Shown here in pieces: positions 1 to 56,970 of a stretch of DNA of 56,970 bases (the stretch's first letter is position 1; every line of letters starts with the position of its first letter). This DNA comes from Alphaproteobacteria bacterium. GTDB lineage: Bacteria; Pseudomonadota; Alphaproteobacteria; Rs-D84. Under the pieces are notes generated by a model. It had not been told where the DNA came from, did not search any database, and was given only the letters and a program-made list of their open reading frames with translations. The position numbers and the translations under genes were made by a program. The stretch lies in assembly GCA_017629245.1 (NCBI GenBank), contig JAGBXO010000007.1:78100-135069 (forward strand), written 5' to 3'.

Positions 1-297
1 GATATGTTGGTTGCGTGCGAACTAGCTCTACAGGTGGAAAAAGCTCTTGCTGGACTGGGGGCCAATTACGAAGGCGCAATTGCAAATGCGGTCACATCAC
101 TTTCGACATGTTCAAAATATCCCGATCAGTTTAAGAAAGATATTGACATCACCCTGTCTGAGACACCAAAGGTGCGAATGACTATAAAATGGGAAAATGT
201 CCGCAACGAAATCTCTAAATCTCCGACATCTAATCCTCCGGAATTAAGAGACAACCCTGTTGACACCGAACCAACAGAAATATTGTTTATACTATAG
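1..297 (+). CDS. C-terminal part of an unrecognised protein (5' end outside window)
   Basis: The reading frame is open from base 1 and stops at 295-297, so this is the tail of a longer gene; the ATG at 4 is probably internal. The visible ~98 residues are polar and mildly acidic, with one Cys-containing stretch (LSTCSKYP) and a Pro/Glu-rich end. No domain is recognised. It ends 8 bases before the next gene, so it probably belongs to the same operon of exported proteins running to 4265. Whether it carries a signal peptide cannot be seen. Confidence 0.6.
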   Translation, partial: DMLVACELALQVEKALAGLGANYEGAIANAVTSLSTCSKYPDQFKKDIDITLSETPKVRMTIKWENVRNEISKSPTSNPPELRDNPVDTEPTEILFIL

Positions 298-305
298 GCT
301 ATAAC

Positions 306-1355
306 ATGAAAAAATTTTTACAGTTTTTTTTCATCATATTTGCAATTTTATTTCAAAACAATTTTGCACACGCTGACATTTTGAACGATTGCATGCGTCG
401 CGTTTCAGATAATGCAGATTTCAAAAAAGCTATGACAGAAGAAATCTTCAAAGACCCCAATATGTTAACCCAAGAAGGTGCAACCCAAAATAAATCAAAA
501 ATCATGGGACTAATTGCGGGCGAAGTTTTATTAAACTGCATTGCAAACCTAGGCACATTAACAAAATCTGCCAACGGCAAGGTCTGGTATGAACGTGATA
601 ATAAAAAATACGCTTTTCAATTTAAGATGGAAGAATTATTTCAATACATCAACATCCAAACTGGTGTAATGCTTTATAACAAACCAAGTCTATCCGTTGG
701 CGATGTAATAAAATTATCAGATATACCAAAATTATACTGGTCTGACGAATGTTCTGACCATACAATATGGGACAATCTGGACGATGACGCCTCTGTTAAC
801 ATTGCCGGCCAAAAAGTATTTTCACAATACGGTGGTTCGGACAACGAATTTTTCTTGGACTTCGAAGAAGGCAACGACCGTCGCGCGTTTCCCGGTCTGG
901 TACTGATGGACAAAACAGGAAGCACCGCAGAAAAAATCGTATCTTTTAACAATTTACACAGCGCAATTGCAGCGACACAAAGTTTTGCAACCGCATTAAA
1001 CAGCAGTTCATGTTCCAACGACGGATTATCTGCATATGTCGTTGCTCTAAACGTCAAACCAGACGATACAGATAGAGACGCATGGGCAGTTGGCGCAGGA
1101 GTTACAGGGGGAACAATGGCTTTTTTAGGGCTAGCGTATGCCGCCACACTCTCTACAGCCGCAGCAGCCGCTGGCAGCTCCGCCCTTGTTAGCGGCTTGC
1201 TTTCTGTCGCAGGCGTTGCAAGTTCTGTCCCTGTATGGGGCTGGATTGCAGCCGGCGTTATTGCTGCGACGGCAGGCGCAATATCATTAATTCCCAGCGA
1301 ATTAGCAGACATTAGACAAGTTATGGTTATGGACGGCCCATATTTAATTCGATAA
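306..1355 (+). CDS. Secreted or membrane-anchored orphan protein with hydrophobic Gly/Ala-rich C-terminus
   Basis: 349 residues. Residues 1-23 form a clear Sec signal peptide (Lys-Lys, Phe/Ile-rich core, AHA cleavage motif). The middle is soluble and acidic with scattered Cys. From about residue 265 two Gly/Ala-rich hydrophobic segments follow, separated by a Pro-Val-Trp turn, ending in a short polar tail. Such a hairpin could insert in a membrane; this is inferred from composition only. The stop overlaps the next ATG by one base (taATG), so the two genes are translationally coupled. No family is recognised. Its partners are another exported protein with internal hydrophobic segments and a GH108-like muramidase. 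Confidence 0.7.
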   Translation: MKKFLQFFFIIFAILFQNNFAHADILNDCMRRVSDNADFKKAMTEEIFKDPNMLTQEGATQNKSKIMGLIAGEVLLNCIANLGTLTKSANGKVWYERDNKKYAFQFKMEELFQYINIQTGVMLYNKPSLSVGDVIKLSDIPKLYWSDECSDHTIWDNLDDDASVNIAGQKVFSQYGGSDNEFFLDFEEGNDRRAFPGLVLMDKTGSTAEKIVSFNNLHSAIAATQSFATALNSSSCSNDGLSAYVVALNVKPDDTDRDAWAVGAGVTGGTMAFLGLAYAATLSTAAAAAGSSALVSGLLSVAGVASSVPVWGWIAAGVIAATAGAISLIPSELADIRQVMVMDGPYLIR

Positions 1356-3097
1356 TGCTAAAACATCTAATTTGTATCTTTATATGTTTATTTTTACCGC
1401 TGACTGCACATGCGGAAATGGGGCTGGCAACAGGAAACGATCCAACCCCAGACCCAGAAACATTAATAACATACGATGAACTGCAGGAATTAAATGCACC
1501 CGCCGACACCAAATGTGCAACCAAAATATTTGCAGACGCACTGGCGGCAACTGCCAGCAATGTAAATGAAACAGATGACGAAGCAACAATTCAACAATGG
1601 ATTGCGGTCACCATGGCGGACAAAGATGTATTAACCCGCGTTCTGGAATGTCCTGAAATCCAGGCAATTGACGAAGAAGAAAGCATAAAATTACTGCCCA
1701 TTATTTACAAATTCCCGGGCGGTCGCGAAATAATCGTTAACTATGAAACCCAGCCCAAGGTTTTCAAACAAAGAATTCAACTTGCAAACAAACACAAATT
1801 GCCACTGTCTGATCCAAACCCACGCGTTGGCGTTGGCGAAGACGTATGGACAAACACAGACCCCGCATGGTACGGCATTATCGTAGCTGAACATGGCAGT
1901 CTTGATAACTTTGTTGGCCCCGATAAAAACAACACTGTATCCATGGCATATATATACGAAAATATTGATGATTTATACCCCAGTGGTTTTACCTGCACCA
2001 GCAAAAGCGCACTGGCCAATGACAACGAGGCCATAAACCAGGCCGTCACAAAAACTGTTGGACACAAAGAAACCACAGGCGAAGAAGACAGTAACGATTA
2101 TTATGTCGCAGGCGACATTGACCTGGGGTGGATTATGTGGGCAGAAGTAGCATTGGATATCGCAATCACAATCGTCACCTTTGGTGGCTACGCCGCCATT
2201 GCCGGCGCTACCAAGGCTGTCCGCGCATCCAAGGCACTAAAAAACCTAACAAAATCAATGAAAACCCTGCGTCAACTAGATACAGTAAAAGATTGGGCAA
2301 CAACAACACATAAAATAACAACTATAACCAATCAAATTAATAAACTGGACAAGGTTAAAGACGCGGCAAAAATCGCAGATCTAACCAAAGATTTAGACCG
2401 TTTAAAAGACAGCGCAAAAGCATTGGAAAAAATTGACGATGTAAAAAAATATGCAGACCAGGCCGAAACATTAAAAAAACTTAGCGCGTATCGAAATTCG
2501 TTACGACTGTTACGCAATGCAAAAAGTGGCAACACACTGGTTCGACTGGCACGTGCAACAAAATCTGCATTTTCCGGCAATAAATTAATCCGTCACGCCT
2601 CCAAATTGGGACGCAGCAGTTCGATTGCCGGCCGTGTTCGCGATTGGCTGTTCATGTCAACGACACGCAACATCGGCGCCGTCGCCAAAGTAGGGGCGAC
2701 AACTGGTCTGCTTTATACAGGACTAAAAATTGCCGGCGATATGTATGACTATACGGAAACCAGCACCGGCGATTATACCAGCGGGGTTGAATTTTCACCA
2801 TTCCTGCTGTTATCTGCCGATGACATTCAGGGACAAGAAAATGTTATAAACTATGGAATGTGGCTAATGTGGGCTGGCGACTCGGTCAGTGCCGCCGATG
2901 ATGATGCCGCATACCTGCAGGCAATGGACTTTGCCGCCAAATTTCATGAAGATTTAAAAGAGCAACAAAGCAACTCAAATTCGCCATGCAATGTTGATAT
3001 TTTTGTCGTCCGACCAATTTTACGAAATCCTGGCACAGAATCTGCCGCTTTGTATTACCTGATAATGAACGATACGCCGTGGACAACAAATGAATAA
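1355..3097 (+). CDS. Exported orphan protein with membrane segment and Lys/Leu coiled-coil region
   Basis: 580 residues starting with a signal peptide (hydrophobic core followed by AHA at about residue 20). The N-terminal half is soluble with a few Cys. Around residues 260-290 lies a hydrophobic segment, followed by roughly 120 residues of repeated Lys/Asp/Leu pattern (for example KDLDRLKDSAKALEKI) that reads as a long amphipathic or coiled-coil region. A second hydrophobic segment follows near residue 450, then a soluble tail. It overlaps the preceding gene by 1 base and the following muramidase gene by 8 bases. I do not recognise the family; the layout would suit a pore-forming or envelope-spanning component, but that is speculation. 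Confidence 0.7.
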   Translation: MLKHLICIFICLFLPLTAHAEMGLATGNDPTPDPETLITYDELQELNAPADTKCATKIFADALAATASNVNETDDEATIQQWIAVTMADKDVLTRVLECPEIQAIDEEESIKLLPIIYKFPGGREIIVNYETQPKVFKQRIQLANKHKLPLSDPNPRVGVGEDVWTNTDPAWYGIIVAEHGSLDNFVGPDKNNTVSMAYIYENIDDLYPSGFTCTSKSALANDNEAINQAVTKTVGHKETTGEEDSNDYYVAGDIDLGWIMWAEVALDIAITIVTFGGYAAIAGATKAVRASKALKNLTKSMKTLRQLDTVKDWATTTHKITTITNQINKLDKVKDAAKIADLTKDLDRLKDSAKALEKIDDVKKYADQAETLKKLSAYRNSLRLLRNAKSGNTLVRLARATKSAFSGNKLIRHASKLGRSSSIAGRVRDWLFMSTTRNIGAVAKVGATTGLLYTGLKIAGDMYDYTETSTGDYTSGVEFSPFLLLSADDIQGQENVINYGMWLMWAGDSVSAADDDAAYLQAMDFAAKFHEDLKEQQSNSNSPCNVDIFVVRPILRNPGTESAALYYLIMNDTPWTTNE

Positions 3098-4265
3098 GTT
3101 TTTTTGTTTTATTTTTGCGCTTATATTCACACATCCTGCAATTGCGGCAAAATCATTACTTCAAGCACAACCTCAGTATTTTCCAACAACCGTGGCCGAC
3201 ACATCGTTTACCGCGCGCACAGAAAATGCCGCACAGGGGTACCAACCTTTTGCAAGCCGCAGCGCGTACCAAACAATCGACATAGAATCCGAAGAAGAAT
3301 ATTTTAACCGCATGATACGTCGTGAAGAAATACAAAGCCAACGCGACGCAATGAATCTGCCACGCAATCAATACTGTGACAAATATCCATTAGATGATAA
3401 ATTATGCCCACAAACCCCAGGACTGGAAGAATCTATTATTGCAATCGGAAATCGCAAACCACAACAGCAAGTTGCGCCTCAACAACAAAAACCTCAGCAA
3501 CAGCAAGCCATACCACAACAGCAAGCCGCTCCTCAACAACAAAAACCCCAGCAACAGCAAGCCATACCACAACAGCCAATGGTTCCACAACAGCCAATGG
3601 TTCCACAACAACAAACGCCGTCTACAGCCCCACAACCACAGACCTCATCCACATACACAAAAAACAATATCAGTTTTAATGGCCCCTGCACACCACCACA
3701 ACGCAGCAAAATTTTTGTAAACAAAATTTTAACCAGTGGCCAATATGCACAATCAGACCCCGCTTTTGAAAAGGCGATGATTACCGTATTCAGAACCGAA
3801 GGCGAATGCAGCAATGACCCCGACGACGCAGGTGGCTATACTTGCTATGGCATATCACAAAAAAATAATCCAGAAATTGATGTCCGCAACATAACCCGCG
3901 CAGACGCAGAAAGAATAGGGTACAACAAATACTATACAAAATATAATATGAATACACTGCCCGACAATTTACGTGGCAATGTATTTATGCTGGGGTGGGC
4001 CAGCGGACCAGCCACAGCAGTAAAAAAATTCTGTAAGTTTTTAAAAATACCTGAACGAACAAAAATAGACGAAAATATTGTATTGGCCGCAACCAGTTAT
4101 CCCGGCGATATACACAATGACTTTCTGGACGACCAGCAAAATTGGTATATTCAGGTATCAAAAAAAGGGAACAATAAAAAATTTCTTAAGGGCTGGATGA
4201 ATCGCGTACAATTAATGCGTGAAAATGGATGTCACACAGAAACCACCGATCCAATAACGCGATAA
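3090..4265 (+). CDS. Secreted GH108-like muramidase with Gln-rich linker
   Basis: 391 residues: signal peptide (1-20), a charged N-terminal region, then a low-complexity Gln/Pro linker (about residues 125-190, repeats such as PQQQKPQQQQAIPQQ), then a C-terminal domain resembling the glycoside hydrolase 108 (zliS-type) lysozymes. The hallmark region reads TEGEC..DPDDAGGYTCYGIS, matching the family's EGG...DPGGAT.YGI signature; Glu237 is the expected catalytic acid. The end has the FLKGWMNRV motif typical of the C-terminal part of these endolysins. Family knowledge says such enzymes cut the glycan strands of peptidoglycan. Phage GH108 enzymes normally lack a cleaved signal and this linker, so the gene looks adapted to a host export or envelope system. 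It overlaps the upstream gene by 8 bases. Confidence 0.75.
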   Translation: MNKFFCFIFALIFTHPAIAAKSLLQAQPQYFPTTVADTSFTARTENAAQGYQPFASRSAYQTIDIESEEEYFNRMIRREEIQSQRDAMNLPRNQYCDKYPLDDKLCPQTPGLEESIIAIGNRKPQQQVAPQQQKPQQQQAIPQQQAAPQQQKPQQQQAIPQQPMVPQQPMVPQQQTPSTAPQPQTSSTYTKNNISFNGPCTPPQRSKIFVNKILTSGQYAQSDPAFEKAMITVFRTEGECSNDPDDAGGYTCYGISQKNNPEIDVRNITRADAERIGYNKYYTKYNMNTLPDNLRGNVFMLGWASGPATAVKKFCKFLKIPERTKIDENIVLAATSYPGDIHNDFLDDQQNWYIQVSKKGNNKKFLKGWMNRVQLMRENGCHTETTDPITR

Positions 4266-4326
4266 ATCCTATTGTTTTTACATTTATATTAAATTATAAT
4301 ACAAACAATCAAAGGGAGACAGCACA

Positions 4327-4644
4327 ATGAAAAAATTTTTTATAACACTATTAATAACCACAACTACAATATTTTCTGCAAACGCATACCAGGTTATATC
4401 ATCCAAGGAATTGGGTAAAAACGATGCCAAGAATCAAAATATTGTTGTAAAATGCACAACTGATACCGGTCGTGTTTCAAACCAAACCTGCAATCTGCGC
4501 CGATATGCAAAATGCACTGGTAACGGCTCGCAAAAAAAATGCAGCGGATGGCAGGCATGGCGTGATTTACGCAACCCATCAAAAACATTTTCAGATTGGA
4601 AATCTGCCGCATCTGCATGCTGTCGCGCCAAAGGATTACGTTAA
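4327..4644 (+). CDS. Small secreted Cys-rich basic protein
   Basis: 105 residues with a signal peptide (1-20, cleavage after ANA). The mature part is basic and has six Cys, including one CC pair near the C-terminus, suggesting disulfides in the periplasm or outside. A good ribosome binding site (AAAGGGAG) lies 8-9 bases before the ATG. It follows the muramidase gene after 61 bases and ends just before a strong terminator, so it could be the last gene of the operon or separately expressed. No family is recognised. Confidence 0.65.
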   Translation: MKKFFITLLITTTTIFSANAYQVISSKELGKNDAKNQNIVVKCTTDTGRVSNQTCNLRRYAKCTGNGSQKKCSGWQAWRDLRNPSKTFSDWKSAASACCRAKGLR

Positions 4645-4650
4645 ACAAAA

Positions 4651-4674
4651 AAATCGCCATCACGGCGATTTTTT
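4651..4674. terminator. Bidirectional intrinsic terminator
   Basis: Stem AATCGCC (4652-4658) pairs with GGCGATT (4664-4670) around a 5-base loop. T run on the plus strand and A run upstream, so it can end both the plus operon and the converging minus gene. Confidence 0.85.
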
Positions 4675-5261
4675 AACGCTGATTCCGTTTTTCAACCATT
4701 GACAGCAATGGTATCACATTGTGCGCAATAACATCATCTGTATTTTTCACACCCCACCAATACATAGTAGAGCGAGATTTTTCAACCGCAAATAAAAACC
4801 CAGCATCAGCCAATGTTTCTTGATTAATCATTGCACGTGCAGCGATTGGTAATTTCTTATACGCACACCCTGCAACTTCAATATCTGTATCCAAATCTTT
4901 ACGCGACACTGCATATAAATACGCTGCTTTATCAACGGGCAAATTATGCCATTGCGTCCCCATACTGTACCCAGAATAAATTACCAACCTGTACTTTTTA
5001 TCAGCAAACACATAAAAATCAGAACCATACATTTGATCACTCCCCCACCCACGCACCAATGCGAACCGCACACCAGCTGCCAAACAACCCAAATACAACC
5101 GCTCAACCCGTTCACACAATGCACGGTGTGGTAACAAATAATCAACTCCTGGTTCTAATTTTACAGGTGAACCGTGAAAAATATAATCCCCCGTCAGACT
5201 ATATCTAGCCATGTCTTTCAAAGAAACAACACCACTCAAAGGCTTTTGCTTAATATTCATA
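4673..5261 (-). CDS. Orphan protein, possible ADP-ribosyltransferase-like fold
   Basis: 195 residues from the ATG at 5261 (an upstream in-frame start at 5308 would run into tRNA-proximal sequence). The N-terminal stretch IFHGSPVKLEPG..YLLP resembles the opening strand of ART-like folds (Tyr/Phe-His-Gly), and FYVFADKKYRLVIY resembles the following core strands, but no complete catalytic triad can be assigned. A TTGACA hexamer (minus strand, 5291-5296) lies 30-35 bases upstream of the ATG, so a separate promoter with little or no leader is likely. It converges on the secreted-protein operon and shares its terminator. The fold assignment is a weak guess; the gene itself is convincing. Confidence 0.55.
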
Positions 5262-5310
5262 GTACCAAAAGCTATCACAACACAAAGATTTGTCAAACAA
5301 AAAAACACAT

Positions 5311-5387
5311 TGGTGGATGTGATTGGACTCGAACCAACGACCTCTTCGATGTGAACGAAGCGCTCTAACCAACTGAGCTACACATCC
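5311..5387 (-). tRNA. tRNA-Val (CAC)
   Basis: Full cloverleaf on the minus strand with 7-bp acceptor stem (GGATGTG/CACATCC), anticodon loop TTCACAT giving CAC, and encoded CCA (5311-5313). Last of four tRNA genes transcribed leftwards. Confidence 0.95.
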
Positions 5388-5401
5388 ATATTAATCCAAA
5401 C

Positions 5402-5426
5402 AAAAAAATCGCCAATATCGCGGCGA
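5402..5426 (-). terminator. Intrinsic terminator inside the tRNA cluster
   Basis: On the minus strand TCGCC pairs with GGCGA (5422-5426 with 5409-5413) followed by seven T. It lies between tRNA-Leu(TAA) and tRNA-Val(CAC), so tRNA-Val may depend on readthrough or its own start. Confidence 0.6.
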
Positions 5427-5430
5427 AGTG

Positions 5431-5517
5431 TGGTGGGGATAGTGGGACTTGAACCCACACGGTCGCAATGACCAAAGGATTTTAAGTCCTCAGCGTCTAC
5501 CATTCCGCCATATCCCC
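5431..5517 (-). tRNA. tRNA-Leu (TAA)
   Basis: 87 bases including encoded CCA, long variable arm as expected for tRNA-Leu, anticodon loop CTTAAAA giving TAA. Acceptor stem GGGGATA/TATCCCC. Confidence 0.95.
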
Positions 5518-5532
5518 GAAGACTTGAAAAAT

Positions 5533-5608
5533 TGGTGGAGCTGATGGGACTCAAACCCACGACCTCTACGATGCGAACGTAGCGCTCTATCAACTGAGCT
5601 ACAACCCC
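5533..5608 (-). tRNA. tRNA-Ala (CGC)
   Basis: 76 bases with encoded CCA. Anticodon loop TTCGCAT gives CGC. The acceptor stem GGGGTTG/CAGCTCC contains the G3-U70 wobble pair that identifies tRNA-Ala. Confidence 0.95.
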
Positions 5609-5617
5609 AATCAAAAA

Positions 5618-5704
5618 TGGTGCGGATAAGAAGACTCGAACTTCCAAGGTATTGCTACCACTAGTACCTGAAACTAGCGCGTCTACCAATTCCGCCATAT
5701 CCGC
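5618..5704 (-). tRNA. tRNA-Leu (CAG)
   Basis: 87 bases with encoded CCA and a long variable arm. Anticodon stem CTAGT/ACTAG encloses loop TTCAGGT giving CAG. It is the promoter-proximal gene of the cluster. Confidence 0.95.
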
Positions 5705-5717
5705 ACAGGCGACTGGT

Positions 5718-5746
5718 ATATTATATTATTTTTAGATTATTTGCAA
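5718..5746 (-). promoter_or_regulatory. Promoter of the tRNA cluster
   Basis: Minus strand TTGCAA (5741-5746), 17-base spacer, TAATAT (5718-5723). The predicted start is about 7 bases before tRNA-Leu(CAG) at 5704. Confidence 0.6.
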
Positions 5747-5939
5747 CAAGAAAATCACGTCACACACAATTTTTAATTGTTCATCACCTGTTCTAATTCC
5801 AGATCCAGCGAAAGTCACATTATTGCAACAAAACTATTAATCGTAACCCAATATTTCACACACCTGGGATAAAATCACAACTATGACTTGATTATTCACT
5901 TGCGCTAAAAATGATAAATTTGCTAACATTTCATCAGAG

Positions 5940-8459
5940 ATGAAGAAAATTCTGATTTTTGCTGGAAATCTGCTGGCCTGCATTGGTATTGCCAATGGGG
6001 CAATTCGTGATGGCACGGCGATTTCACGCACAAAATCAGAAAAAAATGTTGTACAAAACCAATCACGTACATCGACGGTACAACGTCGCACAGCAACACC
6101 ACGAACAACAATATTACCATCGCATCAGCCAGCCACAAAGGAACGCAGTGCTATTAAAAAAAACGCACGCGTCACTAAGAGTAAAACATATGCAAAACCA
6201 GCAACCGTTATTCCACGTGCCGCATCAGATAACGAATTCTCCATGTCCAGCACACGCATAGGCGCAGAATACGAACAATGTAAAAACACATACTTTTCAT
6301 GCATGGATCAATTTTGCAGTCTAAAAAATGATCAATACCGTCGCTGTTCCTGCAATGACCGTATCTTTGCATTGGCAGAAAAACGCAACTCCCTAACTGA
6401 TGCCGGCGAACAATTAAATGTATTTACCGAAAATCTAGAGGTTGTTGGTATGACCGCCGCCCAGGCATCCGCAATGCGAAACGAATCCGACGGCGAATCT
6501 GCGCTAACCAACGACAACTCTACGTCCAAGGCACTATTGCAGGCAATCATGAACTCGATCAGTGGCAAAGATTCAAATGTTGGCGGAAAATATTCAGATT
6601 TAAACAGTATTAATATATCCTTTGACACTGTAAACGCCTTTGGCATGACCGACTCTGGCCAGGCAATTGCAGCATACAATGGCAACGCATTATACAGCGC
6701 GGTATATCCCCAATGTCGTGAAGCTGTCCGCAAAGATTGTAACAACGCATCACTGCAACGTGCTGTCACCGCATATCTTATGGCGATAGAGCAAGATTGC
6801 AACACCGTACAAACAGCAATCGAAAACACACAAAAACAAATGAAGGCGGCCGTTCGCGAAGGCAGCGCTATGTTAGATCTAGCGCGAGTTGAGAATCGTA
6901 AAAAACACAACTCTTCTGATATAACAACATGCATAAATGAAGTCGAGGCAGCGATCCTTAGCGAACAAGTATGCGGTGCAAATTATCACAAATGCCTGGA
7001 CAACGGTGAATTTATTGACATATCAACCGGCAAACCTATAATCGGGGTAGAAGACTTCTATAAACTGGCCAGTCTGTTGCAATTCAGTGAAGGTGTAGAG
7101 GCAGCTGATCAAAAACTGGCAAAAAACCAAAAAAACCGTCCTTTTGTCACCAACTTTGAAAAGCGCGTAAAACAATTTGCCGCAGGCGCATTGGACAAAT
7201 GTGTTGAAAACGCAGATACAGTATGGTCAGAATATCTAGACAAGGCGATGCTGGCAATTTATTATGCCCAACAGGACAAGGTTACCGAAATTAAGCAAGG
7301 TTGTTTTGAATACATATCTGCGTGTTACGCCAGCGGCGACGCCGCAATAACATCCGCGCTGTCTGAAATTTCTAAAGAAAATGCAATTGTTTTACAACCA
7401 GACAAAATTGCTCTGAATCAAAGATTATGTACTGATTACATAAAATCATGCGATGGAATGTTTGACAACAATATCATCCAGGAATATGTAGATAACATGA
7501 AGCAAACAGACCTGGAAACAGCATGTCGTGCCGTTGTAAAACAATGCTTTGACCGTTATGGCGGTATCAACTATGAAAATTTCTTTTACCCATACAGCGG
7601 TCTGTTTGAAAAGGGCCGCGCCCTGGATTGGTTCACATTATACGAATACCAAGATGAAAATTCAGACACCACCACATATAAATCCGAATGTGCAAAACAG
7701 TTAAGCAAAATACCTGCATGCAACGACCCAGAACTTATAGAAAATGTATTTGGTGGCTTTAATAAATACCCAACCAGCAGGTCTAATATAGACTATGAAG
7801 CTACCCCATATGGCACTTGCACAAAATATAACAACAACGAAAACGAAGATTGTGACAGCAAACCACGTCCACGTGGAGTCGCCACTGAGGTATATAACCA
7901 AATTGTATCAATATTAACAACCCAGTGCACAAATATGCAGGGCCGCTTCCTGGAAAAGCATTGGATAAACAAAAACATATATAATCTAAAAACCCCATGT
8001 ATAATGGCAAAACCTGAGGAAAATTTGCAAAAATATTACTCTATTGGCGAAAATGAAGATATGTGCCCACGTGACTATGCATTAAGCGTTGACACACAAT
8101 CATGGGGGGCATGCCTGTGTTGGGAAAATGGGGCACGACGCAGCAAATGGGGTAAATCTGCAAAATGCGTTCCCGCTTTGCCTGTATTATCGGACTGGAA
8201 TGACAATAATTGTTCAAGCGGACCTGTTGAAAAACCCGAAACAATTAATAACGCCTTCCCTGAAACAAAATGGTGCACACAAGAATCAACGACCCAGTCT
8301 AACCAAGTTTGCCCACTAAACTCCATTTTATCCGAAAAACTTACGGACTGCCAAATATGTTCCACAGGAAAAATTATAAAAGAAAACAACCAAGTAACGT
8401 GCGACAACCAATCGGTATCCCCAACAATCTTATCTGGCATACCACAAGGTATAAAATAA
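5940..8459 (+). CDS. Large secreted Cys-rich protein, founder of a two-member family in this window
   Basis: 839 residues. Signal peptide at 1-20 (MKKILIFAGNLLACIGIANG). Residues ~25-100 are Arg/Thr/Ser-rich and disordered-looking. From residue 114 a Cys motif follows: C-x3-Y-x2-C-M-x2-[FY]-C-x6-Y-x-R-C-x-C, shared exactly with the protein at 42920-43894. The next ~450 residues are helical-looking with spaced Cys (for example DC.T. and C..Y...C pairs), and the last ~150 residues are Cys-rich with CPLNS..CQICSTG, similar in style to Cys-repeat surface proteins. The many even-spaced Cys imply an oxidising location (periplasm or surface). No known family is recognised. It stands alone between two long non-coding boundaries and ends at a strong terminator. 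Confidence 0.75.
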   Translation: MKKILIFAGNLLACIGIANGAIRDGTAISRTKSEKNVVQNQSRTSTVQRRTATPRTTILPSHQPATKERSAIKKNARVTKSKTYAKPATVIPRAASDNEFSMSSTRIGAEYEQCKNTYFSCMDQFCSLKNDQYRRCSCNDRIFALAEKRNSLTDAGEQLNVFTENLEVVGMTAAQASAMRNESDGESALTNDNSTSKALLQAIMNSISGKDSNVGGKYSDLNSINISFDTVNAFGMTDSGQAIAAYNGNALYSAVYPQCREAVRKDCNNASLQRAVTAYLMAIEQDCNTVQTAIENTQKQMKAAVREGSAMLDLARVENRKKHNSSDITTCINEVEAAILSEQVCGANYHKCLDNGEFIDISTGKPIIGVEDFYKLASLLQFSEGVEAADQKLAKNQKNRPFVTNFEKRVKQFAAGALDKCVENADTVWSEYLDKAMLAIYYAQQDKVTEIKQGCFEYISACYASGDAAITSALSEISKENAIVLQPDKIALNQRLCTDYIKSCDGMFDNNIIQEYVDNMKQTDLETACRAVVKQCFDRYGGINYENFFYPYSGLFEKGRALDWFTLYEYQDENSDTTTYKSECAKQLSKIPACNDPELIENVFGGFNKYPTSRSNIDYEATPYGTCTKYNNNENEDCDSKPRPRGVATEVYNQIVSILTTQCTNMQGRFLEKHWINKNIYNLKTPCIMAKPEENLQKYYSIGENEDMCPRDYALSVDTQSWGACLCWENGARRSKWGKSAKCVPALPVLSDWNDNNCSSGPVEKPETINNAFPETKWCTQESTTQSNQVCPLNSILSEKLTDCQICSTGKIIKENNQVTCDNQSVSPTILSGIPQGIK

Positions 8460-8470
8460 TAAGTTTTATA

Positions 8471-8496
8471 AAAAACGCCAAATTCAGGCGTTTTTT
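8471..8496. terminator. Bidirectional intrinsic terminator
   Basis: AAAACGCC (8472-8479) pairs with GGCGTTTT (8487-8494), with T run to 8496. The stop codon of lpxB (8484-8486) lies in the loop. Confidence 0.85.
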
Positions 8497-9620
8497 ATTC
8501 CATCTGCAATCAGTGCGCCGGCCACACCATCGGGCCGCCGCCACAAATCGTCTGCAGATTTTAATTCCGCGATCATCTTGTCTCGTTTTGATGGAATTGT
8601 TAAAATCTGTACCGCATCAACAACATTTTCTGCCGTGGCATTTGGCCCCAAAAATTCTGGATACACGCCATGATTTAATAAAATATTTACCAACGACACC
8701 CAATTAACACGAATAATTTGACGCACCAACCATGTTGTTATTGGATTCATCTTGTACACAACAATCGTCGGCACATGCAACATTGCCAACTCTGCCGACA
8801 CTGTACCACTGGCCACAATCGCAATATATGTTTTTGCATAAACATCATATCGCTTTGATGCCGGCACCAGTTCTGGCTTTATCCGCCAACTTTCGACCTG
8901 TTGCGCGACATATTCTGCCGTCGTTTCAACCGTTGGAATAACAAATTTATACCCCATATAGCCGTTGCGACACAACATATCAACAACATCGCGCATCAGT
9001 GGCAACAAACGCTTCACCTCGCTCATACGACTACCTGGAACCAGGGTTATAATTTTTTCCGCCTGTTTTTTTGTATTTTTATATTTTCCAATTAATCCAT
9101 CTGCTATCGGATGTCCAACCGCCACCGTATCCAGGCCATATTTTGTGAAATAGGGCACCTCAAAATCAAAAAAAGCATACAGTTTATCAAATGTTCGCGC
9201 GTATTTTTTTGCACGTCCTGCACGCCATGCCCAAACCTGTGGGGCAACAACATGATGAAATTTCAGTCCCGACTTAATCAGTACTTGACCATCTTTATTT
9301 TTACGAATTTGCTTGATTACACTTTTTACAAATCCCGGCGCATCAATCGAAACAACGACATCTGGTTTTAATTCTAATATTGCATCGGTTGTCTGCTTAA
9401 TCCTGTGCGTCAATGTTCGTGCATGCGCCAAAACCTCAACCGCACCCATAACAGCCAAATCAGACATAGGGAACAAAGATTTTAAGCCCATCCCCTGCAT
9501 ATTTTCGCCACCAATGCCCACAAATTCCACATCGGGCATTTCGCCCATAATGCGCGCCCCCAAGACATCGCCCGAAACTTCACCTGCAATTATAAAAACT
9601 TTTAATTTCTTATTCTGCAT
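8484..9620 (-). CDS. lpxB: Lipid-A-disaccharide synthase
   Basis: 378 residues. LpxB (GT19) joins UDP-2,3-diacylglucosamine and lipid X to make the lipid A disaccharide at the inner face of the inner membrane. The N-terminus VFIIAGEVSGDVLGARI is the family signature (AGE.SGD), followed by GIGG..M...G and later SGTVSAELAMLHVP...YK and the NILL...PEFLG motif near the end. Length is normal (E. coli about 380). The ATG at 9620 is preferred over an upstream GTG at 9641 because it aligns with family starts. The start overlaps the end of lpxA by 11 bases, so the two are coupled. fabZ and lpxD, often neighbours, are not here. Confidence 0.95.
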   Translation of the reverse strand: MQNKKLKVFIIAGEVSGDVLGARIMGEMPDVEFVGIGGENMQGMGLKSLFPMSDLAVMGAVEVLAHARTLTHRIKQTTDAILELKPDVVVSIDAPGFVKSVIKQIRKNKDGQVLIKSGLKFHHVVAPQVWAWRAGRAKKYARTFDKLYAFFDFEVPYFTKYGLDTVAVGHPIADGLIGKYKNTKKQAEKIITLVPGSRMSEVKRLLPLMRDVVDMLCRNGYMGYKFVIPTVETTAEYVAQQVESWRIKPELVPASKRYDVYAKTYIAIVASGTVSAELAMLHVPTIVVYKMNPITTWLVRQIIRVNWVSLVNILLNHGVYPEFLGPNATAENVVDAVQILTIPSKRDKMIAELKSADDLWRRPDGVAGALIADGIKNA

Positions 9621-10410
9621 TCTTTGATGTACCAATTCCACGCTTTGAACGATTTTCTATAAAATCAATTGCGTCCATTGCATACTTATTATTCTTTACT
9701 TCCTTGCGCACCCGCGCCAAACGTTCCTGAACCGTCCCTTCGCCACCACGGAACACTGCAGAATAAACAGTATGAATCGCATGCATATCTTCGTTTGTAA
9801 ACCCATGACGCATCAACCCAACACGATTAATCGTGCGATAAACCGCACGTGGACTGCCATCATAAATCGCATATGGCAACACATCATTACCAACACCCGA
9901 CATACCACCAATAAACGCATTACGCCCAATACGTGCAAATTGCAGAACCATTGCACCACCACTGATAATTGCAAAATCTTCAACCTCTACATGGCCGGCC
10001 AATTGAACCAAATTTGACATCACAACGCTGTTTCCAACCTTGCAATCATGTGCGACATGGGCATTAACCATAATCTGGCAATCATCGCCAATTACCGTAC
10101 CATCAGATGCCGGTGTCCCCGAATGGATTGTCGCATATTCGCGAATTTTACAACGCTTGCCAATACGCACACCGGTCATAGTATTTTCATCTTGCCATTT
10201 TAGGTCCTGACTCATCACGCCAACAACCGCAAAAGGATAAACAATAGAATCATCACCAATCGATGTCTTGCCGTCAATAACAACATGTGAAACCAATTCC
10301 ACACGGTCGCCCAAGACCACATTTGCACCCACAATACAATATGGACCAATTTTGCAATCTGCGCCCAGTTTTGCACCTTCATGAATAATCGCAGTTGGAT
10401 GTATCGCCAT
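9610..10410 (-). CDS. lpxA: Acyl-ACP--UDP-N-acetylglucosamine O-acyltransferase
   Basis: 266 residues from the ATG at 10410, which has AGAAGTGAG 7 bases upstream (a GTG at 10422 is the alternative). LpxA does the first step of lipid A synthesis in the cytoplasm. The protein is built from left-handed beta-helix hexapeptide repeats (IGPYCIVG, VVLGDRV, IGDDSIVYPFAVVG) and has the NAHVAHDCKVG segment containing the catalytic His (E. coli His125). The C-terminal helical domain has the usual RVGLMRHGF and IDFI.N segments. Length fits the family (262 in E. coli). It is cotranscribed with lpxB. Confidence 0.96.
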   Translation of the reverse strand: MAIHPTAIIHEGAKLGADCKIGPYCIVGANVVLGDRVELVSHVVIDGKTSIGDDSIVYPFAVVGVMSQDLKWQDENTMTGVRIGKRCKIREYATIHSGTPASDGTVIGDDCQIMVNAHVAHDCKVGNSVVMSNLVQLAGHVEVEDFAIISGGAMVLQFARIGRNAFIGGMSGVGNDVLPYAIYDGSPRAVYRTINRVGLMRHGFTNEDMHAIHTVYSAVFRGGEGTVQERLARVRKEVKNNKYAMDAIDFIENRSKRGIGTSKNAE

Positions 10411-10493
10411 AATAAAACTCACTTCTTTTAATTAATTACAGCACAAACTATACATCATACTTACGTAAATTTGTATTCAATAAATATAACAAA

Positions 10494-11480
10494 TTATAAC
10501 AAACGCCGAAATTCCCGCCAAAAATCAACACGCGGTGTATTTACCCAATACAAAATTCCCAGCACCGTCACCGCCGGCACAACTGTTATTACACCAAATC
10601 CAACCAGCATACCAGCAAACAATTTATCCACCAAACGCACATCTATTTCTCTGGCATGCCATACAGACAATATCGCCAATATCGCAATCGCCCCCAATGT
10701 CCCCAAGAATACTGGCAATGCCTCGGTCAAAACAAACAATGCCGCCCCCAACAGACACAGCACACGCATCAACCATTTTAACTTTATAAAAATCCCCCGA
10801 CTAACTTTGCCACACGCACGTACATTCGCCACAATAACGGTCAAAACCGCAAAACAACCAACAATTAACACAGCCAACAAATGAGCCGCTGTTAAATTAC
10901 CCAACTGTCCAAAACGATAAAATTCAGGTTGCATCAATATTGCACATACCGTCATCAAAAGGATTAACGCAACACCTGAAATCGGTCGCATTTCCATACG
11001 CGAACCTTGCCCCAGCGCAACCCCCAATAAAAATGCACCAATTTGCAAAATCGGCCCCCACCATACATGCGCATCAGACAACCCAACCACAACAATAACG
11101 ACAAGCAGCCCCATCCACCGCATCCATTTATGACCGGGCAGGGCACGCCACGACACATACGAACTAACAAACAAAGCAGCCAAAAAAACCAATACCGCAT
11201 TCATCATTGGCAGAACAGACAATTCGTCCCGCAACACAGCATAATTTCCACCAAACAAAATAACCCACAAAAATGTCAACCCAGCTGTCCAAACAGAAAC
11301 ACGCACCAACAAATTATCTGATCTCCACCCAATGCGTGCAACAATATCACGTCCACACAACCACGAAACAATAAACAAGGGCAGGGCCAAAATCGCCCAC
11401 CATAAAAACGCAGGTGCCACCAACGCTGCATTATTAAACGCACTGACTGCACTTTGCACAACCACAATATCTTCAAACAT
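10494..11480 (-). CDS. Polytopic inner-membrane protein of unknown function
   Basis: 328 residues with about ten hydrophobic segments spread over the whole length and short charged loops; Trp-rich loops (WWGPILQIG, WKALPGHKW-like) face the segments. No transporter signature is recognised. An AAAGG ribosome site precedes the ATG at 11480. It starts 40 bases from the divergent trmN6 gene and ends 83 bases before lpxA. The gene could serve in envelope or lipid processes given its lpx neighbours, but this is only context. Confidence 0.75.
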   Translation of the reverse strand: MFEDIVVVQSAVSAFNNAALVAPAFLWWAILALPLFIVSWLCGRDIVARIGWRSDNLLVRVSVWTAGLTFLWVILFGGNYAVLRDELSVLPMMNAVLVFLAALFVSSYVSWRALPGHKWMRWMGLLVVIVVVGLSDAHVWWGPILQIGAFLLGVALGQGSRMEMRPISGVALILLMTVCAILMQPEFYRFGQLGNLTAAHLLAVLIVGCFAVLTVIVANVRACGKVSRGIFIKLKWLMRVLCLLGAALFVLTEALPVFLGTLGAIAILAILSVWHAREIDVRLVDKLFAGMLVGFGVITVVPAVTVLGILYWVNTPRVDFWREFRRLL

Positions 11481-11484
11481 AAAC

Positions 11485-11535
11485 TTGCCTTTTGATTTCT
11501 ATGTTTTATTATAAATACCTATGAGCACAAAACAA
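11485..11535. promoter_or_regulatory. Divergent promoter between the membrane-protein gene and trmN6
   Basis: Plus strand TTGCCT (11485-11490), 17 bases, ATTATA (11508-11513), then 7 bases to the trmN6 ATG, which predicts a leaderless mRNA. The same hexamer read on the minus strand is TATAAT, with TTGTTT at 11530-11535 (16-base spacer), directing the membrane-protein gene. Confidence 0.5.
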
Positions 11536-12204
11536 GAAATTTTTACCCTGTTGGGTGGGCGCGTAAAAATACACCGCAGCAATTACAACCCAACATCCGA
11601 TGCAGTCTGGCTGGCAGCCTTTGCGCCAACGAATATAAAAACCGTACTGGATGTCGGCATCGGCACAGGTGGCGTATCACTGTGCCTGCATGCACATAAC
11701 CCAGACGCAATAATTACCGGCATTGACACCTCGCCAGAAATGCTGACCATGTGCACACAAAACGCCAAACTAAACAACACAGATATAAATTTAATCCAAT
11801 CAGACATAACCACATGGCGCACATCCGAAACATTTGACTTAGTCCTGACCAATCCACCATATTTCAACGGCACGCCCGCCCACCATAACGCCCACCATAA
11901 CGCAGACCTGCCAAAATGGATTTCGCGTTGCATTGCGCGCGTTCGCCCAATGGGCACATTCTGTATAATAACAGACGCCACAACAATCAGCACCACTATT
12001 GCAGAAATGTCGAAAAAACTTGGTGATATACATATACTGCCGCTATTTGGCGCAAAACGCACCGCCGAACGCGTTTTGATTTCAGGCCGTCTGGGCACAC
12101 GCGGCATCAGCATCCTGGACCAAGGTCTGCCTATGAATTGCGAACCAATTTTGCGCGACGGCTTGACTATTGCAGATTTTTTGTCTAGACTGGACCAGCA
12201 ATGA
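11521..12204 (+). CDS. trmN6: tRNA1(Val) A37 N6-methyltransferase-like enzyme
   Basis: 227 residues. The N-terminus LLGGRVKIHRSNYNPTSDAVWLAAF matches the YfiC/TrmN6 family, followed by the SAM-binding motif DVGIGTGG and the catalytic NPPYF motif (N6-adenine methyltransferase class). Between NPPY and the end is a His-rich insertion (HHNAHHNAD). These enzymes methylate A37 next to the anticodon of tRNA-Val in E. coli; the exact tRNA here is not established. No ribosome site is visible and the -10 box is 7 bases before the ATG. The stop overlaps the next gene by 4 bases (ATGA). Confidence 0.85.
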   Translation: MSTKQEIFTLLGGRVKIHRSNYNPTSDAVWLAAFAPTNIKTVLDVGIGTGGVSLCLHAHNPDAIITGIDTSPEMLTMCTQNAKLNNTDINLIQSDITTWRTSETFDLVLTNPPYFNGTPAHHNAHHNADLPKWISRCIARVRPMGTFCIITDATTISTTIAEMSKKLGDIHILPLFGAKRTAERVLISGRLGTRGISILDQGLPMNCEPILRDGLTIADFLSRLDQQ

Positions 12205-13478
12205 TAAACTTTATAACACGGTACTTTACGTCACTGTGGGCTTTTATCACATCTCCATTTCGCGCTATATGGCGCGCGATTTCGCGCATATTTCCACCGC
12301 GTGAATTTACCGTAATGGACACACCACGCGGCAATGTTTACACATTTAACCAAAGCAGTTTTTGGCGTTTCACACGCTTTTGTGGCAAAATAGGGCTGTT
12401 TTTATGGGCTTCATGGTCAACCTATGTATTCGTATATCACCGTCCTTTATTACAAAAACGCACCCAACAATTAGAAGAAACCCGTGCCGCACACGACCGC
12501 CACATGTCAGACTTACAAACATATCTGACAAAATATAATGAGTTAGTTCGTGACCTGAATGTAATTGATGACAAGGTTCTAAATTCCAATAAATTAAAAG
12601 ATGGCGAAAAAGAAAAACTAATGAATTCCCGCATTAAAACATGGGGAGAACTGGATTTCTTGCGCACTCGAATTGTTGAAATGCTGGGGAACGAAGACTT
12701 TGAACCAGAATACACAAAATTGTCTGAATTATCTGCCGAATACGAATTAACACGTGCCGAAAACGAAGAATTAAAACGCAGAAACAATAAAATCATTGAG
12801 TCCATGGCACAAATCGCCGACGCTGATAATATAATTGTTGACACTGTCTCAGCCCTGACCAAGGAAAATACTGATGAACTACAAAAAAACATAAAACGCA
12901 TCAACAGCACAATTATATCATTGGGACTGAATGAAAAGTACCTGTTACGCAACGCAAACAAATATACAAATCCTTTGGTTGGTTCTGCATTTACACCAAT
13001 TGAATTTGACACAAAACTGGACGAAAAGTATCAAAAACTGGCCGACGGACTGGAACGCTGGAACGGATTGCGTCGCCTGAACGAAGTATTACCATTGGGA
13101 AAACCCGTAAAATCCCGCATTACATCAAATTACGGCACGCGTAACGACCCATTTACGGGCAAACCCAAAAAACATCGCGGCATTGACTTTGCTGGCAAAA
13201 TCGGCACAGAATTAATGGCGGTTGCCCCTGGTCGTGTTGTATCGGCCGGCGAACGTGTTGGATATGGCACAACCGTTGAAATAGACCACGGCCTGGGCTT
13301 TACAACACTGTACGCCCACCTGTCACAGATATTGGTATCCCGTGGCGACTGGGTACGCCCTGGCACAGTAATCGGATTGGCAGGTTCATCTGGTCGTTCA
13401 ACCGGACCGCATCTACACTATGAAATACGGTACAAGGGCGCCCCATTTGATCCGACAAAATTTGTAAAGGAAGAATAA
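12201..13478 (+). CDS. Membrane-anchored M23 (LytM-type) peptidoglycan endopeptidase
   Basis: 425 residues: cytoplasmic basic N-terminus, one membrane segment at about 62-80, a long coiled-coil (about 85-270), then a C-terminal M23 domain. Zinc ligands are visible: His325 and Asp329 in HRGID, and His404/His406 in HLHYE. All ligands are present, so the domain should be catalytically active, cutting peptide crosslinks in the periplasm. It lies 4 bases before a bactofilin gene; M23-bactofilin pairs in Helicobacter and other bacteria control cell shape by locating wall cutting. The overlap with trmN6 and coupling to bactofilin place it in one operon. Confidence 0.9.
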   Translation: MINFITRYFTSLWAFITSPFRAIWRAISRIFPPREFTVMDTPRGNVYTFNQSSFWRFTRFCGKIGLFLWASWSTYVFVYHRPLLQKRTQQLEETRAAHDRHMSDLQTYLTKYNELVRDLNVIDDKVLNSNKLKDGEKEKLMNSRIKTWGELDFLRTRIVEMLGNEDFEPEYTKLSELSAEYELTRAENEELKRRNNKIIESMAQIADADNIIVDTVSALTKENTDELQKNIKRINSTIISLGLNEKYLLRNANKYTNPLVGSAFTPIEFDTKLDEKYQKLADGLERWNGLRRLNEVLPLGKPVKSRITSNYGTRNDPFTGKPKKHRGIDFAGKIGTELMAVAPGRVVSAGERVGYGTTVEIDHGLGFTTLYAHLSQILVSRGDWVRPGTVIGLAGSSGRSTGPHLHYEIRYKGAPFDPTKFVKEE

Positions 13479-13482
13479 TAAA

Positions 13483-13836
13483 ATGTTAGCATTTACAAAC
13501 GCATCAGAAAAACAATCACCCACCATCATTGGGGCGGGTTGCAAATTAACCGGCGACATAAAAACCGACCACACCGTTCAAATCCACGGCGAAGTTGTCG
13601 GCACAATCACCGCCGAAACAGTTGTAATTGGCCGTGGCGGACGCGTGGTTGGCGAAGTGCGCACACCGGTCCTGTTCCTGCACGGAATGCTGGACGGCCC
13701 GGCAATTGTAAACACTGCAAATGTATTCAGCGCGGCACAAATGACGGGCACACTGTCATACCGCACACTAAATATTACCGGGAACACCGGTCTGGAATGT
13801 AAACTATCTAAACGCAAGGGGGAAGACGATGAATAA
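13483..13836 (+). CDS. Bactofilin
   Basis: 117 residues. The core has the repeating Gly/Val beta-helix pattern of bactofilins (IIGAGCKLTGDI, VQIHGEVVGTI, VVIGRGGRVVGEV), with short tails at both ends; the C-terminal tail is Lys/Glu-rich. Bactofilins polymerise without nucleotides on the inner membrane and recruit wall enzymes. The adjacent M23 peptidase is the probable client. It overlaps rpiB by 8 bases. Confidence 0.93.
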   Translation: MLAFTNASEKQSPTIIGAGCKLTGDIKTDHTVQIHGEVVGTITAETVVIGRGGRVVGEVRTPVLFLHGMLDGPAIVNTANVFSAAQMTGTLSYRTLNITGNTGLECKLSKRKGEDDE

Positions 13837-14275
13837 AACAGTTTCTAAGGTTTTTATTGCCGCCGATCATCGTGGGGCAGGGCTAAAATTATACTTAATC
13901 GAAATGTTATCAGCCGCGGGCTATAATGTTGTAAATCTGGGGGTTGACGACCCAAATGTATCTGCAGATTACCCGGATGTTGCCGCCACATTGGCCGATG
14001 CGATGTTGGACGACAAAAATTCGCGTGGCATTATTATTTGTGGCACCGGCGCAGGCGTAATGATTGCCGCCAACCGCTATCGCCACATTCGCGCATCACG
14101 CTGCAACACACCATCCCAGGCCCGCGACGACCGTTTTCACGACGACACAAACGTCCTGGCATTGGCGGCCGACGATATTGATATAGAGGTTGCATTCCTG
14201 GTCGCCCAAACATTCCTGGAAAGCCCATTTGACGCAATTGAACGTCGCATCCGCCGCGTTGAAAAAATCTCATAA
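13829..14275 (+). CDS. rpiB: Ribose-5-phosphate isomerase B
   Basis: 148 residues. RpiB interconverts ribose-5-phosphate and ribulose-5-phosphate. Family motifs: AADHRGAGLK at the N-terminus, YPDVA, the active-site ICGTGAGVMIAANR with the catalytic Cys, and FHDDTNVLALAADDI. Length is normal. It is the last gene of the trmN6-M23-bactofilin operon and ends at a strong terminator. Transketolase (28322-30103) supplies the linked pentose-phosphate step. Confidence 0.96.
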   Translation: MNKTVSKVFIAADHRGAGLKLYLIEMLSAAGYNVVNLGVDDPNVSADYPDVAATLADAMLDDKNSRGIIICGTGAGVMIAANRYRHIRASRCNTPSQARDDRFHDDTNVLALAADDIDIEVAFLVAQTFLESPFDAIERRIRRVEKIS

Positions 14276-14280
14276 ATAAC

Positions 14281-14308
14281 AAAATCCCCCAAACGGGGGA
14301 TTTTGTTA
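14281..14308. terminator. Intrinsic terminator after rpiB
   Basis: Perfect 10-bp stem AAAATCCCCC (14281-14290) / GGGGGATTTT (14295-14304), AAAC loop, T-rich tail. Confidence 0.85.
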
Positions 14309-14351
14309 TTTACAACCCAGGATTTTATAAAATAAAAAATAATGATATAGA

Positions 14352-14411
14352 TAAAGTGAATGGGGGAATCGTAGTGTACAAACGCTACATGAGATACCCC
14401 CATTCACTTTA
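14352..14411. repeat. Nested inverted repeat between rpiB and leuS
   Basis: A perfect 15-bp inverted repeat (TAAAGTGAATGGGGG at 14352-14366, its complement at 14397-14411) encloses a 30-base loop that itself holds a 6-bp hairpin (GTAGTG/CGCTAC, 14371-14376 and 14383-14388, one G-U). It lacks a T tract, so it is not a plain terminator. It could be a palindromic element or a stable RNA 3' end for leuS. Confidence 0.7.
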
Positions 14412-14427
14412 GATGTGCCATTAGCTT

Positions 14428-16824
14428 TTATTTTACAACAAAGTTAACTAACTTCTTTGGCACCACAATCGTTTTGATTATTGTTTTTCCATCCAATTTC
14501 GCGCCTGCGGCATCTTTGGCGACGGCAACAATTGTGGCCTCGTCACTGTCGGCGGGCAGGGTAAAGTCTGCCGCACGCTTGCCATTAACAGACACAACAA
14601 CTGTCATTGATGTTTCAACCAGTTTTGCTGGGTCAAATGTCGGCCACGGTGTGAACACCAGCATTTCGTTATGACCAATTTTTTCCCACATTTCTTCGGT
14701 CAAATGCGGCGCGAATGGATTTAATACCTGCAACAGTGTTTCATACGCCACGCGTGGCATTTTACCACCTGGGAACGCATTGATATATTCCATCATTGCA
14801 GAAATCGTTGTATTAAACTTCATATTTTCCAGACGGTCTGTCGCATCTGCAATCAGTTTATGAACCAGTCTTTCTTGATCCGCACTCATCGCATCATCGG
14901 TCAAATTATCCGACAGCCCTTCAACCCGTTTCAAGAAACGTTCCACACCACGCAATGTATCTTCGGACCAATTTGCACTTTGTTCCCATGGTCCCAGATA
15001 CAATATCGCCATACGACACGCATCCGCGCCACTACGCGCAACCACATCAGAACTTGGCACTGTATTACCACGCGATTTTGACATCTTGGACCCATCTGCC
15101 GCCATAATCAAACCATTACTGGTACGCTTCATATACGGCTCAACACCTGGAACATATCCTAAATCAGCCAACGCCTTATACCAGAAACGCGAATACAGCA
15201 AATGACGCGTCGTATGTTCCATCCCACCATTGTAATGATTAACCGGCATCCATTTATCCAGTTGTGCGCGCGAACAAAACGCATCATTATTCTTTGAATC
15301 CAAATAGCGCATAAAATACCACGAAGAGCCCGCCCACTGTGGCATAGTATCTGTTTCGCGTTTTGCCGCCGCACCACACTTTGGACAGATTGTGTTAACC
15401 CAATCTGTTGCGCGCGCCAATGGCCCTTCGCCATCATCTGTTGGCTTATAATCCGCCATATATGGTTGCATCAGCGGCAATTCAGATTCATCAACCGGCT
15501 GCCATCCGCATTTTTCACAATACACCAATGGAATAGGCTCGCCCCAGTACATCTGGCGTGAAAAACCCCAATCCTTTAACTTATACTTGGTTGTACCGCG
15601 CGCAAATCCATGTTCTGTACCATATTTAATCGCAGCGGCAATCGCATCTTCTTTGCCCATACCGTCCAGAAAATCTGAATTAATATGCGCGCCATCGCCT
15701 TCCCATACTTTATCAGGCTCGCCCCCTGATAAAACCGGGATAATATCCAGACCGAACTTCTTGGCAAAGTCCCAATCGCGTCCATCATGTGCCGGCACCG
15801 CCATAATCGCCCCAAACCCATAATCCGCCAAGACATAGTCTGAAATAAAGACCGGGATTTCACGACCATTAAACGGGTTTTTGGCCATAACCCCTTCCAG
15901 ACGAACGCCTGTTTTATCCTTGGTCACATCAGTACGTTCAATATCTGACTTTGCACGTGCCGCAGCGATATATTCATTAACCGCATCCACATTCAAAATC
16001 TTGCCTTCATCCAGCCATTTTTTCACCAACGCATGCTCTGGCGCGATCACACAGAACGTCACACCAAAGATTGTATCAACACGCGTTGTATAAACTGTCA
16101 TCTTATCTTCGCCGACCATAAAATCAACATCCGCACCATACGAACGACCAATCCAATTAATCTGCTCGGTTTTTACACGCTCTGGATAGTCAACATGTTC
16201 TAAATCATCAATCAGTCGGTCTGCATACTTGGTAATTGCTAAATTCCACTGCAATTTCATTTTCTTTTCAACAGGTCCATGACAGCGTTCACAACAACCA
16301 TCTTCCAATTCTTCATTGGTCAGATTTGTTTTACATGCCGGGCACCAATTCATCGGCAATTCAGACTTATACGCCAATCCTGCCTTAAAGAACTGAATAA
16401 ACATCCATTGTGTCCATTTAATAAATTCTGGATCGGATGTAGCCACCTTTGATTCTGGGTCAAATGACAGTCCCATAATATCAATATCGCGTTCAAAAAT
16501 CTTGATTAATTCCGCAACACTTTCACTGGGGTGTTTACCTATTTTCGTCGCATAGTTTTCAGACGAAATCCCCATAGAATCATACCCAATTGGGAACAAG
16601 ACATCAAAACCACGCATACGACGCCAACGCGCCAGAACATCCATACCCGTATACGGCAACATATGTCCAACATGCAACCCCGAACCCGACGGAAACGGAA
16701 ATTCAATCAAATTATAATACTTTGGTTTTTCTCCATCGTTTTTTGGCACAAATGCGCGCGCTTCACGCCATTTTTTCTGCCACTTTGCTTCGCGTTCATG
16801 AATTTTTTTAATATCGTCTGCCAT
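14428..16824 (-). CDS. leuS: Leucyl-tRNA synthetase
   Basis: 798 residues from the ATG at 16824 (preceded by AGGA at proper distance; the longer frame to 16941 is not family-like). Charges tRNA-Leu with leucine. Class I signatures are present: GLHVGHM (HIGH) near residue 45 and SKMSKSRGN (KMSKS) near 580. A Cys4 ribbon (CPAC...CCERC) sits near residue 160-190, followed by the editing CP1 domain with TTRVDTIFG and DYGFGAIMAVPAHD. The segment LQWNLAITKYADRLI after the zinc ribbon differs from the QWF.RITDY form usual in proteobacterial LeuS, so a transferred version is possible. The length is slightly short compared with about 860. Confidence 0.95.
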   Translation of the reverse strand: MADDIKKIHEREAKWQKKWREARAFVPKNDGEKPKYYNLIEFPFPSGSGLHVGHMLPYTGMDVLARWRRMRGFDVLFPIGYDSMGISSENYATKIGKHPSESVAELIKIFERDIDIMGLSFDPESKVATSDPEFIKWTQWMFIQFFKAGLAYKSELPMNWCPACKTNLTNEELEDGCCERCHGPVEKKMKLQWNLAITKYADRLIDDLEHVDYPERVKTEQINWIGRSYGADVDFMVGEDKMTVYTTRVDTIFGVTFCVIAPEHALVKKWLDEGKILNVDAVNEYIAAARAKSDIERTDVTKDKTGVRLEGVMAKNPFNGREIPVFISDYVLADYGFGAIMAVPAHDGRDWDFAKKFGLDIIPVLSGGEPDKVWEGDGAHINSDFLDGMGKEDAIAAAIKYGTEHGFARGTTKYKLKDWGFSRQMYWGEPIPLVYCEKCGWQPVDESELPLMQPYMADYKPTDDGEGPLARATDWVNTICPKCGAAAKRETDTMPQWAGSSWYFMRYLDSKNNDAFCSRAQLDKWMPVNHYNGGMEHTTRHLLYSRFWYKALADLGYVPGVEPYMKRTSNGLIMAADGSKMSKSRGNTVPSSDVVARSGADACRMAILYLGPWEQSANWSEDTLRGVERFLKRVEGLSDNLTDDAMSADQERLVHKLIADATDRLENMKFNTTISAMMEYINAFPGGKMPRVAYETLLQVLNPFAPHLTEEMWEKIGHNEMLVFTPWPTFDPAKLVETSMTVVVSVNGKRAADFTLPADSDEATIVAVAKDAAGAKLDGKTIIKTIVVPKKLVNFVVK

Positions 16825-16952
16825 GTCTATATCCTGTTGTTTTATAATAGCTGGGCGAATTTTACCGCCGACACCACCTAATTTCAAGTAAAAATCATTG
16901 CAAAACACTATAAAGCCGCTAACATTAACACCAAACAACAAAGGTTTATTCC

Positions 16953-17291
16953 ATGATACGCTTTAAAGAATACAAACTACTACAAGACATAGAAACATAC
17001 ACAAAACAACACAATTCATATAAACTAGAAGCAAAACGAATTAAATACGCATCTGTCTTTGCTGGCGCCAGCACCGGCATTGCCACTATCGCCGCAATTG
17101 TAAACGCCATTGAATCCGGCATAACAGACGACAAGACATTGCTACTCACTCTTGCTGCAATCACATTTGGCTTTATCACAAATTTCTCGCACGCCGATTA
17201 CAAAAAAACGGAACAAACCGCAAAGAAATACAAGAAAAAACTACGAAAGAAAAATATTGCCTTACAAAAAATACAAAAGACACGACAATAA
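16953..17291 (+). CDS. Small two-helix membrane protein with coiled-coil tail
   Basis: 112 residues. A basic helical N-terminus, two hydrophobic segments (about 36-56 and 64-82) and a strongly basic helical C-terminus (KKYKKKLRKKN). The topology is like SLATT-type membrane proteins, which are often effectors of nucleotide-signalling defence systems, but the match is only by layout. AAAGG lies 7 bases before the ATG. It starts 128 bases from the divergent leuS. Function unknown. Confidence 0.6.
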   Translation: MIRFKEYKLLQDIETYTKQHNSYKLEAKRIKYASVFAGASTGIATIAAIVNAIESGITDDKTLLLTLAAITFGFITNFSHADYKKTEQTAKKYKKKLRKKNIALQKIQKTRQ

Positions 17292-17332
17292 AAATATTGC
17301 TATAATCATAGCAATATTTACATATGCTAATA

Positions 17333-18046
17333 TTATTTATCAAGCTCAAAACATGCCAAGAATTCGGTGTTTCCACTACCTCCCTTGACCGGCGATTCTG
17401 TTACCCCAACAGATTTAAAACCATATTTTTCAAACACCTCAACCACACGCACAATCGATTCTTGATGCAGCTGACTCGACCTAATCACACCATTACATCT
17501 TGCAGCCACATCACGCGGAACTTCGAATTGCGGCTTTATCAACGCAATTATATTTTTCGCCCCCCACGGGCATAACGCCTCTACAATATTCGTTAACGAC
17601 ACAAACGACACATCAATCACAATCAAATCCACAACAGATTGCACGGGCAGGGTACGAATATCCGTCTGTTCCAGCGACACAACACGTGGATTTGCACGCA
17701 GTTCAGGAATTAACTGATTTGTCCCAACATCTACCGCATACACACGCGAAGCACCATTATTTAACAAAACCTCGGTAAAGCCACCCGTACTGGCACCAAC
17801 ATCCAAACAAACCTTGGACTGTGGATTAATTTTAAAATACTGCAACGCATGCGCTAGCTTTAAACTGCCACGACCGCTGGAATAGGGCAATGCACCACCC
17901 GCAACCACATCAGATTCCGCAACTGCCTGACTGGGCTTTCTGGCAATTACACCATTCACGGTCACCAGCCCCGCGTCAATCGCCGCCACGGCCTTAGCCC
18001 GACTAGGGTAAAAATTCTGCAAAACCAATGCTTGATCTAATCTCAT
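17333..18046 (-). CDS. tlyA: TlyA-family rRNA 2'-O-methyltransferase
   Basis: 237 residues from the ATG at 18046. N-terminal S4-like RNA-binding domain (RLDQALVLQNFYPSRAKA...GLVTVNG) followed by an FtsJ-like methyltransferase domain (CLDVGASTGGFTEVLL, DVSFVSL, IALIKPQFE). TlyA proteins methylate ribose of cytidines in 16S and/or 23S rRNA; older annotations call them hemolysins. The start has no ribosome site but a good promoter with the -10 box 7 bases upstream. Confidence 0.92.
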   Translation of the reverse strand: MRLDQALVLQNFYPSRAKAVAAIDAGLVTVNGVIARKPSQAVAESDVVAGGALPYSSGRGSLKLAHALQYFKINPQSKVCLDVGASTGGFTEVLLNNGASRVYAVDVGTNQLIPELRANPRVVSLEQTDIRTLPVQSVVDLIVIDVSFVSLTNIVEALCPWGAKNIIALIKPQFEVPRDVAARCNGVIRSSQLHQESIVRVVEVFEKYGFKSVGVTESPVKGGSGNTEFLACFELDK

Positions 18047-18053
18047 AGAACCG

Positions 18054-18082
18054 ATAATACCCCACAAACACAGAAAAATCAA
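18054..18082 (-). promoter_or_regulatory. Leaderless-type promoter of tlyA
   Basis: Minus strand TTGATT (18077-18082), 17 bases, TATTAT (18054-18059), then exactly 7 bases to the ATG. Transcription should start at or next to the start codon. Confidence 0.65.
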
Positions 18083-18083
18083 C

Positions 18084-18112
18084 TTGCTAAATCATGTTTT
18101 CTTGTATATAAT
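18084..18112 (+). promoter_or_regulatory. Promoter of the Panacea-like gene
   Basis: TTGCTA (18084-18089), 17 bases, TATAAT (18107-18112). A ribosome site AAAGGA follows at 18121. The -35 box abuts that of divergent tlyA. Confidence 0.6.
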
Positions 18113-18134
18113 ATACCCAAAAAGGATTTTTGTC

Positions 18135-18956
18135 ATGCCATTTTCACAAAACAAACGCACAAATATTTTAAAATGCGACGGTTGCAACGAACGTTGCGAC
18201 TTAACACCTGTGTCAAACGACGCACTGAACGCAAACAAACGATACAAGCCTGCTATCGCTGGCACACAAATTGATTCATACACAAACCAAAATGGCGTCA
18301 AAACGTACACCGCCGATTGGACCAGTTATGACATCGCAACCGAACAGGCGCGCACCATATGCCGCCTGTGCGACAAATATCAGTTACCACACTTGGCAAA
18401 ACCGGCAAAATCAGCATGGCCAGACAAAGTCACAACTGCGATATATCTGATAAATCAAATCATACAGCAACCAATTGACATACGCAGAATCAACAACGAA
18501 AAAACAATGGCATTGCTGTATTTACTATGGCTAGAATACCAATCACTGGAACAAAAATACACGCAAATCCCCACAGATTCACCGCTAAAGGCCATCCAAT
18601 GGCACGCATACGAATTTGGCCCCGCCGATCCAGACATCTACTATGCAATCGATTACATAAACCAACAAATTTACAACAAACAAATTCCAACAATTGATCT
18701 CGCCGGCTTTGATGCCCCCTGTGACCGCGCCAGAATTTCCACCGCCTGCACGAACACATTCAACAACTACGCCCATGCTGCACCAAACGAAATAATATTC
18801 TTTGTAAAATACGATTTGGCCGAATGGCAAAAAACTTGGCAAAACAGCAAAATGTTTACCCCAATGTTTAAAACAACACAAAACGCGACTGCACTCGAAA
18901 TCGACCAATACTTAGCACATCGCGCCAAATTCATACAATTTACCAAAAAACGATAA
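18135..18956 (+). CDS. Panacea (DUF4065/SocA-like) domain protein with N-terminal Cys cluster
   Basis: 273 residues from the ATG at 18135, which has AAAGGA 8-9 bases upstream. Residues 10-95 contain a probable metal site: CDGCNERC and a later CRLC. The C-terminal two thirds resemble the Panacea domain: ALLYLLWLEYQSL, then IQWHAYEFGPADPDIYYAIDYI, matching the family's KL.Y...W....G.P....W.YGPV...VY pattern. Panacea proteins are antitoxins in PanAT toxin-antitoxin and phage-defence loci and in Caulobacter SocA act as a proteolytic adaptor. No toxin gene is visible on either side; a terminator follows at 18973. So it may be an orphan regulator. The domain call is moderately sure. Confidence 0.6.
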   Translation: MPFSQNKRTNILKCDGCNERCDLTPVSNDALNANKRYKPAIAGTQIDSYTNQNGVKTYTADWTSYDIATEQARTICRLCDKYQLPHLAKPAKSAWPDKVTTAIYLINQIIQQPIDIRRINNEKTMALLYLLWLEYQSLEQKYTQIPTDSPLKAIQWHAYEFGPADPDIYYAIDYINQQIYNKQIPTIDLAGFDAPCDRARISTACTNTFNNYAHAAPNEIIFFVKYDLAEWQKTWQNSKMFTPMFKTTQNATALEIDQYLAHRAKFIQFTKKR

Positions 18957-18972
18957 AGCACAACAAACAACC

Positions 18973-18994
18973 GCCCCACTTTGGGGCATTTTTT
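18973..18994 (+). terminator. Intrinsic terminator after the Panacea-like gene
   Basis: GCCCC (18973-18977) / GGGGC (18983-18987), ACTTT loop, followed by six T. Confidence 0.8.
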
Positions 18995-19532
18995 CGCAAA
19001 AAAACGCCCTTTTTAGGCACAAAAACACTCAAAAAGCGCAGAAATCCGCCATTTTTTCATTTTTTTACTGCCAGAGCAGGGCATTTTTCCACATTTTTCC
19101 ATATTTTTACCATATTTCCAGACAATCCAACCCCACAAAATCGCCACAAACACATCAGATACAAAAGCGAATTTATAAACCTAATAACAAAACATTATAC
19201 ACGACTTTAAACATAAAATATCAACTTGAACCCCCAGCAAACAAACATAATAAAAAACAAGAATTCAAACTGAACTACACACATATTATATCAGAAAACA
19301 AACCGAAAAACAAACAGAACAACAAACAACAACCAGATCACACAAATAAAATCATTCTCACCAGACAGAAAAATACCAACCAACAACAAAGCCCCAAACG
19401 CACAACGACGATTTTCAGCAACCCGAACACATAAACATACGCTTAAAACAAATCATCTGCACCAGAACACAACACACCACAACAAAATATATATGTTGCG
19501 TATGTATATATTTACATGCATCAGCATTATAG
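18995..19532. other. Gene-free A/C-rich stretch next to dif
   Basis: About 540 bases with no convincing gene on either strand. The plus strand is strongly A- and C-rich and very poor in G (long runs of AAC/CAA/ACA type). A weak inverted repeat AAATATATA...TATATATTT spans about 19486-19514. It ends at the dif-like site. Nothing else is seen; it is likely terminus-proximal filler or a strongly decayed region. Confidence 0.5.
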
Positions 19533-19560
19533 ACTATACATAATATACATTATGCGCCTT
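19533..19560 (-). other. dif: Chromosome dimer resolution site (dif-like)
   Basis: Read on the minus strand the 28 bases are AAGGCGCATAA-TGTATA-TTATGTATAGT. Against E. coli dif (GGTGCGCATAA-TGTATA-TTATGTTAAAT) the central hexamer is identical and each 11-base XerC/XerD arm matches at 8 positions. XerC and XerD recombine dif at the division septum to resolve chromosome dimers, so this marks the replication terminus. It lies in a gene-free region, as expected. A dif-like site captured by a mobile element is the alternative. Confidence 0.75.
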
Positions 19561-19615
19561 TTATATTTACCTACAACCAAACCACTACTCTGCTGATTTT
19601 TGGGCTTTTTTACCA

Positions 19616-19744
19616 TCAAGCATTCAAGTAACTACTCTTTTTTGTTTCTTCTAAAATCTTATTAACCCTTATCCAACTTAAACAGAACCCAAACCCAAGC
19701 GACAACCCACAAGACAAAAAAAAAACAACCACAAAAAAATTCAT
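19616..19744 (-). CDS. Small single-span membrane protein
   Basis: 42 residues from the ATG at 19744, chosen because a very strong ribosome site (GGAGGGGG) lies 3-5 bases upstream. A longer in-frame start at 19849 would have to run through the mscL terminator. The first ~24 residues are hydrophobic (Phe/Val/Gly/Cys) and the tail is polar and Lys/Glu-containing. No family is recognised. It follows mscL, downstream of that gene's terminator. Homopolymer runs make a chance frame possible. Confidence 0.4.
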   Translation of the reverse strand: MNFFVVVFFLSCGLSLGFGFCLSWIRVNKILEETKKSSYLNA

Positions 19745-19797
19745 ACCCCCTCCATATTTAAACAACAAAAACATGTCACAACACAGACCACAACCAT

Positions 19798-19828
19798 AAA
19801 AAAAGCAGATGACGCAACGCCACCTGCT
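19798..19828 (-). terminator. Intrinsic terminator after mscL
   Basis: On the minus strand AGCAGGTGGCG pairs with CGTCATCTGCT (11 bp, two G-U) around a TTG loop, followed by six T. Confidence 0.85.
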
Positions 19829-19856
19829 CTTAAACCAAGTTTTTAACAAACCAAAC

Positions 19857-20426
19857 TTAAGCCTTTGTTATTTTTTTGATTTTTTTCAAAGAATCACTTG
19901 CAACATTTGTTGCAACTTTCTTTAATCCTTTCAACCCCTTCTTCAAATCACTTTCTACGACCACTCCTGTTTCAACCGGCTCTACATCCGAACAGCAAAA
20001 CGCGCATTTTGTTGCCGCATTATTAATAGTCGATTTACAATATGGACACGCATGGGTATTCGCCGGCTTCTTATCGCGCATTTTATTCATCGTACGTACA
20101 AACAAGAATATCGCAAACATTGTGATAAAGAAACTAACCACAGAATTTAAAAACATACCCATATTCAGGGTTGTCGCACCTGCTGCTTGAGCCGCCGCAA
20201 TCGTTTCATAATGACCACCAGACGGATTATTTAACACAAAGAACCACTGGGAAAAATCAACACCGCCTATCAACAACCCAATCGGCGGCATAATAACGTC
20301 TTTTACCAGCGAATTTACCACCCCGGTCATAACACTACCGACAATGATACCAACCGCCATATCTATTGCATTTCCGCGTTGAACAAAAGTACTAAATCCT
20401 TTAAATATATTATTCTTTTTTGCCAT
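19857..20426 (-). CDS. mscL: Large-conductance mechanosensitive channel with C-terminal zinc ribbon
   Basis: 189 residues; ordinary MscL is about 135-150. The N-terminal part is typical (FKGFSTFVQRGNAIDMAVGIIVGSVMTGVVNSLVKDVIMPP, here quoted in parts: RGNAIDMAVGIIVG and VKDVIMPPIG), with TM1, a periplasmic loop and TM2 (FFITMFAIFLFVRTMNK). After TM2 a cytoplasmic extension contains CPYC-x11-CAFC, a zinc-ribbon-like motif, followed by a Lys-rich helical tail. MscL opens under membrane tension to release solutes in osmotic downshock. Its ribosome site AAGGAG lies in the last codons of aroK, so the two genes are coupled. Confidence 0.93.
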   Translation of the reverse strand: MAKKNNIFKGFSTFVQRGNAIDMAVGIIVGSVMTGVVNSLVKDVIMPPIGLLIGGVDFSQWFFVLNNPSGGHYETIAAAQAAGATTLNMGMFLNSVVSFFITMFAIFLFVRTMNKMRDKKPANTHACPYCKSTINNAATKCAFCCSDVEPVETGVVVESDLKKGLKGLKKVATNVASDSLKKIKKITKA

Positions 20427-20428
20427 TT

Positions 20429-20998
20429 TTACTCCTTTTCTTGCTTATTAGAATAATCTTCTATCGCACGCAAAACCTTACCTAATGTTTTGCGCAAATT
20501 CTCGTCCCGGGTTTGAACCATAATATCCGCCATCGCATAAGTATCATAACGTTCGTCTATCAACTGGCCCAAGATTTTCCGACTGTCCGTATTTAACAAC
20601 TGCGGGCGCGTATCGCGACTTCTGGTGCGTTTTACCAACAAATCCAAGTCCGCACGCAACCATACCGTCAAGGCCCGCTCCTGCATCATCTGCCGAATTG
20701 CAGGCGTAATAAAAGCCCCCTCGCCCGTTGAAATAACTTTTAGTGCTGGCGGCGTATCCAGCAAACGTTCAATAACCCGCTGTTCAACACGCCGAAACTC
20801 TTCTTCGCCATACATCGCAAAGATATCAACAACACTACAACCCGCCGCCGCTTCAATTTCTTTATCAGAATCCACAAACGGAATCCCCAGCCGTCGCGCC
20901 AATGCGCGCCCAACGCTGGTTTTACCCGCCCCCATTAAGCCCACCATAACTACAGGCCGGTCTATAAACTCTTCATTTTCTGTTATCTTATCTACCAT
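20429..20998 (-). CDS. aroK: Shikimate kinase
   Basis: 189 residues from the ATG at 20998 (an in-frame ATG at 21013 is possible but lies in the -10 region). Phosphorylates shikimate in aromatic amino acid synthesis. Walker A GLMGAGKTSVGRALA, shikimate-binding DSDKEIE and the FRRVEQ segment, and the lid RDTRPQLL are present. Length is near the family norm (about 170-190). aroB, its usual partner, is absent; instead mscL follows directly. Confidence 0.95.
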   Translation of the reverse strand: MVDKITENEEFIDRPVVMVGLMGAGKTSVGRALARRLGIPFVDSDKEIEAAAGCSVVDIFAMYGEEEFRRVEQRVIERLLDTPPALKVISTGEGAFITPAIRQMMQERALTVWLRADLDLLVKRTRSRDTRPQLLNTDSRKILGQLIDERYDTYAMADIMVQTRDENLRKTLGKVLRAIEDYSNKQEKE

Positions 20999-21124
20999 AA
21001 TGATATTTATCATATCAAAAAAACACCAATAAACAATAAAAAATACTCAAACAACTTTTTTCACATGGGAATTTATGCTATAATAACAAACAGCAAGGAA
21101 TAAAAACAGCAGAGAGAAAAAGAA

Positions 21125-22201
21125 ATGAAACACTTACCCATTTTAACTCTATTAGGCACAATCGCATGCATTGGCAACGCCAACGCAACACATATTTATG
21201 CAAACAATGTATCGGCACACAACGCCGCCGTATTACAACACACAATCGCACAAACAGCATTTGCATCTTTTGCCGGCCCAATGTCAATTGACACCGGGCG
21301 CAAGACCACCCTACCCGCAATGCCGACCGAAGACCCCAAAACAACATACGGCCACGCACCCATGTACGGCGAAATGTCCCTGTACGGCGAGTTCAACGAT
21401 GACGGGCGCAGCGGCGGCGACTATGCAAATGCACGAAAAACCTTGAACAACGGATGGTTTAATTGGCAACACCTGGGTAACGACACAAAGTTTGACGAAC
21501 TGTCGCGCCTGGATTCAGATTTTGATTTATATATAGGTGGCTTAACCAGTGGCGAAACCCACTTTAAATACGGTCACACCGCCTGGGGAATTTACACAGG
21601 ATATATTGACGGCAACCTGACCAACCAAGACATAGACACCAATGCCCAAGGCGGATTCTTTGGTATATATAATAAATACGCAACCCAGAACTTTAATATA
21701 TCCAGCACGATTAACGGCGGCGTTGTCGACAACATAACCGATACCACATTTGGTACAGACGAACACACAACATTCTGGATTGCAGGAACAGTAAACATTG
21801 CATACAATATCGCAATGGACAATACATTCACCCTGCAACCATCGATCCAGGCGGGCTACACATGGATTAAATCAGAAAACTACACATCTGCATCTGGCGA
21901 CATTATAACAAACGATGCATTTAATATATTCGAAGTCACACCAACATTCCGCGCAATCAAGCATATCGGCAACAACTGGTATGGCGCACTGGATGTACGA
22001 CACGTTATGATTTTCGCAAACAACGGCGACATCACCGTTAACGACACCGCCGTTGACACATTGAATTATGATAACTTTACAGAATACGGAATTTCCCTGG
22101 AAAAATCAGTTGGCCACATAACCCTGCGCGCAAACATTGGCCGTCGCGAAGGCAGCCATAACGGCTGGACCGGCGGGTTAAATTTCAAATACCTATTCTA
22201 A
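21125..22201 (+). CDS. Outer-membrane beta-barrel (autotransporter-domain-like) protein
   Basis: 358 residues. Signal peptide 1-21 (cleavage near NANA). The mature protein is rich in alternating aromatic/hydrophobic strands with Gly/Asn turns (for example GIYTGYIDGNL, INGGVVDNIT, LQPSIQAGYTWIKSEN) and ends in Phe (KYLF), the usual C-terminal signature for Bam-mediated insertion. The layout matches an autotransporter beta-domain with a short N-terminal extension of about 90 residues. A TATAAT (21079-21084) about 40 bases upstream and a GAGAG ribosome site fit a normal leader. A terminator follows at 22220. Confidence 0.85.
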   Translation: MKHLPILTLLGTIACIGNANATHIYANNVSAHNAAVLQHTIAQTAFASFAGPMSIDTGRKTTLPAMPTEDPKTTYGHAPMYGEMSLYGEFNDDGRSGGDYANARKTLNNGWFNWQHLGNDTKFDELSRLDSDFDLYIGGLTSGETHFKYGHTAWGIYTGYIDGNLTNQDIDTNAQGGFFGIYNKYATQNFNISSTINGGVVDNITDTTFGTDEHTTFWIAGTVNIAYNIAMDNTFTLQPSIQAGYTWIKSENYTSASGDIITNDAFNIFEVTPTFRAIKHIGNNWYGALDVRHVMIFANNGDITVNDTAVDTLNYDNFTEYGISLEKSVGHITLRANIGRREGSHNGWTGGLNFKYLF

Positions 22202-22219
22202 AAGACGAACAAAAAAACA

Positions 22220-22242
22220 CCCGCCGTTCGGCGGGATTTTTT
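22220..22242. terminator. Bidirectional intrinsic terminator
   Basis: CCCGCC (22220-22225) / GGCGGG (22230-22235), GTTC tetraloop, T run on plus and A run upstream. It serves the barrel gene and the converging minus gene. Confidence 0.85.
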
Positions 22243-23080
22243 AATCAACCAAATGATAAACCGTGCCATTATAATTAAAGTTGATGGTACCGGTGGCCTT
22301 GCCGGCTTCTAACTTGCCATAGCATTTTCCGTCATTATACCCAACCACCAACGACGGCTCTGTATATTTTTCCGCATACAACGAAAAAGACAACCCGGTT
22401 GAGGTTTTAAAATAACTTATCCCCAGTTCACACGGCACTTCGTCCAAAATAATTTCAGACAAAAAAAGCAAAGGTAATAAAAGTTCCTCTTCTTCCTCAT
22501 CCGCAAAAAGAGCAGTTTCTAGATCATCCCAACAACGTTCATCTGCATCTGCTGGATTCTGATAGCAATTATACGATGAAAAATCAGCAAATAAATGATC
22601 ACACGCCCGCCTCCCCCCATAAATATCAATCCAGCTACACTTTCCTTCATGCAGCGACGCAGGCTCCATAACATATTTACCAACATACGGATAAACCATA
22701 CGACAATAAATACACACCCCATCTTCCAACCAGTTTAGTTCTCCATTTCGTAGTGCAGACTCAAACGCCTGCTCTTCCTCTGATGAAAGCACCTCTATTG
22801 ATTCATACTGTTTTCCATACTCACCCACCATATAAGACAATACCCCCTCCATAACAACCCATTGATTACACCCCAACGAAGGGATATAGCAATAATTTCC
22901 ACCATCATATATCGGTTCAACATAATCCGACCCATCACATGTCGGAATTGATTTATCGGGAAATTTATAACAATGCTCAACCTCGCCATAACCTTCCAGC
23001 ACCGGCACAGACTTTGCATCGGACAACGGAACAATCACACAAAGAAAACACAAACAAAACCTTCTCAACCCCAACCCCAC
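22241..23080 (-). CDS. Secreted Cys-rich protein with C-terminal GTIN..VYHL domain
   Basis: About 279 residues. The exact start is unclear: GTG at 23080 or TTG at 23068 both give a signal peptide (RRFCLCFLCVIVPLSDA); a longer frame to 23134 would cross a terminator hairpin. The mature protein has about 14 Cys and acidic stretches (SSEEEQAFE, DEEEEELL). Its C-terminus carries PS-x2-V-x-YND-x2-CY-x5-G-x-A-[TS]-GTIN-x2-Y-x3-VYHL, shared with the protein at 26521-26916. No known family is recognised. It sits directly downstream of a long structured RNA (23085-23340), which may be its leader. Confidence 0.65.
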   Translation of the reverse strand: MGLGLRRFCLCFLCVIVPLSDAKSVPVLEGYGEVEHCYKFPDKSIPTCDGSDYVEPIYDGGNYCYIPSLGCNQWVVMEGVLSYMVGEYGKQYESIEVLSSEEEQAFESALRNGELNWLEDGVCIYCRMVYPYVGKYVMEPASLHEGKCSWIDIYGGRRACDHLFADFSSYNCYQNPADADERCWDDLETALFADEEEEELLLPLLFLSEIILDEVPCELGISYFKTSTGLSFSLYAEKYTEPSLVVGYNDGKCYGKLEAGKATGTINFNYNGTVYHLVD

Positions 23081-23084
23081 AATA

Positions 23085-23340
23085 AAAAAATAACCGCCAC
23101 GGGAATATGGCGGTCGGGGTGTTAGAAAAATCATATACAGACATGACCCCGTCGGCCTTTGGGGTTACCCCCTGTTTTATAGCCGACGGCACCCCGAGCC
23201 AGAAAGCGGTAACGGCCGGGTTGTACATAAAAAAAGACGCATCCGCGTCAATTTTTATGCGGATACCAATGCAACAAAACATTGCACAGTCTGTATACGG
23301 GCTTTTCTAAGGCCCCGAACCCACATCCCTGTGGATTCAC
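23085..23340 (-). ncRNA. Candidate structured RNA or leader with long-range stem
   Basis: Predicted start near 23340 from a strong promoter. The RNA opens with hairpin CCACA/TGTGG (23321-23334) and a second GGGC/GCCC hairpin (23299-23316). A long-range stem can join the two ends: CGGGG with CCCCG, TTAGAAAA with TTTTCTAA, and an 11-bp pair of CGTATACAGAC with GTCTGTATATG (arms about 23287-23317 and 23116-23144). Inside are GACGC/GCGTC followed by seven T (23229-23249, an early terminator) and CCGTCGGC/GCCGACGG. The end is a CCGCCA/TGGCGG hairpin followed by T-rich sequence (23085-23115). No known RNA family is recognised. Confidence 0.55.
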
Positions 23341-23345
23341 CAAAA

Positions 23346-23374
23346 ATTATAACACCCGCCACCCCAAAATGCAA
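23346..23374 (-). promoter_or_regulatory. Promoter of the structured RNA
   Basis: Minus strand TTGCAT (23369-23374), 17 bases, TATAAT (23346-23351). Confidence 0.75.
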
Positions 23375-23417
23375 ATATAAAGATAAATAAAAATTTAGTT
23401 GAACAACAAAAGAATCC

Positions 23418-23456
23418 GTCATACCGGCAACGGCCGGTATCCATTACCCCGCGGGG
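23418..23456. repeat. REP-like extragenic palindrome
   Basis: GTC followed by the perfect stem ATACCGGC/GCCGGTAT (23421-23428 and 23433-23440), then CCATTA and the palindrome CCCCGCGGGG (23447-23456). The GTCAT-stem-CCA frame recurs at 30588-30618. Confidence 0.55.
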
Positions 23457-23489
23457 ACCGCCACTAACCACTTACACTAACAACTAAAA

Positions 23490-23513
23490 AATCCCCCATC
23501 CGGGAGATTTTTT
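23490..23513 (-). terminator. Intrinsic terminator after the 23512-23805 gene
   Basis: Minus strand ATCTCCC/GGGGGAT with one mismatch around GGAT, followed by T run. Confidence 0.7.
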
Positions 23514-23805
23514 AACGACTTTTAACCATTGCGACCGGCAACCTGGGCGCATCGCCCAACGCCCAACGCCACACCCCCGCAATAACATGACTTACCCTAT
23601 CTTGTTTTGCCGCATATTCCGCACACCATTCGCGCACAGAATCTTTATTTGCCACATAATCATTATACTGACGTACAATCTTTTCCAATGCACTTCGCTG
23701 GGCGCGCAAATCAAAATCATGCACCGTATAAACAGACATCGGCTTATTCCCCAAAGAATCCGCACAAATAGAATACGCCATCTCAATCGTTTTTAGCGAA
23801 CGCAC
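23512..23805 (-). CDS. Small orphan protein following prfA
   Basis: 97 residues from a GTG at 23805; GGAG, formed by the last codons of prfA, lies 6-7 bases upstream, which decides this start over a longer overlapping frame. The protein is soluble, mixed-charge, with two Cys and a C-terminal GVWRWALGDAPRLPV stretch. No domain is recognised. It is the last gene of the hisS-prfA operon; prmC, the usual prfA partner, is absent. Confidence 0.6.
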   Translation of the reverse strand: MRSLKTIEMAYSICADSLGNKPMSVYTVHDFDLRAQRSALEKIVRQYNDYVANKDSVREWCAEYAAKQDRVSHVIAGVWRWALGDAPRLPVAMVKSR

Positions 23806-23809
23806 AGCC

Positions 23810-24874
23810 CTACTCCATATTCGCCAATTGTTCCAATTGATCTGCCGCAATCAGTGCATCAATCATTTCATCCAGCCCTGCACCACCAGCCAAAATATCA
23901 TCCAGTTTATACAGAGTCAGTTTAATACGATGATCTGTCACACGCTGTTCTGGGAAATTATATGTACGAATCTTTTCACTGCGATCACCAGACCCAACCA
24001 TAGACTTTCGTGACGCATTGCTGGCATTCATCTGTTCCGTACGCTGTTTTTCATACAATTTTGAACGCAAAACCGCCATAGCCGCCAGCTTATTTTGCAA
24101 CTGAGATCGCTCATTCTGACAGGTTACAACAATCCCCGTTGGAAAGTGCGTAATGCGTATGGCACTGTCGGTTTTGTTAACATGTTGACCACCTGCGCCC
24201 GACGCACGAAAAATATCAATACGAATGTCTTTGTCTTCAATCACAACATCAATATCCTTGGCCTCTGGCATAACAGCAACAGATGCCGCACTGGTATGAA
24301 TACGACCGCCCGCCTCGGTCTCAGGCACACGCTGAACACGATGAATCCCTGATTCAAACTTCATACGACCATACGCACCCGCACCATCAATCTTGAACAC
24401 AATTTCCTTGTACCCACGCAACGAAGTAGCGTTTTCTTCTATAACCTCTACCTTCCAACCTTGGCGCAAAGCATACGATTTATATTGATTATACAAATCC
24501 CCTGCAAACAACGCAGATTCTTCACCACCAACACCGGCACGGATTTCCATAATAACACTGTTATCATCCGCATCATCACGTGGCAATAACGCAATTTGCA
24601 GACGCTTTTCAATATCCGGTAACGCATGATTTAATTCAAGCAATTGTTCGGCGGCAATTTCGCGCAATTCTGGATCAGATTGCATTTCCTTGGCATCCGC
24701 AATCCCTGTAACAGTCTGAAAATATTCATTTATCAACGGCAAAATTTCCCCCAGGCGCGAATATTCCTTAGACAGACGCGTCAGCGTATCACCCGACACT
24801 TCACCTGAATTCATTTGTGCCTCAATCTCGGATGCACGATTTTGAATATCTTTTAATTTCTGTTCTATTATCAT
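23810..24874 (-). CDS. prfA: Peptide chain release factor 1
   Basis: 354 residues. RF1 reads UAA and UAG stop codons and triggers peptide release. The catalytic GGQ is in [17 protein letters not shown]; other RF1 landmarks are [32 protein letters not shown] and the C-terminal [15 protein letters not shown]. There is no internal frameshift, which marks it as RF1 rather than RF2. Starts 1 base after the hisS stop. Confidence 0.97.
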
Positions 24875-24875
24875 A

Positions 24876-26177
24876 TTAGACTCTCTTTATCATTTTTACA
24901 GCATCTAAAATGGTCAGATTTTGTTGTGCACCACTACACATATCTTTCAGTGCAACAACCTGATTTTTAACTTCATCTTCACCGATTATTAAACTGAATT
25001 TTGCTTTTATTTTATCAGAGTATTCAATTTGATTTTTGAACTTTTTATCTGCATCCAAGAACGACACCGTTGCAATATTTTCATCGCGCAACGCATTTAG
25101 GACAGACACCGCATACCCCAGGTTTTCATTCCCCATACACAGCACCGCCACATCAACTGGCGATTCAAATTGCGACAAATCAATCGCCCCTGATTCCATC
25201 AGCGCAACAAAGATTCGCGAAAAACCAATCGCCGCACCAACGCCGATAATCTTGGTCTTGCTAAACTTACCCGCCAGGTCTGCATATCGCCCACCACCGG
25301 CCGCTGTACCCAATTCTGGATGACTTAACAACTTAAATTCAAACACCAAACCGGTATAGTACGCCAACCCACGGGTAATAGACAAATCAATTTCTGCATT
25401 TTTTACCCCGAACAAATCCAATGTTTTCATGAAATCATTCAGTTCCGCAACAGCCGAATCCAACTTGTCAGACTTGTTCAAGAAATCCGAATAACCATTT
25501 ATAAACACAGATTTAATTTGATTTTCTTTTTCTGCGTTATTCAGTGTATCACGCAACCCTTCGGCAAAATCTTCATCACCCATTTTGTCTTTTTTATCAA
25601 TCAAAACGAAGACATCTTTTTTCTGCCCGTCCGTCATTTCCAGATAATCAAACAGCGCATCCCAGAACGGTCGCGAACCGACACGAACCGCATTCTCGCC
25701 GATAAATTCGGACACAGAATTTAAAGTCCGCTGAATCACAGAAATAATTTCCGCATCATAATTCGTACTTAACGAATTTACGCCCATTATATCCATATCC
25801 ATCTGATAAAATTCGCGATACCGACCGCGTTGTGCGCGTTCCCCACGATAGCGTTTTGAAAACTGGCTGGCACGAAATGGGAATACCAAATCATTCAGGT
25901 GCCCCGCAACATATCGCGACAACCCGACCGTCCCATCGTATCGCAACCCCATCTTGGTATCGCCCTTTTGGAACAAGAACATCTGCGTTTCAATTTCGTC
26001 CCAGTTATCTTTGTCTGTCAACACTTCTGCGCGTTCAATCGCCGGCAAATCCAGCATATTAAACCCGGACACTTTCAACACTTCCAGCATACGCGCCGCA
26101 CAAAAATCTACACAACGCTGTTGCACTGGTAATAATTCTATAAATCCCGACAAAGGTTTTGTTGGTTTTAAATCCAT
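24876..26177 (-). CDS. hisS: Histidyl-tRNA synthetase
   Basis: 433 residues. Class II synthetase charging tRNA-His. Motif 2 is [20 protein letters not shown]; the His-A and His-B regions appear as TRGLAYYTG and [10 protein letters not shown]. The C-terminal anticodon-binding domain follows ([14 protein letters not shown]...). AGGA lies about 10 bases before the ATG. It heads an operon with prfA and a small orphan. Confidence 0.96.
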
Positions 26178-26370
26178 TTTATTTATTCCTATTGTTTATA
26201 CACGAAGAATTACGACATTACTAATGTCAATTATATCACAGAAAAAGGTAATATGCTAATATTCGCCCGCCTGGGCGTGATGAAAAACAAACAAAATATA
26301 GTTTTTATCTAACATTTCACACTAATTTTAGTACAAATTAATTTTTTTTCAAGTAAAAACACAGAAAAAC

Positions 26371-26517
26371 TCAGGCGGGACGCATCACACCCACACACAA
26401 ATGACGAAAGAAAAGATTTCCTGCCTTAAAACATTTGTGACATGTTGCATTTTGCGCCCCGGAAAGACACACATATAATACCCACCCCAACACAATAAAC
26501 AACAGGTACCTTTTCAC
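26371..26517 (-). CDS. Very small secreted peptide with Cys pair
   Basis: 48 residues from a GTG at 26517, with GGA 7-8 bases upstream, starting 3 bases after the stop of the preceding secreted-protein gene. The first ~22 residues form a signal peptide or anchor (MKRYLLFIVLGWVLYVCLSG with GTG read as Met); the rest includes TCHKC and one more Cys. Its position as a third gene behind two secreted Cys-rich proteins supports it, but there is no family evidence and the frame is short. Confidence 0.4.
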   Translation of the reverse strand: MKRYLLFIVLGWVLYVCLSGAQNATCHKCFKAGNLFFRHLCVGVMRPA

Positions 26518-26520
26518 ATT

Positions 26521-26916
26521 TTATTCCAGATGATAAACCCCATCACCATATTTTACATTAATCGTCCCACTGGCGCGTCCCAACACCATATCGGCATAGC
26601 ACACCGTATCATTATACCGCACACAAAACGATGGTGTGGTGACACGATTTGAATACAACGGCACAACCACACCGCTGTTTGTCTTAATCTGGCTCACCCC
26701 CGCACCGCACAGCGCGCGCATTTGTTTAAGCAACCAGCACACACTGGTTGATGTATCTGAACACACATCCGCAACATCATGTGCAACATACCCCGCGGGG
26801 CACACCCCGGCGTCCGCCGCCACATAATTGTCATATTCCACCGCAACCATCCCCGTCGGGCAAGATTGCGCAAACGCAACAAATGGCAACAAAAAGACAA
26901 AATACAACCACCTCAT
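26521..26916 (-). CDS. Secreted Cys-rich protein with C-terminal GTIN..VYHL domain
   Basis: 131 residues. The ATG at 26916 shares its A with the stop of the upstream gene (TGATG), so it is translationally coupled. Signal peptide MRWLYFVFLLPFVAFA. The mature part has Cys pairs (SCPTG, VCPAGY, DVCSD) and ends with the same domain as the 22241-23080 protein (PS-x2-V-x-YND...GTIN...VYHL). It may be the minimal form of that domain. Probably periplasmic or surface-exposed; function unknown. Confidence 0.7.
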   Translation of the reverse strand: MRWLYFVFLLPFVAFAQSCPTGMVAVEYDNYVAADAGVCPAGYVAHDVADVCSDTSTSVCWLLKQMRALCGAGVSQIKTNSGVVVPLYSNRVTTPSFCVRYNDTVCYADMVLGRASGTINVKYGDGVYHLE

Positions 26917-27368
26917 CAATCCGCACCACCATAACTTTGCGAAGAACAACCAACAGTGTCAACACACTCGGTCAAAGCACATTTTATTTTAAAACTATTC
27001 ATACACAAATCAGCAATATCCACATATTGATATGCGCTAACAACACAAGAAGCCAAATTCAACGACACAATATGCATATAAGGTGCGGCAAAAGGGCTAA
27101 CCATATAACACGCAACAAAAAGATAACTACGATATATAGCATTTACACTATCTACAGGCACCGACGATGGCACTACAGTGGTGTTACCATACCAAAACAA
27201 CGCCACACCAGACACATCAACACCACAACAATTCACCACATATTGACTTCCAGATGTAGAAACTGGCGTACAACTCTCACATGTACTTAAATCTGGCACA
27301 CACATGGTTGCGGCATGCGACGCCCCAACACAAGTCAACAAACACAACAAACAAAATATCTTTTTCAT
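26916..27368 (-). CDS. Secreted Cys-rich orphan behind an attenuator-like leader
   Basis: 150 residues from the ATG at 27368, right after GGTGGGGG. Signal peptide MKKIFCLLCLLTCVGASHA. The mature part has about eleven Cys, including CESC and CC, and ends in a short polar tail. It is the first gene of a three-gene secreted set (this, 26521-26916 and the small 26371-26517 peptide). Expression is likely controlled by the RNA element immediately upstream. No family is recognised. Confidence 0.65.
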   Translation of the reverse strand: MKKIFCLLCLLTCVGASHAATMCVPDLSTCESCTPVSTSGSQYVVNCCGVDVSGVALFWYGNTTVVPSSVPVDSVNAIYRSYLFVACYMVSPFAAPYMHIVSLNLASCVVSAYQYVDIADLCMNSFKIKCALTECVDTVGCSSQSYGGAD

Positions 27369-27569
27369 TTCCCCCACCATAAACAAAACCCGCCCAAAAC
27401 AATTCAAGGCGGTTGGAGGTTCGTTACAACTTTCAGGAAATTGTTCGCTTTATTCAACATATTCAAGCGACCTCCAACCCATTTTGGTTGGAGATTTATG
27501 TCCACATCCACATGATGCGAACACCTGAAAATAGGGTAACGACACCCCATTGTGGCAACCCGCCACAAC
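27369..27569 (-). promoter_or_regulatory. Attenuator-like structured leader RNA
   Basis: From a start near 27569 the RNA opens with hairpin TGTGGC/GCCACA (27551-27567) and a second hairpin GGGG/CCC (27534-27548). Then three complementary segments follow: C (27486-27493), B (27470-27479) and A (27411-27420). B is the exact reverse complement of A (10 bases) and of C (8 bases). If C pairs with B, A is free and a CCGCC/GGCGG terminator-like hairpin with a T-rich tail (27381-27412) can form; if B pairs with A, that hairpin is blocked. This is the logic of transcription attenuation. The ATG is only 13 bases beyond the T tract. Confidence 0.65.
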
Positions 27570-27575
27570 ATTGCA

Positions 27576-27604
27576 ATTATACAACATAAAAAAGAATTAT
27601 ACAA
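27576..27604 (-). promoter_or_regulatory. Promoter of the attenuator-like leader
   Basis: Minus strand TTGTAT (27599-27604), 17 bases, TATAAT (27576-27581). Confidence 0.7.
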
Positions 27605-27620
27605 ACACTAAAAATAAAAT

Positions 27621-28322
27621 TTAAAACCACTGGTGCAATTGTCCGCCATTTTGTTTCAGCCAACGCTTTGCCCGCTCTACCCCCGGGCCATACAATTCAC
27701 GCACAGTCATCCAAAATTCGGGCGAATGATTCATGTGTTTTACATGCGCCAATTCATGCATAACAACATATCGCATAACATCCACTGGCGCAAACGCCAA
27801 CCGCCATGAAAAAGACATTGTTCCTGTTGTTGAACAACTGCCCCAACGGCTGGTCGTATCACGCAGCGCAATACGCCGTGGCCAAAATTCAGATGGCACA
27901 CTGCGTATTATATTTTTTACTGCACTTAAAAATTCGGCCTTGATAACATCACGCACACGGCGTTCAAACATATCTGACGCGCCCCCAATAACCAGTTGCG
28001 AACCATCTGCACTGAATTTATTAGACCGCATATCTGGATTATGCACCAATTGTACACACCGCCCCAAAAATTCTATTTCATCCCCCGGCCGCAACACAAC
28101 CTTAGTCGGACACTTTTGAAAAACGCATTCCAACCAGCTTTGTTTTGAAATCAAAAAATTTATCGCGGCCCGTTCAGACACCAACCATGGCTTAGTAATA
28201 TCAATTTCACGCTTTGGCACAACCCTAGGCCGCAGTGTAATATTACGCACACCCCGTCGCGTAGTTATAATAACCGGAATTTCTTCGCCTGATGACAAAG
28301 TAAACACATACTGCGCATTCAT
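27621..28322 (-). CDS. YgjP/DUF45-type metallopeptidase
   Basis: 233 residues. The zinc-binding HELAH motif with a downstream Asn-His-Ser-Pro-Glu-Phe segment (MNHSPEFW) and the RWGSC motif are characteristic of the YgjP (DUF45) family, related to SprT/WSS1 proteases. The N-terminal beta-rich half is also typical. Family members are cytosolic; substrates are not defined. Its ATG shares a base with the tkt stop, so the two are one transcript. Confidence 0.88.
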   Translation of the reverse strand: MNAQYVFTLSSGEEIPVIITTRRGVRNITLRPRVVPKREIDITKPWLVSERAAINFLISKQSWLECVFQKCPTKVVLRPGDEIEFLGRCVQLVHNPDMRSNKFSADGSQLVIGGASDMFERRVRDVIKAEFLSAVKNIIRSVPSEFWPRRIALRDTTSRWGSCSTTGTMSFSWRLAFAPVDVMRYVVMHELAHVKHMNHSPEFWMTVRELYGPGVERAKRWLKQNGGQLHQWF

Positions 28323-30103
28323 TACCTGATCTTATCTTTGATATCATTTGCAATTACATCAGCATCAAATCCCATTTCAGAATACACCATATCTCCCGGA
28401 CCCGACATACCGAATCGATCAACCCCAACAACCGCATCCGCAAATTCAAACCATGGCGCAGATGCCGCTGCCTCTATCGCAATTACGGTTCCGCGCAGAA
28501 CTTCTTGTTTATACTCAACATTCTGCATACGAAAATCTGCAACAGACGGCATAGACACAACCTGAACCGCATCACCCAATTTTTTTGCCACAGATATTGC
28601 CAACGAAACTTCGGCCCCGGTTGCAACAATAGTCGCACGCACATTTTTTGCAGCCGCCGAACGAATTATATATCCACCACGCCCAATATCCGCCCCCAAC
28701 GGCGTTTCTATGCGCGCAATTTTCTGGCGCGACAAAACGATACACGTTGGACGTTCAGGTTCAGTCAACGCGCGTCGCCACGCGAATATAACCTCGGCCC
28801 CATTACACGGGCGATACACATTCAACCCCGGCACCATACGCAGTGACGGCAACTGTTCAACAGGTTGATGCGTCGGCCCATCCTCGCCAACCGCCACACT
28901 GTCATGTGTAAACACATAAACCACCGGCAACTTTGACATTGCCGCCAAACGAATACTGGGACGCATATAATCACTGAACACCAGGAAAGTAGAACCGAAA
29001 TTCCGCACCCCCGCAATCATCAGGCCATTCATAATTGCCCCCATTGCATGTTCGCGCACGCCATAGTTTATATAATTCCCCACAAAATCATCTGGCAAAA
29101 TATCATGTGATGATGCAACACGCACATTCGTACTGCCCCCCAGGTCTGCACTGCCCCCAATGATTGTCGCACCGGCATTCAGCAATGCATCTAAATACAT
29201 TCCCGACAATTCACGTGTTGAAACATCACGATCCAATTCCGGCAACGAAACATTTGGCACAACATCCGCACGCACTGCACCAATAACCGGAATCTGCTCC
29301 ATCACAACATTACGCCAAACCTGTTCCCCATGTGGCGCAGAAAATTCATTAATCAGTTTATCTAATTCCGAATCACTTAACGCCATACCATGCGCACGAT
29401 GCGACCCCGCCAACGAAGACCCATGCCCCAGTTCGGTCTTGCACTGAATAAACACCGGACAATCAGAATTCTGGGCCGAAACAATTGCACGATTAATCCG
29501 CACAAAGTCATACCCTGACACCGTGATTACGCGCCACCCGGCCGCCACCATACGCGCCGGCACATCCAGATCAGTTTGCGCCACACCATCAATACTGACA
29601 CCATTGTCCGCCCACAGCAAAATCAGATTATTTAATTTATAGCGCCCAGCAAACGCGATTGATTCCTGGGCCACACCTTCCATCAAATCACCATCTGAAC
29701 ACAAACAATACACAAACGAATCGGACCTGTTTATTTTTGCACCCAACGCCATACCAACAGCATTTCCAACCCCCTGCCCCAACGGTCCGGTCGTTGCATC
29801 AACCCCTGGCATTCCATATTCCGGATGTCCTGGCAAGCCACCAATTCTACGAAAGTTATTCATATCCCCGATATCATATCCTGCCAACTTTAACACAGAA
29901 TACAACAACGCACTGCCATGCCCCGCCGACATAACAAAGCGATCATGACCACGGCGCAAAAAGTTCACAAACAACGTCGTAATAATATCTGCACACCCCA
30001 GCACGATACCAACATGTCCACTGCCCGCAGTGCGGATTGCCCGTAAAGCCAATGCCCGTACAGCATTTGACATTTCTTTTAAATCTTTGGAATTATAGTT
30101 CAT
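28322..30103 (-). CDS. tkt: Transketolase
   Basis: 593 residues from the ATG at 30103 (E. coli about 663, so on the short side). Thiamine-diphosphate enzyme of the pentose phosphate pathway. Visible motifs: SGHVG near the start, TTGPLGQGVGNAVGMA, the ThDP-binding SDGDLMEGVAQE, GVREHAMG and DSVAVGEDGPTHQPVEQL. With rpiB it supports a non-oxidative pentose pathway. The -10 TATAAT ends 7 bases before the ATG and no ribosome site is seen, so the mRNA is probably leaderless. Confidence 0.95.
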   Translation of the reverse strand: MNYNSKDLKEMSNAVRALALRAIRTAGSGHVGIVLGCADIITTLFVNFLRRGHDRFVMSAGHGSALLYSVLKLAGYDIGDMNNFRRIGGLPGHPEYGMPGVDATTGPLGQGVGNAVGMALGAKINRSDSFVYCLCSDGDLMEGVAQESIAFAGRYKLNNLILLWADNGVSIDGVAQTDLDVPARMVAAGWRVITVSGYDFVRINRAIVSAQNSDCPVFIQCKTELGHGSSLAGSHRAHGMALSDSELDKLINEFSAPHGEQVWRNVVMEQIPVIGAVRADVVPNVSLPELDRDVSTRELSGMYLDALLNAGATIIGGSADLGGSTNVRVASSHDILPDDFVGNYINYGVREHAMGAIMNGLMIAGVRNFGSTFLVFSDYMRPSIRLAAMSKLPVVYVFTHDSVAVGEDGPTHQPVEQLPSLRMVPGLNVYRPCNGAEVIFAWRRALTEPERPTCIVLSRQKIARIETPLGADIGRGGYIIRSAAAKNVRATIVATGAEVSLAISVAKKLGDAVQVVSMPSVADFRMQNVEYKQEVLRGTVIAIEAAASAPWFEFADAVVGVDRFGMSGPGDMVYSEMGFDADVIANDIKDKIR

Positions 30104-30116
30104 GTGTGATATTATA
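30087..30116. promoter_or_regulatory. Divergent tkt/rnhA promoter
   Basis: The hexamer 30111-30116 reads TATAAT toward tkt (7 bases from its ATG, weak -35) and ATTATA toward rnhA, with TTGGAA at 30087-30092 (18-base spacer). One -10 may serve both directions. Confidence 0.45.
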
Positions 30117-30138
30117 TCATAAAAAGGACACATATAAA

Positions 30139-30567
30139 ATGTTAAAAATTTGGACAGACGGTTCATGCCTGGGCAATCCCGGTCCTGGCGGATGGGGATT
30201 TATTGCAACAGACGGCAAAAACATTGCTGAACGCAGCGGGGGCGAAGCGAACACAACAAACAATCGCATGGAATTAATGGCGGTGATACGCGCACTGACG
30301 GCGGCCGCACGTCACAGCGAACTGGAAATTCACACCGACAGCCAATATGTAAAAAACGGCATGCAGTCGTGGCTAAAAAATTGGAAAAAGAATAATTGGC
30401 GCACTGCTGATAAAAAACCGGTCAAGAACCAAGACCTGTGGCAAAAACTGGACGAATTGGCATCAGCCAAGACGATACATTGGCACTGGGTCAAGGGACA
30501 TGCCGGCAATGAAATGAACGAACGCGTTGATGTATTGGCACGCACCGCCGCCGAAAGTTTTAAATAA
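30139..30567 (+). CDS. rnhA: Ribonuclease HI
   Basis: 142 residues from the ATG at 30139, preceded by AAGGA. Degrades RNA in RNA-DNA hybrids. The active-site acids are Asp7 (TDGS), Glu45 (MEL), Asp67 (TDSQY) and Asp131 (ERVDVLA), with His121 in KGHAG. The basic handle region (WLKNWKKNNWRTADKKPVKN, residues 78-97) is present. Length is normal. Confidence 0.97.
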   Translation: MLKIWTDGSCLGNPGPGGWGFIATDGKNIAERSGGEANTTNNRMELMAVIRALTAAARHSELEIHTDSQYVKNGMQSWLKNWKKNNWRTADKKPVKNQDLWQKLDELASAKTIHWHWVKGHAGNEMNERVDVLARTAAESFK

Positions 30568-30587
30568 AACACATATTTTTCATATTT

Positions 30588-30618
30588 GTCATCCCGTGGC
30601 TTAACCACGGGAACCAGG
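30588..30618. repeat. REP-like extragenic palindrome
   Basis: GTCAT followed by CCCGTGG/CCACGGG (30593-30599 and 30605-30611, CTTAA loop) and AACCAGG. Similar GTCATCCCG...CGGGATCCAG palindromes are common in Rickettsiales genomes. Confidence 0.6.
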
Positions 30619-30629
30619 TTATAAAAAAA

Positions 30630-30657
30630 AGCCCCTTTACAGGGCAAAAAAGGGGCT
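30630..30657 (-). terminator. Intrinsic terminator of the repeat surface protein gene
   Basis: Nine-bp stem AGCCCCTTT (30630-30638) / AAAGGGGCT (30649-30657); on the minus strand it is followed by eight T. Confidence 0.8.
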
Positions 30658-30662
30658 GTTAA

Positions 30663-32759
30663 TTACTCTATCCAAAATGAAATGTATGTGGTTGCACCTT
30701 CGCCACCAACCGGCACCATACCAACAACACCCTCTGTATTTTCTGGTTTTATCTTTGACCAGGCTGCTTCCCCATTTGAAACAACCATAACATCATTATT
30801 AACAGCACCAGTAATAGTCTGTCCTAAATGATGATCATAATACTCCCCCACACCAATCTTACTAATTGGTACTGCACCAGGCACAATATAATTTTGTGTA
30901 ATTCCAAACACCTTGCCAAGATCTTGGTCACTGTTTAGCCCCAACAAAACTCCGGTCGTTGGTTGCAAATCCAATGTACGGTCTAAAGCAAGATCACGCG
31001 CAACCACAGAACGATCGGCAATCTTTGCACTTGTCACCGCACCATTGGCAATCTTATCACTTGTCACCGCATCATCGGCAATATCATTGGTCTCGACCTT
31101 GCGCCAGCCCATTTTTCCTACTTCATCATCAGCACTGCCGGTATATGCCAAAAAACCCGTAGTAGAAAAACCATCAGGAATACCAGCAGATAATTTTTCC
31201 GCCGTCACCTCACCATTGGCAATCGTACCGCTTGTCACCGCACCATCGGCAATACCCGCACTTCCAACCTCCCCCCACTTTACGCCACCATTACCATCGG
31301 CCACCAACGCGACCCCTGCGCTCTGCCCCGCTGAACTCATCTTATCCGTCGTCACCACACGAGCGGCAATCTTTGCACTTGTCACCGCTTCGTCTTCAAT
31401 ACCATATTTAGAGACCTGCCCCCAATACGTATTACCTTTACCATCGGACACTATTGCCAGTCCAGAAAGACCTGTCTGTAAAGAGTCTCCTGTTGGAGAC
31501 GTAATCATAGCTGGGTAAATCCATCCCCAACCAAAAAAATTTCCGTCACCAATCAAAAGTTTACCAGTAATGGGATCATAATTTCTACCTTGGTAACCTT
31601 CAAATTTTCCAAATGTCACGGCACCAGCAGCAATCGTACCAGATGTCACCGCACCATCGGCAATCTTACCCGCCGTCACCGCACCGTCGGCAATCATATC
31701 TGTATCAACATACCCCGGATAAACCGTCCCTTTATCGTCAGTAACCATGGCCAGATTTTTCTTATCTGCCCCTTGGTCAATATTAACTTTGCCAGATAAT
31801 ACCCCATCGGCAATCTTATCACTTGTCACCGCCCCATCGGCAATAGCATCACTTCCAACCTGTCCCCACTCTGCGCCACCAATACCATCCACCAAAAGAA
31901 CACCGGTTTGATAACCCAAACCAGAAGATAAAAACGAACTAATCTTATCCGTCGTCACCGCACCATTGGCAATATCATCTGTGGTAATCTGTGCAAACTC
32001 AATACTCTTATCAACACCTGCTCCATCTACCTTCAGAACCCCACCTGAACCCGATGCAACAACCGCAATAGGCGCACCATTATCCCAACCAATTAGCGCG
32101 GGATCACCACCAGGGACCGCAAATATTTCAACATCACCATTGCCCGAACCATTACCATAAAGGAATCCTGTCACCGGACCACCACCATCAGCAGAATACA
32201 TTGATGAAATTTTATCCAGTGTCACTGCACCGTCGGGAATGGCATTCGCCACTTGCTCCCATTTAGCATTACCGTCATCATCAGAAATAAGAACTTGATT
32301 TTCATAACTGCAAATACGAATACCACTAGCATTGACATAACATGTTTGGTCTGGTTTTTCAATCATATCCGTGCTGATATATCCCGGATAAACCGTCCCT
32401 TTATCGTCAGTAACCATGGCCAGATTTTTCTTATCTGCCCCTTGGTCAATATTAACTTTGTTTGCCAGAACCTTGTGCGCTTCGTCTGCGGATTGGGCGG
32501 CGCTTAGTGCATGTGCGCCCGCGGCGGCGGCGTGTGCTTCGGCCGCATCGGCGGCATTGCCCGCCGCATTTACCATACGATTTACATAACTGACACCCGC
32601 AATGCCATTCGTTGCCTGGTTTAATGTTGATTCAACATATACATCATGCGTTGTACCCAATTCTTCATCATTTGTTGGTACGGTTGCCAATACCGGGTTT
32701 ACCGCCAACATGGCGCACAGCGATACTGTAAATATAAAACGCTTTACATCGTATGGCAT
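30663..32759 (-). CDS. Exported repeat-rich surface protein
   Basis: 698 residues. Signal peptide ends near residue 25. Residues 60-95 are Ala-rich helical (NAADAAEAHAAAAGAHALS). The body consists of many copies of a short motif of the form DxIADGAVTSDKIA, separated by Gly-rich beta segments (VLLVDGIGGAEWGQV, ALVADGNGGVKWGEV). Such IADGAVT.KI repeats are known from phage tail-fibre and bacterial adhesin-like proteins and form elongated beta structures. No anchor or barrel is seen, so its attachment is unknown. A 78-base segment is repeated exactly within the gene. AAGGGAGAG is a strong ribosome site. A structured RNA with its own terminator lies upstream (32866-32984). Confidence 0.75.
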   Translation of the reverse strand: MPYDVKRFIFTVSLCAMLAVNPVLATVPTNDEELGTTHDVYVESTLNQATNGIAGVSYVNRMVNAAGNAADAAEAHAAAAGAHALSAAQSADEAHKVLANKVNIDQGADKKNLAMVTDDKGTVYPGYISTDMIEKPDQTCYVNASGIRICSYENQVLISDDDGNAKWEQVANAIPDGAVTLDKISSMYSADGGGPVTGFLYGNGSGNGDVEIFAVPGGDPALIGWDNGAPIAVVASGSGGVLKVDGAGVDKSIEFAQITTDDIANGAVTTDKISSFLSSGLGYQTGVLLVDGIGGAEWGQVGSDAIADGAVTSDKIADGVLSGKVNIDQGADKKNLAMVTDDKGTVYPGYVDTDMIADGAVTAGKIADGAVTSGTIAAGAVTFGKFEGYQGRNYDPITGKLLIGDGNFFGWGWIYPAMITSPTGDSLQTGLSGLAIVSDGKGNTYWGQVSKYGIEDEAVTSAKIAARVVTTDKMSSAGQSAGVALVADGNGGVKWGEVGSAGIADGAVTSGTIANGEVTAEKLSAGIPDGFSTTGFLAYTGSADDEVGKMGWRKVETNDIADDAVTSDKIANGAVTSAKIADRSVVARDLALDRTLDLQPTTGVLLGLNSDQDLGKVFGITQNYIVPGAVPISKIGVGEYYDHHLGQTITGAVNNDVMVVSNGEAAWSKIKPENTEGVVGMVPVGGEGATTYISFWIE
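31714..31791. repeat. 78-base direct repeat, copy 1
   Basis: Identical to 32383-32460 inside the same coding sequence; encodes the segment around NIDQGADKKNLAMV. Confidence 0.85.
32383..32460. repeat. 78-base direct repeat, copy 2
   Basis: Identical to 31714-31791. The sharp edges of identity suggest a recent duplication or gene conversion within the repeat protein. Confidence 0.85.
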
Positions 32760-32789
32760 ACGAATCTCTCCCTTTTCATTTCAATCTTG

Positions 32790-32860
32790 GTGGTGATGCG
32801 GAATTTAATAGAATGTATTTTAACAACAACACGGGTCATCAAAATGGGTCGCATCACCAC
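32790..32860. repeat. Inverted repeat in the surface-protein leader
   Basis: Perfect 11-bp arms GTGGTGATGCG (32790-32800) and CGCATCACCAC (32850-32860) around 49 bases. It lies between the RNA terminator and the ribosome site of the repeat surface protein, so could act as an operator or mRNA hairpin. Confidence 0.6.
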
Positions 32861-32865
32861 AATAA

Positions 32866-32984
32866 AAAACCGCATTGATAAATCAAAAGCGGTTGGAGGT
32901 TCGAAACTAGAAGAGATATGCCCGAATATAATCGGACACCAACTTCACGGGTTTCCACCCCCAATCGTGACAACACATCACGAC
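32866..32984 (-). ncRNA. Candidate structured small RNA or leader (second copy of the motif)
   Basis: Starts near 32984 with hairpin TCGTGA/TCACGA (32965-32983), then a GGGGG/CCC hairpin (32949-32962), a CCGA/TCGG hairpin, and ends in AACCGC/GCGGTT (32868-32873 and 32889-32894) with an inner TTGAT/ATCAA and a T-rich tail. The 15 bases at 32889-32903 are identical to 27409-27423 in the other leader. About 120 bases long. Confidence 0.6.
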
Positions 32985-32990
32985 ACATAC

Positions 32991-33019
32991 ATTATCACAC
33001 ACAGACAAAAATAAATCAA
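32991..33019 (-). promoter_or_regulatory. Promoter of the second structured RNA
   Basis: Minus strand TTGATT (33014-33019), 17 bases, GATAAT (32991-32996). Confidence 0.6.
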
Positions 33020-33028
33020 CACAAAATA

Positions 33029-33688
33029 CTATCCACGAAATCCCATCGCGACAATAAACATTTCCACACTGTCTTTACGCGAAGACGGTGGTTTCATATG
33101 ATGTACAGATTCAAATCTTTCCTTGATCTGCTTTAATAAATCTTGGGTTGTGCCACCGGTAAAAGACTTGCACACAAATGTCCCGCCCGGCTTTAATGCG
33201 CGCAACGCGAAATCAAACGCATATTCCAACAAAACCATCTGGCGAATATGGTCTGTCTTTTTATGCCCAACGGTATTTGGTGCCATATCTGACACAACAA
33301 CATCTGCCGTGCCATTCCCAACCGAATCGGCATCCAGTTCCAACTTTTCTTCCAGCCAGCGCAGTGCCGCATCTGACGTAAAGTCCCCCTGATACGTTTC
33401 AACCCCAACAATCGGGGAAATTTCCAATAAATCCATTGCAAATATTTTTGATTTCGGATATGTCCGCGCAATATATTGTGACCACGAACCTGGTGCCGCC
33501 CCCAGATCGACCACCACCTGGCCATTGCGCAAGAATTTGAATTTTTCATTCATTTCAATCAATTTATACGCTGCACGCGCGCGATAACCATCCTTGTGCG
33601 CACGCGCAACATATGGATCCGCCGCCTGGCGTTGCAACCATGCAACCGAAGACTTCTTACTTGCAATTTTTTTATTTGTTATTTTCAT
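33029..33688 (-). CDS. rlmE: 23S rRNA U2552 2'-O-methyltransferase
   Basis: 219 residues. RlmE (FtsJ/RrmJ) methylates U2552 in the ribosomal A loop. The protein shows DPYVARAHKDGYRARAAYKL, the SAM motif VVDLGAAPGSWSQYI, DMAPNTVGHKKTDH and KPGGTFVCKSF; the K-D-K-E catalytic set is visible. It is slightly longer than E. coli (209). It is probably the last gene of the uvrA operon, but a palindromic insert separates it from the preceding gene. Confidence 0.95.
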   Translation of the reverse strand: MKITNKKIASKKSSVAWLQRQAADPYVARAHKDGYRARAAYKLIEMNEKFKFLRNGQVVVDLGAAPGSWSQYIARTYPKSKIFAMDLLEISPIVGVETYQGDFTSDAALRWLEEKLELDADSVGNGTADVVVSDMAPNTVGHKKTDHIRQMVLLEYAFDFALRALKPGGTFVCKSFTGGTTQDLLKQIKERFESVHHMKPPSSRKDSVEMFIVAMGFRG

Positions 33689-33772
33689 TGTTTACCATTC
33701 CGTAACGCCCGTATTACGCGCCTGCAGTGCAGTCACAGGGCGAATACGGAATTTTTATTTGTTATTTTCATT
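33669..33772. repeat. Palindromic insertion with 21-base duplication before rlmE
   Basis: The 21 bases at 33669-33689 (the start of rlmE) are repeated exactly at 33752-33772. The 62 bases between hold an inverted repeat ATTCCGTA.CGCCC / GGGCG..TACGGAAT. The outer copy creates a mini-frame (MKITNKNSVFAL, stop) whose ATG overlaps the stop of the upstream gene. Confidence 0.65.
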
Positions 33773-34034
33773 AGCGCATTTTTTGTTTTAAACGCTGACT
33801 GAATTTCAAAGCGCGGTTAAACGCCCTTTCCGGTGTCATTAATCCTAATTTATCATCAACCGGAAAGATATATTCATACATACCATGATACTTGTACTTA
33901 ACCGTCACCTGATACCCCAGTAAAAAACACCCCATATCATTATACTCTTTATGGTACGCTATCGGCTCTGTCACCTCCAGCGCGGTCCAATCAAACAAAT
34001 GATTTAAATTTTTCAGCGTATCCTTGAAAGCCAT
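33771..34034 (-). CDS. Small orphan protein in the uvrA operon
   Basis: 87 residues, soluble, aromatic-rich centre (YQVTVKYKYHGMYEYIFPV) and a basic C-terminal helix (RALKFSQRLKQKMR). GGGG precedes the ATG, which starts 2 bases after the stop of the M-domain gene. No family is recognised. A role with the neighbouring SRP-like protein is only suggested by position. Confidence 0.65.
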   Translation of the reverse strand: MAFKDTLKNLNHLFDWTALEVTEPIAYHKEYNDMGCFLLGYQVTVKYKYHGMYEYIFPVDDKLGLMTPERAFNRALKFSQRLKQKMR

Positions 34035-34036
34035 TA

Positions 34037-34561
34037 CTAGTTCCCCTGCGGTTTTACGCCTGGCATACCCCCCTGGGATTGCATACGTGCCATAACGGCC
34101 TCCATTCCGCCCATGCGCTGAATCATTGCCATCTGCTGTTTCATCTTTGTATATTGCTTTATCATATGTTCAACTTCACGAACAGTGCAACCGGCTGTTT
34201 GAGAAATACGCGCCTTGGCATTTGCGAAAATCTTTTCTGGTTCTGCGCGTTCGGCAGGTGTCATCGCCTCTAAAATTTTAATCTGGGCATCAACACTGCC
34301 ATCTTTAATCTTTTCCTTCATTGCACCAACCGCATCTTTCATCCCCGGCACCATTTTCAGCAGACCACTAAAATTACTCATTTTTTTAATCTGTTTCAAC
34401 TGTGCCAACATATCGTTCATGTCAAACTGACCCGACATCATACGCGCGGCTGTTTCTTTCATACCACTGGGCATCTTATCTGCACCTAAATCCTTTTCTG
34501 CCGCCTTGATATCAGCCTCTGTAAAATTATTTTTTTCTTTCTTCTTACCAAAACCAAACAT
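34037..34561 (-). CDS. Stand-alone Ffh M-domain-like protein
   Basis: 174 residues. Residues 46-61 (FDMNDMLAQLKQIKKM) and 62-74 (SNFSGLLKMVPGM) match the start of the methionine-rich M domain of Ffh, the protein of the signal recognition particle; TPAERAEPEKI (101-111) and TVREVEHMIKQY (126-137) match later helices, and the tail is Met/Gly-rich. The GTPase NG domain is absent. The RNA-binding SRRKRIA.GSG stretch is replaced by NAKARISQTAGC (114-125), so canonical 4.5S RNA binding is doubtful. Its N-terminus (MFGFGKKKEK) is unlike Ffh. It has its own ribosome site (AAGGAG in the uvrA end), so it is not a simple fragment. Confidence 0.65.
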   Translation of the reverse strand: MFGFGKKKEKNNFTEADIKAAEKDLGADKMPSGMKETAARMMSGQFDMNDMLAQLKQIKKMSNFSGLLKMVPGMKDAVGAMKEKIKDGSVDAQIKILEAMTPAERAEPEKIFANAKARISQTAGCTVREVEHMIKQYTKMKQQMAMIQRMGGMEAVMARMQSQGGMPGVKPQGN

Positions 34562-34567
34562 AACTAC

Positions 34568-37441
34568 TTACTCCTTTTTTTGCTTGTTTATTTTATTGTC
34601 TTTTCCAGATTTATCAAGATACTTCTTTAAATATTTTCCTGTTTTTGATTCCGGAACACTTGCGACAACTTCTGGTGTACCAACGGCAACAATTTGCCCA
34701 CCACCCGCGCCACCGGTTGGCCCCAAATCAATAATCCAATCAGCAGTCTTGATTACTTCCAGATTGTGTTCAATAACAATAACCGTATTTCCTTGTTCTA
34801 CTAATTCATGCAAAACCGACAGCAGCAGCTTAATATCTTCGAAATGCAGACCTGTTGTTGGTTCATCCAGAATATATATTGTCTCCCCCGTACTGCGCGC
34901 GGCCAATTCTTTGGATAATTTTATACGCTGGGCCTCGCCCCCGGATAAATCTAATGAACTTTGCCCCAGTTTAATATAGTCCAACCCCACACGTTTTAAC
35001 AATTCCAGTTTTCGTGCAATCTTTGGCACATTAATAAAGAATCTGTATGCCTCTTCAACCGTCATATTCAGTACATCTGCGATTGATTTCCCTTTATGCT
35101 TAACCGCCAGGGTCTCTTCATTATAACGCGAACCATGACAACAATCGCATTCCACATACACATCTGCCAAAAAGTTCATTTCGATCTTAATCTGGCCATC
35201 ACCCTGACACGCTTCGCATCGCCCACCCTTGACATTAAACGAAAAGCGTCCCGGTCCATATCCACGCGCCTTGGATTCAGGCAAATCGGCAAAGAAATCG
35301 CGTATATCACCAAACACACCTGTATAGGTTGCCGGATTACTGCGCGGACTGCGCCCAATTGGCGATTGGTCAATATCAACCACTTTGTCTACATTTTCCA
35401 TGCCAGTTATAATATCATGCGCCCCAGTTTCTATTTTTGAATTATACAGCGCACGCATTAATGCCGGATACAATGTATTCAACAACAGCGTTGATTTGCC
35501 AGACCCTGACACACCCGTCAACGCCACAAATTTCCCCAGCGGAAATTCCGCCGTCACATTTTTCAGATTATTTTCGCGTGCACCATGCACAACAATTGAC
35601 CGTCCATTGCCCACACGTCGCGACGACGGCACCGCAATTTTACGCACGCCCGACAAATATTGTCCAGTAATTGATTCTTTATTTTTTATTACCTGAGCCG
35701 GCGTTCCAGCCGCAATAACATTTCCACCATTTATACCTGCGCCACGCCCAATATCAACCAACCAGTCTGCCGCACGCATTGCGTCTTCATCATGCTCAAC
35801 CACAATAACTGTATTATCTTTGTCTCGCAACATTTTCAGCGTTTCCAGTAATTTGTCATTATCCGCTTGATGCAATCCAATAGAAGGCTCATCCAACACA
35901 TACAACACCCCGGACAAACCACTGCCAATCTGTGATGCCAGACGAATGCGCTGGGCTTCACCACCAGACAAAGTCCCCGCCATACGCGACAGTGTCAAAT
36001 ACCCCAACCCAACATTTTGCAAGAAATATAATCTATCTGTGATTTCACGCAAAATAATACGTGCAATCTCATTATCTTTTTGCGACAAATGATTTGGCAA
36101 AGCCCGGAACCATTCCAATGAATCATCAACCGACATGTCGCAAACATCCATAATATCCGCATTATTTATCCGCACGCACAACGCATGAATATTCAATCGC
36201 TTGCCATGACATACCGGACACGGTTTTTCAGATTGATACTTTGCCAGTTCTGTCCGCATTGCCTCAGAATCCGATTCGCGCCAACGACGCTCTATATTTG
36301 GGATAACACCTTCATATGGCTTTTCATAAACATAACCATTCCAATTTATCTTAATTGCCTGATCGCCACTGCCATATAAAATCAAATCCTTATGTTCTTG
36401 ACTTAGTGTATGCCATGGTTTTGATAGCGGAATCTTGAACTTCTTATGCAACGCATCCAACAGATGTTCAAACTGACTTAACATACCGCTACGCGACCAT
36501 GGCGCAATTGCACCACCCAGAATTGACTTAGACGGGTCTGGCACAACCAAATCTGGAGACATATTTAACTGTACACCCAACCCATCACAGTTCTGGCATG
36601 CACCCATTGGGGCGTTAAAAGAAAACAATCGCGGTTCAATTTTTGGTACAGTAAAACCACTGACCGGACATGCATAATTTTGCGAATACAATATATCTTC
36701 ATTTGTATCCAAACGACGCACCAACACAGACCCCGGCACCAGTCGCAACGAACCCTCAAACGAAGAATACATGCGCGAACGGAATTCTTCCACATCGGCG
36801 CCTTCATCCGGCATTTGCAGACGATCAACAACAACCAAAATCGTGTGCTTCTTATTTTTATCCAACGGCGGCACCGCAGACAAATCAACCAATTCATCAT
36901 CAATAATCGCCCGTTGATAGCCCTGCTTTACCAAGAATGCTAATTCCTTGCGATATTCGCCTTTGCGTTCACGCACCAATGGCGCCAATATAAAGATTTT
37001 GGTAGTGGCTGGAATTTTCATGGTCCAATCAACCATTTCTGCAACCGTCTGCGATTTAATCGGCCGCCCCGTCACAGGCGAATGCGGCACCCCAATACGT
37101 GCCCACAGCAAACGCAAATAATCATACACCTCTGTCACAGTACCTACAGTTGAACGCGGGTTTTTAGATGTTGTCTTTTGTTCAATTGAAATCGCAGGCG
37201 CCAACCCTTCTATTAAATCAACATCTGGCTTTTTCTGCATATCCAAGAATTGACGCGCATAACTGGACAGCGACTCTACATATCTGCGTTGTCCCTCGGC
37301 GTATATAGTATTAAACGCCAACGAAGATTTTCCCGACCCTGATACACCAGTCAAAACCACCAATTTGTTTTTTGGTATATCCAAATCAACATTCTTAAGA
37401 TTATTTTCGCGCGCACCGCGAACTTTTATAAAACTTGCCAT
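34568..37441 (-). CDS. uvrA: Excinuclease ABC subunit A
   Basis: 957 residues, full length. Damage-recognition ATPase of nucleotide excision repair. Two ABC modules with Walker [11 protein letters not shown] and [10 protein letters not shown], signature motifs LSGGEAQRI twice, and zinc-finger cysteines (CPVSG..., [20 protein letters not shown]). A promoter with its -10 six bases before the ATG predicts a leaderless mRNA. It is followed closely by the M-domain protein. Confidence 0.97.
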
Positions 37442-37447
37442 AACAAA

Positions 37448-37476
37448 GATATAGGTTATCTGATTATTTTTTTCAA
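37448..37476 (-). promoter_or_regulatory. Leaderless-type promoter of uvrA
   Basis: Minus strand TTGAAA (37471-37476), 17 bases, TATATC (37448-37453), 6 bases, ATG. No LexA-like operator is obvious. Confidence 0.55.
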
Positions 37477-37510
37477 TACAAAGGGCGAAAATTCCTTTCG
37501 CCCCGTATAC

Positions 37511-38377
37511 TTATTTTTTATTTTTTCCCAACAAACTGTCTGGATTCAGCATAATACCGCTTTTCCTGGTATGATCTGCACCTGCGTCTGGTATTAATTT
37601 TCCATTTACCCAAATATCAATACCTCCTGCATTACCAAATGTTGCCTTGTACTTATTACCAACCGGAACATAATAAACATCACCTGGCACCAACACACGA
37701 CTAAACACCGTATTACCGCGCCCATCTTCAACCTTTACCCACGATTCTTGGGATGCCTGCAATATAACATTAGCCTTATCTCTATTATCTGTACCAAATC
37801 TTTCACGCACCGTCAGTTTATATTCAGGTTCTGTACTAATAACCTCTTCAACAACAGGCGCCAATGTCGCAACTTCTTCTGCCTTTTCCGGTCCCGACAA
37901 TAAAACAATCCCCAACACAACCAATGCAATCGCAACCACTGCACCCGCAAACCAAATCCAATGTTGGTAAATGAACTGATAGACCTTTACAAAATAAACC
38001 TTGGCCCAACTTTCTTCTTCAATGCTGGGCATTGCACACGCTGTCACATCATCAGAATCTGTACAATCCGCTGTCAAACCCATTTCTTTTTTTATTTTTG
38101 CAACGATTTCATCTGGATCCAACCCCAATTCCATTGCATAGTTTCGCGCAAACCCTAAAATATATACAGGCTCTGGTATCACCGCATAATCACCCTTTTC
38201 CAAGGCTTCTAAAAACTCTTCCCGAATGCACAACTGTTTTGCAATTGTTGGGATTTCACGTTTACGACGACCTGTTGTACGCGCATTATGCAACATCTGA
38301 CCCGCCGTCAATTCTGCAGGTGCCTCTACAACCTCTGTCGCCACTACATTTTCATTATTTTCAATATTTTCTGTCAT
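37511..38377 (-). CDS. rodZ: RodZ-like cell-shape protein
   Basis: 288 residues. Cytoplasmic N-terminal helix-turn-helix (about 25-95; LTAGQMLHNARTTG..., IREEFLEALEKGDYAVIPEPVYILGFARNYA in sections), one membrane segment (about 145-170) and a periplasmic beta domain of the DUF4115 type (SWVKVEDGRGN.VFSRVLVPGDVYYVP). RodZ links MreB to the wall-elongation machinery. An AGGGA site lies 11 bases before the ATG. Confidence 0.88.
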   Translation of the reverse strand: MTENIENNENVVATEVVEAPAELTAGQMLHNARTTGRRKREIPTIAKQLCIREEFLEALEKGDYAVIPEPVYILGFARNYAMELGLDPDEIVAKIKKEMGLTADCTDSDDVTACAMPSIEEESWAKVYFVKVYQFIYQHWIWFAGAVVAIALVVLGIVLLSGPEKAEEVATLAPVVEEVISTEPEYKLTVRERFGTDNRDKANVILQASQESWVKVEDGRGNTVFSRVLVPGDVYYVPVGNKYKATFGNAGGIDIWVNGKLIPDAGADHTRKSGIMLNPDSLLGKNKK

Positions 38378-38405
38378 TTTTCACAATCCCTATTATTTGA
38401 TTTGC

Positions 38406-39317
38406 CTAAATAATACCCCAAAATTCACGAATTGCAACCTTTAAGGCATCTGCAGATTCCGTTTGATTTACTTTGATACGAAACTCTGACGAATTTGGCA
38501 TACCTGCACTGTACCATGCGGCATGCTTTCTAAACATCGGCACAGCTGTTTTTTCTCCATAGTATTCGATTGCACAATCTAAATGTTCCAATACGATTTC
38601 ACCAATATTCTGTGGCACATCCATACCATGCAATTGCGCAATCAGCCACGGCCGCCCCAGCATTGCACGCCCAATCATTGCACCCGAATACCCCAAGGAT
38701 TCTGGCACAACCAAATCATCTGCGGTTTTTATATCACCATTTGCGATGATTGGAATTGGACAATCTGAAACATCTGGCAATTGGGATTTTCCCAGATACA
38801 ACTGCGCACGCGTACGCCCATGCAGCGCCATAAACCGCACCCCCGAATCCGCCGCAATTTCAACCAGTTCACGCCAATCCCTGTGTTCTTCATCCCACCC
38901 CAGGCGTGTCTTAACAGATACCGGGATTTCCACCGCCCGCACAACCGCGGACATAATCTTTCCCGCCAGAACATGGTCACGCATCAGATACGCCCCTGCA
39001 CCCGCACGGGTTGCAACCTTTGGCACAGGACAACCCATATTAATATCAATCCACTTTGCCCCTGCATCTTGTAAAATACGGGCGGCATCCGCCATCAAAG
39101 CAACATCTGCACCAAATATTTGTGCACCAACATTTCCCTCAGAATTATAATTATCAAAATTACGCAAACAGTTTTTATGCGCCCCAACCAACGAATGACA
39201 AGAAATCATCTCTGTCACCAATGGCGCATCTGGAGAAAACTTTCGCACCATACGACGAAACGGCCGATCGGTCACGCCCGCCAAAGGTGCCACAAAAATT
39301 TGATTCTTACTAAACAT
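38406..39317 (-). CDS. dusB: tRNA-dihydrouridine synthase
   Basis: 303 residues from the ATG at 39317. FMN-dependent reduction of uridine in the tRNA D loop. Family motifs: APLAGVTDRPFRRM, QIFGADVALMADAARI, INMGCPVPKVATRAGAGAYLM with the catalytic Cys, VKTRLGWDE, LHGRTR and NGDIKT. Close to DusB in layout. The ATG is only 19 bases from the divergent ftsB/divIC ATG, leaving no space for separate leaders. Confidence 0.92.
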   Translation of the reverse strand: MFSKNQIFVAPLAGVTDRPFRRMVRKFSPDAPLVTEMISCHSLVGAHKNCLRNFDNYNSEGNVGAQIFGADVALMADAARILQDAGAKWIDINMGCPVPKVATRAGAGAYLMRDHVLAGKIMSAVVRAVEIPVSVKTRLGWDEEHRDWRELVEIAADSGVRFMALHGRTRAQLYLGKSQLPDVSDCPIPIIANGDIKTADDLVVPESLGYSGAMIGRAMLGRPWLIAQLHGMDVPQNIGEIVLEHLDCAIEYYGEKTAVPMFRKHAAWYSAGMPNSSEFRIKVNQTESADALKVAIREFWGII

Positions 39318-39353
39318 TTGTGATATAATGCCATCTATGAAAGGAAAAATCAA
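39300..39353. promoter_or_regulatory. Symmetric bidirectional promoter dusB <> ftsB/divIC
   Basis: One central hexamer 39324-39329 reads TATAAT (plus) and ATTATA (minus). Each direction has TTGATT at an 18-base spacing (plus 39300-39305; minus 39348-39353). The ATG follows 7 bases later on plus (39337) and 6 on minus (39317). The -35 boxes lie inside the opposite gene's coding sequence. Confidence 0.7.
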
Positions 39354-39663
39354 AAATTTATTTAGTTTTATCGGGCGCGCCTGGTCTGGTGGCATCCAGG
39401 GTAAGTTAGGGGTTGCTTTAACTGCATTTGCAGCCTTTATGTTTATTGGTCTGTTCTGGGGGGATGTAAACGTTCAGCGATTTTCAATGAATGTGTGGCG
39501 CCTGCACCAAGAACGCACTCAATTAGAATCCGAACAAAAAAATCTTAGCGAGATAAAAAAACACATCGAACTGCTTCAGGGATACAGCCCCGATTACATT
39601 GAAGAGCTAGGGTTAAAATACCTGAACATCGGTGATCCAAAAACAAAAATATTAAAGATTTAA
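39337..39663 (+). CDS. ftsB: FtsB/DivIC-type septum formation protein
   Basis: 108 residues from the ATG at 39337 (an ATG at 39328 overlaps the -10 box). Short basic cytoplasmic N-terminus, one membrane segment (about 24-41), a coiled coil (RLHQERTQLESEQKNLSEIK) and a short C-terminal domain ending near YSPDYIEELGLKYLNIG, which is the DivIC/FtsB signature. These bitopic proteins join FtsL and FtsQ to activate septal wall synthesis. Leaderless start predicted. eno, its frequent neighbour, is at 52723 instead. Confidence 0.85.
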   Translation: MKGKIKNLFSFIGRAWSGGIQGKLGVALTAFAAFMFIGLFWGDVNVQRFSMNVWRLHQERTQLESEQKNLSEIKKHIELLQGYSPDYIEELGLKYLNIGDPKTKILKI

Positions 39664-39690
39664 AAATCCCCCATTCGGGGGACTTCTTTT
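39664..39690. terminator. Intrinsic terminator
   Basis: CCCCC (39668-39672) / GGGGG (39677-39681), ATTC loop, T-rich after; overlaps the stop of the converging tspO gene. Confidence 0.75.
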
Positions 39691-40165
39691 AATTCAAGAA
39701 CAATATTGTTCCATTCAGATACAGTGCAAAAACTAACCATATTATATACGGCCACACCAGATAAGAGGCCGCCCGACTGATTGGTTTGAAAGCAACCATC
39801 ATCCATATCGCAACCACAATTAACGCAATCAAGGCCAACAATGCCCCACCAATCATCTGCAACCCAAAAAACAAATAAGACCACAACGCATTTAATCCCA
39901 TTTGAATCACAAATAGCGCATACGCTTTGCCTTTGTTCAGACGCGTTTTTTCATTATTCATGACCAAGAACAAAGAAATTCCCAACAATGTATACAGTAT
40001 AAACCATGCAATCATAAACACCCATCCATTCGGTGTTAATACCGATTGATTTAATGTGTTATACCACACATTGGCCCCCGGTGACATTGGTGAAAAGAAT
40101 CCACCGATGATACCTGGAATAAAAGAAATAACTATTGCCAAAACAAACATCCAAAATTTTTTCAT
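39689..40165 (-). CDS. tspO: TspO/MBR family membrane protein
   Basis: 158 residues with five membrane segments. The family's Trp-rich signatures are visible: WYNTLNQSVLTPNGWVFMIAW, ALWSYLFFGLQ, and the C-terminal PYIIWLVFALYLN. Bacterial TspO binds tetrapyrroles or other small ligands and modulates stress responses. AAAGGAG precedes the ATG. Single gene, bounded by terminators. Confidence 0.92.
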   Translation of the reverse strand: MKKFWMFVLAIVISFIPGIIGGFFSPMSPGANVWYNTLNQSVLTPNGWVFMIAWFILYTLLGISLFLVMNNEKTRLNKGKAYALFVIQMGLNALWSYLFFGLQMIGGALLALIALIVVAIWMMVAFKPISRAASYLVWPYIIWLVFALYLNGTILFLN

Positions 40166-40230
40166 TTTTCACTCCTTTACTAATACTCTATCACACCACC
40201 TCTCACGTTTCCCCAAGAATGAATCCCCAA

Positions 40231-40256
40231 AAAAAGTCCGACAAATGGACTTTTTT
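40231..40256. terminator. Intrinsic terminator-like hairpin
   Basis: AAAAGTCC / GGACTTTT (about 40232-40239 and 40247-40254) with T run. The 40166-40387 gap holds nothing else that I can support. Confidence 0.65.
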
Positions 40257-40387
40257 CATTCTTATAAACAATTTGCGCGGAAAGTTTAATTGACCATAAC
40301 ATACAAAACTACGGTTTAAATCTATCACTTAGACCAGTTCTACAAAAAACAAAAATTAAACCGCCACATTCGTGACGGTTAAATTTC

Positions 40388-40464
40388 TGGCACGCCCTAC
40401 AGGATTCGAACCTGTGACCTGCAGATTAGAAATCTGATGCTCTATCCAGCTGAGCTAAGGGCGC
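40388..40464 (-). tRNA. tRNA-Arg (TCT)
   Basis: 77 bases with encoded CCA, close to E. coli tRNA-Arg(UCU). Anticodon loop TTTCTAA gives TCT. The first anticodon-stem pair (27-43) is a T-C mismatch and 1-72 is G-T. Confidence 0.93.
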
Positions 40465-40575
40465 AACAACACATATTTTATACTAAAATTTACAAAATTC
40501 AAGTTTTTCAAAGACACAAAAAATATCTTTACACACGCCAGATTTTCTGGGGGCATTTTCGCCGGGTATAAATCC

Positions 40576-40959
40576 TTAATTAATCGCCTTGTTGGCCTGA
40601 TTTATTAATTCTAAAAATTTATCAAAATTTTTCGCACCTAACTTTCCTTTTATTTTTTGCAACACTGGTGCCTGCTCTATTTGCGCAATAACATCTGTTG
40701 CTTTTTTTGTTGGCATAACATACACACTGCGCCCATCCGTTGGTGATGGCAAACGCACAACATAACCATCCCGAATAAGATTATTTAATCGCACCGTTAT
40801 CATTGGCTTTGACACCCCTAAATCCGCCGCCAAAGTTGCCGGCGTATGCCCGCCCGGACGACCGCAAAGAATATGTAGCAATACAATATCCCCAAAACGC
40901 AACGGCAACTTTTCCATACCGCGCGCACAGTTATGACAAAACAAAAACAAATCAAACAT
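40576..40959 (-). CDS. MarR-family transcription regulator
   Basis: 127 residues, winged helix: LPLRFGDIVLLHILCGRPGG, the recognition region LAADLGVSKPMITVRLNNLIRDGYVVR and the wing SPTDGRSVYVMPT. Members are dimeric repressors sensing small molecules or stress. The N-terminus has CHNC and the protein is short at the C-terminal dimer helix. Inverted and direct repeats of TTAACTATTA type upstream suggest autoregulation and possibly control of the divergent Cys-rich secreted protein. Confidence 0.85.
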   Translation of the reverse strand: MFDLFLFCHNCARGMEKLPLRFGDIVLLHILCGRPGGHTPATLAADLGVSKPMITVRLNNLIRDGYVVRLPSPTDGRSVYVMPTKKATDVIAQIEQAPVLQKIKGKLGAKNFDKFLELINQANKAIN

Positions 40960-40972
40960 CAGACAGCCTTTC

Positions 40973-41006
40973 TTAATAGTTTACCAATATTAACCATAAT
41001 AGTTAA
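40973..41006. promoter_or_regulatory. Putative MarR operator
   Basis: The palindrome TTAAC-7-GTTAA spans 40990-41006, and a related TTAATAGTTTA half lies at 40973-40983, so AACTATTA occurs twice on the minus strand. A TATTAT -10 box falls inside. Confidence 0.45.
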
Positions 41007-41109
41007 TATACATAAACCAAATCAAGCAAAAACATCTAAATAAAGAGATTGAACAAAAAAACAAAATATGATACACTATCAACCAATTAAGGAAAGGTTA
41101 ACCCACACT

Positions 41110-42486
41110 ATGCAGATTTTAAAACTGTCTTTGATGTTATTCATTACCTGCACAACCATAGCAGCCCAGGCAAAAGCGCCCGCAGGCCAATTTTGCAAAG
41201 CTATTATCTTTAAACACGTTTGCCAACCTGGTTGCTATTGCACAGGTTCTGACTCTTGCGCCAACTGGTGGCCTGGCGATATCAGGGATGGCTGCAAAGA
41301 AAGATGGAGCAAGGTTTCCAACATAAACAAAGCAGGCGTATATTTATGTCCGCCCGATTTTCCACTATCACTTGCAGGCGCCAGAAATGCCACAGATTGT
41401 TACAAAATTAACGAACAAGGCATGCGAATATTTAATCAAAAGGTAACATGTCCCGCGGGCAAATACCTGCCGAAAAAATTTAATATTTGCACCGATTGTC
41501 CTGTTGGCAGTTACTGTGAAGGCATAAAAGATGTATTACCCAGCTTTACATCTGACCAGGGCATCAAGGCATGCGCATCAGACCAAACAACAAATTCCAC
41601 AAAAAGCGCCAGCAAATCTGCATGCATAAAGAAACCAAAGAAATCTTGCACGGCCGGTCAATACTCCCAAGATGGGAACACTTGTATTGATTGCCCTGGT
41701 GGCTACTATTGTGAAGGTGGCACCAAAGGCGCAACCCCCTGTCCCGAAGCAATCCCCGACCATTGGCGCAACGTATCTACATATCCTGAAAACTATTATG
41801 CTGCCGATGGCGAAGGCTCTGTTATTATTGGTAACAACTCTTACATACCAAAATGGGACAGTCTAAAAGGAAAAACAAAAAAAACAGATTGCAGAATGGT
41901 TTATCGTTTCAAAAACAATCGCAGCGATTATGCCGCCGACGAAAGCGTATTTTGGAACGATTCTACAAACAAATACGACTTAAAGGGCAACCCATATTAT
42001 GTCACCTGCAAACCCGGGTATTATATGTCTGAAAAATTAACCAGCAATTATTGCGACATAAAAAAATTTGATGACGGAACAAAAAAATCAATGCTTTATA
42101 AAAAGCTTCTTCCTTGTCCGCATGATAAATATTGTCCGGGCGTAAAACAAACATTTTGCGACAGTGGCACCTATGAAGATACGCTGGGGCTAAAAGACGC
42201 GGTCAAGGTTACATGCCCCCAGGGATACTATCTGCCTGCGAACACAGAAAATTGCGATTCGTGTCCCAGTGATAAAATCTGTCCAGGTGGTGACTATTGG
42301 ACATCACATAAGCCCCAGGGCGCATACAAGACCATGACACAACAAGAATTGCGCGCATGCTGGCAACACGTTGACCCAATATCATTTAAAGAATGCGCCA
42401 CAGGTATAGAAAACAAGACACAATCAGGGGCGCCCGTTGAAGAAGCTCCCGATCCAGGAATTGGGACAGGTCTTGATTCCAAGTAA
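41110..42486 (+). CDS. Secreted protein with EGF/ephrin-receptor-like Cys repeats
   Basis: 458 residues from the ATG at 41110; an AAGGAAAGG lies about 13 bases upstream. Signal peptide ends near residue 18-20. The mature protein has about 35 Cys in modules such as CPAGKYLP..., CPVGSYCEG, CTAGQYSQDGNTCIDCPGGYYCEGG and CPQGYYLPANTENCDSC, the pattern of GCC2/GCC3 (ephrin-receptor-like) repeats. The end is acidic and Pro-rich with no anchor. Likely surface or secreted; related multi-Cys proteins occur in many gut bacteria. It is divergent from the MarR gene, which may control it. Confidence 0.75.
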   Translation: MQILKLSLMLFITCTTIAAQAKAPAGQFCKAIIFKHVCQPGCYCTGSDSCANWWPGDIRDGCKERWSKVSNINKAGVYLCPPDFPLSLAGARNATDCYKINEQGMRIFNQKVTCPAGKYLPKKFNICTDCPVGSYCEGIKDVLPSFTSDQGIKACASDQTTNSTKSASKSACIKKPKKSCTAGQYSQDGNTCIDCPGGYYCEGGTKGATPCPEAIPDHWRNVSTYPENYYAADGEGSVIIGNNSYIPKWDSLKGKTKKTDCRMVYRFKNNRSDYAADESVFWNDSTNKYDLKGNPYYVTCKPGYYMSEKLTSNYCDIKKFDDGTKKSMLYKKLLPCPHDKYCPGVKQTFCDSGTYEDTLGLKDAVKVTCPQGYYLPANTENCDSCPSDKICPGGDYWTSHKPQGAYKTMTQQELRACWQHVDPISFKECATGIENKTQSGAPVEEAPDPGIGTGLDSK

Positions 42487-42521
42487 AATAAAGCTTAGTA
42501 AAAAATATAGTCATTCCATAT

Positions 42522-42736
42522 AAATACCGCATTTAGTGCGGTATTTTTATTTCTTTCTGCCCAAAACAACAATGAGTAAATTTACCAAGTATCACGCAAA
42601 CAAATTATCAGAAATACCTCGCAACCGACACACTGTATCGAACACGGGAAAGATTTGAACATGACAAAAGAATTTTGTCGTTCGAATCCACAGTTCCAGC
42701 ATAATAAATAAAAATACCGCACTAAATGCGGTATTT
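42522..42736. repeat. Element bounded by perfect 31-bp inverted repeats
   Basis: 42522-42552 and 42706-42736 are exact reverse complements (31 bases); each arm is itself an ATACCGCA/TGCGGTAT terminator-type hairpin. The 153 bases between contain a large imperfect hairpin (GATTTGAAC, GACAAAA / TTTTGTC, GTTCGAATC; 42652-42688). No gene is convincing inside. It looks like a small non-autonomous element or a pair of inverted terminators. Confidence 0.65.
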
Positions 42737-42745
42737 TTTCATCTC

Positions 42746-42822
42746 TGGTCGGGGCGAAAGGATTCGAACCTTCGACATCTTGGTCCCAAACCAAGCACTC
42801 TACCAGACTGAGCTACACCCCG
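42746..42822 (-). tRNA. tRNA-Pro (TGG)
   Basis: 77 bases with encoded CCA; acceptor stem CGGGGTG/CGCCCCG, anticodon stem CTTGG/CCAAG with loop TTTGGGA giving TGG. Confidence 0.95.
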
Positions 42823-42883
42823 AAAACAAGACCCATTATAACAGCATTTTTTTAAAATGCAAATTTTTATTTAAATTTTCTGC

Positions 42884-42912
42884 TTGTTTACCACGCCCAA
42901 GTTTTCTATCAT
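42884..42912 (+). promoter_or_regulatory. Leaderless-type promoter of the 42920 gene
   Basis: TTGTTT (42884-42889), 17 bases, TATCAT (42907-42912), 7 bases, ATG. Confidence 0.6.
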
Positions 42913-42919
42913 ACAAGTA

Positions 42920-43894
42920 ATGAGAAAAAGAATTGTATTTTTTATAATTTTTCTAACAACAATGGCTAACCTACACGCCATGACACGTGATGCTAAACTG
43001 ACCGATACAACAGGTTATAATTATAACTATATGTATCCATACATGAACAATCAAATGCGTACAAATTTGAATCCCGGGGTCACAACATCACAATCCGCGA
43101 ACCCAATTAATACAGTTGTAAAAACAATCCCCCTGTCATCGCAACGACGTGTTATCCCACGCCCAACAAACACAGCACGGGGTGCAACTACAACAACTGC
43201 GCGACGCGCCATATCTACAAATTCTGTACGCACAGGCACCAAAGCAGCCCCCGTTCGCGCAACCAATACAAACCGTCGTGTTGTTGCACGCAGTGGCCTA
43301 CGCCCAACAGCAACGATGCGCACATCTTCACGAGGAAACGCTTCTTATACAGCACGTGCATCCGCCAACGCCGCAAATTATGCAACAACCGATACGAATC
43401 GCATATCCTCGGCACGTTGTCTGACAGATTATACAGAATGCATGAATGGATACTGCGAACGCGAAAAAACTAAATATAATCGCTGCTATTGCAGTTCCAA
43501 ACTGTCACAAATTGATGCACAGTACCAAGGCACAATAGAATCGCTGATTGTTCAAATATTAACAATCAAATCAGAAAACAATTGGTCAGACACTGAAATG
43601 AACGAATACTGGATGAACACCATCGGCAAATATACAGGCGGCGAAAACTCATGGACAAATATGGATAACGCCCTGGATATAAACTGGGCCGACATGGAAA
43701 GCCGCGTCCGTGGCCAGGGCGCGTTTAACACCGGCCACGAATTTTGCATCCAGCATTTACGCGGATGTTCATACATGGCATCAAACCTGCGTGACGCATA
43801 TCGTTCCGAAATTGCACGCGATTGCGCAACATACGAAGAATCATTACAACGGCTTAAAAGCGCCGCTGAAAGTATTATAGAGGCTTACAAATGA
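42920..43894 (+). CDS. Secreted Cys-motif protein, paralogue of the 5940-8459 protein
   Basis: 324 residues from the ATG at 42920. Signal peptide MRKRIVFFIIFLTTMANLHA. Residues 30-155 are Arg/Thr/Ala-rich and low in complexity. At residue 167 begins the motif C-x3-Y-x2-C-M-x2-[FY]-C-x6-Y-x-R-C-x-C, exactly as at residue 114 of the 839-residue protein. The C-terminal helix region (RDCATYEESLQRLKSAAESI) also resembles a segment there (QDCNTVQTAIENTQKQMKAA). It is thus the short form of the same architecture. Its ATG lies 7 bases after a -10 box. The stop overlaps the ureohydrolase start (ATGA). Confidence 0.75.
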   Translation: MRKRIVFFIIFLTTMANLHAMTRDAKLTDTTGYNYNYMYPYMNNQMRTNLNPGVTTSQSANPINTVVKTIPLSSQRRVIPRPTNTARGATTTTARRAISTNSVRTGTKAAPVRATNTNRRVVARSGLRPTATMRTSSRGNASYTARASANAANYATTDTNRISSARCLTDYTECMNGYCEREKTKYNRCYCSSKLSQIDAQYQGTIESLIVQILTIKSENNWSDTEMNEYWMNTIGKYTGGENSWTNMDNALDINWADMESRVRGQGAFNTGHEFCIQHLRGCSYMASNLRDAYRSEIARDCATYEESLQRLKSAAESIIEAYK

Positions 43895-44727
43895 CAAAAT
43901 TTATTGGTATTGAATATGGTCGTGGATGTCTAAAAAACGCAATCCCCGACGGTCCTGCTTTGGCCCCTGCCGATGTACAAAAAATGTTTCCTGACGACAA
44001 TTGGACAATGATAACACCTGCGCCATTTGACGCAGAAAAATGCGCCCAGGACAGATTTGGCGAAAACTTTGAAATTCAGCAAAAAATATATGCCAACACT
44101 CCAACAGATTCACACATCATGATTGGTGGCGACCATTCCGTAAACTATGGTCATTTTACCGCTATACGCGATCAAATGCCCCAATCAGATGTATGCCTGA
44201 TATACATTGATGCCCACCTTGACATCCATACACCAGAATCTGCATTACATCAGGCATCTGGTGCACCACACGGAACAAATGTTCGCGCACTGATGGGAAT
44301 GGGGGATGCGCGTTGGCTGACATTACAACAAAACACACCTGCCCTGCGCCCTGAAAATGTATTTTATTTGGGCTCGCGTTCATATGAACCTGCCGAAATA
44401 GAATTTGTTCAGCAAAACAATATCTTTATGCGCACATCTGACCAATTGCACAGTGAATCGGATTTAGAAACTGCAGTTCAGGAAATCCGCGAAAAAATTG
44501 GAAATCGCCCATTCGTTGTATCACTGGACTTTGATGTTATTGATCCACAATATTTCCGCGATGTTTTGGTGCCTGCCGGCTTTGGCATAACAGTTGATGC
44601 TGCAAAATACTTGGTACACGCATTCCGCGACGCACACAGTTTTGAATTCGTAGAATATGCACCATCCGGTGACCCCGCCAGCGCACAAATTGTTCATGAA
44701 TTAATTAAATTGGCCGCGAATAAATAA
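43891..44727 (+). CDS. Arginase/agmatinase-family ureohydrolase
   Basis: 278 residues. Manganese ligands are all visible: GGDHS, DAHLDIH and SLDFDVIDP, so the enzyme should be active. Arginase, agmatinase, formimidoylglutamase or a guanidino-acid hydrolase are all possible; HGTNVRALMG and the arginase-like start FIGIEYGRGC lean towards arginase, but specificity cannot be read. It overlaps the preceding secreted-protein gene by 4 bases. Confidence 0.88.
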   Translation: MTKFIGIEYGRGCLKNAIPDGPALAPADVQKMFPDDNWTMITPAPFDAEKCAQDRFGENFEIQQKIYANTPTDSHIMIGGDHSVNYGHFTAIRDQMPQSDVCLIYIDAHLDIHTPESALHQASGAPHGTNVRALMGMGDARWLTLQQNTPALRPENVFYLGSRSYEPAEIEFVQQNNIFMRTSDQLHSESDLETAVQEIREKIGNRPFVVSLDFDVIDPQYFRDVLVPAGFGITVDAAKYLVHAFRDAHSFEFVEYAPSGDPASAQIVHELIKLAANK

Positions 44728-44728
44728 A

Positions 44729-45655
44729 TTATCGCTGCTTTATATTAATTATAAAGTCGTACAACCTGGTATTATCATCATACCAGGCAGTCAATTCTGC
44801 CAATTTTATTGCGTCTGAAAAATCACGTTGCGCAATACCATCCCGTGCAACAACCGCTGATTTCTGAACCGCCCCGGAATCCATATTCATTAACTGACGA
44901 TATAGTTTACGCGCCCGGTACGACATTTCACCATAATTTGTTTTAAATGTCTCACCCCAGTCGATTCTTCGTCCACAACGACGATTTCGCGCCTCATCTT
45001 CATCAGGCTTTGTAAAGAATATTTTATTCTTGTTTTCGCGTGGCGCAATACCATCATCTGTATCCCCCGCCCATTTTGACAGCATATACATATCATATTT
45101 CAACGATGCCATATACATTGGGGTATTATCGCGGGGTTCTGCCTTATTCGCCGCCAGGGCTGTCGCCACTTCAAACCAAGCACCATGACTAAAATTCATA
45201 AATTCAGATGCCCCGCCAAAGTATATTTTCAACGCATAATGCGCATCAATACCCGGAAAAGACATTTTACACACAACACCACACGCCCCCGCCCAAGTAT
45301 TTACACCACCACGCGCTGTTAAAATGCACCTTTGCCCAAATAAATCGCCCAACTGCGGCAATTCATAAACACAATCTAACTTCATATCGCGCAAATCAAA
45401 GGCATTATTTATTAAAAAATCTTCCAAATTTTCACGAAATTGCGCGGTCACATTTGCAATATCTTTACGCACTAACTGACGGCGCAACTCTGGTGGCAAC
45501 GCACCGATATAGGGCGACACATATGTATTATATACTATCCGCTTTAACACATAGGGATTTCGGTTCCAATTTCTACGCAAATATCCTGTCAACGCCCGAT
45601 GCTTGATCCGTGGCGCATTAATATCTTTGACTAAAATCCTATCACTAAATAACAT
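44729..45655 (-). CDS. Orphan protein with possible kinase-like ATP-binding lobe
   Basis: 308 residues, no signal peptide. The centre reads GVVCKMSFPGIDAHYALKIYFGG, like the glycine-loop to VAIK-lysine part of a protein kinase, followed by an FEVATAL helix (possible alpha-C Glu) and KYDMYMLSKW (possible hinge). No HRD or DFG motif is clear, so at best it is a divergent kinase or pseudokinase. Transcription starts from a consensus promoter with the -10 box 7 bases before the ATG. It converges on the ureohydrolase gene 1 base away. Confidence 0.55.
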   Translation of the reverse strand: MLFSDRILVKDINAPRIKHRALTGYLRRNWNRNPYVLKRIVYNTYVSPYIGALPPELRRQLVRKDIANVTAQFRENLEDFLINNAFDLRDMKLDCVYELPQLGDLFGQRCILTARGGVNTWAGACGVVCKMSFPGIDAHYALKIYFGGASEFMNFSHGAWFEVATALAANKAEPRDNTPMYMASLKYDMYMLSKWAGDTDDGIAPRENKNKIFFTKPDEDEARNRRCGRRIDWGETFKTNYGEMSYRARKLYRQLMNMDSGAVQKSAVVARDGIAQRDFSDAIKLAELTAWYDDNTRLYDFIINIKQR

Positions 45656-45662
45656 AGCGTGT

Positions 45663-45691
45663 TATATAATACAAAAAACTAACAATGTCAA
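45663..45691 (-). promoter_or_regulatory. Leaderless-type promoter, near consensus
   Basis: Minus strand TTGACA (45686-45691), 17 bases, TATATA (45663-45668), 7 bases, ATG at 45655. Confidence 0.7.
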
Positions 45692-45891
45692 CTTTTGCCA
45701 TTATACTGTTCGCACAACCTATTATGTCGATAGATATTACGCGCCAAACCGTCACTAATTACATCCCAATCATTCGCACACCCATAAATTGGCATACAAA
45801 CTGTCGGCACACAAACATCATTCTGCAATGGTGTATTTTTCACGCAAGAAGCGACGAATATCCCCAGTATTACGATTATAAGCCTCGGCAT
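45688..45891 (-). CDS. Small outer-membrane-type lipoprotein (o-spanin-like)
   Basis: 67 residues. Signal with lipobox VASC (Cys16), then a Cys- and Pro-containing mature part. A strong AGGGG site lies 6-7 bases before the ATG, inside the preceding gene. It starts within that gene in another frame (74-base overlap), which is the arrangement of phage Rz/Rz1 spanin pairs. Spanins fuse inner and outer membranes at lysis. It is shorter in Pro than typical Rz1, so the call rests on layout. Confidence 0.5.
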   Translation of the reverse strand: MPRLIIVILGIFVASCVKNTPLQNDVCVPTVCMPIYGCANDWDVISDGLARNIYRHNRLCEQYNGKS

Positions 45892-46045
45892 TTATATCCC
45901 CTTGAATTTTGATTATTTGTGATTGTTGTTCAACAATGCCTGCCACCATACGCGCATTACATCTTTGTCGCCCCAACTGGCCGCCTGCTAAATAAGCGCC
46001 ACAAACAACCACCAATAAAAACAATAAAATATACAGTTTATACAT
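45818..46045 (-). CDS. Small inner-membrane protein with helical tail (i-spanin/Rz-like)
   Basis: 75 residues from the ATG at 46045 (GGAG 8 bases upstream; GTG at 46051 is possible). One N-terminal membrane segment (LYILLFLLVVVCGAYLAGG) followed by a polar helical periplasmic-type tail (RMVAGIVEQQSQIIKIQGDINAE in parts). The topology fits a type II membrane i-spanin. It overlaps the downstream lipoprotein gene. No holin or other phage genes adjoin it, so it may be a domesticated or remnant pair. Confidence 0.5.
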   Translation of the reverse strand: MYKLYILLFLLVVVCGAYLAGGQLGRQRCNARMVAGIVEQQSQIIKIQGDINAEAYNRNTGDIRRFLREKYTIAE

Positions 46046-46060
46046 TTCCACATCTCCAAA

Positions 46061-46087
46061 AAAATCCCGCCATTTGGCGGGGATTTT
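46061..46087. terminator. Intrinsic terminator after rho
   Basis: CCCGCC (46066-46071) / GGCGGG (46076-46081), ATTT loop, A run and T run on the two sides. Confidence 0.8.
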
Positions 46088-47355
46088 TACTGATTCATCG
46101 AACTGAAAAAGTCCGCATTTGTTTTCGTCAGTCGTAATTTATCCAACAAGAATTCCATTGCCTCCAACGTACCCATTGGATTAATAATACGGCGCAAGAC
46201 ATACATTTTACTTAAAATATCCTTACCCACCAACAGGTCTTCTTTACGTGTACCTGACTTGGTAATATCAATTGCTGGATACACACGTTTGTCAGACAAT
46301 TTTCTGTCCAAAACAATTTCACTGTTACCTGTACCCTTGAATTCTTCAAAGATAACTTCGTCCATCTTAGAACCCGTATCAACCAAAGCAGTCGCAATAA
46401 TCGTCAGCGAACCACCACCTTCGATATTACGCGCCGCGCCAAAGAAACGCTTTGGTCGTTGCAAAGCATATGCATCAACACCACCGGTCAAAACCTTGCC
46501 ACTGGAAGGAACGCATGTATTATATGCGCGCCCTAAACGTGTAATAGAGTCTAACAGAATAACAACATCCTGCCCCGCTTCAACCAAACGTTTAGCCTTT
46601 TCGATAACCATTTCTGCAACCTGAATATGACGCGCCGCTGGTTCATCAAAGGTTGAAGATATAACCTCACCCTTGACACTGCGTTGCATATCGGTCACTT
46701 CTTCTGGACGCTCATCAATCAACAACACAATCAATTTCACATCTGGATAATTTGTTGCAATTGAATGCGCAATATTCTGCAACATAACGGTTTTACCTGT
46801 ACGTGGTGGCGCAACAATCAGCGAACGCTGCCCCTTACCCGTTGGCGAAATCAAATCAATCACACGCGCTGACAGGTTGCGCCCCTTGTCCTTGTCATCA
46901 GCAACTTCCATTTTTAATTGTTCATCTGGATACAATGGTGTCATATCATCAAAAGACACACGATGTTTTAACTTTTCTGGATTATCACCATTAACGCGTT
47001 CAATTGTTTCCAATGCAAAATAACGTTCCGTTTCTGCGGCCGGTGCCTGAATTTGCCCTTCGACATAGTCACCTGTTTTCAAACCATATTTTTTAATAAG
47101 ATTTGGCGACACATACAAATCATCTGGTCCCGCCAGATAGTTTGATTCTGGTGCGCGCAAGAATCCAAAACCATCCTGCATACGTTCTAACACACCATCA
47201 CCAATCAGTGTCACCTTGTTATCAGCTGCAAAAACACGCATAACCGCGAAACGCAACTGTTGAACATTTAATTGCGATGGATTTTCAATACCCATATCTT
47301 CTGCCATTTTCAGCAACTGCTGTGGCGACTTTGCCTTTAACTCATTAATATGCAT
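46087..47355 (-). CDS. rho: Transcription termination factor Rho
   Basis: 422 residues, typical length. N-terminal helical and cold-shock RNA-binding domain ([19 protein letters not shown]), Walker A APPRTGKT (K/A to R/T variant of PPKAGKT), Walker [14 protein letters not shown]-loop and R-loop region ([11 protein letters not shown]...SSGKVLTGG). Hexameric helicase that ends untranslated transcripts. It has a consensus promoter and a 58-base leader with AAGGA before the ATG. Confidence 0.97.
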
Positions 47356-47412
47356 AAAAATTCCTTAACTTTTGGGGATAACGAACACAGACCCGTGTCC
47401 TTTGACCCAGAC

Positions 47413-47441
47413 ATAATACACAAAATTGACAAAAATGTCAA
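47413..47441 (-). promoter_or_regulatory. rho: Promoter of rho
   Basis: Minus strand TTGACA (47436-47441), 17 bases, TATTAT (47413-47418). Confidence 0.75.
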
Positions 47442-47460
47442 GTTTTTTCTATAACAAATA

Positions 47461-47485
47461 AAAAATCCCCCATTTGGGGGATTTA
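47461..47485. terminator. Intrinsic terminator after the autotransporter gene
   Basis: AAATCCCCC (47463-47471) / GGGGGATTT (47476-47484), ATTT loop; just past the minus-strand stop at 47488. Confidence 0.8.
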
Positions 47486-47487
47486 CT

Positions 47488-50400
47488 TTAAAATCTGTAT
47501 GAACCAGAAATTTTAATATTGTGCAATTGAATATCGCTATTGTACTGATAACGATAATCAACACCAAATTGCAGCCCATTCGCAGACAGCAATTCAACAC
47601 CACCGCCAATATTTGCCCACAGCGGGTCAATTTCAACCCCATACTTAGTATACGCATCTGCCGGGGCAAATTTGTATTCCGCCTTGTCCGGCGCGCCCAA
47701 GACATCATATTCAACACCAATTGATGCATAGGGACGAATCTGGAACCACGCAGACGGATAAATACGTTTCTGGGCCGTCAACGAATACCCCGGTGTGAAT
47801 ATAAAGTATCCATCTGATTGCAGACGCATATAATCGCCACCACCAACCTTTTCTTTGACATTAAAGCCAAAGTTATAACCACCACGAACATACAGATTTC
47901 CAACAACATATTGGTTCAAGATATCGTGCAGAACGCCCCATTCAGAAATCAAACTAAATGCCGTTCCATCCCCATCAATTGTACCAACATAGTTCTGGGT
48001 ACGATTTACATCCAAAACATGCATATCAACAAAGGCATTACCATACACACGTGCCTCTTCACTGGCAGTTTTCATCAAATATGCACCAAAAGCAATGTTG
48101 GTATCTGTAACATCAATATCAACACGCCCATCAATTGATTGTCCTGGAATATAACCTAAATCCATCTTATCGCCAACCTTGGATGTAGTGCGTGCAATCC
48201 GCCCCGTCAATCCCAACTGCAATGTATTTGATTCCTGCCAGTCAAAACCACCAGATATACTAAACCGATTACCATCTGTATGTTTACCATCTGCAACATT
48301 TTGATACAGCATACCAAAATCTACATCAACCCAGGCCTTTTTCAAATTACGGTTACGGTTCCAAATAAATTCATCAAACATACGATCTTCAAACGAACGG
48401 AACGCTGTATGTTCATTCAAAACAACTGTACCCGCAATTTGTTCCAATTCACGCGCCTGGAACAGACGACTAAAGTTCGCCATGGCATCTGGATTACGAT
48501 CTGATTCTGCATAGTATTCCATACGATAATACAATTGATTTGCCATTTCTTGCATATTTGTACCACGAAATACCAGTGGAATAACCTCAATCGGTGTACG
48601 GTTCAAGAACTTCTTGTCCTTTAAACGTCCCGCAATCATATCATCCAACGCACCTGCAGACACAAATTCCCCATTTGTATATTCAGGATAAGTTGCAACA
48701 ATTGGTTGCAATTTAAATACTTCAATTGGCCCACCAAAGCGCGGATCAAACACAATATACAGATCATTATCACGCGCCGCAACATACGCACCCGCATCAC
48801 CACCTGTACCATTATTAACATCCAAAGATTCTAAATAATCATAACACAATGACCCGTCAGCATTACAATAACGCACATCTAAATTACGCACCTTTTCTAA
48901 CAAACCAGCATTTTCAACACCACCATCTGCGTGCACAAACCAAATTGCTGTACCCTGTTCAACAATATCACGCAAAGAAATACCAATCTGCCCACCTTCT
49001 AACACAGTCCCTGCTACATCATTTCCAAGATCTAGTGCACTGTTTCCTGCAGTAAAGGTACCACCAACATTAATCATCGCAGCCCCATCAGAAGCATTTT
49101 CAACACGAACGATATTGTCGTCGCCCAAAGCAACATTTGACCAATAATTAACATCCGTGGAATCCAACGTACTGCCCGCAGCATATGGCAAAATCACTGC
49201 GTTAATATTGCTATTAGAATCAAAGATATAATCCCCAGAAACCGTCATTTTTTCCAAACCAATAAAATCAACCCCACCAGACACACTGCCATCAACATTG
49301 ACATTCATCCAGTTATCAGTTGGCACCGCAACAAAACGCAAATCTGTTGCATTAACAGCACCACCGACATCAATATCACTGGAATTTATAACCAACTTTC
49401 CGCTTTGCTGTTTAATCCCGGAAACATTTAAATTAGATGCATTAATGACATAGTCTGTCGCACTAATATTTATATCCTTGTCATTCAATACGCCACGATA
49501 TGCCTGATACAACATACCACTGGTATTCAGTGCAGATTCTAAATCCAAACCTGCGCCACTAAACACGATATTTCCACCGTTCAGTGCCATGGTCTCTAAT
49601 GAAGTTACACCTGTACGACTGTCCAATATCAGAACATCCGCATTATTAACCAAATTCCCCAGGATTAACCCATTATTCGCTACCAGTGTTAATTCACCAC
49701 TATTTATCAAACCATCCACAGCAATCGTACTGCCCGCCTGAATTGCAGAATCTGTCCCGGCCATAACATTCATTACGCCATTTGCACGCAACGCCGTTCC
49801 AATATTATAGGTGGTACTACCACTATCAATATTGAAATCACCACCAACGACTAAATTATTTGTCGCAAAAATGTTTGCAGAATGATTCAGCATCCCATCA
49901 TTTCCACCCTGGACAAAATCACCACCAACACTGACGGTATCTGTCACATAAACATTTGCTGCATTCAAATTTGCCTGACTGCTTGCCCCATTGACACTGA
50001 CAGAATCGGCCGACAAAATATACGCCCCCAGATTCATAACGCCATTTGTTTGTGAAATTGAATCTGCCGTAATACTTGTACCCGCCGTTATATCAAACGA
50101 TTCGCCACTGGTTGAAACATTCCCCACAACAACATCACCCGTTGATACTGCTGAAAAAACAGAAGTATTTGTGACATCTGCAAAATTCAACGATGCGCCA
50201 GAAACAGACATATCGTCTTTGTTTGTGATTGTATCAGAAACAGCCACCACACCATTTGCATTTATATTAACAACACCATTATTTACAATCGTACCATCTA
50301 TTGTCACCGCATCAGCCGATTCGATATTTAATGTATTTACACTGCCTATCGACACCGCACCAACAGCAATATCTGTACCTGACGCAGTTGTCTTTAATGT

Positions 50401-52617
50401 AAATTCATTTGTATCACGAACCTTCACACCCGAAGATATATACAACGGATCATTAGACGGATCAAAATACAAATTACCACCAATATCAATATTGCCATCA
50501 TCAGCCATTACATTTTCGCCATGAAACAAGAACAACCCATCACCCGAAATATCCGCTGCAACAATATTATTGGCATACGTCTCAAAACTTCCACCATTAT
50601 TAACCGCCAAATCCCCTGCTATATCAACAGTTGCTGTTGCATCTGTCCCCAATGTCAACAACCCCAAATTCGCGACATTAACATTTCCAGCAACCTGTGT
50701 CACCCCAACATCAAAGCGCACATTTCTAACAACATCAGATGCTGTCACATCAATATCGCCACCAACCGTCACAGAATCTGTGGTCAATGTAAACGCATTC
50801 CCATCAGCTGCGATATTCATATCTCCCGCAACAAAAGACCCTGCACCACTGGCAACAATATCGCCATCAACCTGAACAGAACCTATCACATCCAAATTTT
50901 TTAAATTATCCCCCAGATTCAGCGTTCCATCTGATACAGAAATTCCATTTGAAACCTGGACAGCACCCGCCAAAGCATCCAAATTAACCTGTCCGCCTGC
51001 GACATCAATTGCACCAATCTGAACCGCAGTTCCATTCGTATCTGACCCCAAAATCGTAGTTGTACCACTGTTATTTGTAACAACCCCTGTTATACTAACA
51101 TCCTTGGCCCAAATTGTCGTTGTGCCATTTGTATTAGATACGGTGCCACCAACAACAACCTTGCCTGTTGGGGCTGTCAAAGATGAAATCGTCAAATCTG
51201 CCCCAACGCCCGCATTAACAACATCAGAAACAGAAACAGTGTTACCATTCAGAACCATTTTACCAGCATTTGATACCGCCCCATCAATATCCAATGTCCC
51301 CTGGGCCGATAAAGTTGTATCCGAACCAGCCATACCAACAACCTGGTCTGCAACATCAAAATTACCATCACTGGCACCGGCATTATCTCCACCAGCAACG
51401 GCAGAAAATACATCACCAGAATTTACAATTGAATCAGCAGAAATATTCAATGCCCCCAGGGTCATATTTGCCCCGGCATTTGCAACACCATCGGCATTCA
51501 AACCGTTTTGAATCTTACCTGTATCAATATCTCCACTGCGAACCTGCAAATTAAAATTATTTAAAAAATTAGAAAATGCACCAAACGAATTATTTGCAAT
51601 CGTCAACGTACCTGTATCCAAACTAAATTCATTATCCGCGCTCATCCCGCCCAGATTAATACCATTGGCCAACATCGTCGCCCCAGACACAGTCGCATAA
51701 AAATTACCATTGTTAACCACAGAATATGTGGCCTGGGTTCCGCCATTAACCTTTAAACTATCTACATCTATACGAATCGTTCCATCATGCGATTTATTAG
51801 TCATCGTTGTTGAAACAATCATATCACCACCGGTAATATCCAACTCTGCTGCGGTGGTATTTTCCAGCGCGCCCGAAATTTCAATTCCGCCCGCAGCATT
51901 AATTGTCATATCACCGGCATTGTTCTGAATCGCACCATCAGACGACACCGCGCCACCCGCGCTGACAACGGTTGTGCCCGCCCCAGTTGTGGTCAACCCC
52001 GCAAACTGTACTGCACCTGTCGCGCTTATATTTGTATCACCCGAATTTGCGTTAATACCACCCGTTACATTAACAGAATTGGCCACAACAGAAAAATCAC
52101 CATACACCTGCACAGAACCATTTACTGTGAACGCATCAATATCTTCTGCTGCAAAAGATGCAGACGCGCTGTCCGTACCGACAAACACACCTTGGTTCTG
52201 CGCACCCGGCATTCCAATTGTTAAATCAAACACATTTGCCGAACTATCGTTTGATTTTATTGTCAAATTTTTACCATTTAAAACCTGCAAAATTGCACCA
52301 ACAGAAACATCGCCCTGTGATACAATTGTAAAAGGATTAGACACATTACTTAAAATATACAAGTCACCCGATTCGCTGCCCTGTTCTACCATTCCCAGAT
52401 ACAAGTTATTTGCAATTGAAAAACCATTTTGCGAAACAATACCATTAATCACAGGAAAATCATCCGAAGCCTTAATAACAATTGATTGTGCACCTGCATT
52501 TTGCCATGCCTCACTTTCTGTAGAAACGGATGTATTTCCCAATTCTGGGTTAACAACAACAGCCCCCGCGCCCAATGGCAACAGGCAGCAAGCAAAAGAA
52601 ATCAACCTTTTGATCAT
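47488..52617 (-). CDS. Giant autotransporter adhesin
   Basis: 1709 residues from the ATG at 52617 (GGAAGGA upstream). Signal peptide ends near residue 20. Residues ~30-1350 are repetitive short beta segments rich in Asn, Gly, Val and Ala (for example ISATGAVQFAGLTTTGAGTT, TLNLGDNLKNLDVIGSVQ), the pattern of a long right-handed beta-helix passenger. From about 1440 a beta-barrel domain follows (KAWVDVDFGMLYQNV, FSISGGFDWQESNTLQLGL, GVEYDVLG) ending in SYRF, the Bam recognition end. Type Va self-secretion is expected. Internal repeats may help antigenic or length variation. Separate from eno by a 105-base gap. Confidence 0.9.
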   Translation of the reverse strand: MIKRLISFACCLLPLGAGAVVVNPELGNTSVSTESEAWQNAGAQSIVIKASDDFPVINGIVSQNGFSIANNLYLGMVEQGSESGDLYILSNVSNPFTIVSQGDVSVGAILQVLNGKNLTIKSNDSSANVFDLTIGMPGAQNQGVFVGTDSASASFAAEDIDAFTVNGSVQVYGDFSVVANSVNVTGGINANSGDTNISATGAVQFAGLTTTGAGTTVVSAGGAVSSDGAIQNNAGDMTINAAGGIEISGALENTTAAELDITGGDMIVSTTMTNKSHDGTIRIDVDSLKVNGGTQATYSVVNNGNFYATVSGATMLANGINLGGMSADNEFSLDTGTLTIANNSFGAFSNFLNNFNLQVRSGDIDTGKIQNGLNADGVANAGANMTLGALNISADSIVNSGDVFSAVAGGDNAGASDGNFDVADQVVGMAGSDTTLSAQGTLDIDGAVSNAGKMVLNGNTVSVSDVVNAGVGADLTISSLTAPTGKVVVGGTVSNTNGTTTIWAKDVSITGVVTNNSGTTTILGSDTNGTAVQIGAIDVAGGQVNLDALAGAVQVSNGISVSDGTLNLGDNLKNLDVIGSVQVDGDIVASGAGSFVAGDMNIAADGNAFTLTTDSVTVGGDIDVTASDVVRNVRFDVGVTQVAGNVNVANLGLLTLGTDATATVDIAGDLAVNNGGSFETYANNIVAADISGDGLFLFHGENVMADDGNIDIGGNLYFDPSNDPLYISSGVKVRDTNEFTLKTTASGTDIAVGAVSIGSVNTLNIESADAVTIDGTIVNNGVVNINANGVVAVSDTITNKDDMSVSGASLNFADVTNTSVFSAVSTGDVVVGNVSTSGESFDITAGTSITADSISQTNGVMNLGAYILSADSVSVNGASSQANLNAANVYVTDTVSVGGDFVQGGNDGMLNHSANIFATNNLVVGGDFNIDSGSTTYNIGTALRANGVMNVMAGTDSAIQAGSTIAVDGLINSGELTLVANNGLILGNLVNNADVLILDSRTGVTSLETMALNGGNIVFSGAGLDLESALNTSGMLYQAYRGVLNDKDINISATDYVINASNLNVSGIKQQSGKLVINSSDIDVGGAVNATDLRFVAVPTDNWMNVNVDGSVSGGVDFIGLEKMTVSGDYIFDSNSNINAVILPYAAGSTLDSTDVNYWSNVALGDDNIVRVENASDGAAMINVGGTFTAGNSALDLGNDVAGTVLEGGQIGISLRDIVEQGTAIWFVHADGGVENAGLLEKVRNLDVRYCNADGSLCYDYLESLDVNNGTGGDAGAYVAARDNDLYIVFDPRFGGPIEVFKLQPIVATYPEYTNGEFVSAGALDDMIAGRLKDKKFLNRTPIEVIPLVFRGTNMQEMANQLYYRMEYYAESDRNPDAMANFSRLFQARELEQIAGTVVLNEHTAFRSFEDRMFDEFIWNRNRNLKKAWVDVDFGMLYQNVADGKHTDGNRFSISGGFDWQESNTLQLGLTGRIARTTSKVGDKMDLGYIPGQSIDGRVDIDVTDTNIAFGAYLMKTASEEARVYGNAFVDMHVLDVNRTQNYVGTIDGDGTAFSLISEWGVLHDILNQYVVGNLYVRGGYNFGFNVKEKVGGGDYMRLQSDGYFIFTPGYSLTAQKRIYPSAWFQIRPYASIGVEYDVLGAPDKAEYKFAPADAYTKYGVEIDPLWANIGGGVELLSANGLQFGVDYRYQYNSDIQLHNIKISGSYRF

Positions 52618-52692
52618 TTTTTTATTTCCTTCCAATCCTAAATATGGTTATATCATTGCACATTTCGTTTTATTAAGGCAAGACGAAATTAA

Positions 52693-53985
<1,293 letters not shown>

Positions 53986-54008
53986 TCCACGCGGAATGAA
54001 CAAACACG

Positions 54009-54027
54009 GGGGGGCTACATGCCCCCC
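54009..54027. terminator. GC-rich hairpin after eno
   Basis: GGGGGGC (54009-54015) / GCCCCCC (54021-54027), TACAT loop. No proper T tract follows, so it may be an mRNA-stabilising 3' hairpin rather than a terminator. Confidence 0.5.
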
Positions 54028-54050
54028 TATATTACATAAAAGATAATAAG

Positions 54051-54257
54051 ATGATATTGGGAATTGATATCTTATTAATAACCAAATATGCCATTGGCAT
54101 ATTGATTGTTACTGGCGTAATTATGGCCCCTGCATGGGTTGCACGTCAAAACGGCAAAGGCAAACCGGACATGCACGCAGTACGTCTGGCCAGTTGGGTT
54201 TTTGGCTGGTCAATAATTGGTTGGATTTGGGCACTGTATTGGGCAACCAAGAAATAA
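54051..54257 (+). CDS. Superinfection-immunity-family small membrane protein
   Basis: 68 residues with two membrane segments and a cytoplasmic loop. The second half, RLASWVFGWSIIGWIWALYWATK, fits the Imm_superinfect family (named after phage T4 Imm), with GW..IGWI.AL as its signature. In T4, Imm blocks entry of DNA from a second phage; bacterial homologues are common and their role is untested. Converges on pfk with adjacent stops. Confidence 0.7.
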   Translation: MILGIDILLITKYAIGILIVTGVIMAPAWVARQNGKGKPDMHAVRLASWVFGWSIIGWIWALYWATKK

Positions 54258-55337
54258 TTACCTGCGCATACCAATATATATACCCATATTATACGCAACC
54301 TCTAACAAAGGTTCCTGTTCACTGACATAAGCATTTGATGTCAACAATTCCGGCACCTTGGGATCATATGCACAATCACCCGCCGCAACAAAGTCTGCCA
54401 ATGCCACAGTATGAACATCATCACATTCCAATGCTGTCATCACATATGTTTCGCCATTTTCAATAGCATTCAGCGCACAATCCGCGAATCGCGTTGCCAA
54501 AATTCTATCCGATGCAATCGTATCTCCGGCACGCTGGGTATGTTCTGGAAACGCTGTACGATTTACAATTCCTGCTGCTGTTAATTTTCGTGCAATCATA
54601 TCCGCCGGCTTTCCCGAATGGCCACGCAAAGAAATTCCTTCGGACACAATTATAATACCATAATCGGTTGCCGAATTTTTAATATGTTTTACTAAATCAT
54701 CGACATCAAACTTAATTTCTGGAATTAAAACAGCCGCCGCCCCTACCGCTACACCTGCATACAACGCCAACATACCACAGTCGCGTCCCATTGCCTGGAC
54801 AACAAACCACCTGTGATGACTTCGCGCCGTTAACATTAACTGGTCGCAATACGCCGTCAATTGTTGGACCGCCGTATCAAAACCAATTGTCCGTGTTGTC
54901 AGTGGCATATCCATATCAATTGTTTTCGGGATACAAACCAGTTGCAAATCCCGATATATATCACGATTTGCCCACGCCAATGACAAACTGCCATTACCAC
55001 CAATCAAAATCAAAGCATCAAAGTTCAACAACTTCAAAGATTCGCGCAATCTTTTATTAAACAATTTTAATTTCCCAGATTCCGCTGCTGTTTCAAAATT
55101 CAATGCATGTACACGCCCATTATGCAAAAAACTGCCTGCCAAACGCGCATTCTCAATTGGCAATAACATATCATCTAATCTAATTACCGCAGGCGGCGCC
55201 ACAGTCAACCCATCTGTACCATCTAATATTCCCCAAACCTGCCACCCGCGCAGACTGGCACCACGCATAATTCGTTGAATAACCGTATTTAAACCACTGC
55301 AATCCCCACCTGTGGTCATAATTCCAATTTTCTTCAT
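54258..55337 (-). CDS. pfkA: 6-phosphofructokinase (phosphate donor uncertain)
   Basis: 359 residues from the ATG at 55337 (GGAGAGG upstream). Phosphorylates fructose 6-phosphate. Motifs: TTGGDCSGLN at 8-17 (GGDAPGMN in E. coli), GGNGS at 113-117 and PKTIDMD at 137-143. In the family, Gly after GGD/N and the residue after Pro (Gly in ATP enzymes, Lys in PPi enzymes) predict the donor; here Gly and Lys give the mixed pattern of group III enzymes. The Asp of GGDGS is Asn and the Asn of TIDND is Met, both unusual. The rest (TAFPEHTQRAG, GMRR end) is ordinary. Confidence 0.88.
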   Translation of the reverse strand: MKKIGIMTTGGDCSGLNTVIQRIMRGASLRGWQVWGILDGTDGLTVAPPAVIRLDDMLLPIENARLAGSFLHNGRVHALNFETAAESGKLKLFNKRLRESLKLLNFDALILIGGNGSLSLAWANRDIYRDLQLVCIPKTIDMDMPLTTRTIGFDTAVQQLTAYCDQLMLTARSHHRWFVVQAMGRDCGMLALYAGVAVGAAAVLIPEIKFDVDDLVKHIKNSATDYGIIIVSEGISLRGHSGKPADMIARKLTAAGIVNRTAFPEHTQRAGDTIASDRILATRFADCALNAIENGETYVMTALECDDVHTVALADFVAAGDCAYDPKVPELLTSNAYVSEQEPLLEVAYNMGIYIGMRR

Positions 55338-55447
55338 AAAACCTCTCCATATTTCGACAAAATTATACCACAAATAAATTGACAAAGGAATATTATTTGG
55401 AATAATTTGTCCAAATTAATAATTAATCTTTGTTTCAGGAGTATCGT

Positions 55448-56587
55448 ATGTCAAAGAAAAACAATATGGGTCAAACAAAACGTTCCACAGATGATTTAAT
55501 CAATGATGCAATTTCACAACAAAACGACTGGCTGGAAAATCGCCGCGAATATACACGCGGATTCTTAAAATCATTAAACTTGTTTGCACGCCCATCTGAA
55601 AAAAATTCAGACACACAAAAAAAGACAGAACCAACACCTGAACAAAAAAAGAAAAATAAATTAAAATCATATTGGTTTCCAATTGCATGTGCTTTAATTG
55701 TAATATTCATTGCAGTATGGGTTATGTTTATTCGCACCCCGGTTCCATCACGCGTTGTTGTTGTCCCAACTATCCCAGATCCAATTATTCAGCCTGTAAA
55801 AAAGTTAACCGTACCTGAATTTGATATTGTCCGCATTGAAAAGAATGGGAATATCGTTATTGCCGGGTACTGGTTGCCACACGAGAACATATCAATTTTA
55901 GTAAACAATAAAATTATTGCAACCGAACGCACAGATTATCGTGGCGAATTCGTTTACACAACCAATGACCCATGGGCACCAGGAAACTACACCGTCGCCT
56001 TGCTGGGCACAGAACCTGAGGTTAAGTCATCCCAACGGGTATTCTTATACATATCTGAACACGGGGTGGCTAATTCTATATCATTATTAATGAATAAAGA
56101 CGGCAGCACACTATTGCAAGCACCAGCTATTCTAAAAGACGGCGACTTGTCTATATCAAAAATTGATTATCTAAGCACAGGTCGCATTGTCGTCACCGGC
56201 GATGCATTGCCGCGCCTGCGTATATCTTTGGCACTGGATGGCAAATATATGGGTTTTGCCCGCGCATCAGACCATAAACATTTTGGACTGGGGGCAGATG
56301 TCGGCGAACTGGAAACCGGACGCGAATACGAATTAGCTGTACGTCTGCACGATGGCGACGGCCGCACAGTTGCAACAATTTCCCACAAATTCACAATGCC
56401 AGAAATGACTGGTGATGAAGATACATATTACACAGTTCGTCGTGGTGATTGCCTGTGGATTATTGCACGCAACTTTATGCGACGTGGCATATTGTTCAGC
56501 ATAATTGCCGAACGCAATAACATTGAAAATCCAGACTTAATCCACCCAAAACAGAAATTACAAATACCTGTTTCTGGTAAACAATAA
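55448..56587 (+). CDS. Membrane-anchored LysM protein
   Basis: 379 residues from the ATG at 55448 (AGGAG 8 bases upstream). Cytoplasmic polar N-terminus (about 75 residues), one membrane segment (ACALIVIFIAVWVMFI), a periplasmic region with two Ig-like beta domains, and a C-terminal LysM domain (YYTVRRGDCLWIIARNFM...NPDLIHPKQKLQIP). LysM binds peptidoglycan. The architecture is like the YgaU/LysM-BON type but with Ig-like domains. It may tether a cytoplasmic partner to the wall. Followed after 22 bases by an HNH gene. Confidence 0.85.
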   Translation: MSKKNNMGQTKRSTDDLINDAISQQNDWLENRREYTRGFLKSLNLFARPSEKNSDTQKKTEPTPEQKKKNKLKSYWFPIACALIVIFIAVWVMFIRTPVPSRVVVVPTIPDPIIQPVKKLTVPEFDIVRIEKNGNIVIAGYWLPHENISILVNNKIIATERTDYRGEFVYTTNDPWAPGNYTVALLGTEPEVKSSQRVFLYISEHGVANSISLLMNKDGSTLLQAPAILKDGDLSISKIDYLSTGRIVVTGDALPRLRISLALDGKYMGFARASDHKHFGLGADVGELETGREYELAVRLHDGDGRTVATISHKFTMPEMTGDEDTYYTVRRGDCLWIIARNFMRRGILFSIIAERNNIENPDLIHPKQKLQIPVSGKQ

Positions 56588-56609
56588 ATATTACAAGGGG
56601 GGCAATAAA

Positions 56610-56970
56610 ATGAACAAGAAAGAAATATTATCTTTGATTGCCACCCTTGAAAAGACCCCTGACCAAATGACAAAACAACACCTTAAAAAGGTGTACGCTA
56701 TATTAATTGCATGCGGTCACTATCCCATATGTCCATGGTGCAACAAACCAATTTATAATATCAACGATTTCTCGTGGGATCACATTACCCCACGATCCCT
56801 GGGTGGCAAAAACACACTGGATAATCTGCAACCAATGCACAAACATTGCAACAATGAAGATAAACAAGCCATCGCATACCAAACAGAATATAACTATGAT
56901 TTAAAATCAGACCTCGAAGAAACCGTTTATAACGTACGCATTACAGTCTCTAAAAAACGTGCACAAACAA
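56610..56970 (+). CDS. HNH endonuclease family protein (3' end outside window)
   Basis: Frame open from the ATG at 56610 (AGGGGGG 8 bases upstream) to the window end, 120 codons visible. After a helical N-terminus, CPWCNKPI is followed by FSWDHITPRSLGG, TLDNLQPMHKHCNNED, giving the HNH core: Cys pair, Asp-His, Asn and His-x2-Cys. Such nucleases occur in restriction, mobile elements, phage packaging and as stand-alone genes; the class cannot be told without the rest. Confidence 0.8.
   Translation, partial: MNKKEILSLIATLEKTPDQMTKQHLKKVYAILIACGHYPICPWCNKPIYNINDFSWDHITPRSLGGKNTLDNLQPMHKHCNNEDKQAIAYQTEYNYDLKSDLEETVYNVRITVSKKRAQT

Follow-up and report, generated by a model that had tools for sequence, protein, structure and literature searches.

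A conserved family of multicopy RNAs with a putative attenuator architecture in Alphaproteobacteria of the order Rs-D84

The closest described counterparts of the RNA considered here are the Bartonella regulatory transcripts (Brt RNAs), which are about 200 nt long, occur in 2-34 copies per genome (PMC5387305), are highly transcribed as separate short RNAs, and have been described as exclusive to Bartonella, with a riboswitch-like nature put forward as a hypothesis (PMC5387305, PMC8070961). A small XRE-type HTH gene, trp, lies directly downstream of them (PMC5387305, PMC8070961), and the Brt RNA is abundant while this downstream gene is nearly silent (PMC5387305). For Brt1, premature and read-through transcripts were both reported, deletion of the brt1 3' stem-loop raised trp1 transcription, and a gfp reporter downstream of brt1 gave increasing signal with decreasing heme (PMC8070961). 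Alphaproteobacteria also carry Cuckoo-type sRNAs, which are multicopy, are described as trans-acting, and present an anti-Shine-Dalgarno (SD) motif CCUCCUCCC in hairpin loops.

The window, a stretch of 56,970 nucleotides from an alphaproteobacterial contig (JAGBXO010000007.1), carries a leader that belongs to a real, conserved and hitherto uncatalogued RNA family. Direct reading of the minus strand from 27604 to 27369 yields a promoter, a strongly folded leader, three segments C, B and A, a terminator and an SD sequence, followed by an ATG; all features of the leader given below lie on this strand. The promoter, TTGTAT-N17-TATAAT (27604-27576), comprises a -35-like hexamer TTGTAT (27599-27604), a weak match to TTGACA, and a -10 box TATAAT (27576-27581) that starts 33 nt ahead of the RNA core. 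The 5' hairpin P1, TTGTGGC-loop-GCCACAA (27550-27568), coincides with the transcription start predicted from the position of the -10 box. It is followed by the hairpin P2, GGGG..ACCC (27534-27548; 93% paired over 75 copies), whose loop TCGTTA (27542-27537) supplies the 5' strand for a pseudoknot PK1 supported by covariation over the same copies, by the 5' strand of a second pseudoknot PK2, TTTCAGG (27524-27530), and by a variable hairpin region P4 (27499-27523) that is well defined in relatives and loose in the window copy. Segment C, CTCCAACC (27486-27493), is the rival of A for B. Segment B, GGTTGGAGG (27471-27479), extends with position 27470 to GGTTGGAGGT (27479-27470), the exact complement of A over 10 nt (27420-27411) and of C over 8 nt (27493-27486). 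Next come the hairpin P6, TCGCTT-GAATATGTTGAATA-AAGCGA (27445-27470), with a strongly conserved loop GAATAnnTTGAATA that forms invariant alignment columns, the hairpin P7, CAAT/GTTG (27427-27443), which holds the PK2 3' strand CCTGAAA (27437-27431) in its loop, and the PK1 3' strand TAACGA (27421-27426), one nucleotide ahead of A. In segment A, CCTCCAACC (27411-27419), AACC doubles as the start of the terminator stem and CCTCC can face the SD sequence. The intrinsic terminator (27381-27414) is built from AACCGCC (27414-27408) and GGCGGGTT (27394-27387), followed by TTTTGTTT to 27381; the SD sequence GGGGG is at 27371-27375 and the start codon at 27368-27366.

A preliminary description, made from sequence alone, had already recognised the complementarity of B to both A and C, the promoter, and the overlap of A with a terminator-like stem. 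All three held, the promoter as a sequence and the overlap in the window and in most other copies, and one detail needed correction: the T-tract ends 12 nt, not 13, before the ATG. PK1, PK2, the conserved P6 loop, the abundance of the family and a second copy in the window had been overlooked. The leader folds at -84.2 kcal/mol (z = -5.2 relative to shuffles). An exact 8-mer triplet, defined as B being complementary to one upstream and one downstream site, arose in 112 of 20,000 first-order shuffles of the window leader (0.56%), so that the triple complementarity of this leader, taken singly, is only moderately unusual.

The first gene behind the leader (26916-27368, minus strand) encodes a secreted Cys-rich protein of 150 aa (MKKIFCLLCLL...) for which a Pfam search gave no match. 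The second gene (26521-26937, minus strand, start approximate) encodes a secreted-type protein, MRWLYFVFLLPFVAFAQSCPTG..., and, since the two reading frames overlap, the genes are inferred to be co-transcribed as a putative operon. This second protein shares a C-terminal motif, G.A.GTIN..Y...VYHL, with another secreted protein encoded at 22241-23134 (minus strand), suggesting a paralogous exported family. An internally deleted second copy of the RNA (32891-32963, minus strand; 21.6 bits, E 0.013) lies ahead of a 698-aa ORF (32759-30663). It retains P2, PK1 and A and, because C, B and P6 are absent, is predicted to be locked in the terminated state. Members of this ORF family (MPYDVKRFIF.../MPLEARKFIF...) follow RNA copies at a greater distance, the spacer measuring about 133 nt, both in the window (32963-32891, minus strand) and at G000 C1:43803, C1:250 and C6:135508; several of these loci are at contig ends, where the repeats probably broke the assembly.

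A blastn search of the window leader against 98 relatives gave many matches per genome within one genus, identified from named records as Candidatus Enterousia and kin, which has been placed in the order Rs-D84 (PMC12306168). With a covariance model built from an alignment of 75 copies (A1), 8 strong copies and 1 weaker one were found in the window's own genome, and copies were present in 54 of the 59 Ca. Enterousia genomes, the richest of them holding 53, the per-genome counts in the genus being lower bounds. Across the order, the model detected the RNA in 177 of 201 genomes and 19 of 23 genera. Beyond the order it was rare, with 4 genomes in a sample of the class, and in a sample of the phylum the matches were confined to the genus itself. 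The only window matches to Rfam 15 (4227 families) at gathering thresholds were tRNAs, none of them at the leader; permissive searching over the leader, at E values up to 10, gave nothing credible, and ARAGORN found no tRNA or tmRNA there. Two candidate members from elsewhere, a pattern hit in Omnitrophota and an IMG/VR contig (L285), lacked a model match and were dismissed as chance.

The layout of the window leader recurs across 195 unique copies. A perfect TATAAT is present in 51% of them (6% in a random control), its start lying mostly 33 or 34 nt upstream of the core; a terminator occurs in 178 (91%, against 14% of random positions), and 3-4 nt of A fall within its stem in 140 of these 178; and the ATG of an SD-preceded ORF lies 40-59 nt past A in 62%, compared with 0.9% in the control. 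About a quarter of the copies have no recognised SD-start ORF downstream. Among 131 distinct downstream proteins, scored by a simple heuristic, 63% look exported (control 26%) and 41% contain at least 4% Cys (control 9%). Pfam searches of the downstream proteins mostly yielded nothing, and otherwise OMP barrels, Listeria-Bacteroides repeats, Cys-rich repeats and a glycosyltransferase. A second downstream class consists of small XRE-type HTH proteins of about 60-120 aa (HTH_31, HTH_3, HTH_19); the window copy itself is not followed by such a gene. The arrangement of promoter, terminator and SD sequence and the gene contexts are thereby shown, and the context first proposed, a secreted Cys-rich operon, proves too narrow, other copies preceding small HTH regulators and other genes. 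In another alphaproteobacterial family (G289; L265, L273, L274) the RNA precedes prepilin-like genes (MIKKKVNTELGRSMVEMLGTLAIMGVLTIGG...).

Strong support for the structure comes from the 75 aligned copies. PK1 is 97% paired with changes on both sides at 6 of 6 pairs, P4 83.5% paired with double changes at 4 of 4 pairs, and P6 90% paired with double changes at 5 of 5 stem pairs; P7 and PK2 are 88% and 80% paired, and the alternative helices C:B and B:A 95.6% and 99.9%. No shuffle or slid register matched the observed covariation score, and mutual information flags PK1 (columns 7-12 with 162-168), P7, PK2 and P6, as well as a B:A pair (110-170) and a lone pair (5-140). The latter (window positions 27544 and 27444; UA in 35 and CG in 27 of the 75 copies) joins the loop of P2 to the junction between P6 and P7 and is likely to be a tertiary contact. 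The copies were picked by anchors that included B and A, and the invariance of these strands is thus partly an effect of that choice, which does not explain the compensatory changes. The P6 loop GAATAnnTTGAATA hardly varies; where it opens up in certain copies, an additional helix forms between GAATA/AAATA and AATA. A leader peptide was rejected as an explanation, given that the P6 stem letters change by compensation, so that no codon series is kept.

Most of the roughly 200 copies show the triple complementarity again, accompanied by compensatory changes, and it is this conservation that decides the case. C/B/A triplets vary as a whole, CTCCAACC/GGTTGGAGG/CCTCCAACC being replaced by CTCCTGAT/GGTCAGGAGG/CCTCCTGACC, and this joint change indicates that both C:B and B:A are selected. 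Among 109 distinct model-found copies, B and A co-vary in at least six ways (GGTTGGAGG/CCTCCAACC, GGTCAGGAGG/CCTCCTGACC, GGCTGGAGG/CCTCCAGCC, GGCAGGAGG/CCTCCTGCC, TGTTGGAGG/TCTCCAACA and GGTTGGAGT/ACTCCAACC); C tracks the change in the CTCCTG class and also changes along in copies such as ATCCAGTC/GGCTGGAGG/ACTCCAGCC. In other families of the class the strands differ (GGCGAGAGG/CCTCTCGCC, GACTGGAAG/CTTCCAGTC) yet remain complementary. C tolerates more variation at its ends than A and B do, and in some copies the C:B helix is merely short. The elements and their coevolution are, on these data, shown.

We consider it likely that the RNA is a cis-acting attenuator, kept OFF by default through C:B and turned ON when B pairs with A; which way it switches is inferred. 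Transcription would begin at P1, and the 5' part would form P2, P4 and a local C:B hairpin. After synthesis of the 3' part, the pseudoknots PK1 and PK2 would clamp both ends, with C:B persisting and A free, and the last nucleotides of A would complete the terminator stem, halting the polymerase before the ATG. A signal that disturbs C:B or favours B:A would cause B to take up A, whereupon the terminator would be lost and the gene read. Free A may additionally block translation, since its CCUCC is complementary to the SD sequence. The signal could be a small molecule, a physical cue or a protein, for example one of the small HTH proteins whose genes follow sister copies. The sequence of these steps, the state taken as default and the very existence of a signal are inferred, as there are no transcript or termination data for this organism.

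Of 188 copies folded without pseudoknots, 167 had C:B and 19 had B:A in the minimum free energy structure, and forcing B:A cost about 8.7 kcal/mol; moreover, PK1 and PK2 nest with C:B and cross B:A. This preference, together with the compatibility of the pseudoknots with C:B nesting only, suggests that termination is the default and B:A rare or induced, which would agree, by analogy, with abundant Brt RNA and a silent trp gene. There are counterpoints: B:A removes 3-4 pairs of the terminator stem, so that residual hairpins may survive in some copies; the copies without a recognised SD-start ORF downstream, and array copies directly followed by another copy, fit a free-standing RNA better; and the looser constraint on C and the want of a clear U-tract in the Brt plasmid copies also count against the model. 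The preliminary description had proposed that C:B pairing permits and B:A pairing prevents termination, to be judged against homologous leaders, and this comparison came out supportive: all three segments persist in the homologues and change jointly. Because of this, and because A overlaps the terminator and the leader abuts the SD sequence and ATG, the attenuator remains the best-supported model, although without transcript or termination data and with its default state inferred.

Terminator and antiterminator share a strand, A, as is required of an attenuator, and a conserved aptamer-like structure is combined with an expression platform, as in a riboswitch, ligand binding being no more than a possibility. 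The family resembles transcription-attenuating riboswitches in its three mutually exclusive strands, the last of which overlaps the terminator, and in the aptamer-like conserved double pseudoknot upstream; it differs in having no known ligand, no Rfam match, an unusual copy number and diverse downstream genes.

The comparison with Brt RNAs covers five Bartonella plasmid copies, one on the B. grahamii plasmid pBGR3, and no chromosomal ones. The best match of a covariance model, R1, on the 28-kb pBGR3 fell exactly at the Brt and was weak (E 0.1); the other four Brt copies gave no hit at E 0.1. A blastn search with the pBGR3 Brt matched Bartonella plasmids only and 0 of 385 genomes of the class, own genome included, and Bartonella chromosomes were not matched in the class-wide sample. 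The pBGR3 Brt nevertheless has P1, a P2 with an 8-nt loop of which the last six nucleotides form PK1, a PK2 between linker and P7 loop, and complementary C, B (TTCCGGGAG) and A (CTCCCGGAA), with A adjoining PK1. All five Brt copies have PK1 of 6-7 bp and PK2 of 6-8 bp, with covarying partners. An architecture descriptor, whose tolerances were set after seeing one Brt, matched pBGR3 only at the Brt and the window only at the leader, produced 12 false positives across 24.1 Mb of shuffled sequence, and recovered half of the Enterousia copies and 2 of 5 Brts. The two RNAs thus share P1, a P2 whose 8-nt loop contributes its six or seven 3'-most nucleotides to PK1, PK2 with the P7 loop, the triple complementarity of C, B and A, a gap of 1-2 nt separating A from PK1, and a small XRE-type HTH gene downstream, as in one of the two main Enterousia-side classes. 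They have almost no sequence identity; P6 of the Brts lacks the GAATAnnTTGAATA motif, the plasmid copies have no clear U-tract, and the Ca. Enterousia regulon also includes secreted and surface proteins. Common descent appears likely, and is unproven because sequence homology is not detectable.

Other readings of these data deserve consideration. The copies could be independent genes for trans-acting sRNAs in which the exposed CCUCC of A pairs with the SD sequences of targets. Each copy has its own promoter and terminator, tandem arrays occur without ORFs between copies, A resembles an anti-SD sequence, and Brt1 has also been proposed to act in trans (PMC5387305). Cuckoo-type sRNAs are likewise multicopy, alphaproteobacterial and endowed with a CCUCC motif; in our family the motif pairs with B in cis and overlaps the terminator, and there is no Rfam hit. 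Against the trans-acting reading, which we regard as unlikely, are the nearly fixed SD-preceded ATG at 40-59 nt after A (62% against 0.9% expected) and two features that a free sRNA does not need, the within-copy covariation of A with B and C and the overlap of A with the terminator. It is more conceivable that the switch is translational, free A masking the SD sequence and B freeing it, with the terminator secondary. The type of A matches that of the SD sequence, CAGGAG occurring in 13 of 18 CTCCTG leaders against 3 of 97 CTCCAA leaders; A pairs with its own SD region at -9.2 kcal/mol and with swapped ones at -8.6; and in Brt, A (CTCCC) faces GGGGGG. This remains possible, but 91% of copies have a classical terminator, situated between A and the SD sequence, and paralogy, mostly inside one genome, confounds the correlation of A with the SD sequence.

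There may also be no switch at all, B:A belonging to the final pseudoknotted fold and C:B being a folding intermediate of a structural or ribozyme-like element or an insulator. The higher conservation of B:A than of C:B in A1, the short C in some copies and the possible stacking of PK1 on B:A favour this; the CTCCTG class and copies of the ATCCAGTC/GGCTGGAGG/ACTCCAGCC type, where all three strands change jointly, speak against it, and the nucleotides common to A and the terminator argue for alternative states, so that we hold it improbable. Least probable of all is a selfish or mobile DNA repeat with copies landing before genes by chance: the copy number is high and ranges from 0 to 53 among close relatives, copies lie near contig ends, and some occur in IMG/VR prophage-type contigs, but covariation of RNA pairs, including pseudoknots, and fixed distances to promoter and ATG speak strongly against it.

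This attenuator-type RNA class is broader than previously known and its architecture is not confined to Bartonella, regulation itself being inferred. A structural definition is now available for Brt RNAs, and covariation predicts which strands compete, which renders the attenuation model testable by compensatory mutation. Up to 50 copies in genomes of about 1 Mb would constitute an exceptionally dense class of cis-regulatory RNAs, and the family offers a possible handle on surface control in uncultured gut bacteria. A bolder reading, for which the evidence does not quite tip the balance, is that a single class of sensing RNA, a three-strand terminator switch found order-wide and sharing its architecture with Bartonella, puts as many as about 50 genes in a 1-Mb genome, for surface proteins and small HTH regulators, under one signal. 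If true, this would amount to RNA-based, regulon-wide control of the cell surface in gut Alphaproteobacteria with reduced genomes.

Several copies are arranged head to tail, each with its own promoter and terminator, as in an array of four (G049 C2:122-885). Another four-copy array (L017, G023:C24), likewise with a promoter and terminator for each copy, includes a subtype with GTCGGYGAATATATTGAATAAGCCGGGATA. At three loci (L073, L122, L123) tandem copies without the 5' half, and hence without P2 and C, lie directly behind a promoter and keep B, P6, P7, A and the terminator; these natural deletion variants are predicted to favour B:A. Three IMG/VR contigs classed as viral (L286, L287, L288) carry full copies of the RNA alongside phage-type ORFs, and one of these copies sits before an ABC-transporter-like ORF.
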